This document shows positions 1-64,000 of a stretch of 64,000 bases of DNA, piece by piece. Numbering within the stretch: the stretch's first letter is position 1; every line of letters begins with the position of its first letter. The notes below the pieces were generated by a model. The model was not told the DNA's origin. It saw nothing but the letters and a program-made list of their open reading frames with translations, and did no database searches. This stretch comes from Paenibacillus sp. FSL R10-2782 (GTDB lineage Bacteria; Bacillota; Bacilli; Paenibacillales; Paenibacillaceae): the NCBI RefSeq assembly GCF_038592985.1, contig NZ_CP151951.1, forward strand, positions 3,959,001 through 4,023,000. The letters are read 5' to 3'. A program made the translations under genes and the position numbers.

Positions 1-636
1 AGCATAATCCTCACCAAACACCGCGATGTGCGGGCGCTGTTTCAGTGCTGTCTGGAGTACCAGCGGAATCAGATGGCTTTCCGGACGATGATCCTCACCG
101 ATTTTGCCGCTCTCATGCGCACCAGCCGCATTAAAGTACCGCAAGGACACATATTTGATGCCCAGTACTTTATCAAACCACGACATCATACGCTCCATCA
201 TCAGCTTTGTTTCACCATATACATTCGTTGGCTCCGTACGGTCGCCCTCTTCAATCGGCACCTTTTCCGGTTCACCATAGGTAGCCGCAGTGGAGGAAAA
301 TACGATCCTGCGTACACCGGCATCCTTCATGGCCTCCAGTAAGCTCAACGTGCCGAATACGTTGTTGTCATAATATTTACCCGGATTTTGCATACTTTCC
401 CCGACCAGCGAGTTGGCTGCAAAATGAATAACTGCGTCGATACTATTTTCGGAAAACAGTCTGGAAAGCAGTTCTTTATCTCTCAGGTCACCTTCATACA
501 GCTTGCCTCCGAGCAGTGCTGCCTTGTGCCCGGTTTGCAAATTGTCCAGCACCACAACTTCTTCTCCCCGATCCAACAGCTCTGCTACCGTATGTGAACC
601 AATATATCCAGCTCCGCCTGTTACTAAAATGGCCAT
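1..636 (-). CDS. galE: UDP-glucose 4-epimerase, 3' part cut by the window edge
   Basis: Interconverts UDP-galactose and UDP-glucose in the cytosol, the last step of the Leloir pathway. The first 212 codons are present; the frame is still open at base 1, so the C-terminus lies outside. The N-terminus carries the Rossmann motif TGGAGYIG (residues 6-13). SSTAATYG (114-121) supplies the catalytic Ser region, and Y140-x3-K144 in VYGETK is the SDR catalytic pair. The ATG at 636 is preceded by GAAGGAGG inside the end of galK. Only one base separates it from the galK stop, so galK-galE form one transcription unit with galK first. Confidence in the family is very high. Confidence 0.96.
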   Translation of the reverse strand, partial: MAILVTGGAGYIGSHTVAELLDRGEEVVVLDNLQTGHKAALLGGKLYEGDLRDKELLSRLFSENSIDAVIHFAANSLVGESMQNPGKYYDNNVFGTLSLLEAMKDAGVRRIVFSSTAATYGEPEKVPIEEGDRTEPTNVYGETKLMMERMMSWFDKVLGIKYVSLRYFNAAGAHESGKIGEDHRPESHLIPLVLQTALKQRPHIAVFGEDYA

Positions 637-637
637 G

Positions 638-1816
638 TTATTCGTCCTCCTTCTGTTCTTTAACTCCGTCTCCCGCCTTACATACATAAAAGCTGGCTTC
701 CAGCCCTGTACGGGTCTGATAAGCTTCGCCGATTTCCTTCACAAACCGTTCCACATCGTCCTCATGGACAAGTGAAACCGTACAGCCCCCAAATCCGGCT
801 CCCGTCATACGCGCACCGAGCGTGCCAGGAATGCGCCGTGCTTCCTCGACCATCACATCCAGCTCCGTGCAGCTAACCTCATACAAATCGCGCAATGAAT
901 CATGCGAAGCGTTCATCAATTGCCCAAAAGCTTCGAGATCATTCGCAGCAAGAGCATCGACAGAGGCCAGCACGCGAGCGTTTTCCTCTACCACATGCTG
1001 TGCCCGGCGTCGTACCGTTTCATCCGCAATATAATGCTGGAGCTCACCAAAACGGGTCTCATCCAGCTGAGCAAGGTATTCCAGCGTAGGCTCCTGCTGC
1101 TGCAAAATGGACAGAGCTTCGGCACATTGGCTGCGGCGCTCGTTATAGGCTGAATCCACCAGCCCGCGGCGCTTATTCGTGTTGCCGATCACTAGCTTAT
1201 AGGCACCGGTACGGAATGGGACCTTACGGTATTCCAGCGTATCGCACATCAGCAGAATCGCATGGTCAGCCGCACCGTTTGCGACAGCGAACTGATCCAT
1301 AATACCGCAATTGACACCTACGTAATTGTTTTCTGCCCGCTGGGACAATAAAGCAATTTCGACTGTGTTCGTTTCCTGTTTTTCGGTAGTGAGGAACGCG
1401 TATCCCGTTACAACCTCAATGGAGGCAGAGGAGGATAATCCGGCACCATTCGGTATTTCTCCATGATAGAGCAGGTCGTATCCACTAGACGGATAAACTC
1501 CCTTTGCAGCCAGCTCCACCAGAACGCCGACAGGATAGTCCACCCACTCATCCGTTTTACTTTTACCTATTTCTCCGCGTGGGATAGATACTTCATACGA
1601 AAGGTTTGTCGAAGTAAAATGAATTTCATCATCATTACGCGCACGAAGAATCAGCGTGGTACCGAATTCCAGTGCAGCCGGAAGTACATAACCACCGTTG
1701 TAGTCGATATGCTCCCCAATCAGGTTAACACGCCCAGGAGCATGAAATATTCGCAGCTCATGGCTGCTTTCACCATATTTGTCGATAAAACGTTTCTTTA
1801 TTTCAGTAGTGTTCAT
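638..1816 (-). CDS. galK: galactokinase
   Basis: Phosphorylates galactose at C1 with ATP, the entry step of the Leloir pathway. The galactokinase signature GRVNLIGEHIDY lies near residues 28-39. The GHMP-kinase ATP loop PNGAGLSSSAS is near 122-132, and the C-terminal GHMP motif MTGAGFGGCTVSL is also present. At 392 aa it has the usual family length. The frame extends to a GTG at 1828, but the ATG at 1816 is preferred: GAGGTGG ends 8 bases before it, and that same site overlaps the GTG. galE follows one base after the stop. The divergent AraC gene at 2036 is the likely regulator of this pair. Confidence 0.96.
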   Translation of the reverse strand: MNTTEIKKRFIDKYGESSHELRIFHAPGRVNLIGEHIDYNGGYVLPAALEFGTTLILRARNDDEIHFTSTNLSYEVSIPRGEIGKSKTDEWVDYPVGVLVELAAKGVYPSSGYDLLYHGEIPNGAGLSSSASIEVVTGYAFLTTEKQETNTVEIALLSQRAENNYVGVNCGIMDQFAVANGAADHAILLMCDTLEYRKVPFRTGAYKLVIGNTNKRRGLVDSAYNERRSQCAEALSILQQQEPTLEYLAQLDETRFGELQHYIADETVRRRAQHVVEENARVLASVDALAANDLEAFGQLMNASHDSLRDLYEVSCTELDVMVEEARRIPGTLGARMTGAGFGGCTVSLVHEDDVERFVKEIGEAYQTRTGLEASFYVCKAGDGVKEQKEDE

Positions 1817-1909
1817 ATCCACATCCACCTCATCACGGTTAGTAAAGTCCCCCCTGACTTCCTTGTAACAAACTTAATCAGGCTGGCGCTTCTTATGATT
1901 TCAGTATAA

Positions 1910-1924
1910 ATGAAAGCGTTAAAT
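1910..1924. promoter_or_regulatory. possible catabolite-response (cre-like) site
   Basis: TGAAAGCGTTAAAT at 1911-1924 matches the left part and CG core of the Gram-positive cre consensus TGWAANCGNTNWCA but lacks the final CA. It lies between galK and the divergent AraC gene, where CcpA control of galactose use would be expected. The match is imperfect and rests on pattern alone. Confidence 0.25.
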
Positions 1925-2035
1925 AATGTAATGCATCCATGTGTTAAAGCTATGGATAAATGTGACTTGGATATGTACAATGTAAGTATACCGTATCTAA
2001 TAAACCATTCACAAATCTAGGAAGGATGACCCTAT

Positions 2036-2902
2036 TTGCAAGCGCATTCATATAGTTATGCTGTGGCCTCCAATCCAGTGTTTTATGAAAATAGCCCGCT
2101 GCACGTGCTTTTTGCCGGCGAGAGCCAAACCAAATCCGGTCATGCCGTCGGGCCGAAGCTATATGATTACTATCTGCTTCATTTTGTAGAATCTGGAAAA
2201 GGCATCTACCGAACAGAGCAGCACTCATATCAGCTTGAAAAAAACGATTTTTTCCTGATCCATCCCGGTCAGCTTGTAAGCTACACCTCCGATGAAGAGG
2301 AACCGTGGCGGTATCGCTGGTCTGCATTTACAGGACAGCATACCGAACAGATAGTGCAGGAGGCAGGGCTACACGTGCATCAGGCTGTCTTCCACGCTTC
2401 CAGTGAGAGCCTGATCCCCAGCTATTTGGAGCAGATGCAGTTAGCCTTTTACAGCCGAAAATCCAGCTCGCATCTTGCAGCCCTCGGCTACCTGTATCTG
2501 ATCATGGGGGAGGCGGGTAATCATTTAAGCGACTGGTCTGACCCAACCGGCGCAGATTCGCAAATTCGGCGGACGGTCAAGCAGATGGTCCAATATATGT
2601 CCACTCAATATGCGCATCCTGTTTCTATCGAACAAATGTCCGAAGGACTTGGTTATAACCGTGCGTATTTGTCACGTATATTCAAGAAGGAAACGGGCGT
2701 CTCTCCGGTCACCTATCTGCTCAAACTGCGAATTGACAAGTCTCGTCAGCTGCTACGCGAGCGTCCCGAGCTTTCGGTGGAGCAGGTGGCCGCTTCGGTG
2801 GGATTGACAGACGCTTTGTATTTCTCGCGTCAATTCAAGCGCTTCTGCGGTCAGTCGCCAACCCAGTACCGAAGCAAGGTTCAGCAATATCCGCATCCTT
2901 AG
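2036..2902 (+). CDS. AraC-family transcriptional regulator, probably of galKE
   Basis: A 288-aa regulator with an N-terminal cupin-like sensing domain (about residues 20-150, including LEKNDFFLIHPGQ) and a C-terminal AraC double helix-turn-helix (about 185-285). The second helix-turn-helix ends with the typical LYFSRQFKRFCGQSPTQYR. The start is TTG at 2036, preceded by AGGAAGGATGA at a spacing of about 8 bases. It is divergent from galK with about 200 bp between them, the classic layout for a local sugar-sensing activator of galKE. That role is inferred from position; the ligand is not evident from sequence. Confidence 0.88.
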   Translation: MQAHSYSYAVASNPVFYENSPLHVLFAGESQTKSGHAVGPKLYDYYLLHFVESGKGIYRTEQHSYQLEKNDFFLIHPGQLVSYTSDEEEPWRYRWSAFTGQHTEQIVQEAGLHVHQAVFHASSESLIPSYLEQMQLAFYSRKSSSHLAALGYLYLIMGEAGNHLSDWSDPTGADSQIRRTVKQMVQYMSTQYAHPVSIEQMSEGLGYNRAYLSRIFKKETGVSPVTYLLKLRIDKSRQLLRERPELSVEQVAASVGLTDALYFSRQFKRFCGQSPTQYRSKVQQYPHP

Positions 2903-3002
2903 CAGGCTTTAACCGTTCACATATCCTGCCTGCTTCGTCTGATGATTGATCCTCTGTTCCGGCATGGGCAACGACCAATCTGATACGGTTCGGAAAATAG
3001 CA

Positions 3003-3035
3003 AACAGCCCGCATCCTTTAACGATGTGGGCTGTT
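3003..3035. terminator. intrinsic terminator between convergent genes
   Basis: A 13-bp stem, AACAGCCCGCATC pairing with GATGTGGGCTGTT (one G-U pair), has a 7-base loop. It lies between the AraC gene and the convergent aldo/keto reductase gene. The minus-strand side runs into TTTGCTATTTTCC, so it probably ends the minus-strand transcript and may serve both. Confidence 0.6.
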
Positions 3036-3098
3036 GTGTGTATATTGGGCATGAAAAAATGCACGTTATGCCAATGATGATGGAATAGCTTTTGGGCT

Positions 3099-4118
3099 TT
3101 AGGCTGTGCCGCCGTCCTGTAAGTTCCCAGCATTCAGAATCGAATCAATCCGATCCAGCTCTTCCTGCGAAAAGTCCAGATTGGACAGGGCGGCAACATT
3201 TTCTTCAATTTGGCTCACACGGCTGGCCCCAATCAGGACGGAGGTCAGACGTTCACCACGCAGAGCCCAGGCTAACGAGAATTGAGCCAAGCTTTGTCCG
3301 CGCGCAGCCGCCATCTGATTAAGAGCACGCACCTTGCGAAGTGTCTCGGGTGTCACATTGTTCTCATTCAAGAAGACAGATGCACTTGCCGCGCGTGAAT
3401 CCTCGGGAATTCCGTTCAAATATTTATTCGTTAGCAATCCCTGAGCCAAGGGGCAAAAGGCAATGCTGCCGATCCCGTTTTCGTCCAGTACATCCTGCAA
3501 CCCGTTTTCAATCCAGCGGTCGAGCAGAGAATATTTGGGCTGATGAATCAGCAGCGGTGTTCCCAGCTCCTTTAGAATACGAGCCGCTTCTGCCGTTTGC
3601 TCCGCGCTATAATTAGACACGCCCACATACAGCGCTTTTCCGGAACGAACGATATGATCCAGAGCCTGCATTGTTTCTTCCAACGGCGTATCAGGATCAA
3701 AGCGGTGGGAGTAAAATATGTCGACATAATCCAGACCCAACCGCTTCAAGCTCTGATCCAGACTGGATATCAGATATTTGCGCGAGCCCCAATCACCATA
3801 AGGTCCTGGCCACATAGTGTAGCCCGCCTTGGTCGAAATGATCATCTCATCCCGGTACGGCTTCAAATCACTCGCCAGCACTTGTCCGAAAAATTCCTCT
3901 GCTGAGCCCGCTGGAGGACCATAGTTATTAGCTAGATCAAAATGCGTAATCCCCAGATCAAAAGAACGAGTAACCATGCTACGACCGTTCTCCGCATTGT
4001 TGATCCCGCCAAAATTGTGCCACAAGCCCAGTGAAATGGCAGGCAGCTTAAGGCCTGATCTCCCTGTGCGGTTATATTTCATACTTTCATAGCGTTCATC
4101 GCCAGCCAAATAAACCAT
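3099..4118 (-). CDS. aldo/keto reductase of the YghZ (L-glyceraldehyde-3-phosphate reductase) type
   Basis: An NADPH-dependent (beta/alpha)8-barrel oxidoreductase of 339 aa. It matches the E. coli YghZ/Gpr pattern along its full length: SLGLWHNFGGI near the N-terminus, FDLANNYGPPAGSAEE (catalytic Asp and Tyr), ISTKAGYTMWPGPYG (catalytic Lys), YVDIFYSHRFD (catalytic His region) and VLIGASRVSQIEEN for cofactor binding near the C-terminus. The long start at 4118 is kept because YghZ proteins share the N-terminal MVxLAxxERY segment and a GAGAGG site lies upstream. It is transcribed alone, convergent with the AraC gene. Likely roles are aldehyde or methylglyoxal detoxification; the physiological substrate is not certain. 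Confidence 0.9.
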   Translation of the reverse strand: MVYLAGDERYESMKYNRTGRSGLKLPAISLGLWHNFGGINNAENGRSMVTRSFDLGITHFDLANNYGPPAGSAEEFFGQVLASDLKPYRDEMIISTKAGYTMWPGPYGDWGSRKYLISSLDQSLKRLGLDYVDIFYSHRFDPDTPLEETMQALDHIVRSGKALYVGVSNYSAEQTAEAARILKELGTPLLIHQPKYSLLDRWIENGLQDVLDENGIGSIAFCPLAQGLLTNKYLNGIPEDSRAASASVFLNENNVTPETLRKVRALNQMAAARGQSLAQFSLAWALRGERLTSVLIGASRVSQIEENVAALSNLDFSQEELDRIDSILNAGNLQDGGTA

Positions 4119-4202
4119 GCTATCCCAGCCTCTCTCGAAACATTGTTATGTCCAGTACAACAACATCATAGCGCCTTTATCCGGCCGTTGACAAGAAAAC
4201 GA

Positions 4203-4946
4203 TTACAAACTCAATTGATTGCCGAGTTCTCCCAGAACCCTGCCGATGGGATCCATAATCAGGAGATCAGCCTTGTGATCATATGAAGTGGGATCTGTAT
4301 TAAGCAGTACCGTATGTTTACCGTGAAAATAAGTAATCAGTCCCGCCGCAGGATGCACCGTCAGTGAGGTTCCTCCAATTAATAGCAGATCGGCCTGCGA
4401 GATAGCCTGAATGGATCGGACAAGCGTATCCTGATCCAGCTCTTCCTCGTATAAAACGACATCCGGTTTGATCATTCCCCCGTCTACTGGACATTTGGGC
4501 ACCACCTCGGAGCTGTCCATCACTTCGTTCAGACTGTAAAAACGCCCGCATTCCATACAATGGTTGCGATGTACCGAGCCGTGAAGCTCCAGCACATTCA
4601 CACTGCCTGCGACCTGATGCAATCCGTCAATGTTTTGCGTCACGACCGCTTTGAGTCGCCCATGCTGTTCCAGTGATGCGAGGAAACGATGGCAGCCGTT
4701 AGGCTCCGCATCGGGATGCAGCATTTTGCTGCGATAGAAGCCAAAGAACACTTCAGGATGCTTTACAAAAAAAGAACGGCTAAGCATAACCTCCGGGGGA
4801 TAAGGCAGCTTTTCCTCACTCTGATACAGACCAGCCGCCGAACGAAAGTCCGGGATACCGCTCTCCGTCGACGTACCCGCTCCGCCGAAAAAAACAATAT
4901 TTTGCGATTGCTGTATCCAATCAGCCAACATTTTTACTTTGTCCAT
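4203..4946 (-). CDS. NAD-dependent protein deacylase, sirtuin (SIR2/CobB family)
   Basis: Removes acyl groups from lysine side chains using NAD+. The 247-aa protein has GAGTSTESGIPDFRS (22-36) for NAD binding, QNIDGLH (104-110), the catalytic histidine H122 in LHGS, and KPDVVLYEE near 160-168. Zinc ligands C130, C133 and C152 are present, but the usual fourth cysteine is Asp (C152-P-V-D155). The ATG at 4946 follows GGAGGTG. Its first 13 bases overlap the end of the HAD hydrolase gene, so the two are translationally coupled and probably co-transcribed with the alpha/beta hydrolase upstream. Confidence 0.93.
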   Translation of the reverse strand: MDKVKMLADWIQQSQNIVFFGGAGTSTESGIPDFRSAAGLYQSEEKLPYPPEVMLSRSFFVKHPEVFFGFYRSKMLHPDAEPNGCHRFLASLEQHGRLKAVVTQNIDGLHQVAGSVNVLELHGSVHRNHCMECGRFYSLNEVMDSSEVVPKCPVDGGMIKPDVVLYEEELDQDTLVRSIQAISQADLLLIGGTSLTVHPAAGLITYFHGKHTVLLNTDPTSYDHKADLLIMDPIGRVLGELGNQLSL

Positions 4947-5713
4947 GTTTCACGCACCTCCAGCTCTTCATATCCGCGGACGATGATGTCCGCATCCAGC
5001 AAATGACCGGAACGTTCCTGCTCTGGCGCAAATCCGATGGCCAGCCGCACCCCGGCACGCTTGCCCATCTGCATATCCCCGTTGCTGTCTCCAATGACAA
5101 CTACATCCGCTGGCGACAGTCCCAGCAAATCGCAGGCTTTTTCAGCCATTTCCGGGTCTGGTTTGCCGTATGTAACCCTGTCGTGACCGATGACCTCATC
5201 AAAATAGGATGTCAGCCCCATCCACTCCAGATGCTCCTGCGCGGCCTCTGTACTGTCAGAGGTGACGACCGCCAGCTTCAATCCGGCACGGCGGCTTTGC
5301 TCCAATAACGTGCGTAAACCCGGAAACGCCTTCGCGGCCCGATGTCGCCGAATATCAGCCATCGCCATTTTGTTAAAGTCCCGAACAAGCCTCACCGCTT
5401 CATTCCACGGTACACCGGCAGTATAAAGCTGCCAAGCCAGCACGCCCGTGCTCTCATCCACTGTCCCCATCGCCAGCGGGCCAGAAGGATCATAGCCGAT
5501 CACGCGCCCCTCAGGGTCGTGGATGGTGCCCAGAATGCTGCCTTTTTCCGCCGTAAACTCAGTACCTGCCACGGCAAGCTGCTGTTCCAGCATATCCAGT
5601 ATAGAACGGGCCCAGGGCCCCCACAACTGAATAAAATCCAGCAGCGTTCCATCCTTGTCCAATAAAATGCCACGGCATGGAAACCGCTGTCCCCGCACGA
5701 CTAGCTCAGACAT
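4934..5713 (-). CDS. HAD-superfamily hydrolase (phosphoglycolate phosphatase-like)
   Basis: A 259-aa haloacid dehalogenase-type phosphatase. Motif I is DKDGTLLDF near residue 19, with the nucleophile and acid Asp; motif II is VVTSDST near 150; motif III is the lysine in YGKPDPEM; motif IV is VIGDSNGDMQMG. A helical cap sits between motifs I and II. Proteins of this type dephosphorylate small metabolites such as phosphoglycolate; the substrate here is unknown. The ATG follows AGGAGG. Its 3' end overlaps the sirtuin gene and it lies 15 bp after the alpha/beta hydrolase gene, suggesting a three-gene operon. Confidence 0.87.
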   Translation of the reverse strand: MSELVVRGQRFPCRGILLDKDGTLLDFIQLWGPWARSILDMLEQQLAVAGTEFTAEKGSILGTIHDPEGRVIGYDPSGPLAMGTVDESTGVLAWQLYTAGVPWNEAVRLVRDFNKMAMADIRRHRAAKAFPGLRTLLEQSRRAGLKLAVVTSDSTEAAQEHLEWMGLTSYFDEVIGHDRVTYGKPDPEMAEKACDLLGLSPADVVVIGDSNGDMQMGKRAGVRLAIGFAPEQERSGHLLDADIIVRGYEELEVRETWTK

Positions 5714-5728
5714 GCAGCCGCCTCCTTT

Positions 5729-6535
5729 TTACTGATTTTTTGGAGCTGAATCTACACTCTCTTTCATCCAGTCCTGCAAAGCTGAAACGGTTTGATTCCA
5801 TTGCTCGGCCGGGCTAATTTTCCCAGGGTTATCGCCCTTTTGGGCTCCGTAGCTGCCGAATTGGGCATGATTTCCTCCCTCAACTGTAAAATACAACGTA
5901 TTGGCTGGTAGATAAGCTCTTCCACTCTGAACACTATCCATTTTAATCACTCCATCATCACTTCCAAGCAGGGAAATGACCGGCAGATTTTTATCCTTCA
6001 AATTCCCCTTACTGTCCGGGTAGGAAGCAAGGAAAAATACGCCCTTGACCTGATCGGGATGTGCAGCGGCATAGCGGGCAGCCATAACACCGCCTAACGA
6101 ATGGCCTCCGATCACAAACGCTTCTTTCGGATATGCCTTCAGTACCTCACCCGCCAAATTCGGGGAAGTCAATGCAAGATTCAGCGGCATTTTTGCTATG
6201 ATCACATGATGACCCTTTTCCGCCAAACGGCGGGCCAATGGAGCGTAGCTTTCGGGCTTTACCAACGCACCCGGGTACAAAATAACTCCGGCACCATTTC
6301 TTTTTGCAGGCTCAAAACCAATCCAATGCTCCTGTTCGTTCACCTTCACAGCATCGGCTGCTTCTGCTAATGCGGCAGTGGCCGTGTTGTCAGGCTGATA
6401 GGGTGTGAATACCTTCCATGCTCCCCAAGCTGCAATAAGCACAATGACCATCAGGATACCCAATATAATTTTCCATATCTTCCTATTAGCGCCTGTCCCA
6501 TATGAGCTGTATGATCTTCTCGTTCTTCTTCTCAT
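5729..6535 (-). CDS. membrane-anchored alpha/beta hydrolase
   Basis: A 268-aa protein with a basic N-terminus (MRRRTRRSYSSYG), one membrane-spanning segment at about residues 20-42 (IWKIILGILMVIVLIAAWGAW), then an extracytoplasmic alpha/beta hydrolase domain. The nucleophile elbow is GGHSLGGVMAARYA, followed by an Asp in LLGSDDGVI and a His in EGGNHAQFG, which complete a catalytic triad. It resembles the Abhydrolase_5 type; the substrate is unknown. The frame reaches an ATG at 6574 with no ribosome site. The ATG at 6535 follows AAAGGAA at 9 bases and is preferred. It is probably the first gene of the operon with the HAD hydrolase and sirtuin. Confidence 0.82.
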   Translation of the reverse strand: MRRRTRRSYSSYGTGANRKIWKIILGILMVIVLIAAWGAWKVFTPYQPDNTATAALAEAADAVKVNEQEHWIGFEPAKRNGAGVILYPGALVKPESYAPLARRLAEKGHHVIIAKMPLNLALTSPNLAGEVLKAYPKEAFVIGGHSLGGVMAARYAAAHPDQVKGVFFLASYPDSKGNLKDKNLPVISLLGSDDGVIKMDSVQSGRAYLPANTLYFTVEGGNHAQFGSYGAQKGDNPGKISPAEQWNQTVSALQDWMKESVDSAPKNQ

Positions 6536-6848
6536 TTTAAAGGTTCCTTTCGTAATTCGTACCTTATGATTCATGATTGGTATATGAAATTTTTGCTGCG
6601 TAAATCAGCTTATCTATAACCTTGTTAGGGTACCATCGTGCGCGCACAGGGTCAAATAAGAAGACATTTCCAGACATTTGCCTGGTCTTTGTCCCCTGTT
6701 CAAGCTTCCGCCACATAATAAGGACATGATAGCGCTTACCATTGTGAATAAAATCACAATTGTAAGACTCAGAGTATCGTACCTTGTTCCTTGTAAGGAT
6801 TATTTTGCACAGAGTTTACTCGGCTTAGTGCCGTTCGGAGGGAATTAC

Positions 6849-7883
6849 ATGACGACATGCCATGACATACAAGGAGAAAGCTTTTTTCTCAATTTGCGCT
6901 TTATGCTGATCGTATGCGTATTTGCAGGCAATGCTCTGGAGCCCTTGGTTGGCTCGCTTCACATCGCCCAACAATGGTTTAGCTGGATATTCATGTTTCA
7001 TATGCCGTTGTTCGTGCTCGTTACAGGCTACTTTGCCAAATCATCATTAGGGGGGCCCACAGGCCGGAAGGTTTTGCTTCAGATCGGTATGCAATATCTT
7101 ATTTTTCAAACCCTCTATTCGATATTGGATGCTGCACTCTTCCATGTCCCTCATATTCATCATTCTTTTTTTGCACCTTATTTGCTGCTCTGGTTCCTTG
7201 CCAGTCATATTTGCTGGAGACTGCTGATGCTTGCTTTCCAGGGAATGCCGCCTGTTGTCCAATTAGGTATATCCGTGCTGCTGGGTATCCTTGTCGGATA
7301 TCTCCCGGTGGATGGCGTCTGGCTCAGCGTGTGCAGAACCTTTGTTTATTTGCCTTTTTTTGTAGCAGGGTATCATTTGAATTATACAGATGTTCGACGC
7401 TTCTTCACGACTCCAGTCCGTGTGATCGCAGGCATAGTGTCCCTTCTGCTTATGGTACTGGCGGGAACGTCGTACTACGGCATTCCGACAGGCTGGCTGT
7501 ATGGCAGCATGACTTATGGTGAGCTGGGTCATGCCGAATGGTATGCGGGGATTTACCGCATTGGCATTTACGGAGTGCAATTCATAGCAGCTATCGCGTT
7601 TTTGAGCTTTGTTCCAGCCGTCACTGGACGTATGACTGAAATGGGGCGGCGGACATTATACGTCTTTTTGCTCCATGGTCTGATTGTCCGTACCGCTGCT
7701 GCCAAGGGGATTTACGATTATATAGACACTCCGCTGGAAGTGATGCTGATCGTAGCGTGTGCTGCGGGTCTGTGCTGTCTACTGACTCTGCCTTGGGTGC
7801 GAAATGCAACACATCCTTTAATCGAGCCACGGGTTGACTGGATGCTTAAGCCGTCTCCTTATCTTTTTAAACGATCGGCATAA
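6849..7883 (+). CDS. integral membrane acyltransferase (Acyl_transf_3 family)
   Basis: A 344-aa polytopic membrane protein with about ten hydrophobic segments, resembling membrane O-acetyltransferases that modify cell-surface sugars. Family features include RFMLIVCVFAGNALEPL in the first helix, FMFHMPLFVLVTGYFAK (conserved H and P after helix 2) and a late YVFLLHGLIVR. The open frame extends upstream to 6678, but the ATG at 6849 follows GGAGGG at 7 bases and gives the normal family start. It is monocistronic, with divergent spacing of about 310 bp to the hydrolase operon. The acceptor substrate is not evident. Confidence 0.83.
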   Translation: MTTCHDIQGESFFLNLRFMLIVCVFAGNALEPLVGSLHIAQQWFSWIFMFHMPLFVLVTGYFAKSSLGGPTGRKVLLQIGMQYLIFQTLYSILDAALFHVPHIHHSFFAPYLLLWFLASHICWRLLMLAFQGMPPVVQLGISVLLGILVGYLPVDGVWLSVCRTFVYLPFFVAGYHLNYTDVRRFFTTPVRVIAGIVSLLLMVLAGTSYYGIPTGWLYGSMTYGELGHAEWYAGIYRIGIYGVQFIAAIAFLSFVPAVTGRMTEMGRRTLYVFLLHGLIVRTAAAKGIYDYIDTPLEVMLIVACAAGLCCLLTLPWVRNATHPLIEPRVDWMLKPSPYLFKRSA

Positions 7884-8058
7884 CTTTTTATGTCCATCCT
7901 ATAACAAGCGTCAGTACGCGACAAACGGCTATCAGACGAAGAACTAGGCGGACCCGGATCCTCTTTACTTAGCAAGAGGCCTGTTTCATCAAGGCATGAT
8001 GTGGTAAGTAAAGGATGCGCGCAACAAAAAACAACTTTTCATAAAGGAGTGTTTTGTA

Positions 8059-8307
8059 ATGGCACGTAATCAGGATCAAGGTAAAATGAGCCGCGAAGAG
8101 GCAGGTCGTATGGGTGGGGAAGCTACATCCAAGAAGCACAACAAGGAATTTTATCAGGAGATTGGTAAAAAAGGCGGGCAAGCTACCGCTAACTCCCACG
8201 ATAAAGAATTTTATCAGGAAATTGGTAAACGTGGCGGCGATGCTACCGCTGAGTCTCATGACAAAGATTACTACAGGGATATTGGACGCAAAGGCGGCAA
8301 AAATTGA
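8059..8307 (+). CDS. KGG-repeat stress-type protein (GsiB/ConA-10-like)
   Basis: An 82-aa hydrophilic protein made of about three and a half repeats of a 20-residue unit. Each repeat has the form EFYQEIGKKGGQATANSHDK, and the last ends in GRKGGKN. The KGG motif is found in B. subtilis general-stress protein GsiB and in fungal conidiation proteins, where it is linked to desiccation or stress protection. AAAGGAG precedes the ATG. It is monocistronic. I saw no convincing SigB-type promoter upstream, so its control is not clear from sequence. Confidence 0.87.
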   Translation: MARNQDQGKMSREEAGRMGGEATSKKHNKEFYQEIGKKGGQATANSHDKEFYQEIGKRGGDATAESHDKDYYRDIGRKGGKN

Positions 8308-8354
8308 ATCAAGTACCACATAAAACACCTTTTGTAACTATAAAAAGCAAGCTC

Positions 8355-8387
8355 AAGCCCATCCTGCTTTATTGCGGAGTGGGCCTT
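8355..8387 (+). terminator. probable terminator of the KGG-repeat gene
   Basis: AAGCCCATCC and GGAGTGGGCCTT can pair, with one bulged base, around a loop of about 13 bases, and the stem is followed by TTTTCATATTTTG. It lies about 50 bp after the KGG gene on the same strand. Confidence 0.45.
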
Positions 8388-8476
8388 TTCATATTTTGCG
8401 ACATCACAAATATCCAAACGATTACTTTTTATCATCAGCATTTTACACAAAATTCAATTCCAGCTGCTCCAAGGTG

Positions 8477-8516
8477 CAATATATAGACGAACCAAATCAT
8501 TTCGATCTATATATTG
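8477..8516. repeat. perfect 11-bp inverted repeat ahead of ilvD
   Basis: CAATATATAGA (8477-8487) and TCTATATATTG (8506-8516) are exact inverted copies separated by 18 bases. No T-run follows, so it is not a terminator. It lies about 150 bp upstream of ilvD and 20 bp upstream of the CodY-like box, so an operator is possible. No known regulator consensus was recognised. Confidence 0.5.
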
Positions 8517-8536
8517 TCGATTACAGGTCGCTCTTG

Positions 8537-8551
8537 AATTTTCACAAAATC
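8537..8551 (+). promoter_or_regulatory. CodY-box-like site upstream of ilvD
   Basis: AATTTTCACAAAATC matches the Bacillales CodY consensus AATTTTCWGAAAATT at 13 of 15 positions. CodY represses branched-chain amino acid genes, including ilvD, when GTP and isoleucine/valine are plentiful, so the site fits the gene 115 bp downstream. Binding is inferred, not shown. Confidence 0.45.
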
Positions 8552-8615
8552 CTCATATATGTAGAAATATGCGCACATGTATGATAGACTCTTTAGAAAA
8601 CATCTGCGCTAATTC

Positions 8616-8640
8616 GGCGTCTTCGGACGCCATAAAATTT
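8616..8640 (+). promoter_or_regulatory. leader hairpin with UUCG loop just before ilvD
   Basis: GGCGTC-TTCG-GACGCC (8616-8631) is a perfect 6-bp stem closed by a stable UUCG tetraloop. It is followed by ATAAAATTTTTT and then the ilvD ribosome site. The T-run starts six bases after the stem, which is late for a normal terminator. It may be a weak attenuator or an mRNA-stabilising 5' hairpin. Confidence 0.4.
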
Positions 8641-8666
8641 TTTAACTTTGGGGGGAAACCAGCATC

Positions 8667-10355
8667 ATGACAGCAAAGACGAAAATGCGTTCCGATATGA
8701 TTAAAAAAGGCTTTGACCGCGCTCCTCACCGCAGCTTGTTGCGCGCAGCGGGCGTTAAAGAAGAAGATTTTGACAAACCATTTATCGCGGTGTGTAACTC
8801 GTATATCGACATCGTACCGGGCCACGTCCATTTGCAGGAATTCGGCAAAATTGTCAAGCAAGCCATTCGTGAGGCAGGCGGCGTACCTTTTGAGTTTAAC
8901 ACCATTGGTGTAGATGACGGCATTGCCATGGGACACATCGGTATGCGTTATTCTCTACCAAGCCGCGAAATTATTGCCGACTCGCTGGAAACTGTCGTTT
9001 CCGCTCACTGGTTTGACGGCATGGTCTGCATTCCAAACTGTGATAAAATCACACCCGGCATGATGATGGGCGCATTACGTGTGAACATCCCGACTATTTT
9101 CGTCAGCGGCGGCCCCATGAAAGCTGGTAAAGACAAGAACGGGCGCTCCATCTCCCTGACCTCCGTCTTCGAAGGCGTAGGTGCATATCAGGCTGGTAAA
9201 ATCGACGATCAAAGCCTGCTGGAATTAGAACAATACGGCTGTCCAACTTGCGGCTCTTGCTCAGGTATGTTCACAGCGAACTCCATGAACTGTCTCGCTG
9301 AAGCAATGGGTCTGGCTATGCCTGGTAACGGCACCATTCTCGCAGTAGCGGAAGAACGTAAAGAATTCGTTAAACAATCTGCACGTCAATTGATGGAATT
9401 GATCAAGCTGGACCTGAAACCACGTGATATCGTGACTAAAGAAGCTATTGATAACGCATTTGCGCTGGATATGGCCATGGGTGGTTCCACCAATACGGTA
9501 TTGCACACATTGGCACTGGCTCATGAAGCTGAAGTAGACTACCCTATCGAACGGATCAATGAAGTGGCGAACCGCGTACCTCATTTGTCCAAATTGGCAC
9601 CTGCTTCCGACTATCATATCGAGGATGTTCATAATGCAGGCGGCGTAAGCGCAGTGCTGAATGAATTGTTGAAGAAGCCGGGCGCACTGCATGGTGACTG
9701 TATTACAGTAACCGGAAAAACGATCCGCGAAAACGTAGAGGGGCAGGAAATTCTGGATACCAATGTTATCCACAAGCTGGACAACCCTTATTCCGAACGC
9801 GGCGGTTTGGCTGTATTATTCGGTAATCTGGCACCGCAAGGCTCCATCATTAAAGTCGGTGCAGTTGATCCGTCTGTTGGGGGCTATCACAAAGGCCCTG
9901 CCATCTGCTTTGATTCACAGGAAGATGCGCTGGCTGGTATTGCCAATGGCAAAATCGCAGAAGGCCACGTTGTTGTTATCCGTTATGAAGGTCCTAAGGG
10001 TGGACCGGGTATGCCTGAAATGCTCGCTCCAACTTCGCAAATCGTCGGTATGGGACTTGGTGCCAAGGTCGGCCTGATAACAGATGGACGCTTCTCAGGC
10101 GCATCCCGTGGTATCTCTATCGGTCACATTTCCCCCGAAGCAGCAGAGGGCGGCCCTATCGCTTTTGTTGAGGACGGCGATATTATCGAGCTGGATCTGA
10201 ACAATCGTACAATTGAGCTGCAAATTAGTGACGAAGAATTTGAACGTCGTCGTGCAAACTGGAAAGGCTTCGAACCGAAGGTTAAAACAGGATACCTGGC
10301 ACGCTACTCCAAGCTGGTGACCAATGCAAGCAACGGCGGTATTATGAAAATCTAA
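8667..10355 (+). CDS. ilvD: dihydroxy-acid dehydratase
   Basis: Dehydrates 2,3-dihydroxy acids to the 2-keto acids in isoleucine and valine synthesis, using an iron-sulfur cluster. At 562 aa it has the normal length. The cluster and metal motifs are visible: [25 protein letters not shown], and [19 protein letters not shown] near residues 190-208. The C-terminal ILVD_EDD signatures [11 protein letters not shown] and [12 protein letters not shown] are also present. The ATG follows a GGGGGGAAA site. The gene is alone on its strand, with its own leader (CodY-like box, inverted repeat, hairpin) and a strong terminator. Confidence 0.98.
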
Positions 10356-10389
10356 TCCTTATCATGATGGTTTTAAAAACGAATAAACA

Positions 10390-10435
10390 AAAGCCTCCCG
10401 AACGCCCTGATCACAGGGGTTGGGAGGCTTTTTTA
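10390..10435 (+). terminator. intrinsic terminator of ilvD
   Basis: AAGCCTCCC pairs with GGGAGGCTT around a 22-base spacer that itself contains GCCCTG/CAGGGG, followed by TTTTTTAGCG. It sits between ilvD and the convergent deacetylase gene. The left flank is A-rich, so it may also act on the minus strand. Confidence 0.8.
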
Positions 10436-10443
10436 GCGTTAAT

Positions 10444-11841
10444 TCAACTACTTGATCTCGTATCTGCTGCTTGCGAGGCTCTAACTGTTTCCTGAACAGG
10501 ATCTGTTTTGCTTTGACCTTGATCCGTAGGGTATGAATCCCTCAGCCAGAAGCGGTCAAACAGAGTATCAATCGGCATCACAATCATCTTCGGCACCATC
10601 TCATCCCTTTTTTCATTCAACCGCTCTGGGCCGGAAGGATGGATAACACTAAATAACAGCTTTAAATATAAGGTTGATGCTATCCTGAACAGTCCCTTGG
10701 GAAGCTCTCGTATCTGAAAACCCAGCTTCTCCGGTCCCCGATTAATCATACTCACTGCATAGACGGCCTTAATACCGTTCATTTTGGGGTCATCCGCAAT
10801 TCGATAGGCGAGATCAGGAAGTTGTCGTTTTACAATCCGAATCAGTTGAATGGCCAAATGTACCATAGACTTGGCGGTTGTGCCTAACTGAAACAGCATT
10901 TTATTATCAAAATGCAGCTCAACCACGGCGTCCCCTTTTTCCAGCCACCTACCGTTCTCCATGTTCACATTTGGCCCGTGATAGGTACTACGCTTGAAAT
11001 AAAAGATCGTGTCCTCCTTACGCACTGGACGTAGACGGAACAGAACGTGAAATATCCGCTCATACAGCAACCATCCGAATACTAACGTTCTTTTAAACCA
11101 ACTCGTATTGGATGTTTCGGTAGTAGCAGGTCTGCTGGCGGACTCACGACAAAATAAGGTATCGACACGTACGCTGCGCAGCTTCCGTTCTTGGGCAACC
11201 ACCAACAGCTTCTCCAGCGCAATCAGCATGTTTTGCGGAGCGCCTGCGTCTGCCCCCAGTGTTGTACCGCAGTCATGGAGCAGCATCACCTCGCCACCCC
11301 TCAGCTTTTTGAGCATCCGCTCAGCCAACTGTTTTGCTCCGATGCTTGCCTTCCAATCCCCAAACATAGAGGACCATAATACGATTCGGCGACCATTCGA
11401 GTTGGAAATATCAAAGAAATTCACAATTCCCCATGGTGGGCGGTAAAAGGTCGTTCCTTCCCCGGTTACCCGGCGAATAACAGCCTCTGTCCGGGCAATT
11501 TGTCTTCTGACCGTGACGGGCCGCATAAGCCAATTCGATTTGTGCACATAATTATGAATACCGATCAAGTGACCTTCGTCATGCATGCGTTTCAAAAGCT
11601 CCGGGTGTTTTTCCGCATGTATGCCTACAACAAAAAAAGTAGCCTTGGCATCAAAACGCTTCAGCAAATCAAGCAACTGCGGCGTATACACTGGATCAGG
11701 ACCATCATCGAAGGTGAGCGCATACTCTTGCTCACTTTTGCCCCGCCGAAACACTCGGAATCCAAACATTCGACTGACCAGCGCCGGAATAAACGCATAA
11801 AAAGTTGAAATGTAAAACATCCATAACAGTAAAGTCTGCAC
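10444..11841 (-). CDS. polysaccharide deacetylase (NodB domain) with YkoP-like C-terminal domain
   Basis: A 465-aa protein starting with a hydrophobic segment (MQTLLLWMFYISTFYAFIPAL), probably a membrane anchor. The NodB homology domain at about residues 35-230 has the metal motif TFDDGPDP, the second metal motif H-x3-H in IGIHNYVHK, FYRPPWG, and a C-terminal LLHDCG. These enzymes deacetylate surface polysaccharides or peptidoglycan. Residues 255-430 form a second domain with no catalytic motif, resembling the B. subtilis YkoP type; that match is from memory and less certain. The gene is monocistronic and convergent with ilvD. Confidence 0.82.
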   Translation of the reverse strand: MQTLLLWMFYISTFYAFIPALVSRMFGFRVFRRGKSEQEYALTFDDGPDPVYTPQLLDLLKRFDAKATFFVVGIHAEKHPELLKRMHDEGHLIGIHNYVHKSNWLMRPVTVRRQIARTEAVIRRVTGEGTTFYRPPWGIVNFFDISNSNGRRIVLWSSMFGDWKASIGAKQLAERMLKKLRGGEVMLLHDCGTTLGADAGAPQNMLIALEKLLVVAQERKLRSVRVDTLFCRESASRPATTETSNTSWFKRTLVFGWLLYERIFHVLFRLRPVRKEDTIFYFKRSTYHGPNVNMENGRWLEKGDAVVELHFDNKMLFQLGTTAKSMVHLAIQLIRIVKRQLPDLAYRIADDPKMNGIKAVYAVSMINRGPEKLGFQIRELPKGLFRIASTLYLKLLFSVIHPSGPERLNEKRDEMVPKMIVMPIDTLFDRFWLRDSYPTDQGQSKTDPVQETVRASQAADTRSSS

Positions 11842-12110
11842 GTTTTATCCCCACTTTTCTATTTCTGGACTACCAAGCAGGCTTCCTGAGGAAAACTCAC
11901 TTACTTATATGTTATCACAAAGACGTAAGCGTGCCGAGATTTTGCTGCATTCTTTTCTTGAGCATAACGATCAACTACCGGGCTAACCCGTTGCTGCTTT
12001 AGGCGGTTATACTGTCGGTTTTGATTCTGTATTTTAGGACTGTATAAGCAGCATAGAGATCCAATTTAGTGTACAATAGGTTAAAATCTTAAAGGAGTCG
12101 TTGTATACAC

Positions 12111-13265
12111 ATGCTTCCATTGTACAAAAAATATTGGCGAACCGTTTTTGATATCGGCCTGATTGTATTAACCGTGTATTTAATTATGTTCGTATCCAGT
12201 AAGCTGTATCAGCTCGCGGCCCCTGTGTTCCTGTCGTTCGTTGTGTTTTGGTGCATTGAACCTGTGGCCCGTTATTTCCACCGGAAAGGTATGAAGAAGC
12301 CCTTCGCTTCCGCACTCTCTGTTTTGCTGTTTATCATCCTTTTACTCGCTATTTTTTTTGGATTAGGTCTGATTCTGGTTACACAATTTACGAAAGTGGC
12401 GCAAAATCTCCCACAGTATACCCAGATTATCCAAACGGAATTCACACGGTATCTTCATCTTTCCCAAGATAAAATTGCCGCTTTGCCGCCGGGGATTACC
12501 GAACGTGTTAACGATTATTTTGAAACTGCGACTGCTATTGCCACCAAATGGGCGCAGCTGGGGCTCTCCTTTTTCATACAGTTTCTCAGCTCCTTCACAG
12601 TCTTTATGGGCAACTTTGCAGTTGCCATTATTTTAGCTTTCTTTTTAAGTATGGAGATTAATCTTTGGAAAGGCATTGCCCGTAGTAAAACACCCAAGAC
12701 GCTTAAAACCGCTTATCTTTTTCTTAAAAATCATGTACTCAAAGCAATTTCGGCCTTTTTAAAGGCACAAGCCATGCTGGTAAGCATCACCTTTGTTCTC
12801 GTATTTATAGGTTTACTCATTTTGCAGGTGGATAATGCTCTGTCGTTGGCTCTTGTGGCGGCATTGTTCGATATTTTACCCTTACTGGGTGTACCTGTTA
12901 TTTTTATTCCGTGGGCAGTCTATTTGTTCATCACAGGCAACACCAGCCTGGCTATAGGGCTGCTCATTGTCATGGCTGTTACGGTAATCGTTCGCCAACT
13001 GGCAGAGCCTAAAATCACAGGTCATTCCATCGGTGTTTCATCCGCTTATCTAATGCTTTCCTTTGCCATCATATCACTGTCGATCTTCGGATTGGCCGGG
13101 CTGATCCTGTCTCCAATCCTGATCATTTTACTGAAGGAATTATGGCAGCAAGGCTATTTACAGCAATGGATTCGATTTCCGACAGAAGAATTCGAGGAGC
13201 CTCCCTTTATCGTCAAAATTCAGGAGGAAGATCGTGTAGCTCCTCGTGGAACCGAGGAAAATTGA
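12111..13265 (+). CDS. AI-2E-family membrane protein, sporulation YtvI-like
   Basis: A 384-aa polytopic protein of the AI-2E transporter (UPF0118) family with about seven or eight transmembrane segments. The C-terminal half has the family hallmarks LVAALFDILPLLGVPVIFIPW and the late loop RQLAEPKITGHSIGVSSAYLML. Similarity to B. subtilis YtvI, made during sporulation, is suggested by overall pattern. AAAGGAG precedes the ATG. Its last 46 bases overlap the 3' end of the convergent penicillin-binding protein gene. The transported substrate of this branch is unknown. Confidence 0.8.
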   Translation: MLPLYKKYWRTVFDIGLIVLTVYLIMFVSSKLYQLAAPVFLSFVVFWCIEPVARYFHRKGMKKPFASALSVLLFIILLLAIFFGLGLILVTQFTKVAQNLPQYTQIIQTEFTRYLHLSQDKIAALPPGITERVNDYFETATAIATKWAQLGLSFFIQFLSSFTVFMGNFAVAIILAFFLSMEINLWKGIARSKTPKTLKTAYLFLKNHVLKAISAFLKAQAMLVSITFVLVFIGLLILQVDNALSLALVAALFDILPLLGVPVIFIPWAVYLFITGNTSLAIGLLIVMAVTVIVRQLAEPKITGHSIGVSSAYLMLSFAIISLSIFGLAGLILSPILIILLKELWQQGYLQQWIRFPTEEFEEPPFIVKIQEEDRVAPRGTEEN

Positions 13266-15028
13266 GCCAACAGGTCCATTACTTGACCGAACAGTGTTGT
13301 TGCCTGATTTGCAGAATGCTGTGGCGCATTTTGTACCAAGACGGCAACGGCATAACGAGGATGCTCCACCGGGCCATAACCGATAAACCATTGGTGATTC
13401 ACGGGTTGCCCGTCCTTTAGAGCTTGGGCTGTGCCCGATTTTCCAGCCAGATGCCAAGACTTGCCACGCAAGGATGTACCTGTGCCGTGGGCTACAACCT
13501 TCTCCATCGCTTCACGAAGCGCGCGGGCTGTTGAAGCGTGAACTGGACGGCTTCCTTCGGGTGATGGAGAAGCATGGGCTGGCAAATCCAGCAACGTGCC
13601 TCCGTCTGCGTAGCCAATGTGCTTCACTAGCCGTGGAGCATGTACCTGACCATCATGCAGCAATGTCACGATAAGATTGGCGGCTTGGAGGGGCGTGACC
13701 AGTACGTCTCTCTGACCGATAGCTGTCTGGACACGTACACCCGGATTAGCCGCATCTGTATGGGAGCCGAAAACGGCTCCCTTTTCTTCGTGATCCAACG
13801 GACTAAACTGCGCTATGCCCGCAATATTCTGCTCCTGCCAGCCGACGGTCCGGCTCAATCCGAGCGCAGAGGCTGTCGCCTGAATTTGGGCGGGACTAAG
13901 CCGTTCACCCAGATGAGCGAACACAATATTACAGGATACGGCCAGCCCCTCCTCCAGGTTCAGAGTACCGTGGCCTTCTTTTTTCCAGCAAGCCAAACCA
14001 TACTTCCCATAGGTCCCATGACAATGGAATTGCTCCTTCGGTTGGACTACCCCCGATTCAAGCGCAGCAGCCGCCGTAACAAGCTTAAAAATGGAGCCAG
14101 GCGTCACCGCCTTGAGGGCACGATTAGACCAACCTGTTGTCTGGTGTGGATCGACGCGACCAGGGTTATAAAAAGGACGAGACACCATCGCCAGCACATC
14201 GGCGTTCCCCGCATCCAGCACAACCACCGCCCCTTCTGTTAGATGATTGGTTTCCGTCAGCTTTTCAAGCTGCTGCTGTAATGGAAGATCAATGGTCGTC
14301 TGGACCTGTAGAGGATAGTGGCCATTGGAAGGGGCACTGACACGCAACGGCAAATGAGCCAGCGGACGGCGCTGTGCATCCACAAATCGGGAAACGAAGG
14401 TTTCACCCACACCACTCAGGAGTGGCTCCAGCGTTCTTTCCAGCCCGGCTGCCCCGATTGGCAATTGCCCCGGTCGATCTGGTCGTTCGTACAGAAATCC
14501 AAGCCACTGCTTGCCATTGGGTACATTGTTGTAGCGTGTCGAATACGGTACAAGCTCTACCAGAGAAGGTGCGAGGCTAAGCAGTTGATCCGCTTCATCC
14601 GGCTTGATATGCAGGGGTTGTCCGTGTCCGTCTCGCCATAACAGCGGGGATTGCAGCTCCTTCCATTGAGCCAGTAGCTCCTTCTTATTTGTCCGCAGCA
14701 GCTTGGCAAGCTGTTCTCCATGCCCGGCTGTTTTACCGTCTACATCAGGAAAAAGCACTGGCGTCCATACCACGCCCCCAGTTAACGGTCGTCCGTACCG
14801 ATCCGTAAATTGTCCCCGCCCCGAGTCGATTGCAATGCCCTCCTGCCGCTGGCGCACAGACATTTCCTTGAGCGAATGCCCCCCGTAAGCAGACATTTGG
14901 ATACCCGCCGTCCCCTGTATCCAGGCCAGCCGCAACAGCAAAATGAGTAGCAAAGCCGTAATGCCCACAGCCGTATATGCAATTCGACGTTTACGAATGA
15001 AACTACTGCCACGCCTCGGCACATGCAT
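13220..15028 (-). CDS. penicillin-binding protein, class B D,D-transpeptidase
   Basis: Cross-links peptidoglycan outside the membrane. The sequence has a basic N-terminus, one membrane anchor (YTAVGITALLLILLLRLAW), a PBP dimerisation domain (DRYGRPLTGG near residue 70) and a transpeptidase domain. The latter contains the active-site motifs TPGSIFKLV (SxxK), SCN (SxN) and KSGTA (KTG-type). The frame is open to 15163, but the first 45 codons lack a ribosome site. The ATG at 15028 or the GTG at 15022, the latter 6 bases after AGAAGG, are the realistic starts; ATG gives 602 aa. Its 3' end overlaps the ytvI-like gene by 46 bp. Family membership is sure; which paralogue is not. Confidence 0.88.
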   Translation of the reverse strand: MHVPRRGSSFIRKRRIAYTAVGITALLLILLLRLAWIQGTAGIQMSAYGGHSLKEMSVRQRQEGIAIDSGRGQFTDRYGRPLTGGVVWTPVLFPDVDGKTAGHGEQLAKLLRTNKKELLAQWKELQSPLLWRDGHGQPLHIKPDEADQLLSLAPSLVELVPYSTRYNNVPNGKQWLGFLYERPDRPGQLPIGAAGLERTLEPLLSGVGETFVSRFVDAQRRPLAHLPLRVSAPSNGHYPLQVQTTIDLPLQQQLEKLTETNHLTEGAVVVLDAGNADVLAMVSRPFYNPGRVDPHQTTGWSNRALKAVTPGSIFKLVTAAAALESGVVQPKEQFHCHGTYGKYGLACWKKEGHGTLNLEEGLAVSCNIVFAHLGERLSPAQIQATASALGLSRTVGWQEQNIAGIAQFSPLDHEEKGAVFGSHTDAANPGVRVQTAIGQRDVLVTPLQAANLIVTLLHDGQVHAPRLVKHIGYADGGTLLDLPAHASPSPEGSRPVHASTARALREAMEKVVAHGTGTSLRGKSWHLAGKSGTAQALKDGQPVNHQWFIGYGPVEHPRYAVAVLVQNAPQHSANQATTLFGQVMDLLAQFSSVPRGATRSSS

Positions 15029-15105
15029 CCTTCTTTCATCTTTTTTCCAGTAGTATGTCCTGTAAATGTTTTTTCCAATCGGTATGCTGTATAGCATGTC
15101 ATTTG

Positions 15106-15145
15106 TTGAAAAAAGAAAACCACCCAGCTTGAAAAGCTGGGTGGT
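15106..15145 (-). terminator. terminator after the first YjcZ-like gene
   Basis: ACCACCCAGCTT and AAGCTGGGTGGT form a perfect 12-bp stem with a 3-base loop. On the minus strand it is followed by TTTCTTTTTTC. It separates the small peptide gene from the penicillin-binding protein gene. Confidence 0.85.
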
Positions 15146-15176
15146 ACTGAAACATTCCTTCACGATTCTTTACAAA

Positions 15177-15278
15177 TTAAACCCAACAGGCTTTAGTGAT
15201 GATAACCAACAGAATAAAGAGTACCAAAATTGCACCTGTAGAAGTCCACACGCCGCAACCACCTTCAAATCCACCCAT
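15177..15278 (-). CDS. YjcZ-family sporulation peptide, 33 aa
   Basis: A 33-residue peptide of the form MGGFEGGCGVWTSTGAILV followed by a hydrophobic helix (FILLVIIT) and a KACWV tail. The Gly-rich head plus single transmembrane helix is the pattern of the YjcZ family of tiny Bacillales proteins found in the spore or forespore membrane. AAGGGGGG lies 8 bases before the ATG. The gene has its own strong terminator. A second, related peptide gene lies 119 bp upstream, also with its own terminator. The function of the family is poorly known. Confidence 0.8.
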   Translation of the reverse strand: MGGFEGGCGVWTSTGAILVLFILLVIITKACWV

Positions 15279-15350
15279 GGCTTGATCCCCCCTTCGATGA
15301 AAGTACACTTCAATATATGTAGAAGATTACTCAAGGGCAGGGCATTCAGG

Positions 15351-15390
15351 CAAACAAATAAGGCTCTACCCATACAACGCGGTAGAGCCT
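15351..15390 (-). terminator. terminator between the two YjcZ-like genes
   Basis: AGGCTCTACC (15361-15370) and GGTAGAGCCT (15381-15390) are a perfect 10-bp inverted repeat with a 10-base loop. On the minus strand TATTTGTTTG follows. It lies directly after the second peptide gene. Confidence 0.7.
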
Positions 15391-15396
15391 CCAATG

Positions 15397-15501
15397 TTAT
15401 AAGAGAAACGTTTTCAAGATGATCACTAGCAAAATAAACAGTGTCAGGATAGCAGCTATTGATGTCCACACTCCTCCGAAGCCTCTTTCCATTCCCCCCA
15501 C
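15397..15501 (-). CDS. YjcZ-like sporulation peptide, 34 aa, GTG start
   Basis: A 34-residue peptide (GTG-initiated) reading MGGMERGFGGVWTSIAAIL followed by TLFILLVIILKTFLL. It shares the G-x-GG/CG-VWTS head and one transmembrane helix with the 33-aa neighbour, so the two look like tandem paralogues. AGGAGG lies 7 bases before the GTG. The ATG three codons later is a weaker alternative. Its own terminator follows. Co-location with the YtvI-like protein and a penicillin-binding protein is compatible with a sporulation neighbourhood, but that is inference. Confidence 0.75.
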   Translation of the reverse strand: MGGMERGFGGVWTSIAAILTLFILLVIILKTFLL

Positions 15502-15646
15502 AAGAACGCCTCCTTTGTTTTAGCGTACTGTATAGGCTATGCAAGGTCTTGATGAAGGAAAGGGCTTCTGGGTAAACAATAAATTCATATAGCACGATAA
15601 TCCTCAAACGTCAGCAGGCTCCTACAATTTATGAAGACGCACGCCC

Positions 15647-17896
15647 TTACACTGTAAACCGTGAAAGCTGCTCCTTCAAATTGACCGATACCCCTTCCAG
15701 CTTATCAGACAATCCTACCAGCTGATTGCCGATATTCGCCTGCTCGGTACTGAGAGAAGCGACTTCCTGCGAAGTGGCGGAGGACTGCTCGGCTACCGCA
15801 CTCACATTGGTCATCGCCTCCGACAAAATCGCCTGCGATTCACTCAACTCCTGAATGGATGAGGTAACCGTACCTAATCGAAGCGCAAATTCTCCCATTT
15901 GCTGCTGTACCGATTGGAAAATGTCCGTCGTCTCCTGCACCGCTCCCATCTGCTGGCGGAACAGTGGGTACACCTCCGATAACGCCTGAACCGTCTCATT
16001 CATCTCGCCGACGATGTTATTAATAATTCCCGTCGCGGTGCGAATGGCTTGACGTGATTGTTCAGCCAGTTGCCGAACCTCATTGGCCACCACCATAAAT
16101 CCACGCCCTGCCGTTCCAGCCCTAGCCGCTTCAATCGTAGCATTCAGCGATAAAATATTCGTTTGCTTCGCAATATCCTGTAGCACGTCCAGCACCTTAA
16201 AGACATCGGAGGTTGTTTCCTTCAGCTTGTCTACTTTGCTCACAAGCGCATGTGTCGTTTCTTCGGTAACCTTGGTCTTACCCAGAAGATTTTTCAATTG
16301 AACCGTTCCTTGTTCACTGGATTGCTCAACCTCGTGTGCAACCTTGCTCATTTCATGGTTGGAGGCTATAACCGTATCCATTTGCTGTGAAATGTTTCCG
16401 GTCAGTCCGTTGCCACGTTCAGCCTCTGTGGCCAAGCTGGCGGAGCCGTGAGCAATCTCCTCCGTTGCTGCTGCAATTTCCTTGGCTGAGATGGCCGTTT
16501 TCTTTGACGCATCACTCAGTTCCGTCGCTGTATTCAACACCTCTTGGGCTGAAACGTTCGTCTGTTCTACCAGCAAAGTAATCTGCTCCATCATCGTATC
16601 AAAGCTTTCAGACAATTGCCCGATTTCATCCTTAGCGTTGTAGTGGGTACGAACCTGCAGATTGCCCTTGGCTCCTTCCAGCATCAGATCTTTTAAATGC
16701 GTTAAAGGGAGCGCCACAAGTCGCACCATCCACAAACCGATGAACAACGCGATCAGTGCAGCCACTACAGCAAAAATCCAGGTCGTCGTTAAAATTCCTT
16801 CAGCATCTTTAACTAGCACTGATACAGGTATGACACCCAGGAGAATCCACTTGGAGGTGCCCAGCGTATTATGCACGGCCAGCACATTTTGCACTTTTCC
16901 ATTAGCTGACTGCTCCAAAATCTGATTTCCTTCAATACCCTGGAGTTTCGAAACGTAATCCAGCTTTTGTTTTCCTCCTGCCAGCGCCTCAATGTTCGAG
17001 CCTATAAAAGCACCATCCTGTGTAATCAGGCTAATCATGCTGCCCGCACCCAGATCTATACTTTTCAACTGATCATCCACGGCACTGGACTTCAAATCCA
17101 TAACCAAAACATAAGTCCCACCCAAGCCGGACATGCTGTTCATAGAACGAGCCAGACGAAACGTCTTGCTACCGTTTTCATTTACCTGTGTAGGCAACCA
17201 GACGATCCCTTTATTTTTTAAAATACCCTTGAACCATGCTTCCTGCCGCACATCTTTTTGTGTTCCTGTGCCCATAGCAGCCTGATCCGTTTGTTCCGGA
17301 TACAGATAAAGCGAATCAATTTCCTTGTTCGTAAATGCAATATTCGTTAACTTTTTGTTTACTTCACCCATAGCAACAAAGGATTCAAACGAGTTTTTCT
17401 CCTGCTTTGCCGCCCTTTGTAGCTGATCACTTAATTCACTATCGAAGAACACCTGTGTCGAGGTATCCTGAAAGCGTTCTAAAATGATATCCAGCTTCTC
17501 TGCTGTTTGTTGAACCGTTTGCTGATAAGCCGTAGCCGCATTTTGCTCAATTGTATTTTTGGCTTTGAAGTATGAAATCATTCCCAAACTGATCACAAAC
17601 AACATAATCGCTGTAAAAAAAATCAAAAACAGCTTCATGCCAACTGAACGAATCGGATTATAATTTTTAACCAAATGCATAAAATCTTTACTGTATTTTT
17701 CCGGCTTGAGTAAGCGCTTTAAATTGTATGCGCCTACACGAGTAGCCTTAGACAACCAGGAAGCGTCCTTCAAAGACCCCCCAACTGTTTTGTCTCCTTT
17801 AGCCGTTGTCGTCTTGCTGCCCTTTAATCCTTTAACTAGAGCTGTTTTCTTTGGCTGCTTCTTCGTTGTATTCCCCTTTTTTTTCCAAAAAATCAT
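15647..17896 (-). CDS. methyl-accepting chemotaxis protein with extracellular dCache-type sensor
   Basis: A transmembrane chemoreceptor of 749 aa. The N-terminus carries an unusual basic, Lys/Thr-rich stretch of about 90 residues before the first membrane helix (SVGMKLFLIFFTAIMLFVISLG). An extracellular Cache-like sensor follows to about residue 370, then a second helix (TTWIFAVVAALIALFIGLWM), a HAMP domain, and a signalling domain with the conserved tip LSLNATIEAARAGTAGRGF. It signals to CheA/CheW. The ATG at 17896 follows AGGTGAG; an in-frame GTG three codons earlier is the alternative. The ligand is unknown, and the gene stands alone. Confidence 0.92.
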   Translation of the reverse strand: MIFWKKKGNTTKKQPKKTALVKGLKGSKTTTAKGDKTVGGSLKDASWLSKATRVGAYNLKRLLKPEKYSKDFMHLVKNYNPIRSVGMKLFLIFFTAIMLFVISLGMISYFKAKNTIEQNAATAYQQTVQQTAEKLDIILERFQDTSTQVFFDSELSDQLQRAAKQEKNSFESFVAMGEVNKKLTNIAFTNKEIDSLYLYPEQTDQAAMGTGTQKDVRQEAWFKGILKNKGIVWLPTQVNENGSKTFRLARSMNSMSGLGGTYVLVMDLKSSAVDDQLKSIDLGAGSMISLITQDGAFIGSNIEALAGGKQKLDYVSKLQGIEGNQILEQSANGKVQNVLAVHNTLGTSKWILLGVIPVSVLVKDAEGILTTTWIFAVVAALIALFIGLWMVRLVALPLTHLKDLMLEGAKGNLQVRTHYNAKDEIGQLSESFDTMMEQITLLVEQTNVSAQEVLNTATELSDASKKTAISAKEIAAATEEIAHGSASLATEAERGNGLTGNISQQMDTVIASNHEMSKVAHEVEQSSEQGTVQLKNLLGKTKVTEETTHALVSKVDKLKETTSDVFKVLDVLQDIAKQTNILSLNATIEAARAGTAGRGFMVVANEVRQLAEQSRQAIRTATGIINNIVGEMNETVQALSEVYPLFRQQMGAVQETTDIFQSVQQQMGEFALRLGTVTSSIQELSESQAILSEAMTNVSAVAEQSSATSQEVASLSTEQANIGNQLVGLSDKLEGVSVNLKEQLSRFTV

Positions 17897-18052
17897 TTCT
17901 CTCACCTACCACCCTATAATTAGTTTCCTGATCCACGTATCCTTTATGTATCTATTAATTATCTATATCATATCTATCGGATTTATTCGACAAGGAATGT
18001 AGCTTTCCTTTCAACAACCACTAAATTTTGTGAAACTTTTTTCCTAGAAAAG

Positions 18053-18094
18053 TATTCAAAAAAAAGCCCCTCCAACCGATAGGAGAGGCTTTGG
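18053..18094 (-). terminator. terminator of the U32 peptidase gene pair
   Basis: On the minus strand AAAGCCTCTCC, an 8-base loop and GGAGGGGCTTTTTTTT form a stem with a run of eight T. It is placed 30 bp after the TrhP2-like gene and probably ends the alaS-to-trhP transcript series. Confidence 0.85.
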
Positions 18095-18123
18095 AATCTT
18101 TTTTTCCACGACTTAAGACTTAA

Positions 18124-19455
18124 TTACTTCTTTTTACGCATCATGTCAAAATAGGATACAGGCTGATCTACCTTCATTTTGATCCGTTGAAGCGGGTGAC
18201 GGGCAGCATCCAGTTCGTTGCCTTCCTCATCCCAGATCGTTCCAACCGTTTGTTTAAAGAACGTTCCGTTCGGACCAAAAAATTCAATTTCATGCCCCGG
18301 TTTAAAATGGTTACGCTGTTGAATGGTAGCTATACCACTCGCCGCATCGTAGTCCATAACCAGTCCGGCAAAATCATAAGGCGCAGCCTTTTCTTCCGGC
18401 TCATAAATATGATCTTCGTGATCCGGTGTATCGTAGAAAAAGCCAGTGTTCAGCGGACGATTAGCCGCCTTGTTTATTTCATCTATCCATTCCGGTTTGA
18501 GCACATAATTTTCAGGATCAGCCATATACGAGTCAATCGCTTGACGATAGACATTTACAACCGTAGCCACATAGTGAATGGACTTCATACGTCCCTCTAC
18601 TTTGAAGCTGTCCACACCGACGTCAATCAGATCAGGGACATTTTCAATCATGCACAGATCCTTAGAACCCATAGAAAAGGCATTATCACTTTCTTCAAAC
18701 AATGGCATCTGATTAACACCAAGCTGGAACTGCTTCAGAACATTGCTATCCTGCGCCTCTTCCTCTGATATCCACACCTCGTCTTGACGGGCATCCTCAA
18801 ACAAATCGTATTTCCAGCGGCAGGACTGACAGCAGCCCCCACGGTTGGAATCCCGGTCCGTAAAGTGATTGGACAGTACGCAGCGACCAGAAAATGAAGA
18901 GCACATTGCACCATGGACAAAGGCTTCGATTTCGATGTCCACATGCTTTTTAATTTCTTCAATTTCCTCCAAGCTGGTCTCACGCCCCAGTACCACACGC
19001 GGCAGTCCTTCATTCTTCCAGAACTTTACCGCCTGCCAGTTCAGCGTCGATTGCTGGGTGCTCAAATGTACTTCCAGCTCCGGCACCGTACGCAATGCCA
19101 CAGATACAATCGCCGGATCAGCGACAATGACAGCATGAATACCCGCCTTGTACAAATTACGCAGGTATTCTTCAATCCCCGCAATATCCTCATTGTGCGC
19201 ATAAATATTGGTAGCAACAATAACTTTGGCGCCATATTTTTTCGCAAACTCTACGCCTTCCCGCATTTCCTCAAAGCTGAAATTATCGGCATTGGAGCGC
19301 AGACCGTATTTTTGTCCACCAATATACACGGCATCCGCACCATAGTGAATAGCAAACTTCAGCTTTTCCAGATTTCCGGCAGGAGCCAGCAGCTCTGGCT
19401 TATCCAGACGATTCCGCTTGCCCGTATATTTTCTCGTTTTGGTCATCGTTCCCAT
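18124..19455 (-). CDS. U32-family tRNA hydroxylation protein, TrhP2/YrrO-like
   Basis: A 443-aa peptidase U32 family protein. In B. subtilis the paired U32 proteins YrrN/YrrO (TrhP1/TrhP2) act in prephenate-dependent hydroxylation of U34 in tRNA wobble positions rather than as true proteases. The U32 signature EAFVHGAMCSSFSGRC is present at about residues 175-190, followed by the cysteines of SNRGGCCQSCRW, a likely metal or cluster site. The frame opens at 19476, but the ATG at 19455 follows AGGGGGG at 6 bases. It lies 33 bp after the second U32 gene in the yrrL-yrrN-yrrO order, which supports the assignment. Confidence 0.87.
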   Translation of the reverse strand: MGTMTKTRKYTGKRNRLDKPELLAPAGNLEKLKFAIHYGADAVYIGGQKYGLRSNADNFSFEEMREGVEFAKKYGAKVIVATNIYAHNEDIAGIEEYLRNLYKAGIHAVIVADPAIVSVALRTVPELEVHLSTQQSTLNWQAVKFWKNEGLPRVVLGRETSLEEIEEIKKHVDIEIEAFVHGAMCSSFSGRCVLSNHFTDRDSNRGGCCQSCRWKYDLFEDARQDEVWISEEEAQDSNVLKQFQLGVNQMPLFEESDNAFSMGSKDLCMIENVPDLIDVGVDSFKVEGRMKSIHYVATVVNVYRQAIDSYMADPENYVLKPEWIDEINKAANRPLNTGFFYDTPDHEDHIYEPEEKAAPYDFAGLVMDYDAASGIATIQQRNHFKPGHEIEFFGPNGTFFKQTVGTIWDEEGNELDAARHPLQRIKMKVDQPVSYFDMMRKKK

Positions 19456-19488
19456 GACGTTCCCCCCTCTGTGCACTCATTTTTAAAA

Positions 19489-20418
19489 TTAATAAACCTG
19501 TTCTTTATAGAAAAATCCGAAGGACAGTTCCCGTTCAGGATCTTGAAGACGGCGAACCTCATCCAGCCAGCTTTCATCATAAACATAAGCTTCAGGATCG
19601 GCTGTAAAGGTATCCATCGCTTTGCGATAAGCACGAACGACCGCCGCGTTATAAGCCGTAGGCTTCAACAAGCCCTCAATCTTAAAGCTGTGCACGCCTG
19701 CCTCCATCAAAATATGCAGGTCCTCCATAATACAAAAATCATCCGAACTCATAATATGCGTTCCGTTGATATCCTCATAAATCGGAAACTTCTCTTCCTG
19801 TCGCTCTGCTTCGATCAGAAACAAGCCGCGATCTCTGCCCAGATCACCTTCCACCGGGCGACCCTGATGCAACATATAACTTTGTACAAGCTTGCGCTTG
19901 GAATGATAAATATTAGTCATGCCATGCACCTGAACCTGCGCCTCCATGTTCAGCTTTGGCACCATTTCCGTAATTTCGTCCATACTCAGCTCACGGGCCA
20001 AAATGACGCGAGAGGCACCCTTCTCTCCCCAATAGTTGGCGGTTGCGAAGTTGGTGGAAATCATCTCACCGTTCCAGAACAACTTCACATGAGGGGCATA
20101 TTCCTTTACCGCCATCAATACGGCCGGATCATTAAACTCAATGGCATCTACGCCGCATCCGGCAAGCGTCTGCACGTATTCGGGAAGGAACGGCAGTAGC
20201 TCATTCGTCATTAAGTTGGTCATGGATACATATACCTGGGCCGTATGCTTTCGAGCTTCTTCCACAACCTCACGGATTTGGTCCGGTGTAAAATGTCCCG
20301 GGAGCCGCATCCCAAAGCGGTCATCTCCAATAAGTAATGCGCTCGCGCCAGCCTCCAGCATTTGACAGGCATCCTCCGGAGAGCTGGCAGTTACCAATAG
20401 TTCGGGTTTGTAAGCCAC
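19489..20418 (-). CDS. U32-family tRNA hydroxylation protein, TrhP1/YrrN-like
   Basis: A 309-aa U32 family protein, the shorter partner of the downstream gene. The region corresponding to the U32 signature is changed: QVHGMTNIYHSKRKLVQSYM lacks the cysteines of the longer partner, as is usual for YrrN. The N-terminal (beta/alpha) barrel part includes ASALLIGDDRFGMRLPGHF. The start is GTG at 20418 with GGAGGTGAG just upstream. It lies 12 bp after mltG. Together with the partner it probably forms a heteromeric tRNA hydroxylase. The O-methyltransferase gene yrrM/trmR, which in B. subtilis sits before yrrN, is absent from this position. Confidence 0.84.
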   Translation of the reverse strand: MAYKPELLVTASSPEDACQMLEAGASALLIGDDRFGMRLPGHFTPDQIREVVEEARKHTAQVYVSMTNLMTNELLPFLPEYVQTLAGCGVDAIEFNDPAVLMAVKEYAPHVKLFWNGEMISTNFATANYWGEKGASRVILARELSMDEITEMVPKLNMEAQVQVHGMTNIYHSKRKLVQSYMLHQGRPVEGDLGRDRGLFLIEAERQEEKFPIYEDINGTHIMSSDDFCIMEDLHILMEAGVHSFKIEGLLKPTAYNAAVVRAYRKAMDTFTADPEAYVYDESWLDEVRRLQDPERELSFGFFYKEQVY

Positions 20419-20429
20419 AGGCTCACCTC

Positions 20430-21482
20430 CTAATTTGTCTTACGGTTGCTTACCTGAATATTATGCAAATGTTCTTTATATGTCTTGGCAAACAAATGTC
20501 CGTGCGTTCCATCTTTTTTGGTCACATAAAATAAATAATCCGTAGCATCTGGCTGTAAAGCCGCCACCACTGATTTCAGGCTGGGGCTTGCAATCGGCCC
20601 CGGTGGAAGTCCCTGATGCAAATACGTATTATATGGGCTTTCTACAGCCAAATCCTTGTAGTACAGCCGTTCCTTTTGCTTGTCCAGCATATATTGAACG
20701 GTAGCGTCAATTTCCAACTTCTTATCCTGCTTGAGCCGGTTATAAATGACACTAGCTACGACAGGCCGTTCATTATCCACAACCACCTCGCGCTCTACTA
20801 GAGAGGCAACCGTCAGCAGTTGATGCAGTGTTTCGCCCCGCTGTTTCAGCTTGGCGTCCAAATCGGGAACGGTCTCCAGACGTTTTTGCGTCTGTTCCAG
20901 CATCGCCTGTATAATATCTTTGGTCGTACTGCCCTTTTTCAGCTCATAGGTTTCCGGGAAAAGATAGCCCTCCAGCGCATAGCGAAGCCCCGCCTGCTTT
21001 GGAATATCCCGCACCAGCGCGACGTCAAAAGCGGACGGATCGTTGGCCAGCTGCAAAAATTGCTTCTGGTCCGCCAGTCCTTCCTTTTGCAGCTTATCAG
21101 CCATCTGTCTGATCGTAAATCCTTCCGGTATCGTAAAACGGATCATTTCCTCTTTCACAACGTCCCCTGCCGAGAGCTTAGCAATCAGCTGATCGAAGGT
21201 AGCACCGGGCTGAGCCTCATATTTTCCAGCCATAAACGCGCTGCCTTGCTGTTTGAATTTAAGGTAAGCCTTAAATACGAGCGCATTACGTATGAGTCCC
21301 TTTTGCTCCAGTGTATCTGCTATAGCGGACGTGCCCGTTCCCTTCACTATTGTAAATGCAACCGGCTGCGTTTTTGCCTGAACAGGCTGCATGGCATTCC
21401 AAATATAGAGAGTTGCTACGCCTGCTATGGTCACAATCAACAGAAGCAACGTAACCAACGTCGTCCTTCGCTTCACTTCCAC
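20430..21482 (-). CDS. mltG: endolytic murein transglycosylase
   Basis: Cleaves nascent peptidoglycan strands at the outer face of the membrane and helps set glycan length. The 350-aa protein has a single N-terminal membrane helix (TTLVTLLLLIVTIAGVATLY), a LysM-like segment and the YceG domain, with the catalytic glutamate in TVASLVEREV. The conserved SPYNTYLHQGLPPGPIASP is near residues 280-300. The start is GTG at 21482, 6 bases after GGAGTTGG. It corresponds to B. subtilis YrrL and keeps that gene order. A hairpin between it and the upstream DUF1292 gene may reduce read-through. Confidence 0.95.
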   Translation of the reverse strand: MEVKRRTTLVTLLLLIVTIAGVATLYIWNAMQPVQAKTQPVAFTIVKGTGTSAIADTLEQKGLIRNALVFKAYLKFKQQGSAFMAGKYEAQPGATFDQLIAKLSAGDVVKEEMIRFTIPEGFTIRQMADKLQKEGLADQKQFLQLANDPSAFDVALVRDIPKQAGLRYALEGYLFPETYELKKGSTTKDIIQAMLEQTQKRLETVPDLDAKLKQRGETLHQLLTVASLVEREVVVDNERPVVASVIYNRLKQDKKLEIDATVQYMLDKQKERLYYKDLAVESPYNTYLHQGLPPGPIASPSLKSVVAALQPDATDYLFYVTKKDGTHGHLFAKTYKEHLHNIQVSNRKTN

Positions 21483-21497
21483 CCAACTCCTTCACAG

Positions 21498-21525
21498 CCA
21501 AAAAGGGCGGACTGGTCCGCCCTTT
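21498..21525 (-). terminator. terminator-like hairpin between DUF1292 gene and mltG
   Basis: AAAGGGCGGAC (21502-21512) and GTCCGCCCTTT (21515-21525) form a perfect 11-bp inverted repeat. On the minus strand it is followed by TTGGCTG. The short U-run suggests partial termination inside the alaS-mltG gene series. Confidence 0.6.
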
Positions 21526-21553
21526 CAGGTTTGATCTCCTCGTTATCCAGACC

Positions 21554-21859
21554 TTACAGCTCTTCCGGCAGCGTGCATTCATCATACAGCTCGGAAATAT
21601 CTTCCCACTCATCGTCATCCTCAATCGTGGTGATGGAAATATCGCCTTCCGGGGATGGGCTCACATGATACAACTCATGCTCGCCTTCAGCAGCTCCAGG
21701 TTTGCGCAATACGGCGTACCGTTGCTCTCCTACCTTGAACTCTGCTTCCAGTTCCATGCGTACCGCATGACCCTGTTCATCCTGTAGCTCTACATCGCCG
21801 CCGAACGCTTCCTTCAAATCAGAAGTCCAGCTCAGGTCTTCACGTGAATAGTTCGTCAT
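21554..21859 (-). CDS. DUF1292 protein, divergent second copy
   Basis: A 101-aa acidic cytosolic protein with a DUF1292 core (VELQDEQGHAVRMELEAEF ... YAVLRK ... YHVS) and a very acidic end (TTIEDDDEWEDISELYDEC). Its ATG overlaps the stop of the preceding DUF1292 gene by four bases (ATGA), so the two are translationally coupled. The two proteins are clearly related but diverged, indicating an old tandem duplication. DUF1292 proteins have no established function; the location next to ruvX and ireB is conserved in Bacillales. Confidence 0.82.
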   Translation of the reverse strand: MTNYSREDLSWTSDLKEAFGGDVELQDEQGHAVRMELEAEFKVGEQRYAVLRKPGAAEGEHELYHVSPSPEGDISITTIEDDDEWEDISELYDECTLPEEL

Positions 21860-22158
21860 TTCCCGTCTTCCTCGTCCTCTTCTTCCACAAATGTATTAAA
21901 GGTCTCTTCAACGATTTCCCACTCGGCATCGTCTTGGATCACAAACAATTTAATATCATCGCCTTCTTCCTCGTAACGGAAGGCGTACACATCGGACTCG
22001 TCGGCTTCAGGGTCCACTGGCGCAACCATCATGTACTTCGCTTCGGAACCGTCTACCTCAAACTTCATAATGACCTCGAACTCTTCCTCGTTGCCCTCGT
22101 CATCGGCAATGTAAATAATTTCCGGCTCTTCTTCCATACCCACTTGATTTTCAGCCAT
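21856..22158 (-). CDS. DUF1292 protein, YrzB-like
   Basis: A 100-aa strongly acidic protein. The DUF1292 core IIYIADDEGNEEEFEVIMKF near the N-terminus, followed by YMMVAPVD, VYAFRYEEEGDDIKLFVI and DDAEWEIVEETFNTF, matches B. subtilis YrzB, which lies in the same place after yrrK. It starts 13 bp after ruvX, with AGGGGGA before the ATG, and overlaps the next DUF1292 gene by 4 bp. Its function is unknown; the acidic, compact form suggests a protein-binding or regulatory role, but that is guesswork. Confidence 0.87.
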   Translation of the reverse strand: MAENQVGMEEEPEIIYIADDEGNEEEFEVIMKFEVDGSEAKYMMVAPVDPEADESDVYAFRYEEEGDDIKLFVIQDDAEWEIVEETFNTFVEEEDEEDGK

Positions 22159-22171
22159 TACGAAATCCCCC

Positions 22172-22588
22172 TCACCTTGTACTGTGTGCGTCCAAATAGT
22201 TTTGCAAGATCAGGCTTGCGGCCAGTTTGTCTACCACCTGCTTGCGTTTTTTTCGGCTGACGTCGGCCTCCAGTAGCGTGCGCTCTGCCGAACGCGTCGT
22301 CAGCCGTTCATCCCAAAGGTGAACGGGTAAACCCAGTAACTCCTTGAGCCGGTTCGCAAACTCAATGCAAATCTCACCGCGTGGACCCACGGTACCGTTC
22401 ATGTTTTTCGGCAAGCCTACTACAACCTCGCCGACCTCATTGTCACGGACCAGATTTGCAATTTTACCGAACTCGCTGTCGTCACCGCGTCGTTCTATGA
22501 CTTCCAATCCTTGGGCGGTCCAGCCGAAGGCATCACTTACGGCGACCCCGATTCGGCGGTCCCCGTAATCCAATCCCATTACTTTCAT
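22172..22588 (-). CDS. ruvX: Holliday junction resolvase RuvX / pre-16S rRNA nuclease YqgF
   Basis: A 138-aa RNase H-fold nuclease. The catalytic Asp is in GLDYGDRRIGVAVSD at the N-terminus. A second acidic motif is in VVGLPKNMNGT, and a third in LWDERLTTRSAE near residues 97-108. Family members act on Holliday junctions or in 5' processing of 16S rRNA. It is the orthologue of B. subtilis YrrK by position, between ireB and yrzB-like genes. GGAGAC lies just before the ATG, and 9 bp separate it from the ireB stop. Confidence 0.94.
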   Translation of the reverse strand: MKVMGLDYGDRRIGVAVSDAFGWTAQGLEVIERRGDDSEFGKIANLVRDNEVGEVVVGLPKNMNGTVGPRGEICIEFANRLKELLGLPVHLWDERLTTRSAERTLLEADVSRKKRKQVVDKLAASLILQNYLDAHSTR

Positions 22589-22597
22589 GCCTGTCTC

Positions 22598-22858
22598 CTA
22601 ACGGTGCTTGGCCAGATAGAAACGAACCAGCTCTTCAATCAATTCATCGCGTTCTTTTTTGCGTACCAGGCTTCTGGCATTATTATGCCGTGGCACATAA
22701 GCCGGATCACCTGACAACAAATACCCGACAATCTGATTGATCGGATTGTATTCTTTTTCTACCAGAGCATCATATACGGTCAACAAAATCTCCTGAGCAG
22801 AAGCTTCCTTCTCATCCGCCTTGACATTGAATTTGACCGTTTTGTCCATGGAATCCAC
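22598..22858 (-). CDS. IreB-family regulatory phosphoprotein (YrzL)
   Basis: An 86-aa cytosolic protein of the DUF965/IreB family, in enterococci a substrate of the PASTA kinase IreK. Nearly the whole chain is conserved family sequence: [39 protein letters not shown] and [14 protein letters not shown]. The frame opens at 22885. The GTG at 22858, 7 bases after GAGGTG, aligns exactly with the B. subtilis YrzL start and is preferred. It is followed after 9 bp by ruvX and preceded by alaS, the conserved alaS-yrzL-yrrK order. Confidence 0.93.
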
Positions 22859-22994
22859 TGTTGACACCTCGCTTCCACAAAACATGTGTACATGTTTATG
22901 CCAGCTTATTCTTATACATCATACCATAAGCAGAGCCCTTCAAGGAAATGTCTAAGTTCGGTTTTTTCCAAAATTCCGCAAAAATTATCGAACT

Positions 22995-25628
22995 TTATTC
23001 TTGAGTGGCCGCCACTACCAATTCACGGGCGCGCACAAGTGCTTCGTCCAGCTTGCTGGCATCCTTGCCTCCGGCTTGCGCCATATCTGGACGGCCGCCG
23101 CCGCCGCCGCCGCATACAGCAGCAATTTCCTTCACAAGCTTGCCTGCATGAAGCCCAGCCTTGGTATGCTCTGCCGGTACAGCTACGACAAAATTGACTT
23201 TGTCATCCATTGCAGCCCCAAGTACCAGCACAGCAGCTGGAAGCTTGCCTTTCAGCTCATCCGCAATCGCACGCAGCGCATCCATACTGGAAGCCTGTAC
23301 ACGTGCAGCCAACAGCTGTACTCCGCCAGCTTGCACGACCTGATCGGTCAACTGGCCCGCTTCAATAACACTCAGCTTGCTTTGCAGCGATTCATTTTCA
23401 CGACTGAGGTCCTTAATTTGCTGCTGCAAGGATTCGATGCGTTTGGGCACCTCGGACAGCTTGGATTTCACCAGACCTGCCGATACTTTTAACAGTTCCA
23501 ACTGCCCTTCCATATATTCAAAGCCAAAGCGTCCGGTCACCGCTTCAATACGGCGAACACCCGATCCGATACCGCTCTCGCTGACAAGCTTGAACAATCC
23601 GATTTGTGAGGTGTTGCTCACATGACAGCCGCCGCAAAGCTCAATGCTGTAATCGCCTACCTTGACGACACGTACGATATCTCCATATTTTTCACCGAAC
23701 AGCGCCATCGCTCCGAGAGCCTTGGCTTCATCAATCGGTTTCAGTTCAATATTTACATCCAACTGGCTCCAAATGGCGCGATTTACACGCAGCTCAATAT
23801 CCGCCAGTTCTTCCGGCGTAATGCTACCAAAATGGGAAAAGTCAAAACGCAGACGCCCAGGCTCCACCAGGGAACCTGCCTGATTGACATGGTCGCCCAG
23901 CACTTCTTTAAGCGCTTTGTGAAGCAAATGCGTAGCCGTATGATTTTTTTCGATTTCACCGCGGGATGCTTGATCTACTTCCGCTTTCACCGTATCGCCA
24001 ACGTTAAGCTCACCGGCTTCCACGACGACCTGATGTACATGCTGGCCTTGAGGCGCCTTGAACAGTCCTTCGACCTTCGCCGTTACCTTGCCCCCGCGCA
24101 GCAAGCCGTGATCACTTACCTGTCCGCCGCTTTCAGCATAAAAAGGAGTCACGTCCAGCACAACCTGACAAGTCTGTCCTTCACTAACACTGTCCACCAG
24201 CACATCTTCATATACAATAGCCACAATTTTAGACTCGGTTACGAGGTCATTATATCCAACAAAATCGCTTTTAACCGCCAGGTCAGACAGGGCTCCACCC
24301 TGAATCTTCATGCTGGCATTGTCCTGATGAGCGTCACGCGCACGTTGCCGTTGTCCCTGCATCGCTTCATCAAAGCCCTCACGGTCTACTTTCAAGCCCT
24401 GCTCGTCCGCATAATCCTCTGTGAGGTCAAATGGGAAGCCGTACGTGTCATACAGCTTGAATGCGTCCGCTCCACTGATGACATCGCGGCCTTCCGCTTT
24501 CGCCTGAGCACTGATATCAGCCAAAATAGCCAATCCGTCTGTCAGTGTCTCGTGGAAGCGCTCCTCTTCTGTTTTAATCACCTTGATGATGAAATCACGC
24601 TTGTCCACCACCTCAGGGTAGTACACGCCCATGACATCCCCCACCGTTTCCACCAGTTCAAACATAAATGGACGGTTCATGCCCAGCATTTTTCCGTAAC
24701 GCACAGCACGGCGCAGCAAACGACGGATCACGTAACCACGACCTTCGTTGGAAGGCAGCACACCGTCACCAATCGCAAAAGCTACGGTACGAACATGGTC
24801 AGCAATCACTTTGAGCGCTACATCACTATCCACATTTTCGTTATATTTAACCCCTGCCATAGCGGCTGTTTTCTGAATAATAGGTTGGAAAATATCCGTA
24901 TCGAAGTTGGAATCCACATTTTGCAAAATGGATGCAAAACGCTCCAATCCGGCGCCTGTATCAATATTTTTGTTCGGAAGCGGCGTATAGCTGCCATCCT
25001 TGTTATGGTTGAATTGTGAGAATACGAGGTTCCACACTTCCAGATAACGCTCGTTTTCCCCGCCTGGATACATTTCAGGGTCTGTCATGTCGCTGCCGTA
25101 AGCTTCACCGCGATCATAAAAAATTTCCGTACAAGGTCCACAAGGGCCTTCGCCGATATCCCAGAAGTTATCTTCCAGTTTGATGATACGTTCAGCAGGA
25201 AGTCCTACCTTTTCATTCCACAGCTTGTACGCTTCTTCATCCTCAGGGTACACGGTTACAGCCAGACGCTCCGGATCAAAGCCGATCCACTTCGGATCAG
25301 TCAGAAATTCCCACGCCCACACAATAACTTCTTCCTTAAAATAGTCACCAATCGAAAAATTACCGAGCATTTCGAAAAAGGTGTGGTGGCGGCGTGTTTT
25401 GCCGACATTTTCAATGTCATTCGTGCGAATACATTTTTGCGAATTGGCGATACGCGGATTTTCAGGCTTCACACGTCCGTCAAAATAAGGCTTAAGCGGT
25501 GCCATCCCCGCATTAATCCACAGCAGGGAAGGATCTTTATGTGGAACAAGCGGTGCGCTTGGTTCAATCACATGTCCCTTGCTTTCAAAAAACTCCAGCC
25601 ATTTGGAGCGGATTTCACTAGCTTTCAT
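22995..25628 (-). CDS. alaS: alanyl-tRNA synthetase
   Basis: Charges tRNA-Ala. The 877-aa chain has the class II catalytic core at the N-terminus ([40 protein letters not shown]), the editing domain with [11 protein letters not shown] and [15 protein letters not shown] (zinc-binding residues), and the C-Ala domain ending in a Gly-rich [17 protein letters not shown]. Length is normal. The ATG at 25628 follows an AGGAGG. A T-box leader lies directly upstream on the same strand, so expression should rise when uncharged tRNA-Ala accumulates. Confidence 0.98.
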
Positions 25629-25675
25629 ATAAGTAGCCTCCTAGTTATGGTGTCACTTGTTCTTGGCACAGGCCA

Positions 25676-25905
25676 TAAAAACAGAAAAACGCCCCTGAAC
25701 GGATCAGGGACGATTGTATCGCGGTACCACCCTGGTTATCGCCGTCCCCTCTGTACGAAATGCTACATGTGCAAGCTGCACACCCAACATCTGCTTAACG
25801 GACGAGCGATCGCCTTGTTTTCACTGGTAACGGGAGCATCCCGGCGGGTTCAGCCCGCACTCCGAAATGAGCTTTCCCTACTGGATAAACACATTTAAAC
25901 ACACT
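25676..25905 (-). promoter_or_regulatory. T-box riboswitch of alaS
   Basis: On the minus strand the hallmark T-box AGGGTGGTACCGCG is exact (revcomp of 25720-25733). It is followed by the terminator stem CGTCCCTGA ... TCAGGGGCG and then TTTTTCTG. Upstream, Stem I elements are visible: CCAGTAGGGAAAGC (AGTA bulge region) and the GGATGC distal part in CCGGGATGCTCCCG. It ends about 45 bp before the alaS start. The specifier codon should be an alanine GCN; I did not fold Stem I to fix it. Confidence 0.92.
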
Positions 25906-25969
25906 CAATTCAGTATATCCGTGTCATTTAGCCGTGTCAACGCGATTTCAGACGGGGATATGGACGAAA

Positions 25970-27037
25970 TTAGATCGTTTTGCGCTTCACGTAATAAGCA
26001 AAAAAATGCTGAAGCGCCACCTTCAAGACCGCCATCACCGGAACCGCTAAAATTAACCCCGTTATTCCCGCTATTTCCCCGCCCACCAGCAGGGCGAAAA
26101 TGATGGAAATGGGATGCAAATGCAAGGTTCGTCCAACCACCTGGGGAGAAATGACGTTACTTTCCAGCACTTGAATACAGGTGTTGACGACTACGACCAT
26201 AAGTACCATTTTAAAGGAAACCGTAGAAGCCATAACGACCGCCGGAGCAGCTCCCAAAAACGGGCCTAAATACGGCACGATATTAAATACAGCCACCACT
26301 CCTGCCAGCAGCAGCGCATAAGGCATCCCAATCAGCATATAACCGATATAGGACATCACCCCGATAATGACGCACACCAACAGCTGTCCGCGTACATAGT
26401 TACCGAGCGCCTGATCAATTTCCTTGAGCACCGTTACAATGGCCTTGCGGCGGGATCGCGGGAGATAAGACACAATAGCCCGTTCGAACACATCGAAATC
26501 CTTTAAAATATAAAAAATGAGAAACGGCACAATGAATACATTGAACAACATATTGATCATCCCGCCGATGTTGTCCATAAAAGCAGCAATGCCTGTAGCC
26601 ATCCGATTTTCGAGTTGGAAAAACCACTGATTCATTCCTGTGCGTACCCCTTGGGGTAAAATACTCCCGTCCATATTGGTCATTAATCCCTGTGCATGCA
26701 TGGTCAGCTCAGGCAGATGCTCATTCAGTTCATCCAGTTGATCAATAAACATCGGAATCAGGTGCATCAGAATAACGACGAGGCTGCCCAAAAATACAGC
26801 ATAAATGAGCAGGACGGCTACACTTCGAGGTACTTTGCGTCCGCCCAGCATATTGACCACAGGATTAAGCACATAGGAAATAATCATCGCCACCGCAAAG
26901 GGCGCAATAATTGTTTTCAGAAAATCATACAGATGCAAAAACAAAGGCCGCAGCAGCCAGATAAAATATAGAATGACAAGTCCCAGCAGCGTCCATATTC
27001 CGTATCGGAACAGCCTGCTTTTCGTTAATTGCTCCAT
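25970..27037 (-). CDS. AI-2E-family membrane protein, YrrI-like
   Basis: A 355-aa polytopic membrane protein of the AI-2E family with about seven transmembrane segments and a soluble loop around residues 60-130. Hallmarks are VVAVFNIVPYLGPFLGAAPAV and VLESNVISPQVVGRTLHLHPISIIFALLVGGEIAG near the C-terminus. It sits immediately upstream of alaS, the place of yrrI in B. subtilis. It is a second member of this family in the window (the other is the YtvI-like protein at 12.1 kb) but belongs to a different branch. What it transports is not known. Confidence 0.87.
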   Translation of the reverse strand: MEQLTKSRLFRYGIWTLLGLVILYFIWLLRPLFLHLYDFLKTIIAPFAVAMIISYVLNPVVNMLGGRKVPRSVAVLLIYAVFLGSLVVILMHLIPMFIDQLDELNEHLPELTMHAQGLMTNMDGSILPQGVRTGMNQWFFQLENRMATGIAAFMDNIGGMINMLFNVFIVPFLIFYILKDFDVFERAIVSYLPRSRRKAIVTVLKEIDQALGNYVRGQLLVCVIIGVMSYIGYMLIGMPYALLLAGVVAVFNIVPYLGPFLGAAPAVVMASTVSFKMVLMVVVVNTCIQVLESNVISPQVVGRTLHLHPISIIFALLVGGEIAGITGLILAVPVMAVLKVALQHFFAYYVKRKTI

Positions 27038-27246
27038 ACCGTGCCCCCTTGCCGGACTAGCCTCTATTCAGTATATGCCTGTACCTTTACTTTAATCCTT
27101 CCTATAACTGTGGAGGCGCCTTAAATAATGACTATGAAGAAAGAATGAAAACAATTGAAAATGATTAACAAAGTCATTCTATCTGACGATATAAGTACAA
27201 AGAACTATTTGAGCTTTCACATTTCTGAATCATTGGGGGTCGTTAC

Positions 27247-29220
27247 ATGAACTTAAAAATGAAGCTTATTCTCCTTTTCACCTGTATTGTTATCGTTGCA
27301 ACTGGGCCTTTGTCCGTCATTAGCATGACAAGCATTAAAAATCAGGCCAACCGTGACATACAAGAGCTTATGAACAGTAAAGCCACCGAAACCGTCAATA
27401 AGCTCGACGGATGGACAAGCGGCAATGCCAAAATTATCGAGACATTAGCTGCAGGTTTGGAATCAGGCAATATTCCACCAGATGCCAAAATAGCTTCTCT
27501 AAAGGCGGCCTTTCAAAACTATAAGGATCAAAGTATTGCTAACATTTATGCAGGATTTGAGGATGGAACCTACTGGGATGGCTCCGGCTGGTCTGATGCG
27601 GGCTACGATCCTCGCACACGTCCGTGGTACAAGGATGCCAAAACCAAGGGGGAATTGTATTATTCCTCACCGTACGTTGATGCAGGAAGCCAGGACTTCA
27701 CCATTTCCATTGCGAGGCCTCTTAAGAACTCCAATGGCTCTATCACTGGGGTGATCAGTGAGGATATTATGTTAAACGACATGACAAAAATGATTAAAAA
27801 CATGAACCTGAACGGATTAGGCTATGCATTTTTGATTGACCAGAATGGAATCGTGGTCGCGCATCCGGACAGCAAGCTGGCTGGTAAAAATCTCAAGGAT
27901 ACGCCCGAGTTGGGTTCATCAACGGCGGCCCTGCTCAGCGCCCCTTCGGGCAAAGCCGACTACAATTACAGTGGCAGTGATCGGCAGCTTTATTTTAAGA
28001 AAATGCCCAGCACGGGCTGGATTGTAGGCTTGTCTATTTCAAAGGATATTGCTTTTCAGGAGTATTACTCCATTCGTAATTATTTACTCATTATCGTTGC
28101 TATCATCTTTGTCGTTGCTATGGTACTGGCGATCTGGGCGGCGAACAGCTTTATCAAGCCGATTCGGAGGCTTCAAGCGAACGTCAAGCGGGTGGCTGAA
28201 GGGGATATGACAGCACGTGTGGATGTTAAGGGCAAAGATGAAATTGCCAGCTTGGGTACGGATTTTAATATCATGTCAGAACATCTCTCTCACTTGTTGC
28301 GCAAAGTGGCAGATACGGCTGGCGAGGTCAGCTCAGCTTCTCATGACATGCACCAGCATGCCAAGGATACCGGGACCATTGCATCACAAATCTCCAGTGC
28401 CGTTCAGGAGCTTGCCCAAGGAGCAAGTGATCAGGCCGAAGCTGTATATTCCGGCTCTGAAAAGCTGTCGCATATGACAGGCTCCATCAACCAGATCGGT
28501 GAAAGCGTCAAGCGAACCCAAACCGCCGTGCTAGAAACGGACTCTGCCGTGCTGGCCGGGTACGAAACAGCAGAGCGTCAAGCGAAGCTTGCAGCCGAGT
28601 CCAGACAAACCACAACCGCTGTAGGTAAAGCTGTAGAATCGCTCACGTTGAAAACACAGGATATTGAGCGGCTGGCCGGAGCCATTCATGATATCGCAGC
28701 CCAAACCAATCTGCTCGCGCTGAATGCTTCCATTGAAGCAGCCCGCGCTGGGGAACACGGACGAGGCTTTGCCGTCGTTGCCGGGGAAGTACGCAAGCTG
28801 GCTGAGCAAGCAGCAAGCTCCAGTGACAGCATTATGCACAAACTGGAGGAAATCAAGGTTGCGGGATTGCGGAGCGCAGAGGAAATGAAGAAGGCTCTGT
28901 CTGTAACAGTAGAACAGGAGCATGCGGCTACCGCTACGAGAGAGGCGTTCGAGTCCATACGGGGAGCTTCTCAGCATATGCTTACTCAGATTGAGGACGT
29001 ATCCGCTGCGGCTGATCATCTCCGTACCAACGCCGGACATATTTCAGATGTAATCTCCAGCGTTGTCGCAGTTTCCGAGCAAAGCGCAGCATCTACTGAG
29101 GAAGTGGCTTCATCCGTACAAGAACAAGGGCATTCCATGAACAATATTGCCGAGCTTTCCGCCAAACTGGACTCTCACGCAGACATGCTGCTGGAAGAGG
29201 TTAGACGCTTTAAGCTATAA
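27247..29220 (+). CDS. methyl-accepting chemotaxis protein with dCache_1 sensor
   Basis: A 657-aa chemoreceptor. The first membrane helix is [20 protein letters not shown] at the N-terminus. The extracellular dCache_1 domain (about 35-275) includes the small-ligand-binding pattern [15 protein letters not shown] and [17 protein letters not shown], typical of amino-acid or amine sensing Cache domains. A second helix ([18 protein letters not shown]), HAMP and the signalling domain with tip [19 protein letters not shown] follow. GGGGGT lies before the ATG. It is divergent from the yrrI-like gene and monocistronic. The specific ligand is not determinable by reading. Confidence 0.94.
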
Positions 29221-29277
29221 AGCATATCTGCTAAAAAATAAGTAAGTAGCATTCCATCCATCTGGACAGGGATCTAT

Positions 29278-29330
29278 ATGAAAAAGAGGGTGACTCCCAG
29301 GCTATTATAGCCATCGGGAATCACCCTCTT
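29278..29330. terminator. bidirectional terminator after the second chemoreceptor gene
   Basis: AAGAGGGTGACTCCC pairs with GGGAATCACCCTCTT (one mismatch) around a 17-base loop. On the minus strand the stem is followed by TTTTTCATAT, fitting the small zinc-ribbon gene. It also lies about 65 bp after the chemoreceptor gene on the plus strand. Confidence 0.75.
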
Positions 29331-29433
29331 CGTTACTCATCAAGCATGGTCCAATCAATTGACCGTTCAACTGCTGAACGATATAGTCACATCCCATATA
29401 GATTTACAGCCTGTCCTCGATTCAAGTTTAAGC

Positions 29434-29664
29434 TTAGGAAGAAGCGTGGATCTGCGGCAGGTCCTGCTGTACTATGTCATCTCCAAAGAACAGGTCGTCC
29501 AGTGAACTGAGCGTACCGTCCTCTTCCACTTGGTAGACGGACATTTTTTCACCATTCACTTGAAGTTCGATGAAGCATCCCCAACAATAAAATTGATGGG
29601 AGCCAATTTTGCCGATATCTTTGGAATTACAATTCGGACATCTCAATAAACTCACCCTATCCAT
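29434..29664 (-). CDS. small zinc-ribbon-like protein
   Basis: A protein of up to 76 aa with a CPNC motif near residue 9 and CWGC near residue 27, a C4 zinc-ribbon arrangement, followed by an acidic tail. The ATG at 29664 overlaps the stop of the PRC-barrel gene by 8 bases. A TTG six codons later, 5 bases after AGGGTGA, could be the real start. It is probably co-transcribed with the PRC-barrel gene. The family is not recognised and the function unknown; the ribbon could bind nucleic acid or protein. Confidence 0.68.
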   Translation of the reverse strand: MDRVSLLRCPNCNSKDIGKIGSHQFYCWGCFIELQVNGEKMSVYQVEEDGTLSSLDDLFFGDDIVQQDLPQIHASS

Positions 29665-30178
29665 TAACAGAATATATGGCTTTTTCCAAACGCTGCTCGC
29701 TTAACGGGGGCACCATAATGGCATTCTCCCCGATGGACATTTCTTCGGTGCAGGGCAGCCATTTCCGCCCTTCTATAATATCCGATACAAAACCATCGCT
29801 GATTTCCAAGCCTATTATGTTATTGCCCATTTCCTGGTCAAAATAAACATCCGAAATGTGTCCGAGCATAAGCCCTTCCTCTGTAAGCACGGATAAATCC
29901 TTCAGTTTACCGGGTCCAAGCAAATACGTATGTTGAATATCGTTGGCCTCCGTTTTACGGACAGCTTGCTGATTGCGAATCATAATCGCATCTTCGCCAT
30001 AAGCGACGATGTCATCCCAAGCCACCATTTTTACTTGAGATGAAAAAAGGCCTTTGCCCTCCAACTCGATCCCTGTAATTTTCCAATCAGCCGTCACCAT
30101 AAAATCTTGTATTTTACCAATCTGCTTCCCGTCCTCTACGTCGAAAACGGCAAGTCCGATCATATCCTGAAGCTTCAT
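29657..30178 (-). CDS. PRC-barrel domain protein, YrrD-like
   Basis: A 173-aa protein with two PRC-barrel units, the first at about residues 2-75 (LQDMIGLAVFDVEDGKQIGKI) and the second at about 90-165 (LKDLSVLTEEGLMLGHISDV). PRC-barrels are small beta-folds found in RimM and photosynthetic reaction centres; here the partner is unknown. The frame opens at 30196, but that ATG is part of the ribosome site; the ATG at 30178 follows GAGGAGG at about 10 bases. Its position between the cysteine desulfurase and yrrI-like genes matches B. subtilis yrrD. Confidence 0.86.
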   Translation of the reverse strand: MKLQDMIGLAVFDVEDGKQIGKIQDFMVTADWKITGIELEGKGLFSSQVKMVAWDDIVAYGEDAIMIRNQQAVRKTEANDIQHTYLLGPGKLKDLSVLTEEGLMLGHISDVYFDQEMGNNIIGLEISDGFVSDIIEGRKWLPCTEEMSIGENAIMVPPLSEQRLEKAIYSVNG

Positions 30179-30311
30179 AATAGGGTACCTCCTCATTCTG
30201 CAATCCGAACGGAGGTGCGGTCCTTTCCTTCATGCGTGTCAGACCTTGGTTCCGTTCATGCAATGAAATGGAAAACCGCCCCTCCCTTCTTATTAAAGTG
30301 CGGAGAAAACC

Positions 30312-31463
30312 CTAGTACCTAGTACGTAGCCGCTTCCATATGGTTTCAATTTTCTTGGCTGTGTATTCCATTTCCTCCGTAGTATTACCCAAACCGAAGC
30401 TAAAACGAATCGCTGAATTCAAAACATCTTCAGAAAGATCCATCGCCTGCAACACATGCGACAATTCCAAAGACCCGGAAGTACAAGCTGAACCGCTGGC
30501 CGCTGCAATTCCTTCCATATCCAGATTCATCAGCATAGTCTCCGTACCGATATCCAGGAAGCTAATATTTAGCATATTCGGTAAAAAATGCTCAGGGTCG
30601 CCGTTGATTACAAAAGCGTCTGTACCCAAAGCGTTTTCCAGCTCTTTCAGCAGAGTTTGCCGAAGAGTCATATCGTGCGCCCAACGTTCCTCTATAGAGG
30701 TGCTGGCCAGAGTTGCTGCTTTAGCCAAACCTGCAATCCCGGCAATGTTTTCCGTACCGGCACGGCGTTTCTTCTCCTGAAGCCCCCCGTGCATCAAAGG
30801 TTGGATACGTATACCCTGACGGATATACAAAGCTCCAATACCTTGTGGGCCGTTAATCTTATGACCGGATACACTGAGTAAATCAACTGGAAGGCTCTGG
30901 CAGTCTATCTGTGTATGACCGTAAGCTTGTACCGCATCTACATGGAATACGATGCCATGTTCTCTCGCAAGCTGCCCCACCTCATGGATCGGCTGAATTA
31001 CTCCTACCTCATTGTTGACATACATCATACTGATCAAAAAAGTATCCGGCCGGATCGCAGCCGCTATATCCGCTGGATTGATGCGCCCAAAGGAGTTGAC
31101 TGGCACAAAGGTCACTTCGTATCCCGCATTTTCGAGTTCAGCGCAAGCATGAAGCACTGCATGATGCTCAATAGCTGTCGTAATGATATGACCGGAAGTG
31201 CGGCCATCTGCTGTAGCCGTCCCGAACAGAGCCAGATTATCGCTTTCTGTCCCTCCGCTTGTAAATATGATTTCTTCGGGCTTGCAGCCCAAAGAGGCCG
31301 CAACGGCATCCCGCGCAGCGCTGACGGTGCGCTTGGCATCCCGACCAAAGCCATGAACGCTTGAAGCGTTGCCGAATTGGCCGGTCATGATGTCCATCAT
31401 AGTCTGCGCAACCTCAGGATGCATAGGAGTCGATGCGGCATGATCCAGATAAATTCTGTTCAT
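30312..31463 (-). CDS. cysteine desulfurase (NifS/IscS type, YrvO-like)
   Basis: A PLP enzyme that takes sulfur from cysteine. At 383 aa it has the fold-type I features: YLDHAASTPMHPEV at the N-terminus, FTSGGTESDNLALFG, H-x-D in VFHVDAVQAYGH, the PLP lysine in SVSGHKINGPQGIG and the persulfide cysteine in GSACTSGSLELSHVL. GAGGTG lies before the ATG. In B. subtilis the matching gene yrvO is next to mnmA and feeds sulfur to tRNA 2-thiouridine. Here mnmA is about 5.6 kb away, beyond an insert with IS elements, but the functional link probably remains. Confidence 0.94.
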   Translation of the reverse strand: MNRIYLDHAASTPMHPEVAQTMMDIMTGQFGNASSVHGFGRDAKRTVSAARDAVAASLGCKPEEIIFTSGGTESDNLALFGTATADGRTSGHIITTAIEHHAVLHACAELENAGYEVTFVPVNSFGRINPADIAAAIRPDTFLISMMYVNNEVGVIQPIHEVGQLAREHGIVFHVDAVQAYGHTQIDCQSLPVDLLSVSGHKINGPQGIGALYIRQGIRIQPLMHGGLQEKKRRAGTENIAGIAGLAKAATLASTSIEERWAHDMTLRQTLLKELENALGTDAFVINGDPEHFLPNMLNISFLDIGTETMLMNLDMEGIAAASGSACTSGSLELSHVLQAMDLSEDVLNSAIRFSFGLGNTTEEMEYTAKKIETIWKRLRTRY

Positions 31464-31858
31464 GTCGTTTCACCTCAATATAAAACATCTTGTTTTTAGT
31501 ATTGCCGAAGTTCAATTATATACTTCTTTCTTAACATAATGCACTTTAAAAGTTTTTGTAAGAGGATTTCAAACGCAAGTATTCGCGGGTATTCGCCGGA
31601 ATTGTGATTTTTTATGTGATTTTTTGTGATTCAAAAAAAACGAAATACTCACACATAAACCGTTCTCATCAACAATTTCCTTCTATTGTATATTGAGGTA
31701 TACGAAGTAGCAATGATATTTCTGAAATTTTAATATTCTCTAAAATACCTTTTATCGTCTCCTGTTGGTGCGACCACCTTTTGATCACGATCCCAGCCCT
31801 CTATTATGACGATATCCCGCAAATTAGACTTATCAGCCCATTGTACTTACTTGGATTT
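31464..31858. other. AT-rich intergenic stretch before the IS element
   Basis: No supportable gene on either strand. It contains the upstream region of the cysteine desulfurase gene and GTATTCGCGGGTATTCGCCGG, a short local repeat of GTATTCGC (about 31575-31595). It marks the left border of the accessory insert. Confidence 0.4.
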
Positions 31859-33194
31859 TTAACTCAACTTTCGCAGCTCAAATCTCCAAATAAACCCTTG
31901 TTATAGCTGGGTAAACTAGAGATCCATTCCTGCAGTTGACAAAGAACAGCTGTTTTGTTCTTCTTATTTTTGGCCTCTGACATTTCGAGAAATAAAATCA
32001 TGAGTTGCTGAAGCGCCAACTGGAAGTCCAGATCGCGAACCTCATCTGCAAAGAGAAAAAAAGAGTCCTCCCAGTGTCAACATCATCACTCGATTGACGC
32101 CGTTCGTATTCCATCGCCAAATATCGGCTGAATACAATCGTGGTGTGGCTAATCACTTGGTCGAAGGAACGGCCTTGAAATTCAGTTCCCAGTTTCAAAT
32201 AGCTTTTGGTGACTTTGAAAAAGGTCTCTATACTCCAGTGCATAGCATAGATTCGTACAATTTCAGCTGCCTCCAGCGTGACATCTGTACTTAAAATCGC
32301 CAGCCATTCACGTTTTTTATTCCGGTTACGCACAAAAACAAGCTTTACGGGCAGACCGCAGGTCGTGTGTACAGTAACAGAGCCTTTAATGTCTTTGGCA
32401 TTCGATGGGGGAAGACTTTGAAACACTTCGCGCAGCGTCATTCGCTTGCCTTGAACCAGATAGCGCTGCTTCATTTACTTGACCATGCCAATCACAGAAC
32501 CCTTTGGCGGTGAGCTCACGAAGCAGTGGAGCCTGCATAAACCAGCTATCCATAAGCACGTAGTCGGCGGTGAAGCCTGAACGAAAAGCCCGTTCCAGCA
32601 AGGCAACAACCGTATCTGGCTTCCGAGAAAAGGCCTCCATTCAACGTTTGTACCCGCTGCTGCGTTTGGAAAGATTCGAAGCCATTTCACACAACCGATT
32701 GGCAATTTTGGTGGAAGACAACATGACAAAGTCAAGCGGAGCAAAGCTAAAACCGTCCAACCAGCCTAGTGTTAGCATGGTGTAGCCTTTGGTGAATTTG
32801 CCTGTGGAGTGGTCAAATACACGTGCTAAAAGCTCAGCTTTTTTGCTGCGGTTTCGGCTCAAAGCAGAATCGTCGATAATGAACACTCGTACACGCGTCG
32901 ATGAAATAAGCGACGCCCCAGTTCTTCCCTTCGAAGACCAGAGGATTTAGAAATGCCTGCCTGCCGTAAGGCTTTCCCGATGTGGAAAGTGGCAAAAAGT
33001 TTGGAAAAGCGAGACTGTTCAGACAGGGAATGTTGTTGTAACGTAGAGTTACGCACCGTTCTTGTTGGCATGGTTGCTCGACACTTCCATGATACCAAAC
33101 AAGCGAGGTGTTTTTTGTCAATATGAGTAAATGTTTTGAATTCTTACATCCTCAAGGGTTTAGGCCAATTTTCCAGATTCGAAAGTTGAGTTAA
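31859..33194 (-). mobile_element. IS4-type insertion sequence, decayed, with 15-bp terminal inverted repeats
   Basis: TTAACTCAACTTTCG at 31859-31873 is exactly inverted at 33180-33194, giving a 1336-bp element. The transposase reads on the minus strand but is broken into several frames. No clear target duplication is visible in the flanks. The outer 13 bases are shared with the 407-bp element at 34105-34511, so both belong to one family. Confidence 0.82.
31998..33110 (-). pseudogene. IS4-family transposase, frameshifted
   Basis: Pieces of one transposase appear in order in different frames. An N-terminal part around 33000-33070 has FHIGKALRQAGISKSSG. A piece at 32641-32886 has the first catalytic Asp (FIIDDSALSRNRSKKAELL). 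A third at 32475-32640 has YVLMDSWFMQAPLLREL, with the second Asp. The C-terminal piece at 31998-32474 has IYAMHWSIETFFKVTKSYL, the Y-x2-R/H-x3-E-x6-K signature with the catalytic Glu. At least three frame breaks separate them, and the very C-terminus is also shifted. It cannot make a working enzyme as read, so any movement would need a transposase in trans. Confidence 0.85.
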
Positions 33195-33311
33195 TAAACC
33201 ATAATGTAAGATATATTTAGATAGCTTTAGCTGTTCCCGCTCTAGATGTTATGAAAACAAAGACTGCCAGCATACTCGGCAGCCTTTGTCCTAGGACTTT
33301 CTATCTCCACA

Positions 33312-34013
33312 TCAATTCTTCTTTATTACTAACATACTGTTAGCACCTTGTTGAAACTGATATGGAACTGTTTTTTCTTCAGTCACATAACCTTGAGTTT
33401 GAATAAAATCAACTAAATCATCTAAATGTTCATATCTATTGCAGGATAGGTCTATTAATGGGAATATGCGAACTTCTTGACTAGAAACACGTAGTAACTC
33501 TTGTACTGTTTGCTTGTGAAATTCATAATCAAGCCTGTCAGCGTACATGAACAAGAAATGTGCAGACAGTGTTAATTCGAATTCATCATCTTTAAATGGA
33601 AGTACAGGTAACACGGCAGGAATGTATCGACTAGAAAATTCTTTCATATCATTTGAACAATCGGTCAATGCTTGTATTCTTTGTTGCTTTAACCCTGCTA
33701 CTGAACCAAAAAAATCATCCCATATATAATTACTTTGTACCTTTTCCATATTTATTATAGCATGCTCAAGATCATCGAATCCTTTTTTTGCAAGTTGTTC
33801 GAAGGGATGATAGTAAGCAATATCAGTTGCAGTAACAACTGCCCCTTTCTTGTTTGCAATTGCTGTAAAAGAACAAGCACCTGCGGGACAGTCAAGAATC
33901 TTTCGACCAATTAATTCATCTTCTGATAAATTGAACATTAACATATACTCGTAAAATGTTCTTCCGATAAAAACTACACGACTCAGATCTAATTTCATCT
34001 CAGCTCTACTCAT
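33312..34013 (-). CDS. class I SAM-dependent methyltransferase
   Basis: A 233-aa protein with methyltransferase motif I at LDCPAGACSFTAIANKKG (about residues 40-57), an acidic residue after strand 2 (VVTATDIAYY) and the motif LPFKDDEFELTLSAHFLFMY near 145-165. The substrate is unknown and no small-molecule or nucleic-acid target domain is attached. AAGGTGAG lies about 9 bases before the ATG. The gene is intact, AT-rich, and lies between two IS4-type elements of the same family, so it is probably acquired cargo. No partner restriction or biosynthesis gene is next to it. Confidence 0.8.
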   Translation of the reverse strand: MSRAEMKLDLSRVVFIGRTFYEYMLMFNLSEDELIGRKILDCPAGACSFTAIANKKGAVVTATDIAYYHPFEQLAKKGFDDLEHAIINMEKVQSNYIWDDFFGSVAGLKQQRIQALTDCSNDMKEFSSRYIPAVLPVLPFKDDEFELTLSAHFLFMYADRLDYEFHKQTVQELLRVSSQEVRIFPLIDLSCNRYEHLDDLVDFIQTQGYVTEEKTVPYQFQQGANSMLVIKKN

Positions 34014-34104
34014 CTCAGCTCACCTTTTCTCAACTATTCTATTTTAATGCTTGAGGGTAATATTACCAGATCTCTTAATAATGTACAATGGTTTTTTTGT
34101 TTCT

Positions 34105-34511
34105 AACTCAACTTTCGCAGCTGGAAAACGGCAAGTAAGCCTTGATGTAGTTGGGCAGAGCGGAAATCCAATGCTGGAGTTGACTTTTAATCATAGCGGA
34201 TAGTTTCTTACCGACTTGATTGGCGATTTCGTTCATCAATTCCACCAGTTGTTGTAAAGCAACGGCCCAATCCAACGTGCCAACTTCATCACAAAGCAAA
34301 TAAAACAGTCCGCCGAGCGTCCGTTGATCGGTGCTTTGCCGATGCTGCCAGGCCAGCAGAATATAGCGGGAAAAGACAATCGTGGTATGGCTAACAGCGA
34401 ATCGTAGGAGCGGCCTTGAAACTCTTTTTGTAGACGCAGCAAGGACTTGGTGCATTTAAAAAAGACTTCAATGTGGGGTCAACTCGATTTTGACTCTGCG
34501 AAAGTTGAGTT
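34105..34511 (-). mobile_element. 407-bp internally deleted IS4-type element with perfect 16-bp ends
   Basis: AACTCAACTTTCGCAG (34105-34120) is exactly inverted at 34496-34511. The inside holds only the C-terminal third of a transposase on the minus strand (FSRYILLAWQHRQSTDQRT ... LNEIANQVGKKLSAM), in two frames. It is related to, but not the same copy as, the element at 31859-33194. With intact ends and no enzyme it is a MITE-like derivative. Confidence 0.82.
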
Positions 34512-34657
34512 TTTAAAATTAAAAAATATCAATATTTCTTTTATTACACTTAGGGTTTGTTGAACAATTACTAAGGTAAATTAATTCTAAAAGTGTGTCT
34601 AAACATAAACTTGCTGATCTATAAATATAATCTAAATATTTGCATATTTATTTTTTA

Positions 34658-34908
34658 TTAGGCATGAAAGAAGGGCTCATACTGATCAAATACCAGTCGA
34701 GCCTTCTTGACATCTACTCTAAATTCAAATTGATTACGGAAGAAATACGATCCGTTTATCTTAATCGACTCCGGTGTAATCTTCTCCACTACTCCGCAAT
34801 ATCTATCAAATCCTCTCCCAATTGCTGAACGACATATACCCTTACCTGGCTTAATGCAGTTGCAAACAGTTCGGTATCCGACTTTAACACTTTATATGTA
34901 TGGTTCAT
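34658..34908 (-). pseudogene. frameshifted small protein of unknown family
   Basis: The minus strand reads MNHTYKVLKSDTELFATAL ... LGEDLIDIAE, then a stop. One base out of phase, the frame continues VEKITPESIKINGSYFF ... FEFRVDVKKARLVFDQYEP to a double stop (TAA TAA). The two halves join naturally with one frameshift near 34790, giving about 83 residues. Both halves look protein-like (alternating charged and hydrophobic residues). No ribosome site is visible. This is a cautious reading; I do not recognise the family. Confidence 0.38.
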
Positions 34909-34980
34909 GATGGGACTATATACACATACATTACACATGTATAACATTAAATACAAATACTAGAAAGGTGGTAACAATTA

Positions 34981-35463
34981 ATGAAAAAATTATCTCTATT
35001 AGCATCAGCAGTGCTTATCTCATCTGTAGCTTTCGCAGCACCTTCTTTTGCGGATCAGGTCACAAGTGACACTAATAGTTCAAACTCTAATAGAAGTATA
35101 GAGTCAGTTACGCCATTTGCTAATGTTGAATACGTTGTTACTGTAAATACAGCCAATCTTAAAGATGCTGGAACAGACTCAAATATCTCTATAACTTTGT
35201 ATGGTTCTAATGGAGATTATGCTACTGCTACACTCAATGGAAGTTTTGAACAAGGAGATTCTGATACAATAAGAATCAGCACTAGCAACCTTGGTGACAT
35301 CAGAAAAGTTACTATTAGGACTGATGGAGCTGGACATAAACCAGGTTGGAAAATCGCTAATATTAAAATAACTGGAAACGGGAAAACTTTCTCCTTTGAT
35401 GGCCCTAACCGTTGGCTTGGTGACGGCGGTTCTGCAGATTCCGAAACACTTTTCCCCTCCTAA
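34981..35463 (+). CDS. secreted stand-alone PLAT/LH2-domain protein
   Basis: A 160-aa exported protein. The signal peptide is MKKLSLLASAVLISSVAFA with a likely cut after AAPSFA (about residue 24). After a Ser/Asn-rich linker, residues 43-155 show the PLAT (polycystin-lipoxygenase-alpha-toxin) beta-sandwich pattern: YVVTVNTANLKDAGTDSNI, SITLYGSNGD, DTIRISTSNLGDIRKVTIR, GAGHKPGWKIANIKI and FDGPNRWLGDGG. PLAT domains bind lipids or membrane proteins; no catalytic domain is attached. AGAAAGGTGG precedes the ATG and a terminator follows. It is AT-rich and lies inside the accessory insert. Confidence 0.85.
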   Translation: MKKLSLLASAVLISSVAFAAPSFADQVTSDTNSSNSNRSIESVTPFANVEYVVTVNTANLKDAGTDSNISITLYGSNGDYATATLNGSFEQGDSDTIRISTSNLGDIRKVTIRTDGAGHKPGWKIANIKITGNGKTFSFDGPNRWLGDGGSADSETLFPS

Positions 35464-35486
35464 AAACCAATACTTATAACTATTCA

Positions 35487-35527
35487 TACAAAAGACTCTG
35501 TCGATATTGATGGAGTCTTTTGTATTT
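35487..35527 (+). terminator. terminator of the PLAT-domain gene
   Basis: ACAAAAGACTC and GAGTCTTTTGT form an 11-bp perfect stem around a 14-base loop. TATTTCG follows, and the stem itself ends in a T-rich side. Confidence 0.7.
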
Positions 35528-35718
35528 CGATTGATTCATTACGTTTCAACGTATCCCCTAAACGTAAAAACTCCCCACTAGCTTAGCCAGTAGGGTGTCA
35601 CCGATGCTTCAGAATATGTTGTTATCAGTACGCAAGATGAACGGTTGTATCGAAAAACCCCTTGAAGTTCTCGACTTTGGGTGTCCATTCTATTGACAGT
35701 AGTCTAGGTTCTGTTGAT

Positions 35719-36206
35719 GCAGTTATACCAAAGGAGAAAAAAGACAAGTCCTCCCCAAATTTCTTAAGAAGGACGAACTGAAAAAAATTTCTACAATTAT
35801 CCAGATTCATGCTTGATTTTGAAGCCCGAACAATTGATGTAAACAAACAGATTTACGGTACAAGCGTTCTCAAATATTCCTTTATCCCTCCAAAGAATGA
35901 ACAGAACGAACGTGTCGTAAGCTTTGGAGATAACGTAGCCAAGGCTCTCAGACTATTGTAGGAGTGGGCGACTATATGCGGAAGGTTCTTGCGAAAGCTG
36001 AACTACCGATCAATCTTACTGCACACAGTTTACGCCATACCCATGTATCATTACTCGCTTCTAATCCGCGAGTTGGACTGCCAGAGATTCAGGCACGAAT
36101 CGGGCACAAGAGCAATTCTAAAGCTACAGAACTGATCTATCTCCACGTCACGGAGAATAGGCAATTTGAGATTGCTGATGATTTCGAATGGGCAATCAAC
36201 AGTTAA
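35719..36206 (+). pseudogene. tyrosine recombinase (phage-type integrase) remnant
   Basis: Three pieces of an integrase follow each other in different frames. The first is AVIPKEKKDKSSPNFL, continued one frame over as KFLKKDELKKISTI. The second is FEARTIDVNKQIYGTSVLK ... SFIPPKNEQNERVVSFGD, ending at a stop near 35959. The third, at 35964-36206, is the C-terminal catalytic part with AHSLRHTHVSLL (H-x-L-R-H box), ARIGHKSNSKATELIYLHVT (GHK and nucleophile Tyr). The N-terminal SAM-like domain is gone. The remnant ends about 95 bp from cymR and marks a past integration. Confidence 0.85.
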
Positions 36207-36300
36207 AAGAGTGTGGGTAATTTGCGGGTAACTCGCTCGAATCCATAACCTCGAAAACCCTTGCCAGATAAGGCAATTTGGCTATATAACTAGCTCTTGG

Positions 36301-36720
36301 CTAAATATAAAACATGTAGTTATCCAATTCATCATGTTCCTGGTATGTGATCAAGTCCTTGAGCGTAGTGGAATCCAGTACTTCTGCAATACTGTCACGA
36401 ATCCGTAGCCATAGCTGACGCTTCGCCGGATCGTCTTCTTCAGTGAAATCCACCGGAGAAATCGGACCTTCCAATACACGGATAATGTCTCCAGCCGTTA
36501 CCCCTGCCGGTTCACCCGCCAGAATATAACCGCCGTAAGCACCACGGATACTTTTTACCAAACCTGCATTGCGCAAAGGCGCAATAAGCTGCTCCAGATA
36601 ATGCTCGGAGAGCTGATTTTTCTCGGCTATACTTTTCAAAGACGTCGGACCTTCGCCAAACCTGGCTGCAAGTTCCATCATAATCGTCAGGCCGTAGCGG
36701 CCTTTTGTTGATATTTTCAA
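36301..36720 (-). CDS. cymR: Rrf2-family cysteine metabolism repressor
   Basis: A 139-aa Rrf2-type winged-helix regulator, matching B. subtilis CymR nearly end to end: KISTKGRYGLTIMMELA, GPTSLKSIAEKNQLSEHYLEQL, PLRNAGLVKSIRGAYGGYIL, GDIIRVLEGPISPV, and the C-terminal MFYI. CymR with CysK represses sulfur and cysteine uptake genes. There is no iron-sulfur cysteine cluster as in IscR, which fits CymR. The frame opens at 36759, but TTG at 36720, 6 bases after GAGGTGG, matches the CymR start. It is divergent from mnmA and separated from the cysteine desulfurase gene by the IS-bearing insert. Confidence 0.94.
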   Translation of the reverse strand: MKISTKGRYGLTIMMELAARFGEGPTSLKSIAEKNQLSEHYLEQLIAPLRNAGLVKSIRGAYGGYILAGEPAGVTAGDIIRVLEGPISPVDFTEEDDPAKRQLWLRIRDSIAEVLDSTTLKDLITYQEHDELDNYMFYI

Positions 36721-37006
36721 TTGTGCCACCTCACTTATAGTAACAATTCCGTTAAACACGCGGAATAACTGGTGCTATAAACCTCTCTATTCCGATCTTA
36801 ACCCTCAGCTTATGTTAACATATTAGGGCAGGTAAAGGGAAATATTACGGTAACAATCTTAAAAAAAGTTGTTTTCAGGCGATTTGGAACGGCTTTGGCC
36901 CATTTTATAGAACTTTCTCCCATCGTTCTCCGTGTCGTTGGATCGTCCAGCCATCGTAACTTGTTATCGTTTATGTTACAATAGGAGGGTTCTACAACAA
37001 TATTGA

Positions 37007-38146
<1,140 letters not shown>

Positions 38147-38186
38147 AGTAATCCCCGTTTGATGTTGGTATAAATGCTTAAACAGG

Positions 38187-38222
38187 AGGCGTCTCTTCTA
38201 TCTATGGGGAGACGCTTTTTTT
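38187..38222 (+). terminator. intrinsic terminator of mnmA
   Basis: GCGTCTC (38189-38195) and GAGACGC (38209-38215) pair around a 13-base loop and are followed by TTTTTTT. It lies about 45 bp after the mnmA stop. Confidence 0.85.
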
Positions 38223-38350
38223 ATGAAAAGATGCTCTTTTCTCCAACAAGCTTCTCATCTAGTCATATCGAATCACCATTAGCTGAAGGTATCCATAATA
38301 AGGTGTATGCAAATCTCATCCCTCTTTATTCAGATAGGCTAACTATGTAA

Positions 38351-38391
38351 AAAAAGCCCACTCCCGTTTTTATTGTTAAGGAGTAAGCTTA
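38351..38391 (-). terminator. terminator of the toxin-immunity pair
   Basis: On the minus strand AAGCTTACTCC pairs with GGAGTGGGCTT (two G-U pairs) around a loop of about 19 bases, followed by TTTTTTTAC. It is placed just after the putative immunity gene. Confidence 0.65.
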
Positions 38392-38402
38392 AATTGTACT
38401 TT

Positions 38403-38624
38403 TCAAATCTCTATACTATCCCACAACTCTAAAATAGTCTTATCATCAATCTTCCCATTAACAAACAACTCTCTTGCTGATTCAAACGATTGCGAAAAAC
38501 TGTCTCTTTCACGAGTAAGAAAGTACTCTTCTTCATTCTGGCTAATCCAATAGCTATCGTTTTTATAGTAGAACTGAAACTCTTCCCCCATTCCAAAACG
38601 TTCCACCAATTCATTGTATTCCAA
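38403..38624 (-). CDS. putative immunity protein for the adjacent toxin
   Basis: A 73-aa acidic, cytosolic protein (EYNELVERFGMGEEFQFYY ... DDKTILELWDSIEI). I do not recognise the family by name, but size, acidity and place fit polymorphic-toxin immunity proteins: it begins 11 bp after the toxin stop, on the same strand, and ends with its own terminator. The start is TTG at 38624, 6 bases after GGAGGG. The sequence SYWISQNEEEYFLTRERDS suggests a small alpha/beta fold. The role is inferred from context only. Confidence 0.62.
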   Translation of the reverse strand: MEYNELVERFGMGEEFQFYYKNDSYWISQNEEEYFLTRERDSFSQSFESARELFVNGKIDDKTILELWDSIEI

Positions 38625-38635
38625 AACAATCCCTC

Positions 38636-39712
38636 CTACTTCTTGTTAACTCTTTTAAATGTCCCATCTTCTTTCCATTCAAAAACATGTTCATGAGGCC
38701 ACTCTGGATGCTGCTTTGAATTTCCATGATTCGTATAGTCTACATCGCGTGTAGCTCTTCCATTTTCATCATAATATCTTCTTGTTTTTATCTCACCTGT
38801 ATTTTTATCCAGAATATCAATAGATGAGTTAGGTTCACCTTTAGCCGGATGTGGATTCGTTGTCGTACTTGTATGATTAGATGAAGGAGTAACATCTATC
38901 GACGTTCCCTTGTTGGAAGTAAGTGTTTGTTTAGATGAACCCCCACCTTCTCCTTTTGTCATCTGCCACAATTCCGCTGAGCTTTTTCCGATCCCACTAG
39001 CTCCTTTGAATGCGGTTGTACCTCCATGTGCCGCTAAAGCTGCTGATCCAATCAATCCCGGTACGCCAACGATGCTCCCTACGCCTGAAGCTGAAACAAC
39101 GGCTGATAATGTTTCTCCACCTGCTCCAACCACCACCTCAGCAACACCCTGTAATGTAGTAGCTACATGACCTAGAATTTCACCTGCTTTAGCTGCCATG
39201 GGATGGTCATAGCCACGATCTTTATCGGGCAACATTCCCAAGGTTAAATCCTCCTGAATCGCACCTTTTGCTCCCTGAGCAGTATCCCATAAAATTTCAC
39301 CTTGCAACTTGCTAGCTTCCATCTGAGCTTCAGCCTTGGTGATCTCAGCCTGTCCGATCTGTTCAAAAATTTTATGTAGCCAACCTTCACTGCTGGATGC
39401 CGTTTTAATAGGTACACCATTTCCCGGCACATCCAGTACGACTTCCTCACCATCTACCTGTGTGAAACTTTTTGAAATAAAAATGAGTTCCTGCGCTACC
39501 GTCGATAATCGTTCAAGCGTCACACTCATGGATTGTTGTGATCTTTGAAAGTCTTGGAAGAATCGCTGACTTGTCAAGCCTTCCCATCCACCTTGGACGA
39601 ACATCATTTGCCGATTCAGTTGATCACACATGTGTCCCATTTGCTGTTTGCCTTGCAAAAATTGGTCAGCCACTTGCATCAGTTTGTCAGGTGGAACCAA
39701 TATTCTACCCAT
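38636..39712 (-). CDS. WXG100-type polymorphic toxin with C-terminal toxin tip
   Basis: A 358-aa protein. Residues 1-95 form a helical WXG100-like domain (VPPDKLMQVADQFLQ ... FVQGGWEGLTSQRFFQDF) typical of proteins exported by the Bacillota type VII (Yuk/Ess) system. A Gly/Ala/Val-rich middle (about 185-255) looks like a hydrophobic translocation segment. A linker rich in Ser/Thr/Pro follows, then a short end module of about 60 residues: DKNTGEIKTRRYYDENGRATRD and a His/Trp-rich tail with HGNSKQHPEWPHEHVFEW. Such variable tips carry the toxic activity; the type is not certain. No type VII secretion gene is in this window. Confidence 0.8.
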   Translation of the reverse strand: MGRILVPPDKLMQVADQFLQGKQQMGHMCDQLNRQMMFVQGGWEGLTSQRFFQDFQRSQQSMSVTLERLSTVAQELIFISKSFTQVDGEEVVLDVPGNGVPIKTASSSEGWLHKIFEQIGQAEITKAEAQMEASKLQGEILWDTAQGAKGAIQEDLTLGMLPDKDRGYDHPMAAKAGEILGHVATTLQGVAEVVVGAGGETLSAVVSASGVGSIVGVPGLIGSAALAAHGGTTAFKGASGIGKSSAELWQMTKGEGGGSSKQTLTSNKGTSIDVTPSSNHTSTTTNPHPAKGEPNSSIDILDKNTGEIKTRRYYDENGRATRDVDYTNHGNSKQHPEWPHEHVFEWKEDGTFKRVNKK

Positions 39713-39882
39713 TTGATCACGTCCATTTTAATTTAGATGGAAATAATCTTATCAGAAGGAGATGTTTAGGGACATCCAACTATCATCCTGAAATTCCCTT
39801 TTAAATTATATGACAAATGGACTGATATAAATAGATTTACTATGTCTAAAGTAGTGTTCATCGCTGTTAGATGATGCTTAAG

Positions 39883-40060
39883 TTAGGATATAGCAGTCGT
39901 CGCTTTCAAATCTTGTTCTTCAAGCATATGCTGTAATTCAGGAATGAGTGTTAGGGGTTTTTTATAGTTTCTAAGTTGCTGAGTATTAATATTTAACTTT
40001 TGGGCAATACTGCTACTGCTAATATGGGTCACGTAGACATGACTAAGAAACCTAGACAGG
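39883..40060 (-). pseudogene. remnant resembling a ParB-like partition or mobile-element protein
   Basis: The minus-strand frame reads SHVYVTHISSSSIAQKLN, NINTQQLRNYKKPLTLIPEL and QHMLEEQDLKATTAIS before a stop at 39883. The pattern (helix-turn-helix followed by a short LIPELQ-x-ML linker and a TTA-type segment) resembles the DNA-binding core of ParB/KorB-like proteins carried by integrative elements. No start codon or upstream part remains. The identification is from pattern memory only. Confidence 0.4.
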
Positions 40061-40121
40061 ATTTATTTAGGCTGCATACATATACATGTGCATTATTTTA
40101 TCCTACTTGTTTCTGCTGTTC

Positions 40122-40390
40122 TCATTCTTTAACTCTACGATAGAATGTCCTGTTTTTCATGACTAGTTTCTCCATTGCCTCCACAGCCTTGATTACTCCA
40201 GATTTCCATTTGTCATATACCATAGCAAAGTCAGGCGTGATCTACTGCATAGGACGATCAAATTTCACCCCTGCTGCTTTGACTACCTCTATTCCTTCAG
40301 CGACTATCAAACAAAGTTTCATTATCCAAAATCACCCTCACGAATCATTAACCGCATTGCCTGATAGCGAGGTAAGTCAAAATTCTTTCC
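40122..40390 (-). pseudogene. serine recombinase (resolvase/invertase) remnant
   Basis: On the minus strand FDLPRYQAMRLMIREGDF (about 40330-40385) matches the resolvase segment before the LDRLGR motif, which is itself missing. After a frame break comes IVAEGIEVVKAAGVKFDRP, a stop codon, then ITPDFAMVYDKWKSGVIKAV and NRTFYRRVKE, the typical resolvase C-terminus with its helix-turn-helix. The catalytic N-terminus is lost and at least two disruptions are present. It is clear evidence for a decayed transposon or integrative element here. Confidence 0.68.
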
Positions 40391-40528
40391 ACTTAACTTG
40401 ATATTTCATGAACAAAACACACTATTATCTATTTTTATACATTAAAACAAAATTATTCTTTAAACTGAAACATTTCACCAATTCGGATCGTCTATAGAGT
40501 AAATTTCAGAAAGGGGATTTGTTCTATT

Positions 40529-40978
40529 ATGCGGAAGAATGGAATTTTGTTTTTGATGATCGTGTTGTTGTTAATAACAGCTTGTAGCTCTAACGCTGAA
40601 AAAATAGTTATTTCTCAAAGTGGGAAGGGGCAGGAGAAAATAATAGTCTACAAACTACAGAAGGACGCCACACTGCTGCAACAACAAACAAAAAAAGATG
40701 TAATTGCTACATTTAATGATACTTCGGACACTATGATATTTATCAATGCAATTAAGGAATCAGAAAAGATATTAGGTATAGCTAATACGGATTCTCCAAA
40801 TTACGAAGTTACATTCCAAAAAGATGGAACAAAAGATTCTTATTATTTATGGATTAACAATAACGATCCAACCAGCAATGCTATGTATGTGAATAAGGAC
40901 GATACTCATACTGCGTATAAGATATCAGTCAACTCCACAAATTCGATAAATAAATTACTTGAGAGAATTAAAGATTAA
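40529..40978 (+). CDS. small lipoprotein of unknown function
   Basis: A 149-aa protein with a lipoprotein signal peptide: MRKNGILFLMIVLLLITACSS, the lipobox cysteine being residue 19. The mature part is mostly beta-like with charged residues (IVISQSGKGQEKIIVYKL, YEVTFQKDGTKDSYYLWI), resembling small YceB- or YhfM-type lipoproteins of Bacillales in general style, but I cannot name a family. AAAGGGGA lies upstream of the ATG. It is AT-rich, monocistronic, and followed by a strong bidirectional terminator. Location: outer face of the cell membrane. Confidence 0.75.
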   Translation: MRKNGILFLMIVLLLITACSSNAEKIVISQSGKGQEKIIVYKLQKDATLLQQQTKKDVIATFNDTSDTMIFINAIKESEKILGIANTDSPNYEVTFQKDGTKDSYYLWINNNDPTSNAMYVNKDDTHTAYKISVNSTNSINKLLERIKD

Positions 40979-40980
40979 CT

Positions 40981-41023
40981 AAAAAGGTCTGTTCTTTTGT
41001 TTAAATAAAGAACAGACCTTTTT
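40981..41023. terminator. strong bidirectional terminator
   Basis: AAAAAGGTCTGTTCTTT and AAAGAACAGACCTTTTTT form a 17-bp perfect stem with a 9-base loop, A-rich on the left and T-rich on the right. It separates the convergent lipoprotein and exported-protein genes. Confidence 0.9.
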
Positions 41024-41028
41024 TGATT

Positions 41029-41649
41029 TTATTTCAAATCATATTTTTCCAATACTGATTCTCGGAATTGTTCTTTTGAATCTTGTTTTTCCCCCGAAAT
41101 ACTAGGGGATTGAGAAGAAGGTGCAATAGCAAACTTTCCGAGATCCATATTGATTACGCTATACTGTCCTTGTGTATTTTTCTTGAGAAAAATAATACTT
41201 TTTTCATTTTGCTTCAATTCAGTATAATCCTCATAAGCTATTTTTTTCTTGCCTTCGGCATCATCAATATAAGAAATCGGCTCCACGATAGACAATGGCT
41301 CTTCTACGTTTAATGCTGCCCCTTCGGGTGATTTAATCACTTTATCAATTTTTATATTCGTAAGTGTATAAAAGTCTTGTATCGTACCATCATCAAAGCT
41401 TGTAACGATATGTTGTCGATCATCAAACTCCTGCAAAGGAGTCCCTATCACAATAAGCTCTGCATTGGAGTCCAATTCGCTTACAGTTTTATAATCAATA
41501 TAAGAAGCTTCTAACGAAATTTTTGGAGTATTTAATTCTGAAAATTTTGGAGAAGCATTTGTGGATGTAAAAAAAAGACTCCCTGAAGCAATCAGTCCCC
41601 CTACCGCTAATACAGAAATACCCAACTTTATTTTTTTATTAAAAGTCAT
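41029..41649 (-). CDS. exported protein of unknown function, partner of the adjacent protease
   Basis: A 206-aa protein with an N-terminal signal or anchor segment (KLGISVLAVGGLIASGSLFF). The mature part has a beta-rich pattern: LDSNAELIVIGTPLQEF, FYTLTNIKIDKVIKSP and EKSIIFLKKNTQGQYSVIN. This resembles small exported proteins in Bacillota in which a substrate-like 'IVIGT' strand begins the domain; I cannot give a family name. AAGGAAGGGG lies before the ATG. It starts 36 bp after the metzincin-like protease gene on the same strand, so the two are probably an operon; an inhibitor or chaperone role is possible but speculative. Confidence 0.7.
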   Translation of the reverse strand: MTFNKKIKLGISVLAVGGLIASGSLFFTSTNASPKFSELNTPKISLEASYIDYKTVSELDSNAELIVIGTPLQEFDDRQHIVTSFDDGTIQDFYTLTNIKIDKVIKSPEGAALNVEEPLSIVEPISYIDDAEGKKKIAYEDYTELKQNEKSIIFLKKNTQGQYSVINMDLGKFAIAPSSQSPSISGEKQDSKEQFRESVLEKYDLK

Positions 41650-41685
41650 AATAGTGCCCCTTCCTTAAATTAGTTATTATGCTAA

Positions 41686-42255
41686 TTAGTTTCCCCACTT
41701 AGCAATTAAGGATTGCTTGTCATATGCTTGAACACCGATAGACTGAATACCTTGTTTCATAACAGAGCTACTAGAAGTTGATGGATGCGCTTGAGATAAC
41801 GTATGGCCAACCTCATGGGTTGCGTTGGAGGTTTTTTGTGCGGAATTCATACCGAAAGCCTGCATCTGATTATGATAAATCACCACCGTGGCATATGCCC
41901 AGCTATCACTTACACCTGCTACACCACCAGATGTTTTATACGGAGTTGTCAATCCCAATAAACCAGATGTAGCTGTAGAACCGACATAATATCTGTCTGG
42001 AGTCCCACTCGTCGATGTCGTTTTACCAATGTTTACTGATCCAGACGCAGCGCTCCAATCAGAACGTGCGGTATCATAGGCACTGGTATAGCCATTCGTA
42101 GAAACAGAGGAATCATAATATGCATTAAAATTGGCTGAGCTTCTCCCTCCGGTAAAGCTAGTTGCAAAAGAAGTGGAACTAATAGAAATCACGGCAATAG
42201 ATAATATTCCGACCATGGAAAAAAGTTTTTTCTTGGAAGCTAATAGTTTTTTCAA
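41686..42255 (-). CDS. secreted metzincin-like zinc metalloprotease
   Basis: A 189-aa exported protein. The signal peptide is roughly residues 1-31 (KKLFSMVGILSIAVISISSTSFA). The mature 158 residues are Ser/Thr-rich and carry HEVGHTLSQAH, three zinc-binding histidines and the catalytic Glu, followed 6 residues later by a Met-turn-like SSVMKQG. In classical metzincins the eighth position is Gly; here it is Ser. The frame opens at 42297, but the TTG at 42255 after AAAGGGGTGC gives a normal signal peptide. An exported partner gene follows after 36 bp. The substrate is unknown. Confidence 0.82.
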   Translation of the reverse strand: MKKLLASKKKLFSMVGILSIAVISISSTSFATSFTGGRSSANFNAYYDSSVSTNGYTSAYDTARSDWSAASGSVNIGKTTSTSGTPDRYYVGSTATSGLLGLTTPYKTSGGVAGVSDSWAYATVVIYHNQMQAFGMNSAQKTSNATHEVGHTLSQAHPSTSSSSVMKQGIQSIGVQAYDKQSLIAKWGN

Positions 42256-42440
42256 GGTTAGCACCCCTTTTAGGAAATTTGGAAATCTTATTATCATTCC
42301 TGACGTAACAGAAAGCCACTACAACTAGAATCATTGAGATGTTATTTTGTTTTCAACTCAATCCTCCCTTTTTATTTGGACATTTCCACTATTAATATAC
42401 AGTCTACCTTTACAACAATCTACCATTTAAACAAAATATT

Positions 42441-42704
42441 TCATAATTCGACATCAATTTGATTCTTTTTTCCTACTTGAAATGTAAGTTTATAGCTCTG
42501 CTTCAGGCTCAATATACTGGATCGGCTACACTCTTCTAGACAGAAAAATTGTGGTCTAATATAGAAAGAAAGTCCAATAGACATTACATCGTCTATTTCT
42601 TGGCAATACACACAGGGATGAGACAAGGGAGGAATGTTGACTACAGGAATAAATGCATAATGGTTACTCGAAATGGATGTAGATAATGATTTAGTCTGTT
42701 GCAT
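42441..42704 (-). CDS. possible small cysteine-containing protein
   Basis: A frame of about 88 codons with PPLSHPCVYCQEIDDV, a CxxC, and a later FFCLEEC, suggesting four metal or disulfide cysteines, then SILSLKQSYKLTFQVGKK. No good ribosome site is visible, and its 5' end approaches the integrase remnant on the other strand. It may be the 3' part of a broken gene. Kept because the cysteine spacing looks protein-like; no family recognised. Confidence 0.3.
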   Translation of the reverse strand: MQQTKSLSTSISSNHYAFIPVVNIPPLSHPCVYCQEIDDVMSIGLSFYIRPQFFCLEECSRSSILSLKQSYKLTFQVGKKNQIDVEL

Positions 42705-42747
42705 AAATATTGGAAAGCAAGTTTTCCCAAACACAATTACAAGGCTG

Positions 42748-42960
42748 ATGAAAAGAAAAGTTGTTTCCGAAAGATTGGGACATCGTAGTGTAACTATAAC
42801 TTTGGATACTTATTCACATTTATTGAAAAAAATGCAGTCAGATGCAGCAGTAAGATTGAGTAATTTACTGAGTAAAAAAGAAGGATCTGGTCCACTAGAA
42901 ATTGAAGAAAAATTCTGTGACCAAAAGCGTGACCAGAATGTCGAAAATGTAGCCGTTTAA
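42748..42960 (+). pseudogene. tyrosine recombinase C-terminal remnant
   Basis: The frame contains KVVSERLGHRSVTITLDTYSH, then LLKKMQSDAAVRLSNLL, which is the C-terminal end of a phage/ICE integrase: the GHRS box and the nucleophile Tyr in LDTYSH. The His-x-x-Arg box and all upstream domains are missing. A charged tail to 42960 follows. This is a second, different integrase remnant in the window; it lies about 100 bp before ppk2. Confidence 0.83.
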
Positions 42961-42990
42961 ACCAAGAAAAGCAAGATACATAAGGAAATT

Positions 42991-43019
42991 TTGATAACAC
43001 CCCCATTTGGGTATATGAT
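42991..43019 (+). promoter_or_regulatory. sigma-A promoter of the PPK2 gene
   Basis: TTGATA (42991-42996), a 17-base spacer and TATGAT (43014-43019) give a near-consensus housekeeping promoter 44 bp before the ATG. Confidence 0.75.
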
Positions 43020-43062
43020 GTAGACAAGATATCTTACTTCAATTGAAAAGGAGCGTGCCTTT

Positions 43063-43893
43063 ATGTCTGATTCATTAGGAATGCTGACACCGGGTAAAAA
43101 AGTTTCTTTAAAAGAGTGGAACCCCAAGGATACTCAGGATATTAAAAATAAAGAAGAAATTCAGCAGGAAACCGATCAATTGAAGGAACGCTTCGCGGAA
43201 TTACAAAGCAAATTATTTACGGAGAAAAAACAAGCCGTTTTGTTTGTATTTCAAGGTATGGATTGCAGCGGAAAAGATGGCGTCATCAAGCAGGTATTTT
43301 CCAACCTCAATCCGGCGGGGGTGACTGTCCACAGTTTTAAATCGCCTACAGCCGAAGAATTAAGTCACGATTTCCTGTGGCGTGCCCACAGCGTAACCCC
43401 GGCACGTGGATATATCGCGGCATTCAATCGCTCTTATTATGAGGATGTACTGATTACACGTGTTCATGGTCAGGTATCCGACAAGCAGGCCAAACGAAAT
43501 ATTAAACACATCAAACATTTTGAACAACTGCTGCTGGATAGCAGTGTAAAGGTCGTCAAAATCTTTTTACATATTTCAAAGCAATTCCAGTTGGAGAAGC
43601 TGATCGACCGGATTGAAAAGCCGCATAAAAACTGGAAACTTGATCCGAGTGATTTACAGGAACGTAAATATTGGAAGCAATATACTCAATACTATGAGGA
43701 CGTGCTGGAGCTAAGCGCAACCAAGCAGGCTCCGTGGTATGTCGTTCCTGCGGATAACCGATGGTACAGGGATTATACTGTACTGCGCATTGCCGTCCAA
43801 ACGCTGGAGGATATGAAGCTGTCCGATCCTGAACCAAGACCGGAACTGGAATCCCTTTTGCCTGAGCTGTATAAAGAACGGGATAAAAAATAG
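43063..43893 (+). CDS. polyphosphate kinase 2 family protein
   Basis: A 276-aa P-loop kinase of the PPK2 family, which transfers phosphate between polyphosphate and nucleotides. Walker A is FQGMDCSGKDGVIKQ (about residues 65-79), and the lid and second acidic motif follow: WRAHSVTPARGYIAAFNRSYYEDVL (split here as W-R-A-H-x-x-x-P and FNRSYYED). The C-terminal part has SDLQERKYWKQY and PADNRWYRDY. AAAAGGAG precedes the ATG, and a good sigma-A promoter lies upstream. It is monocistronic. It could regenerate ADP/ATP or GTP from polyphosphate; class I versus III is not decided by reading. Confidence 0.92.
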   Translation: MSDSLGMLTPGKKVSLKEWNPKDTQDIKNKEEIQQETDQLKERFAELQSKLFTEKKQAVLFVFQGMDCSGKDGVIKQVFSNLNPAGVTVHSFKSPTAEELSHDFLWRAHSVTPARGYIAAFNRSYYEDVLITRVHGQVSDKQAKRNIKHIKHFEQLLLDSSVKVVKIFLHISKQFQLEKLIDRIEKPHKNWKLDPSDLQERKYWKQYTQYYEDVLELSATKQAPWYVVPADNRWYRDYTVLRIAVQTLEDMKLSDPEPRPELESLLPELYKERDKK

Positions 43894-44008
43894 CTTCGCA
43901 GGCGCAAGTACTCTATCATGTGTTTGTTAACACACCCAATAAAAAAAGCTTTCAAAGCCTTACTCATGGCTGAAAATGCCACGCGAGGGATTTGGAGGCT
44001 TTATTGCG

Positions 44009-44365
44009 TCAACTAACCCCAAATCCAACAGCAGTCGCTGCTGCTCCTACCACCACGGAAGACAGCACATACACAGCCATACACCGATATTCCTTGCGCT
44101 CCATCAATTGGAGAGATTCATACCCGAATGTTGAAAAGGTGGTATAGCCACCACAAAAGCCTGTTCCTAACAGCATCCAAAGTGCAAGAGACAGATTATG
44201 CTGCGTAAATTCGCCGTACAGCCAGCCGAGTAGAAAGGAACCGCTGATGTTAATGATCCATGTTCCCCAAGGAAATGCGATGCCGAACCTTTTTCCGGCC
44301 CACATGCCAAGCCCGTATCTCGCCAATGTACCGACCATTCCACCTGCCGCCGCCCACCAGATCAT
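44009..44365 (-). CDS. crcB: fluoride ion channel subunit (second gene of pair)
   Basis: A 118-aa membrane protein with four transmembrane helices, of the CrcB/Fluc family that exports fluoride. Family motifs are GGMVGTLARYG near the N-terminus, the asparagine and GS in WGTWIINISGSFLLGWLYG, and GTGFCGGYTTFSTFGYES with the conserved central TxFSTF pore phenylalanines. Its ATG overlaps the preceding crcB stop by 4 bases (ATGA). Pairs of CrcB proteins in Gram-positives usually form a dual-topology heterodimer. I saw no fluoride riboswitch upstream. Confidence 0.94.
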   Translation of the reverse strand: MIWWAAAGGMVGTLARYGLGMWAGKRFGIAFPWGTWIINISGSFLLGWLYGEFTQHNLSLALWMLLGTGFCGGYTTFSTFGYESLQLMERKEYRCMAVYVLSSVVVGAAATAVGFGVS

Positions 44366-44763
44366 AAGCTATCCTCCTTGGGGGCAGCTTGCGTCATTTT
44401 CGTGCCCAGACGAATACCTGTCCATGTCAAAAACAGACCTCCACATACACTGAACAACAGATACAACACAGCCGTAAGCGCACGATCATGAACCGTCAGG
44501 CGCACAGCATCCACTGCAAAGGTGGAAAAAGTGGTAAAGCCTCCTGTAAAGCCTGTTCCGATGGCAAGTCGCCAGCGAGGCTTGATTCGCCACGACCGTA
44601 AGGTTACGGTGAAAAACCAGCCGAGAAACAGACAGCCGATCCAATTGATTAACAGCACACCAAGTGGAAAATCAGCCCCTGCCGCAGGCAGCAATGTTTG
44701 CACGCCGTAACGGGCAGAGGTTCCGAGCGCTCCTCCCGCCCCGACGAATAGCACGTCCTTCAT
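44362..44763 (-). CDS. crcB: fluoride ion channel subunit (first gene of pair)
   Basis: A 133-aa CrcB/Fluc family channel subunit with four helices. Motifs are GGALGTSARYGVQTL, FPLGVLLINWIGCLFLGWFF and GTGFTGGFTTFSTFAVDAV. The frame opens at 44805, but the ATG at 44763 follows GAAGGGG at about 9 bases and gives the usual start. It overlaps the downstream crcB by 4 bp. It lies about 100 bp after the rarA stop and probably has its own promoter. Together the pair should give fluoride resistance. Confidence 0.94.
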   Translation of the reverse strand: MKDVLFVGAGGALGTSARYGVQTLLPAAGADFPLGVLLINWIGCLFLGWFFTVTLRSWRIKPRWRLAIGTGFTGGFTTFSTFAVDAVRLTVHDRALTAVLYLLFSVCGGLFLTWTGIRLGTKMTQAAPKEDSL

Positions 44764-44866
44764 CTTTATGTCCCCTTCTTCACTTTTGCAATATTCATGG
44801 TGCAACCATAACGGTGGCTATACCTCTGATCTTATTCACTACATATATCCGTCTGCTACATATATT

Positions 44867-46177
44867 CTACGACTGTGAATCCCGCCATTGCTGGTTTTGT
44901 CTGATTTTCGACTCATTCCCCTGCTCTGTAGCTTGATAAAAGGTTCGGTCTGCTATCGAATCGGGCAAATATTGCTGTTTCACATAATGATTCGGATAAT
45001 TATGCGGATACTGATAGCCAACATGCCCCAGCTTCTCCGAGCCTTTGTAATGTGCATCACGCAAATGCAGCGGAACCTCAGCGGATGTGATGTCGTCCAT
45101 AGCCGACATGGCCCGTGAAATCGCCGTATATACAGCATTCGATTTTGGGCTCTCCACGGCGAACAAAATAGCCTGCGCGATGTTCAGCTTGGCCTCCGGC
45201 CAGCCGTTATTGCGATAAGCTTCAAGCGCACTCACTGCCTGCACCATCGCCTGCGGATTTGCCAGGCCAATATCCTCGCTGCTCGCCGCGATGAGGCGGC
45301 GGAGAAAGGTCATCGGGTCCATGCCGAGCTTCTCTACGGCGTAGAGAAACCAGAACAGCGCCGCGTCGCTGGAGCCGCGAATGCTTTTGTGAAAGGCGGA
45401 CAGCACGTCATACTGTGTGGACTCGTCTGCCTTGACAATCGGGCGGCGAATGGATTCCTCCGCAACTTCCAGCGTCACGTGAATCGTGCCGTCTGCCAGC
45501 GGAGGCGTCGTGAGCGCCGCCAGTTCCAGCGCGTTCAGGGCGCGACGGATATCGCCGTTCGCCATGGACGCGATGTGATCCAGCGCAGCTTCGTCCACCT
45601 GAAGCTGCATATAACCGAGCCCCTTGTCCGCATCACCCAAGGCGCGGCGCATGGCTGCCAGCGAATGCTCCTGCGTCAACGATTGGAGCTGAAACAACGT
45701 AGAGCGGCTTAGCAAGGCGCCGTTTACGTAGTGAAAGGGGTTTTCGGTTGTGGCGCCGATAAACACGATCGTACCCTTTTCCACCGCTGGCAGCAATGCA
45801 TCTTGACGCGAGCTGTTGAAACGATGTACCTCATCGAGAAACAGGATGGTTTTTTTGCCGTACATCGATTTATTCGTTTGTGCGCGGTCAATCACTTCCC
45901 TCACGTCCTTCACAGACGCTTCTACTGCATTCAGGCGGACAAATTCGCCTTGCGTGTGTTGTGAAATGATATGCGCCAGCGTCGTCTTGCCACATCCCGG
46001 TGGCCCGTACAGGAGGATGGAAGAAACCTGATCTGCCTCTATAGCTCTTCGCAGCAGCTTGCCCGGACCGACGACATGCTCCTGTCCAATATATTCGTCC
46101 AGCGAAGTCGGACGCAGCCGATCAGCAAGCAACCGATTGTTTGGCATCGACTCTTGGGAATATGAAAATAAGTCCAT
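44867..46177 (-). CDS. rarA: replication-associated recombination protein A (MgsA/YrvN)
   Basis: A 436-aa AAA+ ATPase acting at stalled replication forks with SSB and RecA. Features: LADRLRPTSLDEYIGQEH near the N-terminus, Walker A LYGPPGCGKTTLAH (about 55-68), Walker B ILFLDEVHRFN, sensor GATTENPFHYVNGALLSRS, and the C-terminal tetramerisation and MgsA region ending HYKGSEKLGHVGYQYPHNYP. The frame opens at 46237, but the ATG at 46177 follows AAGGAAG. It sits in the conserved tcdA-rarA-cymR neighbourhood, though here helD and a large accessory block separate it from tcdA. Confidence 0.96.
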   Translation of the reverse strand: MDLFSYSQESMPNNRLLADRLRPTSLDEYIGQEHVVGPGKLLRRAIEADQVSSILLYGPPGCGKTTLAHIISQHTQGEFVRLNAVEASVKDVREVIDRAQTNKSMYGKKTILFLDEVHRFNSSRQDALLPAVEKGTIVFIGATTENPFHYVNGALLSRSTLFQLQSLTQEHSLAAMRRALGDADKGLGYMQLQVDEAALDHIASMANGDIRRALNALELAALTTPPLADGTIHVTLEVAEESIRRPIVKADESTQYDVLSAFHKSIRGSSDAALFWFLYAVEKLGMDPMTFLRRLIAASSEDIGLANPQAMVQAVSALEAYRNNGWPEAKLNIAQAILFAVESPKSNAVYTAISRAMSAMDDITSAEVPLHLRDAHYKGSEKLGHVGYQYPHNYPNHYVKQQYLPDSIADRTFYQATEQGNESKIRQNQQWRDSQS

Positions 46178-46387
46178 TTCATTCACTTCCTTATGGTGAT
46201 ATGAGGGAACACTCCCCCCTACGGGGTCCATATACATCGCGTTCGCTCATGCGATTGAAACCTTGAAATTTCTATCCTAAAAACGGTATGAACCGCCTTT
46301 TATTCTACCATACCCGCAGACAAGTTGCAGATAGCACGGTCACGGTATGACTATATATTTACATGTCTGTAATCCTGTAAGCAAAAG

Positions 46388-46430
46388 AAAGAACAGCCGA
46401 ACGAAAGAGAATTTCGTGGCTGTTCTTATT
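46388..46430 (-). terminator. terminator of helD
   Basis: AAGAACAGCC and GGCTGTTCTT are a perfect 10-bp inverted repeat with an 18-base spacer that contains a second small hairpin (ACGAAA/TTTCGT). On the minus strand TTCTTTTGC follows. Confidence 0.75.
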
Positions 46431-46520
46431 GCTGATATGACTCCCATGATGTTCACCATTATGGTAGCTTAAGCAGTTACTTAAACATCAACTCAGGCGC
46501 TAATTTAAAATACCCTTTCC

Positions 46521-48662
46521 TTACTTCGCCTGCTCCTGTACATAATTCGGAAGCGCACCCTCATGTAACAGCCACAACTCATGCAGCGCACGGGTACAGC
46601 CCACATACAGCAGCTTGGCATCCCATGCCAGCTCTCCATAATGTTTTTGGTCGGCATCCGCCACAATGACTGCGTCGAACTCCAGCCCTTTGGACAGGTA
46701 CACAGGCAGAACGGACAATCCGCCCTCGTATTGCTTTTTACCGCCGTCAATCAGATTCACATTTAACCCTGCATTCGTAAAAGCCTCATACAGCTCCACA
46801 GCTTCCTTCAAGGTACGCGTCAGCACAGATACAGTGCGATATTCCTTGGAAGAAAGCTCTTGCAGAGCGGTCAGCAAACTCTGTTCACGCCCCGATGTAC
46901 CATATGGCAGAGTACGCACCGGATCGCCGCTACGGAATACCGGAACTGCCGTAATGCCGCCGCGAACCCCCTGCTCCAAAATCGTATTTGCAAATTCTAT
47001 AATTTCCAGCGTTGATCTGTAGCTTCGGGTAAGTGCAAAATATCCCGTATGTTCCGGCGCAAAAAGAGAACTCATTTCCTCCCACGCATGTACGCCACGG
47101 TATTCGTGAATACCCTGCGACAGATCACCCAATATCGTGAAGGAATGCCCTTTAACGAACAAATCCAGCAATGCGATATGAAAAGGTGAAAAATCCTGCG
47201 CTTCATCAATGACCACATGGTCAAAACGTTGAGACGATTCTACCTCATGAATCAGTACATGAAGATATACCAAGGCAGTAAGATCCTCTTCGCGGATAAC
47301 CTGTTTACGCAGGTCCGACTGTGTGGTCTTAAAAATAGCAGCAGGCAAAGAAGCCTTCAGCTCCGCAGCCGTGTCTGCGGGTAATCCTTTAGCTGCCTGA
47401 AAAAGCTGCTTGTAAAGCGTCAGCGCGTCGTATTGGGGCCATTTTTTAGCATATGCCTTTTCCCGGGGTCCCGCTTTTTTCTTGCGTTCCTTGAGCGCAG
47501 CCGCCGAGGGCGACTTTTTCAGCTCCATTTCAATCCAGCGATGGACTCTTGCAAGCACGCGTTCTTTTCGCTTCGCAAGCGGATAGGGCTTGTATTCCTC
47601 ATTGAACCAGTTCAAAATCTCGGCTCGCGGGAGCGCCGCCCCATCCCATGGTGAAAAATCTCCCTCCGGGACCGAGACAGGCTCCAGCCGTTCCACAAAG
47701 GCTTGAAGCAGCTTCATGAAGCGAATCGAACCTTTGAATCGCCCTGGCGCCTCATCCATAGATTCCGTTCTGAGGCTGCCGCTCTCAAACCAATAAGCTA
47801 ACGTTTCAGCAGGATCAGCTATAGGTAAATCCAGACTCAACAGGTTAAGTGCCCAGTCCGCAAATGTACTTTGCTGAATATTTCCGACTCCCAGCTCTGG
47901 AAGTACATCTGAAATATAATCGAGAAACATATGGTTTGGTGCAAAAATAACCATCTTGTCCGCCGATACTTGCTCCTTGTATTGATACAGCAAAAATGCG
48001 AGACGATGCAGCGCTACCGTTGTCTTGCCACTACCCGCTACCCCCTGAATGACAAGGGCTGTATTTTTAGCCGCACGGATGATCTGATCCTGCTCGGCCT
48101 GAATCGTAGATACGATATCCCGCAATCGGTTATCCTTGTTCTCTCCCAGACGATAGACGAGAAATTCATCGGAAACCGCAGGCTCGTCGCTTTCACGGTT
48201 GTACGTATCGGCTACCCGTTCCAGTATTCTCTTACGAATGACAACGTTGCGCTTTAAATACACCAAGCCCTCAATCGTTCCCTCAGGAGCTTCGTAGGAC
48301 GCGGTTTCTTCACCGCCTGTAAAAGAATAAAACAAGCTGGCAATCGGCGCGCGCCAATCAATCACAAGCGGATACGCAGACGCTTCCTCGCGCTCCACTC
48401 CGATTTTGCCGATGTAGAGCGGCTTACGCTGTCCCCTGCCACGTTCGTCAAAATCCATGCGTCCAAAATAAGGCTCCTGCGCACTTTTTGCCAAAGCCTG
48501 ACGTTTCTCCTCCCGCCCGGATTCCAGCACCTGCTCCGTAAAATCATGTCCCGTGTACACCGGCGTATTGCGAAGCCGTTCCAATCTGCGATCAATTTCC
48601 TCCATAGCAAGCGACAGCCTGTGCTGTTCTTCTTGATAGGCACTTTGAAACCCGTTCTCCAT
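46521..48662 (-). CDS. helD: RNA polymerase recycling motor ATPase HelD
   Basis: A 713-aa superfamily 1 helicase-like ATPase that removes stalled RNA polymerase from DNA. The N-terminal coiled-coil arm (about 1-60, QEEQHRLSLAMEEIDRRLERL) is the part that enters the polymerase secondary channel. Walker A is VIQGVAGSGKTTVALHRLAF (about 203-222), motif II is VVIDEAQDFSPF, and later motifs are TRSYRSTLEI and LSVLPVYLSKGLEFDAVIV. A GxAGSGKT loop with a long insertion after it fits HelD rather than UvrD/PcrA. AGGAGGTAA precedes the ATG. It is monocistronic with its own terminator. Confidence 0.93.
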   Translation of the reverse strand: MENGFQSAYQEEQHRLSLAMEEIDRRLERLRNTPVYTGHDFTEQVLESGREEKRQALAKSAQEPYFGRMDFDERGRGQRKPLYIGKIGVEREEASAYPLVIDWRAPIASLFYSFTGGEETASYEAPEGTIEGLVYLKRNVVIRKRILERVADTYNRESDEPAVSDEFLVYRLGENKDNRLRDIVSTIQAEQDQIIRAAKNTALVIQGVAGSGKTTVALHRLAFLLYQYKEQVSADKMVIFAPNHMFLDYISDVLPELGVGNIQQSTFADWALNLLSLDLPIADPAETLAYWFESGSLRTESMDEAPGRFKGSIRFMKLLQAFVERLEPVSVPEGDFSPWDGAALPRAEILNWFNEEYKPYPLAKRKERVLARVHRWIEMELKKSPSAAALKERKKKAGPREKAYAKKWPQYDALTLYKQLFQAAKGLPADTAAELKASLPAAIFKTTQSDLRKQVIREEDLTALVYLHVLIHEVESSQRFDHVVIDEAQDFSPFHIALLDLFVKGHSFTILGDLSQGIHEYRGVHAWEEMSSLFAPEHTGYFALTRSYRSTLEIIEFANTILEQGVRGGITAVPVFRSGDPVRTLPYGTSGREQSLLTALQELSSKEYRTVSVLTRTLKEAVELYEAFTNAGLNVNLIDGGKKQYEGGLSVLPVYLSKGLEFDAVIVADADQKHYGELAWDAKLLYVGCTRALHELWLLHEGALPNYVQEQAK

Positions 48663-48904
48663 TTCAGTTACCTCCTAAGAATATCAAGTCTCGATTTCTG
48701 CATCCCATTCACTTGCTCCGACACAAAAAAAGAAAAGTAAGCGTAACACATTAACCCCAAAAAATCCAATCTTATTTCCTAGTACGCCCATTTCCATATA
48801 CGAAAGACCTCTTATTAAACACGCAAATTAATGGATTACACTAATCCTCTAAAAAACCAAGGCTCGCTTCTACACAGCTTCATTCACAATTATTTCTTTT
48901 CATA

Positions 48905-48958
48905 AAAAATCCCCTTACAGCAGTAGGTTTTACGAATTAACCTGTCTGTTGTAAGGGG
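48905..48958 (-). terminator. terminator after the citG remnant
   Basis: On the minus strand CCCCTTACAACAG and CTGCTGTAAGGGG form a long stem, with AGGTT/AACCT extending it around a loop of 9 bases, followed by ATTTTTTATG. It is placed 32 bp after the remnant. Confidence 0.75.
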
Positions 48959-48989
48959 AACATATCACTTTGGGGACAGCCCTTTTTCA

Positions 48990-49439
48990 TTAAAATGGAT
49001 CGGCTATGAACCGCATTGCCCTATCGTGTCTACCAACGACATTCGTATCTTCGTTGACAACCATCAGTTGTAACAGAGTTTGAACACAGATATCATTCAC
49101 ATGGTATCGTTGCGATGACTTCAACTCACGATAGACGGGCAGAGCATGCTCTCGCACGGTTGGAAAGCCTGCTTCCACCTCACCACGTATACCCGTCATG
49201 CCCCACTCTTTGTACAACCGTTCGCCGACCGTTAAGTCTGTTGATTTTTCCAGGAATACAAGTTCACTCTCACATAAACCTTTGGTCATCTGAGCAATGG
49301 TCTCACAAATGATTTGTTCATCCAGCCTGCTAGCAGTTGCTCGTGTCGTACAACAATACGCAGCAGCAGCACAAATAATTCCTAGCGAAAAAATAAGGCC
49401 TTTATGTGTGTTCACCCCGCCTGTTGCGGCAAACATCAA
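48990..49439 (-). pseudogene. triphosphoribosyl-dephospho-CoA synthase (CitG) fragment
   Basis: The 149-codon frame begins with MMFAATGGVNTHKGLIFSL followed by GIICAAAAYC, the central conserved block of CitG, and continues with GERLYKEWGMTGIRGEVEAG, FPTVREHALPVYREL and LMVVNEDTNVVGRHD. CitG makes the prosthetic-group precursor of citrate lyase and is normally about 280 aa. Here the first 110 or so residues and the C-terminal end are missing, and there is no start signal in the upstream region, which is the promoter of the divergent transporter. No citrate lyase gene is nearby. It is a remnant left by a deletion or rearrangement. Confidence 0.8.
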
Positions 49440-49475
49440 GACACAGATTTAGATGATATGTTTCAATCTTTTTGC

Positions 49476-49504
49476 TTGACACTCTTAATTGTAAACCATA
49501 TTAT
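49476..49504 (+). promoter_or_regulatory. sigma-A promoter of the EamA transporter
   Basis: TTGACA (49476-49481), 17 bases, TATTAT (49499-49504): an almost perfect housekeeping promoter 75 bp before the ATG. The -10 box lies inside the spacer of the inverted repeat described as a BirA-type operator. Confidence 0.85.
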
Positions 49505-49523
49505 TATTTATCGGTTTACAATT
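49487..49523. promoter_or_regulatory. BirA-type biotin operator over the transporter promoter
   Basis: AATTGTAAACC (49487-49497) and GGTTTACAATT (49513-49523) are perfect 11-bp inverted halves separated by 15 bases. This equals the known BirA operator form TTGTAAACC-N14-16-GGTTTACAA of bacterial biotin genes. It covers the -10 box and the spacer of the promoter, so bound BirA-biotinyl-AMP would block transcription. The pattern is seen directly; BirA as the binder is inferred from the consensus. Confidence 0.8.
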
Positions 49524-49579
49524 TTTTTTGATATTATGCATTCTAGCATAAAGAACTAAGAGGAAGAGGCATTAAGAAA

Positions 49580-50476
49580 ATGAATAATGAAAAAGATGGT
49601 GTTATGTATGCTATATTTTCGTATATACTATGGGGATTAACTCCTCTATATTGGAAACTAGTTCAACATATATCCTCTGGTGAAATTTTAGCTCAACGTG
49701 TGATCTGGTCTTATATTTTTGTTCTTTTTCTAATCATAGTCACAAAAAAATGGAGAGATTACATCACTTTCACAAAAGGGCTCCTAAAAAACTTAAAGTT
49801 ACTCTCATTACTTGTTATCGCTTCTTTACTTATCAGCTCTAATTGGGGAATATTTATGTGGGCTGTAATTAATGGGAGGATTGTAGAAGCAAGTCTCGGG
49901 CAATATATTAATCCTTTAACAAGTATGATCATTGGGGTCTTAGCTTTAAAGGAAAGGTTAACTGTTTTTCAAACTCTTTCTTTTATACTAGCAGATCTAG
50001 GCGTTCTTTCACTTAGTTTGGCATATGGAGTTTTCCCTTGGATTTCCTTGTGCTTGGCATTGACTTTTGGATTTTATGGCCTTTTGAAAAAGAAAATTAA
50101 TACAGACTCTACCGTTAGTTTAGCCCTTGAGACTATGGTAATTACTCCGATCGCTTTGAGCTATCTAATATATTTAATCATTGAAAACAGACTACAATTT
50201 ATTGAATCGGTTCCGAATAGCTTACTATTGATTGGTACTGGTGTCGTCACTGCGTTGCCTCTGCTTCTATTTACAAAGAGTGCTCAAAAAGTAACGTTAT
50301 CTTTACTAGGTATCCTTCAATATATTTCCCCTACGATCGCATTAATTACTGGTATTTTTCTCTATCACGAAACGTTAACTAATGCACATATCATTGCATT
50401 TAGTTTCATATGGCTGGGACTTGCAGTCTACTCTTCTTCATCTTTCGTTAAAAATCGTAAAAAAACTAACTTTTAA
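49580..50476 (+). CDS. EamA/RarD-type DMT transporter, probably biotin-regulated
   Basis: A 298-aa membrane protein with ten transmembrane helices of the drug/metabolite transporter superfamily. The RarD subfamily features are visible: YAIFSYILWGLTPLYWKL, GEILAQRVIWSYIFVL, SNWGIFMWAVINGRIVEASL, GQYINPLTSMIIGVL and GILQYISPTIALITGIFLYHET. AGAGGAAGAGG precedes the ATG. RarD proteins have no firm substrate. The promoter is overlapped by a BirA-type operator, so import of biotin or of a biotin precursor is a reasonable hypothesis, as for E. coli YigM, another DMT protein. It is AT-rich and monocistronic. Confidence 0.9.
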   Translation: MNNEKDGVMYAIFSYILWGLTPLYWKLVQHISSGEILAQRVIWSYIFVLFLIIVTKKWRDYITFTKGLLKNLKLLSLLVIASLLISSNWGIFMWAVINGRIVEASLGQYINPLTSMIIGVLALKERLTVFQTLSFILADLGVLSLSLAYGVFPWISLCLALTFGFYGLLKKKINTDSTVSLALETMVITPIALSYLIYLIIENRLQFIESVPNSLLLIGTGVVTALPLLLFTKSAQKVTLSLLGILQYISPTIALITGIFLYHETLTNAHIIAFSFIWLGLAVYSSSSFVKNRKKTNF

Positions 50477-50495
50477 TGATGTAGTCCAAAAAAAT

Positions 50496-50545
50496 TAAGG
50501 TTAAGTTGACAATCGCTATTTCGCGCAGTCAACTTAACCTTATTA
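50496..50545. terminator. bidirectional terminator between transporter and GH43 genes
   Basis: AAGGTTAAGTTGAC and GTCAACTTAACCTT form a perfect 14-bp stem around a 17-base loop. It has TATTATTTTA on the plus side and AATTTTTTTGG on the minus side. Confidence 0.88.
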
Positions 50546-50547
50546 TT

Positions 50548-52185
50548 TTAATTAAAATCGTTAGCCAAATATTCAAAGAAATCAAAGTCCGCATAGTGCT
50601 GATGCTTTACCCGATCTGCGCAGGTTATACCTACAAAACATCCTGTAAATTCCCCGTAATTGCTGTATTCATCAGAAAATTTTGTGGTATCGAATTTATC
50701 ACCGATCGCTTCGAACACTTCTCCGTCATAGCTCCATTCAAACCATGTTTCCCTGCCCACAATGTTCAGTCGCAGATATACGGGTACATCTTTAACTGGA
50801 ACACGGGTGCTCAACAGCTCAGTCTTCTCGCCATTATCCAGATGAATAATAGACAACGCACTTTGTCCCAACGTTTCACTAGAATACTTTCTTAGATTAA
50901 TGTAGTTCATGTTGTCGTAATACAAAATCACCCCTGCACTATGCTGGGGAACCTCAGGCAGAAATTCCATTTTGGTTGTCACCGTTGCATAAAAGGAAGT
51001 CAATTTTCTCGCCAATATGCTGACCCTGTTCAGGGACGTTCTCGACTCCTGTCCACGGATTCTGGCATGACCTGGACGTGTCTTCAAATCGGTAAAAGAT
51101 TGTGGCATCATTCTGGGGGCATAATACTGGATTCCCAATTCCGGTGAATCAAAGTCATCATAACCTGGAATCTCCATTACCGGATGCTCGGTCAACTGAC
51201 TTTCTGGCACATATTCCTTGGCGAGATTCGTTCCGTCCTCCATGCGAAGCCAGCCGTCATCGGTCCAGTTCATCTTTTGGATAGCCGTTTCCCGCCCTAG
51301 CGTACAGCGAAGTTCAGGAACAAATGGACGTGCACACAGATGTACAAGATAGACTTCTCCAAGTGACGTCTCTACATAGCTGCCGTGACCTGATTTCTGC
51401 AGAACTGACTCTGGATTGAAATATTTGGGCTTCAGATGGTCGGGGTCATGCCTCTCGTAGAAATCACCTGGGACGGAAGTAACGATTGGATTCATTGGGT
51501 CACCCTCGTAAGGCCCCCAAACGTTCTTAGCACGTCCCATCGTTACACTGTGTCCATAACCCGTTCCACCTTCGGCACACATGATGTAATAATACTCCCC
51601 ACGTTTGGTGAGATGCGGTGCTTCGATACACCCTCGATCTGTGCCCCCTGACCAGATTCGTTTCGGATAACCGACGATCTCCCTTTTCTCTGGTGAATAC
51701 TCCACCAGACAGATGGCACCTGGTTTCTCGTACCCTTCTCTCGTTTCCCATTCAAGCGCCACCACCCATTTTCGTCCATCGTCATCATGCAGGATGGAGG
51801 CATCAAAACCTGACGAATGCAGGTATACCGGCTCGCTCCAAGGACCCTGAATATCCCGTGCAGTGATAAGATAGTTATCTATATCAAAGTATCTGGCATT
51901 CATCGAATTCATTGCACCATATACCACATAAAAGAGATCCTCTTTTTCACTATAAGTCAATGAAGGTGCCCATACACCTTTGGCTGAAGGCAACTTTTTC
52001 AAATCCACCTGTACATCATCAGTAAGTACATGCGTGTACAGCTCCCAGTTCTTCATATCCTTGGAGTGATACACGGGAATTCCCGGAAACCATTCAAAGC
52101 TTGATACAGCTACGTAGTAATCCTCTCCCTTTCGGCAAATGCAAGGGTCCGGGTTAAATCCGGGAAATATCGGATTCCTGATCAT
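50548..52185 (-). CDS. glycoside hydrolase family 43 beta-xylosidase
   Basis: A 545-aa cytosolic enzyme (no signal peptide) that likely splits xylose from xylo-oligosaccharides taken into the cell. The five-bladed propeller domain (1-320) has the catalytic base Asp in GFNPDPCICRKGEDYYVAV, the pKa-tuning Asp in GFDASILHDDDGRKW and the acid Glu in RGCIEAPHLTKRGEYYY. The C-terminal beta-sandwich (about 340-540) includes QHSAGVILYYDNMNYINLR, the usual GH43_C2 ligand loop. AGAGGAAG precedes the ATG. It lies 44 bp after the GH5 gene, so the two are probably one operon under the divergent AraC regulator. Confidence 0.94.
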   Translation of the reverse strand: MIRNPIFPGFNPDPCICRKGEDYYVAVSSFEWFPGIPVYHSKDMKNWELYTHVLTDDVQVDLKKLPSAKGVWAPSLTYSEKEDLFYVVYGAMNSMNARYFDIDNYLITARDIQGPWSEPVYLHSSGFDASILHDDDGRKWVVALEWETREGYEKPGAICLVEYSPEKREIVGYPKRIWSGGTDRGCIEAPHLTKRGEYYYIMCAEGGTGYGHSVTMGRAKNVWGPYEGDPMNPIVTSVPGDFYERHDPDHLKPKYFNPESVLQKSGHGSYVETSLGEVYLVHLCARPFVPELRCTLGRETAIQKMNWTDDGWLRMEDGTNLAKEYVPESQLTEHPVMEIPGYDDFDSPELGIQYYAPRMMPQSFTDLKTRPGHARIRGQESRTSLNRVSILARKLTSFYATVTTKMEFLPEVPQHSAGVILYYDNMNYINLRKYSSETLGQSALSIIHLDNGEKTELLSTRVPVKDVPVYLRLNIVGRETWFEWSYDGEVFEAIGDKFDTTKFSDEYSNYGEFTGCFVGITCADRVKHQHYADFDFFEYLANDFN

Positions 52186-52229
52186 AATATTTGCTTCCTC
52201 TCTGATTGAGAATAATCCAATTTATTGAT

Positions 52230-53411
52230 TTAGTTTTGTGTTGTAACCGGATACCACCTAAGGCTTACCGATTTCCCCAGATCCCAACTATCCCAGCCAA
52301 TCCAGCCTGCATCATTAACGGTATCCAGTAACAGTTTGTAATTCCAGTAAAAGTGACCACTCATCTTGCTCCATGCTTCAAGCTGTGCATTAGCGACTGT
52401 ACTGTACAGTTGCTTTCGCCCTTCGACATCCAGCTTGTCCTCATGTGCTTCAACACCATTGACAGGTGAAAGTCCACCTGAAGTATCAATTCCGGTTCCA
52501 TACGAATTGAACAAACTCCACTCACCACAGATTAACGGGAAATATTTCTGCATTTCTACAATCTCTTTGGTCAGGTACTCTTCAACAAATTTGACGTATC
52601 CCTCTACCGTTTGCTCACAACCATACATCTCTGCTGACATGAGGTATTGATGGGTGTCGAGCACAACATTTTTATATTGTTCTTCCTGCATGAAATCCTT
52701 CCATGCTGTCAGTTCGAATCCATCATGTATTACGATGACCTTGTCCTCCGGAAGATAGCGACGAATCCGGTGATACGCATCTACATAGAAAGTCCGCAAA
52801 AATTCCATAGAGATGGGAGCACTCCCGGCTGCAAGCTCCGGATCAGCTGGTTTATACCGATTCTGAACGTCCATAGATTTCCATGTCCGCTCAGTAATGG
52901 GTTCATTCAGTACGCCGATGCCCCATAGATTTGGATGTGCAGCATAACGGTTGGACAATTTTTCCAGCAATTGAAGTGCAAACTCGACACTCTCCGGTTG
53001 TTGTGCCCATTTACATACACCGGAGATACCACCGTTATCGAACCCGTTCTGTCCTCCAGGCACCGTGTGAAGATCGATCAACACCTGAAGATCATACTTC
53101 TTCGCCCATGCAAATGCTTTATCCAGTTCTTCAATGCAACCAATATATGGCGGACAATCTCCCATAATAAAATAGGGAACCGGGATACGTACGGCATTCA
53201 TTCCATATGAACGTATCGTTGCAAAGTCACGCTCCGTAATATATTCATGGCGATGCAATCGAATTCTTGCTTCATAGACCTCCGGACTCAGTTGAGTTGG
53301 CAAATAATATTCGTCGTCAGCCGTTGTACCTTCAAACATTCCGGGATTCATCCATTTCTCCAGAACAAGCCAATTCCCCAGGTTTACACCATTGATATAG
53401 TTGGTTTCCAA
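52230..53411 (-). CDS. glycoside hydrolase family 5 enzyme, cytosolic
   Basis: A 393-aa (beta/alpha)8 glycosidase without signal peptide. Family features: INGVNLGNWLVLEKWMNP at the N-terminus (exo-beta-1,3-glucanase-like GH5 pattern), ITERDFATIRSYGMNAVRIP, VLIDLHTVPGGQNGFDNGG, the acid/base Glu in GIGVLNEPITE and the nucleophile Glu in PLICGEWSLF. The start is TTG at 53411, about 8 bases after GGGAGG. It is the first gene of the GH5-GH43 unit and divergent from an AraC regulator 143 bp away. It probably trims imported beta-glucan or related oligosaccharides; exact specificity is open. Confidence 0.9.
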   Translation of the reverse strand: METNYINGVNLGNWLVLEKWMNPGMFEGTTADDEYYLPTQLSPEVYEARIRLHRHEYITERDFATIRSYGMNAVRIPVPYFIMGDCPPYIGCIEELDKAFAWAKKYDLQVLIDLHTVPGGQNGFDNGGISGVCKWAQQPESVEFALQLLEKLSNRYAAHPNLWGIGVLNEPITERTWKSMDVQNRYKPADPELAAGSAPISMEFLRTFYVDAYHRIRRYLPEDKVIVIHDGFELTAWKDFMQEEQYKNVVLDTHQYLMSAEMYGCEQTVEGYVKFVEEYLTKEIVEMQKYFPLICGEWSLFNSYGTGIDTSGGLSPVNGVEAHEDKLDVEGRKQLYSTVANAQLEAWSKMSGHFYWNYKLLLDTVNDAGWIGWDSWDLGKSVSLRWYPVTTQN

Positions 53412-53554
53412 TTAAACCGCCTCCCGATCATGATCTATTCTTGTGCTTGATTGAATTGTATGAATTAATGGCGTAATCTTATATCATGAATTCATGTTAT
53501 TTATCACAAAATTTAGATTGATTCAAAAAACTTTGTGACCCAAACGGAGGCTCT

Positions 53555-54769
53555 ATGAATATTCCCTATCTCATGAGATACCTTTCAACCCAGTTACAGA
53601 CTAACGTAATTCAATACAGTTTGGCCGGAGATATCCTCAATACAGAGATTTCGGGATCCCAAGAGGGGGCAGTAGATTCAGCCCGATCAGAATGGCCTGT
53701 AATCTTCAAGACTGCACATCCTAAATCCTTGCCTGTCATTATAGAAAATCGTTCTTGTCAGGTCTATGTCATCATGATTGTGTCGAATTACTGTTTTCAG
53801 ATCGGCCCGGTGCGAATCCTGGAACAAGTCCCCTTTCAGCACGTCATGCCGGACTGGGGGATCATTGAGAACACTGAACACGTTGTATTCTGTGACTTTG
53901 ATCTATTGCTGCAACATACACTTTTGATGCGTAATTTGCTTTCGAATGATCCGATAGACCGAAAAGAGTTGCTGGAGTTCAACCTGGATACCCGTGCAGA
54001 ACAAAACGTAAAAAAACATTTCTCCGATATTCTTTTTCAAAATCAGGAGTCAGGCAAAATGCACAATCCGTATGATCAAGAGGTTCGGGAGATCAGCAGC
54101 ATCCGTAACGGAGATTTCAAACAATTAGAACGCAGTCTAAGCGAAAAAAGTAGCGGACACTATGGCGTTCTTGCTCACGACCCGCTTCGATCCCTAAAAA
54201 ACATATGCATTGTCGTAATTACGCTGGCAAGTCGCGCAGCTATTGAAGGAGGGGTCTCTCCCGAGATTGCCTACTCCTTAAGTGACAGCTACATTTACAA
54301 AATGGAAGAATTAAATGATCGCCACACCATTCATCAGTTATGCCGTAACGCCGAGTATGAATATACCCGTTTAGTATACGATATCAAGCAAATGAGACAT
54401 AAGCAGCCTGCCGCGATGCATTCCAACCCCAAAATTACTCGATGTAAGGATTATATTTTTGAACATTTGCATGACAAGATCACACTTGGCGGGATTGCCA
54501 AGGAACTGAACGTCAATGCAAATTACCTTGCAGATCTGTTCAGTAGAACGGAAGGAGTGACGATCCGTGACTTCATCATGCAGGAAAAGATGAATCTTGC
54601 CCGTAATTTACTGATCTATTCCGAGTATACCTACAGCGAGATTGCAACAAGCCTGGGCTTTTGCTCCCAAAGCCATTTTGGTAAAATTTTTAAAGAGGTG
54701 GCTGGAACCACACCCAAACAGTACAGGGATACCTACGGCCTGAAACCATCTAGAGAGCTCATAGAGTAG
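53555..54769 (+). CDS. AraC-family regulator of the GH5-GH43 unit
   Basis: A 404-aa protein. The first 290 residues form a large sensor region of unknown fold (PAS- or YSIRK-like features not evident). The C-terminal 110 residues are an AraC double helix-turn-helix: CKDYIFEHLHDKITLGGIAK, NVNANYLADLFSRTEGVTI and SEIATSLGFCSQSHFGKIFK. The N-terminal layout (a domain with QIGPVRI followed by a long helical part) is shared with several Paenibacillus AraC proteins next to glycosidase genes. GGAGG lies before the ATG. It is divergent from the GH5 gene, so local regulation is the natural inference. Confidence 0.88.
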   Translation: MNIPYLMRYLSTQLQTNVIQYSLAGDILNTEISGSQEGAVDSARSEWPVIFKTAHPKSLPVIIENRSCQVYVIMIVSNYCFQIGPVRILEQVPFQHVMPDWGIIENTEHVVFCDFDLLLQHTLLMRNLLSNDPIDRKELLEFNLDTRAEQNVKKHFSDILFQNQESGKMHNPYDQEVREISSIRNGDFKQLERSLSEKSSGHYGVLAHDPLRSLKNICIVVITLASRAAIEGGVSPEIAYSLSDSYIYKMEELNDRHTIHQLCRNAEYEYTRLVYDIKQMRHKQPAAMHSNPKITRCKDYIFEHLHDKITLGGIAKELNVNANYLADLFSRTEGVTIRDFIMQEKMNLARNLLIYSEYTYSEIATSLGFCSQSHFGKIFKEVAGTTPKQYRDTYGLKPSRELIE

Positions 54770-54796
54770 TGTGGTTTAGTCTATGCTACGAAAGCC

Positions 54797-54835
54797 AAAG
54801 CCCAAGCATCCTTCGCTTGGGCTTTGCTCTTTTCT
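54797..54835 (+). terminator. terminator of the AraC gene
   Basis: AAAGCCCAAGC (54797-54807) and GCTTGGGCTTT (54815-54825) pair perfectly around a 7-base loop, followed by GCTCTTTTCTTTC. The minus-strand side is also suitable for the convergent remnant. Confidence 0.8.
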
Positions 54836-54855
54836 TTCTGCAATACTACGTCAAT

Positions 54856-55362
54856 TTAGTGAATCAATTGAATCTGATCTACACGGATATCCTTATCTTT
54901 GAAAACAAGGTACACATTCTGTTTGCCCTTCACTTTGTGGGTTATTTCAGCGATCACATCCGAATATTTCATTTCATTCAGCGTTGCTCCGGTTCCATTC
55001 AAGCTTGGAATCTCATATGAAGACATTCCTGTTGGGCCAAATTTCAAAGTCGCCAGTTTGGCTCCGTCAGGTGATCCTGCTCTCACCTCAATGATTGAAC
55101 TGTTATTATGTGAACTGACTCGTAATTTGAGCTTATTCACCCCGTCCAGACTCACATTTGGCAATGCCACCCAAGAGTTCCTCTTCGTTGACATCACAGC
55201 GTAATATTGTCCAGCTAATGTAATACTTCGTTCCTTGCTGACCAGGTTAATGTGCTCACCATGACTGCCGCAAGCAAGGATAGTGAAAACTTCTTCCCCT
55301 GTCGAATAAACTTCGCAACCAATTTGTAATCGATCACCAAAATATGTATCCCCTTCAGAATT
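54856..55362 (-). pseudogene. 3' remnant of a carbohydrate enzyme with CBM6-like module
   Basis: The minus-strand frame opens just after a TGA (55363-55365) and runs about 168 codons to 54856 without a plausible start signal. It reads GDTYFGDRLQIGCEVYSTGE and LACGSHGEHINLVSKERSI, then a module with SWVALPNVSLDGVNKLKL, IEVRAGSPDGAKLATLKFG and NVYLVFKDKDIRVDQIQLIH. The latter has the beta-sandwich pattern of a family 6 carbohydrate-binding module. The catalytic part of the enzyme is missing. It lies between the GH5/GH43 regulator and a truncated ABC permease, so a larger polysaccharide locus has been deleted here. Confidence 0.72.
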
Positions 55363-55492
55363 TCAGGGTATAATATCGCTTTCTTATTTTAGCAACCGAT
55401 CTTCTACTGAATCAGTAGAGAGAAATAGTGGAAAGTTTGTAATTGCCGAATACTGAAAATATATGTCAACCAGCCACAGCAACGGAATCTTT

Positions 55493-55535
55493 TGAAAAAA
55501 AGGAACGATCTCCGCCTTGACAGAAATCGTTCCTT
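55493..55535 (-). terminator. terminator after the ABC permease remnant
   Basis: AAGGAACGAT (55500-55509) and ATCGTTCCTT (55526-55535) form a 10-bp stem with a 16-base loop. On the minus strand TTTTTCAAAAG follows, extending the T-run of the stem to seven. Confidence 0.85.
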
Positions 55536-55551
55536 GAATCTGGGTTGTGCA

Positions 55552-55743
55552 TCAGCCTTTCACTGCACCAGTTGTGACACCCTTGGTAATTTTCTCGTTG
55601 AAAATGGCATAAATGATGATCGCTGGAATAGAGGTTAATACCATTACCGCAAACTGTGAACCATAGTCAGATGAATATTGTCCCGCAAAATTCATAACGG
55701 AGAAAGGCAATGTCTTCAACGCATCCTGACTAAAATTTAACAA
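55552..55743 (-). pseudogene. carbohydrate ABC transporter permease, C-terminal remnant
   Basis: Only about 60 codons remain: TLPFSVMNFAGQYSSDYGSQ, FAVMVLTSIPAIIIYAIFNE, then KITKGVTTGAVKG. This is the typical C-terminal end of MalG/LplC-type sugar ABC permeases, which are normally near 280-300 aa with six helices. The conserved EAA loop and first five helices are missing. The frame begins inside the last codons of the DUF1349 gene and no binding protein or second permease remains. It is a deletion product and cannot function as a transporter. Confidence 0.85.
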
Positions 55744-56315
55744 TTTCCTCCACGAATATCTTCCAGGCCTCTCAGCTCCAAGGAGACATCTTTAAAATGA
55801 ATCAATGCTCCCTCTCCAATCGGAGACTGAGCTTCGAGTCCTACCTTGATTCTCTTTTGCATCGGAAGATTACAAAGACGAGCCATTATATATCTTTCTC
55901 CATCCAATGAATAGTGTGTAGCAAAAATATCATCTTTGCGAGCTAATTGGAGCCATACTTCTTGCCCCTCAACATTATATCCATTGGCATCATCCGATAG
56001 CCCATTGGTCATAACGGTTACTACGGAATGCGTATCGAAATCCGTTCTTTCGAAACAAGCTTTTGCCCATAGATTATCATGATCTACTGCAAGAAGAACG
56101 CCAGCATCAAACGTGCTGACAAAAGCCAGACTTACTCTCGCTCGCAACACGAAATCCCCTTCAACCCACTGATAAAAAAAAGGTGCGCTTGTATTTACAT
56201 CCCCATTCCCGGGATGAACAAAATATTCCGAGCCTTTTGGAGCAAATATTTCTATGCCATCTTCCGTTACATTATGTTGGGCTCCGTTCACCCACTGAAA
56301 ATCTTTAAAGTCCAC
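55737..56315 (-). CDS. DUF1349 concanavalin-like protein
   Basis: A 192-aa cytosolic protein with the DUF1349 beta-sandwich: DFKDFQWVNGAQHNVTEDGI, GSEYFVHPGNGDVNTSAPFF, GDFVLRARVSLAFVSTFDAG, LLAVDHDNLWAKACFE, and GEEVWLQLARKDDIF-like strands near residue 125. Yeast REE1 and many glycan-locus proteins share this fold, probably binding sugar or polysaccharide breakdown products. The frame opens at 56384, but the GTG at 56315 lies 8 bases after GGAGG. Its 3' end overlaps the ABC permease remnant. It is divergent from an AraC gene. Confidence 0.82.
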   Translation of the reverse strand: MDFKDFQWVNGAQHNVTEDGIEIFAPKGSEYFVHPGNGDVNTSAPFFYQWVEGDFVLRARVSLAFVSTFDAGVLLAVDHDNLWAKACFERTDFDTHSVVTVMTNGLSDDANGYNVEGQEVWLQLARKDDIFATHYSLDGERYIMARLCNLPMQKRIKVGLEAQSPIGEGALIHFKDVSLELRGLEDIRGGNC

Positions 56316-56522
56316 TTTTTTTGCCTCCAATGCGTAATGTTGATATCCATCCTCTAGTTGCTTGTTGAAGAGAAGTGATAACACAGTATTCTTGTCTCAT
56401 TTGACAATGTACCAAAATTACGATATATGATGTTACATAATACTAAGATAATTTTAAAATACTAATATGGATTTTCACCTTGATATTATGAGCACACTTT
56501 TATGGATGAAGGGTAGGACACC

Positions 56523-57248
56523 ATGCTAAAATATTATGACTTTTTGTTCAGGCTTCGCTCCAGCGAATTTGAACATCATACACCCGAGAGGAACGTGGAG
56601 CTTCTCTTTAACCTTTTTAACCGTCCCCATAGTTCCGGAGTTGCTTCACAATTTTGCAATAATCTGGACGGTGATATGGGCATTCTTTCGGATAACGAGA
56701 TTAAAAATTTACAGCTGACGATCACAGGTACGGTATTTCTACTAACCTCGTATTTGATCGATAACCATGTTAATTCGGAACATGCATACAGCACGGGTGA
56801 TTTCTTTATTCACAAGGCGGATACAATTAAAACAACAGAAGAATCATCAGCACTCTTTGATGAAATGGCTATGCGGTACAAAGATCTGCTGCAAAGTCGA
56901 CGAAAAGTCTCATACGGGTATCCCATTGATAAATGCATTCATTATATTGAACAAAAGCTGCATTCCCCGCTAACTCTGGATGATATTGCCGGATACATGG
57001 GAATGACTCCGGAATATTTGACGACGCTGTTTAAACAAACGACTGGAATTTCAGCCTATCAATATGTCACCCAGAGAAAGATCGAGGAAGCCAAAGACAT
57101 GCTGCAGTACACCAGTATACCCATGCATATCGTTGCGAGTTCCCTCGGCTTTAATAGTAATCCGCATTTCTCCAATGCCTTCAAGAAAAATGTTGGGCTT
57201 ACCCCTTTCCAGTTTAGAAAGGAACATAGTAAGACTTCTCTATTTTAG
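56523..57248 (+). CDS. AraC-family transcriptional regulator
   Basis: A 241-aa protein with a short helical N-terminal part (about 1-130, no recognised sensor domain) and a C-terminal AraC double helix-turn-helix: DKCIHYIEQKLHSPLTLDDI, AGYMGMTPEYLTTLFKQTTG, IVASSLGFNSNPHFSNAFKK and GLTPFQFRKEH. It resembles the C-terminal half of the 404-aa regulator at 53.6 kb, and its N-terminal sequence reads like the inner half of that protein (EIKNLQLTITGTVFLLTSYL against SLKNICIVVITLASRAAIEG). The first 150 residues of the longer type are absent. GAAGGGTAGGA lies before the ATG. Target genes are probably DUF1349 and neighbours. Confidence 0.82.
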   Translation: MLKYYDFLFRLRSSEFEHHTPERNVELLFNLFNRPHSSGVASQFCNNLDGDMGILSDNEIKNLQLTITGTVFLLTSYLIDNHVNSEHAYSTGDFFIHKADTIKTTEESSALFDEMAMRYKDLLQSRRKVSYGYPIDKCIHYIEQKLHSPLTLDDIAGYMGMTPEYLTTLFKQTTGISAYQYVTQRKIEEAKDMLQYTSIPMHIVASSLGFNSNPHFSNAFKKNVGLTPFQFRKEHSKTSLF

Positions 57249-57313
57249 AAGTTATCCTTACTGTGAATCTATAGCTCTCATGATAGCGCTTACGTTGTGA
57301 TTTTCGCACGACA

Positions 57314-58270
57314 TTAACCATAACAGATCCGCAGCTTTGAATAGAAGTCTTCCATCGTCATCCTCACATCTATATAATCGTAGACTCGTATTTGCTTGCC
57401 CTCCGTTCTCATCTCATAGGTCATATCCTCTCCAATGATCGGCGCATATTCCATATGGTATGTGCACCGATCTTTACCATATAGCAACACAGTTATTGTC
57501 GGCTGATCCCCCAAACACCAGGTCTCCCCATGCGGCCATCTCCAGTCCGGATACTTTAATCCCATATCCGTGTTGAAATCAACTAATTGTTCAAACAGAT
57601 ATCGACCGATGGGTCCACATGCGTGTACCTTATCCTGAATTTCTGCTAAAGATGCCTCTACCTGTCTATATGTACTCATGGGAATCTGCCAAATCGGAAT
57701 GGATGAGTCAAACACAATCTGTGCTGCCCGAACATCCTGATACATATTAAATTCATTGCCTCCTAGCGGATAATCTCCGCCCCCGATCCAGATTGCAGTC
57801 AAACGGTTGGAAATTTGAGGATTTTTCCGATATGCCAGCGCCAGATCTGTAAGACATCCTTGAAGAGCCACAAACAGGGGTCGCTCATCGTCTTTCATCG
57901 CCTCTTCAACAATAAAGTCAGCGCCCTCACTCACTTGCAAGTTATCATCCAGATCTATTGGACCTGTGGCACCCTTCTGAACAGGAATGTCATTCATACC
58001 CATCAGGTGAAGAAGCTTATCAATCTCTGTGTAGCTCTCTGACATGCTGCATACAGGTTGTTCTTCATTCTGAGACATTCTAAATTTTATTCCATAATGA
58101 CCGGCAATAATTCCGGCAATCTCAAACGAGGGAGTAAGTAAATGATGGACAATAGCGAATTGGTCATCTGCCTCGTTTTTGGCATCTGCGTGAACAATGA
58201 CTCTTACCTTTTTCGAATCCGGCACATTGAATTTAAATTTTGAGTCAAGGATTTCCTGTCTCTTCATCAT
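57314..58270 (-). CDS. nucleoside hydrolase-like protein
   Basis: A 318-aa protein of the inosine-uridine nucleoside hydrolase superfamily, enzymes that split the N-glycosidic bond with a bound calcium. The N-terminal metal motif is changed from DTDxxxDD to HADAKNEADDQFAIVH, keeping the AsnGluAlaAspAsp pattern. Later features are ALQGCLTDLALAYRKNP, IWIGGGDYPLGGNEFNMYQD and a C-terminal CLGDQPTITVLLYG. The deviation at the first motif suggests a substrate other than standard nucleosides, possibly a glycan-linked compound. AGAGGAAA lies before the ATG. It is transcribed alone toward the AraC gene. Confidence 0.85.
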   Translation of the reverse strand: MMKRQEILDSKFKFNVPDSKKVRVIVHADAKNEADDQFAIVHHLLTPSFEIAGIIAGHYGIKFRMSQNEEQPVCSMSESYTEIDKLLHLMGMNDIPVQKGATGPIDLDDNLQVSEGADFIVEEAMKDDERPLFVALQGCLTDLALAYRKNPQISNRLTAIWIGGGDYPLGGNEFNMYQDVRAAQIVFDSSIPIWQIPMSTYRQVEASLAEIQDKVHACGPIGRYLFEQLVDFNTDMGLKYPDWRWPHGETWCLGDQPTITVLLYGKDRCTYHMEYAPIIGEDMTYEMRTEGKQIRVYDYIDVRMTMEDFYSKLRICYG

Positions 58271-58394
58271 TTTCCTCTCACCTTCCAGCTATATATTAAG
58301 CGCTTTCTTAAATGATAACACAAATGTCAACAAGTGCACTCGTCGGGTATGCGCTTTTATAATCCGTAAGATGCGTGCGGGTGAGGGAAGAAAA

Positions 58395-58475
58395 ATGCTT
58401 TTCGACAATCCCACGATACAGCGTGCTTGCGAAAATGCCCAGCTCTCTCGCCACTTGGGCGACAGCTTTCCCTTC
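58395..58475 (-). pseudogene. IS3-family OrfA helix-turn-helix remnant
   Basis: One minus-strand frame reads KAVAQVARELGIFASTLYRG followed by IVEK, the helix-turn-helix core of IS3/IS150-type OrfA proteins (usual form VAxVARELGIxxSTLYRW). Nothing of OrfB or of terminal repeats is recognisable. It is a short trace of an old insertion in the intergenic region before the nucleoside hydrolase gene. Confidence 0.5.
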
Positions 58476-58768
58476 CTCCTATTCTCGCTTCTCGATGTCC
58501 ACTTTTTAATCTAGCATCATTTTAGACAACTCTATATGTTGTATGTCATACAGCTTCAAAAAACTCCCTGATTCCTTGTTAAATATCTTTATAAAACCTT
58601 TTCGTCAATATTTTGGAAAAACCAACTCCGCCCACTTTGCTGTTGTGAGTGTAACTTCTCTAGTGCAGTGAAGTGCACTCATGGTGTTGATCTCATGTTT
58701 TTGAACTTTGCCCTTGACCTTCCCGGCCCTTTCACAAAAGTATGGACCCTTGCGGCACCAGCGAAGCG

Positions 58769-58883
58769 GGTGATTTGAATCCGAAGAAGCGGAGCGTTGA
58801 CCTTTGCCTCTGAATTCCAACCTTCTGTCTTATTACAATTAGAGGAATTCAGAAGTAACAGCGATCGGAGGATCAAATCACAC
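58769..58883. repeat. long imperfect palindrome of about 115 bp
   Basis: Outer arms GTGATTTGAATCC (58769-58782) and GGATCAAATCAC (58870-58882), one base different, and inner arms TCTGAATTCC (58809-58818) and GGAATTCAGA (58843-58852), a perfect 10-bp match, enclose a 24-base loop. The parts between are partly complementary (GCGTTGACCTTTG against the AAGTAACAGCGA side). No T-run closes the structure. It lies in a 650-bp stretch without genes, after bmrA. It could be a structured RNA or an interspersed repeat. Confidence 0.6.
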
Positions 58884-58919
58884 GCGAAGCGGCCTCAAAC
58901 GCGCTCCATACTCCGCTCC

Positions 58920-60716
58920 TCACACTTCCACAAACTGCTTCTGAGCCAGCTCGCGGTATACCTGATGGGACTCTATTAACTCGGCATGAGTTCCTGCACC
59001 GGTTACCTTACCCTTGTCCAACACAATAATTTGATCGGAATGAACCACAGTAGACAAACGGTGAGCGATAACAATCGTCGTACGACCTTCCATCAGATTC
59101 GCCAGTGCTTTCTGCACCTCATGCTCGGAAGAGCTGTCCAGACTGGATGTAGCCTCGTCCAGCATAAGAATGTCCGGGCTGCGAAGAAGCGCACGCGCAA
59201 TAGCAATCCGTTGACGCTGTCCGCCGGAGAGCTTCATCCCCCGCTCACCCACCTCAGTCTCATAGCCCTGCGGTAAATCCATAATAAATGTATCCGCATA
59301 TGCCATCGTGGCTGCCTGTCTCACTTCCTCCAGATCAGCTTCCCGTCCCAAGCCATACGTGATGTTATCTCTGACCGTTCCGGTCATCATCGAGCTTTCC
59401 TGGGACACATAGCCGATTTTAGAGCGCCAGGAGGATAATGTATACAATGATATCGGCTCGTCTCCATAACGAATCTCTCCTGTATCTGGTACATAAAAAC
59501 GCTCTAGCAACGAAAACAGAGTGGACTTGCCGCTCCCGCTCGGTCCGACAAATGCAGTTGTCCGGTTAGCCGGAATGACCAAGCTGGCATGATGAAGAAC
59601 CTCTTCACCTTCAGTATAGGAAAAGACAACATCACGCAGCACGATATCTCTGCTCTCTTTTGTCGCTTCCTGCTTCAATTCCAGCGGCTCCTCTTCATGA
59701 TCCAAAATCGTCTGGATTCGTTCCGTTGCTCCTACCACCTTTTGCAGACGCGAATATAAAGTTGTGAACTGGGCCATCGGTGTAATGACCTGAAACAGCA
59801 GTAAAATAAAAGCTACCAAATCCCCGGCAGTCAGCACGCCCGATGCGACGCGAACACCACCAACACCCAAAATAATAACCAGCACGGCGGTCAGCAAGAA
59901 AGTAGAGATAGGACCAACAAGGGCCAAAATACGGGATTCCTGCAAGCCAAAGCGGAACATCCGGTAAATACGATCCTCCCCGGCCTGTGCTTCCCTGCTT
60001 TCTGTCCCGTACGCCTTTACCAACCTGATTTCTCCGATTACCTGACTCAGTACCGAGGTCAGATCAGCCATCTCATCCTGCTGCTTTTTGGATATACGGT
60101 ACATTTTCCTGCCCACCGGAAATAAAATCAGCGCTGTTAACGGCACAATAGCCATGATAATAAGTGTCATAACCCAATCCAGATAAAACAACAAAGCGAT
60201 ACCGCCAATAATGGCAATCACGTTAGAAATCAGATTCACAAGATACTCCGTAATCAGGTTCATAATCAGACTTGTATCATTGGTGACACGACTCATCGTA
60301 TCCCCGGAACGATTCCGATCAAAATACGGAATGGGAAGAGACAAAATTTTATGCCATAAGCGTTTGCGCAAATTAGCGACAATTTTGTGTCCGGCATAGT
60401 TCAACATATAAATGGAAACCGCTGAAGCCACTGCCTGAAGCACAAAGGCCCCCAGCAGGCCAAAAATGACTATACGGTTCAATGAAGAAAAGGTTAAACC
60501 GTCGATCAGTCCTTTGGTCATCAGCGGTACAATTAAACCGGCAATCGTCTGGATCAAGGTCAGAATCAGGGCGATCACGAGAATGGCCTTGGGAGGATGT
60601 GCGCTTGCAATCAATTTGACAAATCGGCCCATGCCAGCCTTATCGGGTTTTTTATCCGGCTTTTCCTTCATTAGGTCCTGCTGTTCATCCCGCTGTAGAT
60701 GATGTTCCTTTTCCAT
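58920..60716 (-). CDS. ABC multidrug half-transporter, BmrA-like
   Basis: A 598-aa exporter with an N-terminal six-helix domain and a C-terminal nucleotide-binding domain, working as a homodimer in the cell membrane. Walker A is AFVGPSGSGKSTLFSLLERF, signature GMKLSGGQRQRIAIARALL, Walker B PDILMLDEATSSLDS, H-loop VIAHRLSTV. Similarity to B. subtilis BmrA (YvcC) extends through the membrane part (IPYFDRNRSGDTMSRVTNDT). The frame opens at 60893, but that leader carries no transporter sequence. The ATG at 60716 follows GAGGTA. It lies downstream of the NCS2 permease gene, separated by a hairpin. Confidence 0.9.
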   Translation of the reverse strand: MEKEHHLQRDEQQDLMKEKPDKKPDKAGMGRFVKLIASAHPPKAILVIALILTLIQTIAGLIVPLMTKGLIDGLTFSSLNRIVIFGLLGAFVLQAVASAVSIYMLNYAGHKIVANLRKRLWHKILSLPIPYFDRNRSGDTMSRVTNDTSLIMNLITEYLVNLISNVIAIIGGIALLFYLDWVMTLIIMAIVPLTALILFPVGRKMYRISKKQQDEMADLTSVLSQVIGEIRLVKAYGTESREAQAGEDRIYRMFRFGLQESRILALVGPISTFLLTAVLVIILGVGGVRVASGVLTAGDLVAFILLLFQVITPMAQFTTLYSRLQKVVGATERIQTILDHEEEPLELKQEATKESRDIVLRDVVFSYTEGEEVLHHASLVIPANRTTAFVGPSGSGKSTLFSLLERFYVPDTGEIRYGDEPISLYTLSSWRSKIGYVSQESSMMTGTVRDNITYGLGREADLEEVRQAATMAYADTFIMDLPQGYETEVGERGMKLSGGQRQRIAIARALLRSPDILMLDEATSSLDSSSEHEVQKALANLMEGRTTIVIAHRLSTVVHSDQIIVLDKGKVTGAGTHAELIESHQVYRELAQKQFVEV

Positions 60717-60765
60717 AAACCATGTACCTCGCTTCCTGTCTAACCATTCTTGTCCAAACAACAAC

Positions 60766-60784
60766 ACCCGCGCTGAGCGCGGGT
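60766..60784 (-). terminator. hairpin after the NCS2 permease gene
   Basis: ACCCGCGC and GCGCGGGT form a perfect 8-bp GC-rich stem with a 3-base loop. On the minus strand GTTGTTGTTTGG follows, a weak U-run. It lies between the permease stop and the bmrA-like start. Confidence 0.55.
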
Positions 60785-60813
60785 ATGAACAGTACAGCCT
60801 AAATTTGAGTTTA

Positions 60814-62112
60814 CTACACCAGAGAATGAAGCACAAAGTTAGCCACAAACAATACTGAAATGATATACAATGCGACAGGCACTTCCTTGCCACGCCCTGC
60901 TGCCAGTTTGGCTACGGGGTAAGCAATAAAGCCAAATGCCATTCCGTCTACAATGCTATACGTAAAGGGCATCATCACCATGACCAGAAATGCAGGAAAC
61001 GCCTCGGTAAAATCACTAAAATCCATCTCACGGACATTTTGTACCATCAGACCGCCAATGATGATGAGCACGGGCGCAATGGCACTATCCGGAATGTAAG
61101 CTAGTAACGGAATGAAAAAGAAGGTTGCCCCGAATAAAATGGCAGTGACCAGCGGCGTCGCTCCTGAGCGGCCTCCTGCTGCAATACCCGCCGTGGATTC
61201 CGCCGCCGCTACCGCCGGACTGCTCCCTAAAATACCGGCGAAAATATTGGTTACCGCCAACACTCGCAAGCTGTTCTTGAACGTATCCGGTCTTCCGATC
61301 ATGTTGGTCTGTGCAGCAATCATCCCAATGTTTTCGAACAGAACAATGAGCAGTAGCAGAAAAACGGCGATCCAGAAGGCTACTGAAACGATGCCTGAAA
61401 AGGATAGCTCGCCAAACAATTGCCCATACTGCCGCACTGTTTCAGAGGTTCGTACCCCGCTTGTTGGTTCTACAGCTCCCAGCACGTAAGCAAGCCCTGT
61501 TCCTGCCAAAATACTAATCAGCAGTCCTCCCTGAACGTTGCGCACAAACAGCACAATAGCGAGCAGCAATGTTACACAAGCCGTGATTACCTTTGGATCA
61601 TTAAAATGGCCGATCGCGACAAAAGTCGTTTGGTGAGCAATCACGATGCCGCTTTTTTGCAATCCAATAAAGGTCAAAAACAAACCAATTCCTACCGTAA
61701 TTCCGTGCTGTAAATTATGAGGAATCGCCTGACTAATCAGCTTGTACAAGGACGTAAATGCAACAACGGCGAATATAATACCTGTAATGGTGACCACCAT
61801 CAATGCTTCCTGCCAGCTCAGCTTCATAGAGTGTACGAGCGTATAAGTGAAAAAAGCATTAATCCCCATCCCTGGTACAACAACCATTGGGGACTTTCCG
61901 CCAAAGGCCATAAGCAAGCAGCCAATAATCGACGTGAGCAGTGTACCCAGCATAGCTCCTTGTAATGGAATCCCGGCATCTGCCAAAATGGTCGCATTGA
62001 CCATGACAATATATATAACGGAAAAATAGGAAATGGCGCCAGCAGCCACTTCCTTTTTCCAATGATGCTCGGGTTTGAAACCGAGACTTCTGGACCATAG
62101 TCCACCCTTCAT
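60814..62112 (-). CDS. NCS2-family purine permease (AzgA/PbuG type)
   Basis: A 432-aa membrane transporter with about 12-14 helices that imports hypoxanthine, guanine or adenine with protons. The AzgA-branch features are clear: EVAAGAISYFSVIYIVMVNA, VVVPGMGINAFFTYTLVHS, the QTNMIGRPD loop and SSPAVAAAESTAGIAAGGRS with its conserved acidic residue, and PFTYSIVDGMAFGFIAYP. GGAGGG precedes the ATG. It begins 49 bp after tcdA. I saw no purine riboswitch in this short gap, in contrast to B. subtilis pbuG. Confidence 0.93.
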   Translation of the reverse strand: MKGGLWSRSLGFKPEHHWKKEVAAGAISYFSVIYIVMVNATILADAGIPLQGAMLGTLLTSIIGCLLMAFGGKSPMVVVPGMGINAFFTYTLVHSMKLSWQEALMVVTITGIIFAVVAFTSLYKLISQAIPHNLQHGITVGIGLFLTFIGLQKSGIVIAHQTTFVAIGHFNDPKVITACVTLLLAIVLFVRNVQGGLLISILAGTGLAYVLGAVEPTSGVRTSETVRQYGQLFGELSFSGIVSVAFWIAVFLLLLIVLFENIGMIAAQTNMIGRPDTFKNSLRVLAVTNIFAGILGSSPAVAAAESTAGIAAGGRSGATPLVTAILFGATFFFIPLLAYIPDSAIAPVLIIIGGLMVQNVREMDFSDFTEAFPAFLVMVMMPFTYSIVDGMAFGFIAYPVAKLAAGRGKEVPVALYIISVLFVANFVLHSLV

Positions 62113-62161
62113 ACCAAAACCCTCCAGCTAGTTGTTCGATCTGTACCTACTATTTTCGGAC

Positions 62162-62911
62162 TTACACGCCAGCGTTGTTTAACAAATCCTTGACAGCCAC
62201 ACTAACCATGATCAATCCTGCCACGGGAGGTACAAAAGCATTGCTCGCAGGCGGCTGCTTCGCCTTCCGGATTTCGGGTGCATTCGCAGGTACGATTTTT
62301 TTCGTAATCTCTTCACGCGGCTTCATCGGTTCCTCATCCGAAAATACGACCTTGACGCCTTTTGTAATGCCTTCCTTACGCAACTTGGTGCGGATTACAC
62401 GGGCAATCGGATCCATTTTCGTTTGGGAGATATCCGCCACCTGAAAACGGCTTGGGTCCATTTTATTGGCCGCGCCCATACTGGAGATCATCGGAATGCC
62501 CCGCTTCAAACATTCCTTGATCAAATGAATTTTGTAAATAATCGTATCCGAGGCATCCAGCACATAATCCAGATCGTACTTGAACAGTTCCTCATACGTT
62601 TCTTCCGTATAAAACATGTTCAGGGCAATCGCTTCACATTCTGGATTAATCAGCTTCACGCGCTCTACCATCAGATCAGCCTTTTTTTGGCCTACCGTTG
62701 TCGTCAGCGCATGAATTTGGCGGTTAATATTTGTAATATCTACGACGTCTTTATCAATCAAAATGATTCGACCGACACCAGTCCGCGCCAGCGCTTCTAC
62801 AGCAATGGAGCCGACACCGCCGATACCCAGCACGGCTACCGTGCTATTTTTCATAACCTCCAGACCCTCAGTTCCGATGGCCAGCTCTGTTCGTGAAAAT
62901 TGATGCAGCAT
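62162..62911 (-). CDS. tcdA: tRNA threonylcarbamoyladenosine dehydratase (TcdA/YrvM)
   Basis: Converts t6A37 to its cyclic form in tRNAs reading ANN codons, using ATP. The 249-aa E1-like protein has the nucleotide motif VAVLGIGGVGSIAVEALART (about 22-41), IDKDVVDITNINRQIHAL, the ligand loop DASDTIIYKIHLIKEC, and SSMGAANKMDPSRFQVADIS. The frame opens at a GTG at 62932, but that GTG is part of the GGGAGG site. The ATG at 62911, 10 bases after it, is preferred. It is next to aspS as in B. subtilis (aspS-yrvM). Confidence 0.94.
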   Translation of the reverse strand: MLHQFSRTELAIGTEGLEVMKNSTVAVLGIGGVGSIAVEALARTGVGRIILIDKDVVDITNINRQIHALTTTVGQKKADLMVERVKLINPECEAIALNMFYTEETYEELFKYDLDYVLDASDTIIYKIHLIKECLKRGIPMISSMGAANKMDPSRFQVADISQTKMDPIARVIRTKLRKEGITKGVKVVFSDEEPMKPREEITKKIVPANAPEIRKAKQPPASNAFVPPVAGLIMVSVAVKDLLNNAGV

Positions 62912-62973
62912 ATGGTACATGTCCTCCCTCACTGATTTTAACTCTATGCTTCAACTTTATGCATACAAACCAC

Positions 62974-63005
62974 GAACCCATTATCCATAAGAGGATAACG
63001 GGTTC
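62974..63005 (-). terminator. terminator after aspS
   Basis: GAACCCATTATCC and GGATAACGGGTTC pair with one mismatch around a 6-base loop, and CCA/TGG extend the stem outside a second mismatch. The U-run on the minus strand is weak (GTGGTTTG); the plus side runs into CATTTTTC. Confidence 0.5.
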
Positions 63006-63067
63006 ATGGCATTTTTCTTAGCTATTCACAGGCCCCTATAAGGTACTTGTAAAATCAAACATTCATC

Positions 63068-64000
63068 TTACGCTTTAGGAGCAACCGGCTTCGGAGCAAG
63101 ACGGATATGAAGCTGCTCCAATTGAGCTTGATCCACTTCGGACGGTGCATCCATCAACAGGTCAGTCGCATTGGCTGTTTTCGGGAATGCAATCGTTTCA
63201 CGCAGGTTTGTACGACCCGCAAGCAGCATCACCAGACGGTCAAAGCCGAAGGCAATACCGCCATGTGGAGGCGTACCATATTCGAATGCATCCAACAGGT
63301 AGCCAAATTTTTCTTTAGCTACTTCTGGCGATAGGCCGAGAGCATTGAACATTTTCTCCTGAACATCGCGTTTGTAAATCCGCATCGAGCCGCCGCCCAC
63401 TTCGTAGCCATTCAGCACGATATCGTATGCTTGGGCACGAACTTGACCCGGGTCTGTGTCCAAGACGGCAAGGTCTTCGTCCTTCGGACGAGTGAACGGA
63501 TGGTGCTCTGCTACATAACGTTTTTGTTCTTCATCGTAGCCGAGCAGCGGGAAGTCTACAACCCATGCAAATTTGTATACGTTGTCGTCGATCAGACCCA
63601 GTTGACGGCCAATTTTCAGACGAAGCGCGCCCAATACATCAGCGACTACTTTTTTGTTATCCGCAGAGAAGAGCAGCAAGTCGCCTTCTTCGGCTCCCGT
63701 ACGCTCTCTCAAAGCTTCGATTTCTTCCGGTGTAAAGAATTTAACGATAGGCCCCTTGAATTCGCCTTCTTTTACTTGAATCCAAGCCAGACCTTTGGCA
63801 CCATAACGTGCAGCATAAGGACCCAGATCGTCAATTTCCTTGCGGCTCCATGTGCCACAGCCCTTAGCATTGAGAACTTTAACCTCGCCGCCTTTTTCAA
63901 TTACAGAAGCAAATACCTTCACGCCGCTGCTTGCCACGATATCATTGACATGAATCAGCTCAAGGCCAAAACGCAGATCCGGCTTGTCCGAGCCGTATTT
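63068..64000 (-). CDS. aspS: aspartyl-tRNA synthetase, C-terminal part, cut by the window edge
   Basis: Charges tRNA-Asp (and possibly tRNA-Asn). About 310 C-terminal residues are present; the frame is still open at base 64000, so the anticodon-binding and first catalytic motifs lie outside. The bacterial-type GAD insertion is visible at about 63650-63970 ([38 protein letters not shown]). The class II catalytic part has [51 protein letters not shown] and motif 3 [20 protein letters not shown]. It ends with [20 protein letters not shown]. tcdA follows. Confidence 0.96.

Follow-up and report, generated by a model that had tools for sequence, protein, structure and literature searches.

A horizontally acquired RarD-type transporter gene under a predicted BirA operator in Paenibacillus sp. 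FSL R10-2782, a candidate importer of biotin or a precursor

The window analysed here, that is, the whole stretch of 64,000 nucleotides from the genome of the soil bacterium Paenibacillus sp. FSL R10-2782, contains the gene rarD at positions 49580..50476 of the plus strand, which encodes a protein of 298 amino acids. The initial annotation had claimed an EamA/RarD transporter at this place, and the assignment was confirmed by profile comparison, in which the protein reached 226 bits against TIGR00688 (cut-off 130) and also matched PF00892 as a member of the EamA/DMT transporters; a second RarD model of the enterobacterial type, NF011959, was missed by it (220 of 540 bits). E. coli RarD is likewise RarD-type and is 37% identical to the window protein over the whole length, and a comparison with solved structures gave no sequence relative at E 0.01. 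Upstream of the gene, the promoter scan computed a -35 box TTGACA (49476..49481, plus strand), which is also found at the orthologue in genome G053 discussed below, and a -10 box TATTAT (49499..49504, plus strand), 17 nt apart and with 11 of 12 consensus matches. Since shuffled sequences yield 4.8 promoter-like sites and the region itself 2, the promoter match is not significant by itself. A purine-rich stretch GAGGAAGAGG (49560..49569, plus strand), read directly from the sequence, is likely the ribosome-binding site. On the 3′ side of the stop codon, RNA folding gave a hairpin of 15 pairs with a T-rich tail (50489..50549, plus strand; -24.5 kcal/mol, z -6.7), likely a terminator; the consensus terminator scan, restricted to loops of up to 8, missed it. 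The next gene encodes a GH43 glycosidase and is convergent, so that rarD forms a single-gene unit, in agreement with the earlier statement that one gene lies downstream of the promoter. An Rfam search at the gathering threshold gave no match in L001. In another part of the window (44009-44805), two adjacent minus-strand genes of the CrcB family (PF02537) have the arrangement of a two-gene fluoride channel.

The promoter of rarD carries a palindrome, AATTGTAAACC-N15-GGTTTACAATT (49487..49523, no strand), for which a perfect inverted repeat lying over the -10 box had been claimed. Both points were borne out: the arms 49487-49497 and 49513-49523 are complementary at 11 of 11 positions with 15 nt between them, and the repeat overlaps the 3′ part of the promoter spacer together with the box TATTAT. 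When the form TTGTWWACC-N15-GGTWWACAA was searched with up to 3 mismatches, the window gave one match, with 0 mismatches; shuffled windows, with mismatches allowed, gave a mean of 0.24 matches, and 22 of 100 shuffles had one. The operator of the biotin repressor BirA is an inverted repeat whose halves, TTGTWAACC and GGTTWACAA, are separated by 14-16 nt, and this form agrees with what was found in the genus as a whole. With the strict pattern TTGTWAACC-N13-17-GGTTWACAA, one site was found in the 5.6 Mb of the own genome, and 21 sites, one each in 21 genomes, when the 75 genomes of the genus were scanned with the own among them; there the reversed-pattern control (strict, N14-16) gave 0 matches. 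All 20 strict sites other than that of the own rarD lie at biotin genes, namely bioA (11), bioY (8, four of these assignments resting on 36-39% identity to the own BioY) and bioB (1). These genes were assigned by tblastn with the own BioY, the own BioB, a BioA and a second BioY-like protein. A comparison of four of these proteins with NCBIfam assigned two to bioA and one to bioB. The remaining one, a BioY-like protein, had no NCBIfam family match at E 1e-20, and neither had the own BioY, which is a BioY by Pfam PF02632.

With the relaxed pattern TTGTNAACC-N14-16-GGTTNAC, exactly the sites of bioY (N15), bioB (N16) and rarD were obtained from the 5.6 Mb genome, and 0 from its control; that is to say, the own biotin genes carry the same type of site, as had been proposed for a check. 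Moreover, the own genome encodes a BirA of 326 amino acids (L002), in which an N-terminal HTH_11 domain (residues 6-58, 55 bits against a cut-off of 25) precedes the ligase domains, and the DNA-binding domain looked for is thus present. Among the 75 genomes, the relaxed pattern occurs at 92 places in 66, all of which were inspected: 81 lie at bioY (54), bioA (15) or bioB (12), 6 at an ECF S-component of the PF09819 type, 1 at an AMP-ligase, 2 at rarD, and 2 (L087, L088) have no visible biotin link. All 15 genomes with a bioA above the curated cut-off have a relaxed site at it. The palindrome could in principle have arisen by chance or serve some other regulator, and the two places without visible biotin link, together with the 24 strand-counts (14 forward, 10 reverse) of the reversed relaxed control in the 75 genomes, indicate that weak sites do arise by chance; only two carriers of this rarD are available for comparison, and binding by BirA is a prediction. 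On the other hand, the strict control is empty in 75 genomes, 0 of the 20 other strict sites is off biotin genes, the site is kept in the orthologue of G053, and a BirA with helix-turn-helix is present, so an accidental palindrome is unlikely by the genus-wide scans with their reversed-pattern controls, and this explanation has very little probability. In our assessment, the palindrome at rarD is very probably a site for BirA, whose binding we infer from the pattern of sites.

The relaxed places outside the known biotin genes deserve a description of their own. Palindromes of the BirA type (TTGTCAACC ... GGTTGACAA) precede the gene of a PF09819 (YkoE-like) S-component in 6 of 6 loci, L107 (G028), L119 (G018), L121 (G026), L144 (G060), L148 (G062) and L165 (G074), with an ECF-type ATPase downstream and, at L107, a CbiQ-type T-component on the other side; none of the six has an Rfam match at the gathering threshold. 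In these six genomes the relaxed scan finds a bioB site in five and a bioY site in none. The PF09819 S-component system is a candidate for a new ECF transporter of biotin vitamers. YhfT of B. subtilis is an AMP-binding acyl-CoA ligase, and at L129 (G045) a BirA-type site was observed upstream of a gene for such a ligase; in B. subtilis, yhfT belongs to an operon controlled by BirA. The regulon of B. subtilis BirA, a group II biotin protein ligase, is described in PMC4016012 as bioWAFDBI, yuiG and yhfUTS. It resembles the present system in that a BirA with an N-terminal helix-turn-helix is combined with inverted-repeat operators before synthesis genes and transporters; it differs in that its transporters are BioY-like ECF S-components, whereas here a DMT carrier of the RarD type is added.

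Conservation of the site at orthologues was also considered, with a divided result. The only close orthologue found, that of G053, is 89-91% identical to the window RarD, its frame ending early at 265 amino acids. By sequence reading, its promoter is TTGACA-17-TAATAT and is accompanied by the repeat TTGTTAACC-N15-GGTTGACAT, which agrees with the half-site form at 16 of 18 positions. Between the window and the G053 locus, the blastn alignment starts only at window 49563, with none further upstream. The expectation that the palindrome is conserved at orthologues was borne out for G053 and not for the relatives from other genera that were inspected: at L011-L021 and L073-L083 there is no site of at least 15/18 at a spacing of 14-16 nt, a scan with 12-18 nt gave one 15/18 match, in L016 and roughly 3.5 kb away from the rarD there, and the 400 nt upstream of six other-genus rarD genes (203 nt in the case of L014) yielded at best 11-13 matching positions out of 18. 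In addition, no biotin link was seen in 10 neighbouring ORFs of other-genus relatives. Since the inspected relatives have no site, the link between rarD and BirA is lineage-specific as far as seen. For the proposed control of rarD by BirA, the helix-turn-helix and the own bio sites speak in favour, and conservation is mixed. In G053 itself, no bioB site was found by the relaxed scan.

The genus also has native-type RarD proteins, and control of these by BirA was considered and rejected, as the 30 native-type loci scanned out of 57 (L024-L051, L166 and L167) have no site of at least 15/18 at 14-16 nt, and the 92 relaxed places include no RarD relative besides those of the window and G053. The own genome has both kinds: its native copy (G000:C1:4441615), 41% identical, has no site at its locus L166, in contrast to the acquired copy.

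As for the origin of the gene, a search for RarD at a threshold of E 1e-40 gave matches in 56 of the 75 same-genus genomes, mostly native-type at 41-46% identity. Proteins of the window type, taken as matches at E 1e-80 or better with the best few candidates per genome scored, occur in 2 of 394 genomes of the family, the own and G053, and among 398 genomes drawn from the class a threshold of E 1e-85 is passed in 13, which are these two and 11 others at 48-53% identity. The next relatives are about 61-71% identical; those listed include Lysinibacillus, the Bacillus cereus group, Peribacillus, Priestia, Anaerobacillus, Halalkalibacter, Sporosarcina, Propionispira and others, drawn from a search with six peptide patterns, of a kind that reaches close relatives only, and from the best 120 of 1280 matches of a second search. 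In Planococcus sp. ISL-110 (L018), the rarD relative is divided between two frames. In the tree, the pair of window and G053 falls inside a mostly Bacillaceae clade (21 rows, support 100/100). Vertical descent with the native RarD was rejected, the log-likelihood of the union being 60 lower (p-AU 0.00036) in a comparison whose group was chosen after an earlier tree; that tree contained the mis-framed rows L018 and L019, and nothing here relies on it. The GC content of rarD is 33.8% against 45.9% for the window. On these computations, the window rarD is horizontally acquired. Carriage on a known plasmid was also tried as a source and rejected, the best plasmid relatives being 44% identical.

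The conspecific genome G063 (94% complete) shows the place with other genes and lacks the window-type rarD. Its left flank is similar to the window up to 49436 at 97-99% identity and similarity resumes at 58338, so that about 8.9 kb of the window, rarD included, corresponds in place to about 11.4 kb of G063. G063 has an intact citG of 299 amino acids here, followed by a citrate-lyase cluster that includes a 2HCT transporter; the left neighbour of rarD in the window is a shortened citG (48990..49439, minus strand), which matches profile positions 84-217 of 275. Opposite window 49437-58337, the genes observed in G063 (L171) are citG, citF, a lyase subunit of the HpcH/HpaI type and the 2HCT transporter, and in the window itself the shortened citG is followed by rarD, genes of the GH43 and GH5 types and, by sequence reading, AraC-like regulators. 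In G053 (L170, 6356-6451), 83 bases directly behind rarD match the beginning of the window GH43 gene (50581-52160); because of this match, the pair of rarD and GH43 may predate the split of the two lineages and be decaying in G053.

Such a history raises the possibility that BirA does bind the site and that the link is recent and inconsequential, the acquired gene having carried or evolved an operator while being dispensable. A close homologue in only 2 of 394 family genomes, its absence from the conspecific G063 and the shortened frame in G053 would fit this; against it, both carriers keep operator and promoter, though blastn gives no similarity farther upstream, and the window genome combines an intact frame with a perfect site. 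We regard this explanation as improbable, while giving it somewhat more weight than an accidental palindrome.

The stem branch of the pair of window and G053 is long, with 0.44 changes per column. A residue shared by at least 95% of 56 relatives marks 123 columns, and in 9 of these the window protein is altered. Eight of these are altered in G053 as well, six to the same residue (columns 23, 45, 72, 158, 180 and 212) and two to a different one (48 and 259); at column 280, the frame of G053 is already over. E. coli RarD has the common residue at 4 of the 6 columns altered alike (45, 72, 180 and 212). The altered columns and the long stem branch would fit a shift of function, and equally a relaxed constraint.

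The cargo of the carrier is approached through its relatives. YigM and RarD share the DMT superfamily, and YigM is a secondary transporter of E. coli, as the window RarD is predicted to be. The claim that the window protein is of another subfamily than YigM held, there being no significant similarity in a single comparison (20.8 bits, E 0.03). YigM (BioP) is a demonstrated biotin importer, in contrast to the window RarD, which is a candidate only; PMC12642757 places YigM/BioP in the carboxylate/amino acid/amine family. It had also been stated that RarD proteins have no established substrate, which is roughly right, with the exception that fitness data in PMC10102598 link RarD proteins of other bacteria to the transport of various amino acids and one of them to a pyruvate-specific phenotype. 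Moreover, B. subtilis PanU/YhfU is repressed by BirA and imports pantothenate (as described in PMC11487621), so that control by BirA does not by itself fix biotin as the cargo.

These data make it conceivable that BirA controls rarD and that the cargo is not a vitamer at all, being instead a compound that relieves biotin shortage, such as an amino acid (for example aspartate, which would bypass pyruvate carboxylase), pyruvate or pantothenate. PanU (PMC11487621) is a precedent, the fitness phenotypes (PMC10102598) point in the same direction, and the window RarD resembles YigM in superfamily membership only. The pattern of the regulon weighs on the other side, since 81 of the 92 relaxed sites in the genus are at bioA, bioB or bioY, and the changes at conserved columns hint at a possible departure from the ancestral function of RarD, with the qualification that relaxed constraint would look alike. 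A non-vitamer cargo is in our opinion a possibility to be taken seriously, on the doubtful side.

The biotin gene set of the host bears on the vitamer reading. Its bioB scores 408 bits (cut-off 225), and the best matches to bioD (24.6 bits) and bioA (230 bits) are below the curated cut-offs of 83.3 and 405; therefore, the host must obtain biotin or desthiobiotin from outside. The pattern of bioB without bioA and bioD is termed that of a desthiobiotin auxotroph in PMC9561691, and resembles the A1 variant of BioB-only salvage in PMC6593275, in which bioB is kept, bioA and bioD are missing and an importer is needed; both papers assign such a gene set to bacteria that subsist on biotin or desthiobiotin. 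The importers named for such salvage in the excerpts of these two papers (PMC6593275, PMC9561691) are BioY, YigM and the ECF biotin transporter, with RarD not among them. It has been reported that BioY and YigM may take other biotin vitamers and that dethiobiotin competes for uptake in E. coli (PMC6593275), and entry of desthiobiotin through known biotin transporters is called an unsettled question in PMC9561691. Biotin auxotrophy is known in Paenibacillus from P. sonchi SBR5 (PMC10789242). The own bioY is BirA-linked and divergent to genes for an ECF ATPase and an ATPase-CbiQ fusion; as BioY thus has its ECF module, biotin import is already provided and a second importer is not needed for it.

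Combining these points, the following mechanism is proposed. At ample biotin, the bifunctional repressor BirA, carrying biotinyl-AMP, would dimerise on the operator, cover the -10 box and keep rarD off, and when biotin is low, rarD would be turned on together with bioY and bioB. RarD would then bring in a biotin vitamer. The most useful cargo would be desthiobiotin, for conversion to biotin by BioB; alternatively, biotin itself may be carried, which would give the cell another route next to the BioY-ECF system. That RarD imports biotin or a precursor is a plausible prediction, with the chances of vitamer import roughly even. From the gene set, desthiobiotin would be a sensible cargo, and a desthiobiotin carrier or a second biotin route would be the simplest reason for a RarD in the BirA regulon. 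Taken jointly, repression of rarD by BirA at plentiful biotin, a direction we infer, and import of a biotin vitamer by RarD form the reading that we slightly favour over its negation. A more specific and speculative version, to which we assign a small chance, is that RarD is a dedicated desthiobiotin importer, transferred from a donor of the mostly Bacillaceae clade, captured by BirA in a Paenibacillus lineage with bioB only and shifted in its specificity.

The open-licence literature searched contains no report of a RarD under BirA, and in the literature searched neither a transporter dedicated to desthiobiotin nor a role of RarD in the biotin pathway is reported. Predicting what a transporter carries is difficult, and knowledge of the cargo of RarD proteins is scant, so that a well-supported site of a vitamin repressor provides a short list of candidate substrates for one of them. 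If the specific version were true, this RarD would be a carrier reserved for desthiobiotin, and a RarD protein would have a place in the biotin pathway. The case would bear on the desthiobiotin supply of bacteria with bioB alone, and is very probably an example of a transferred transporter that was joined to a vitamin regulon.
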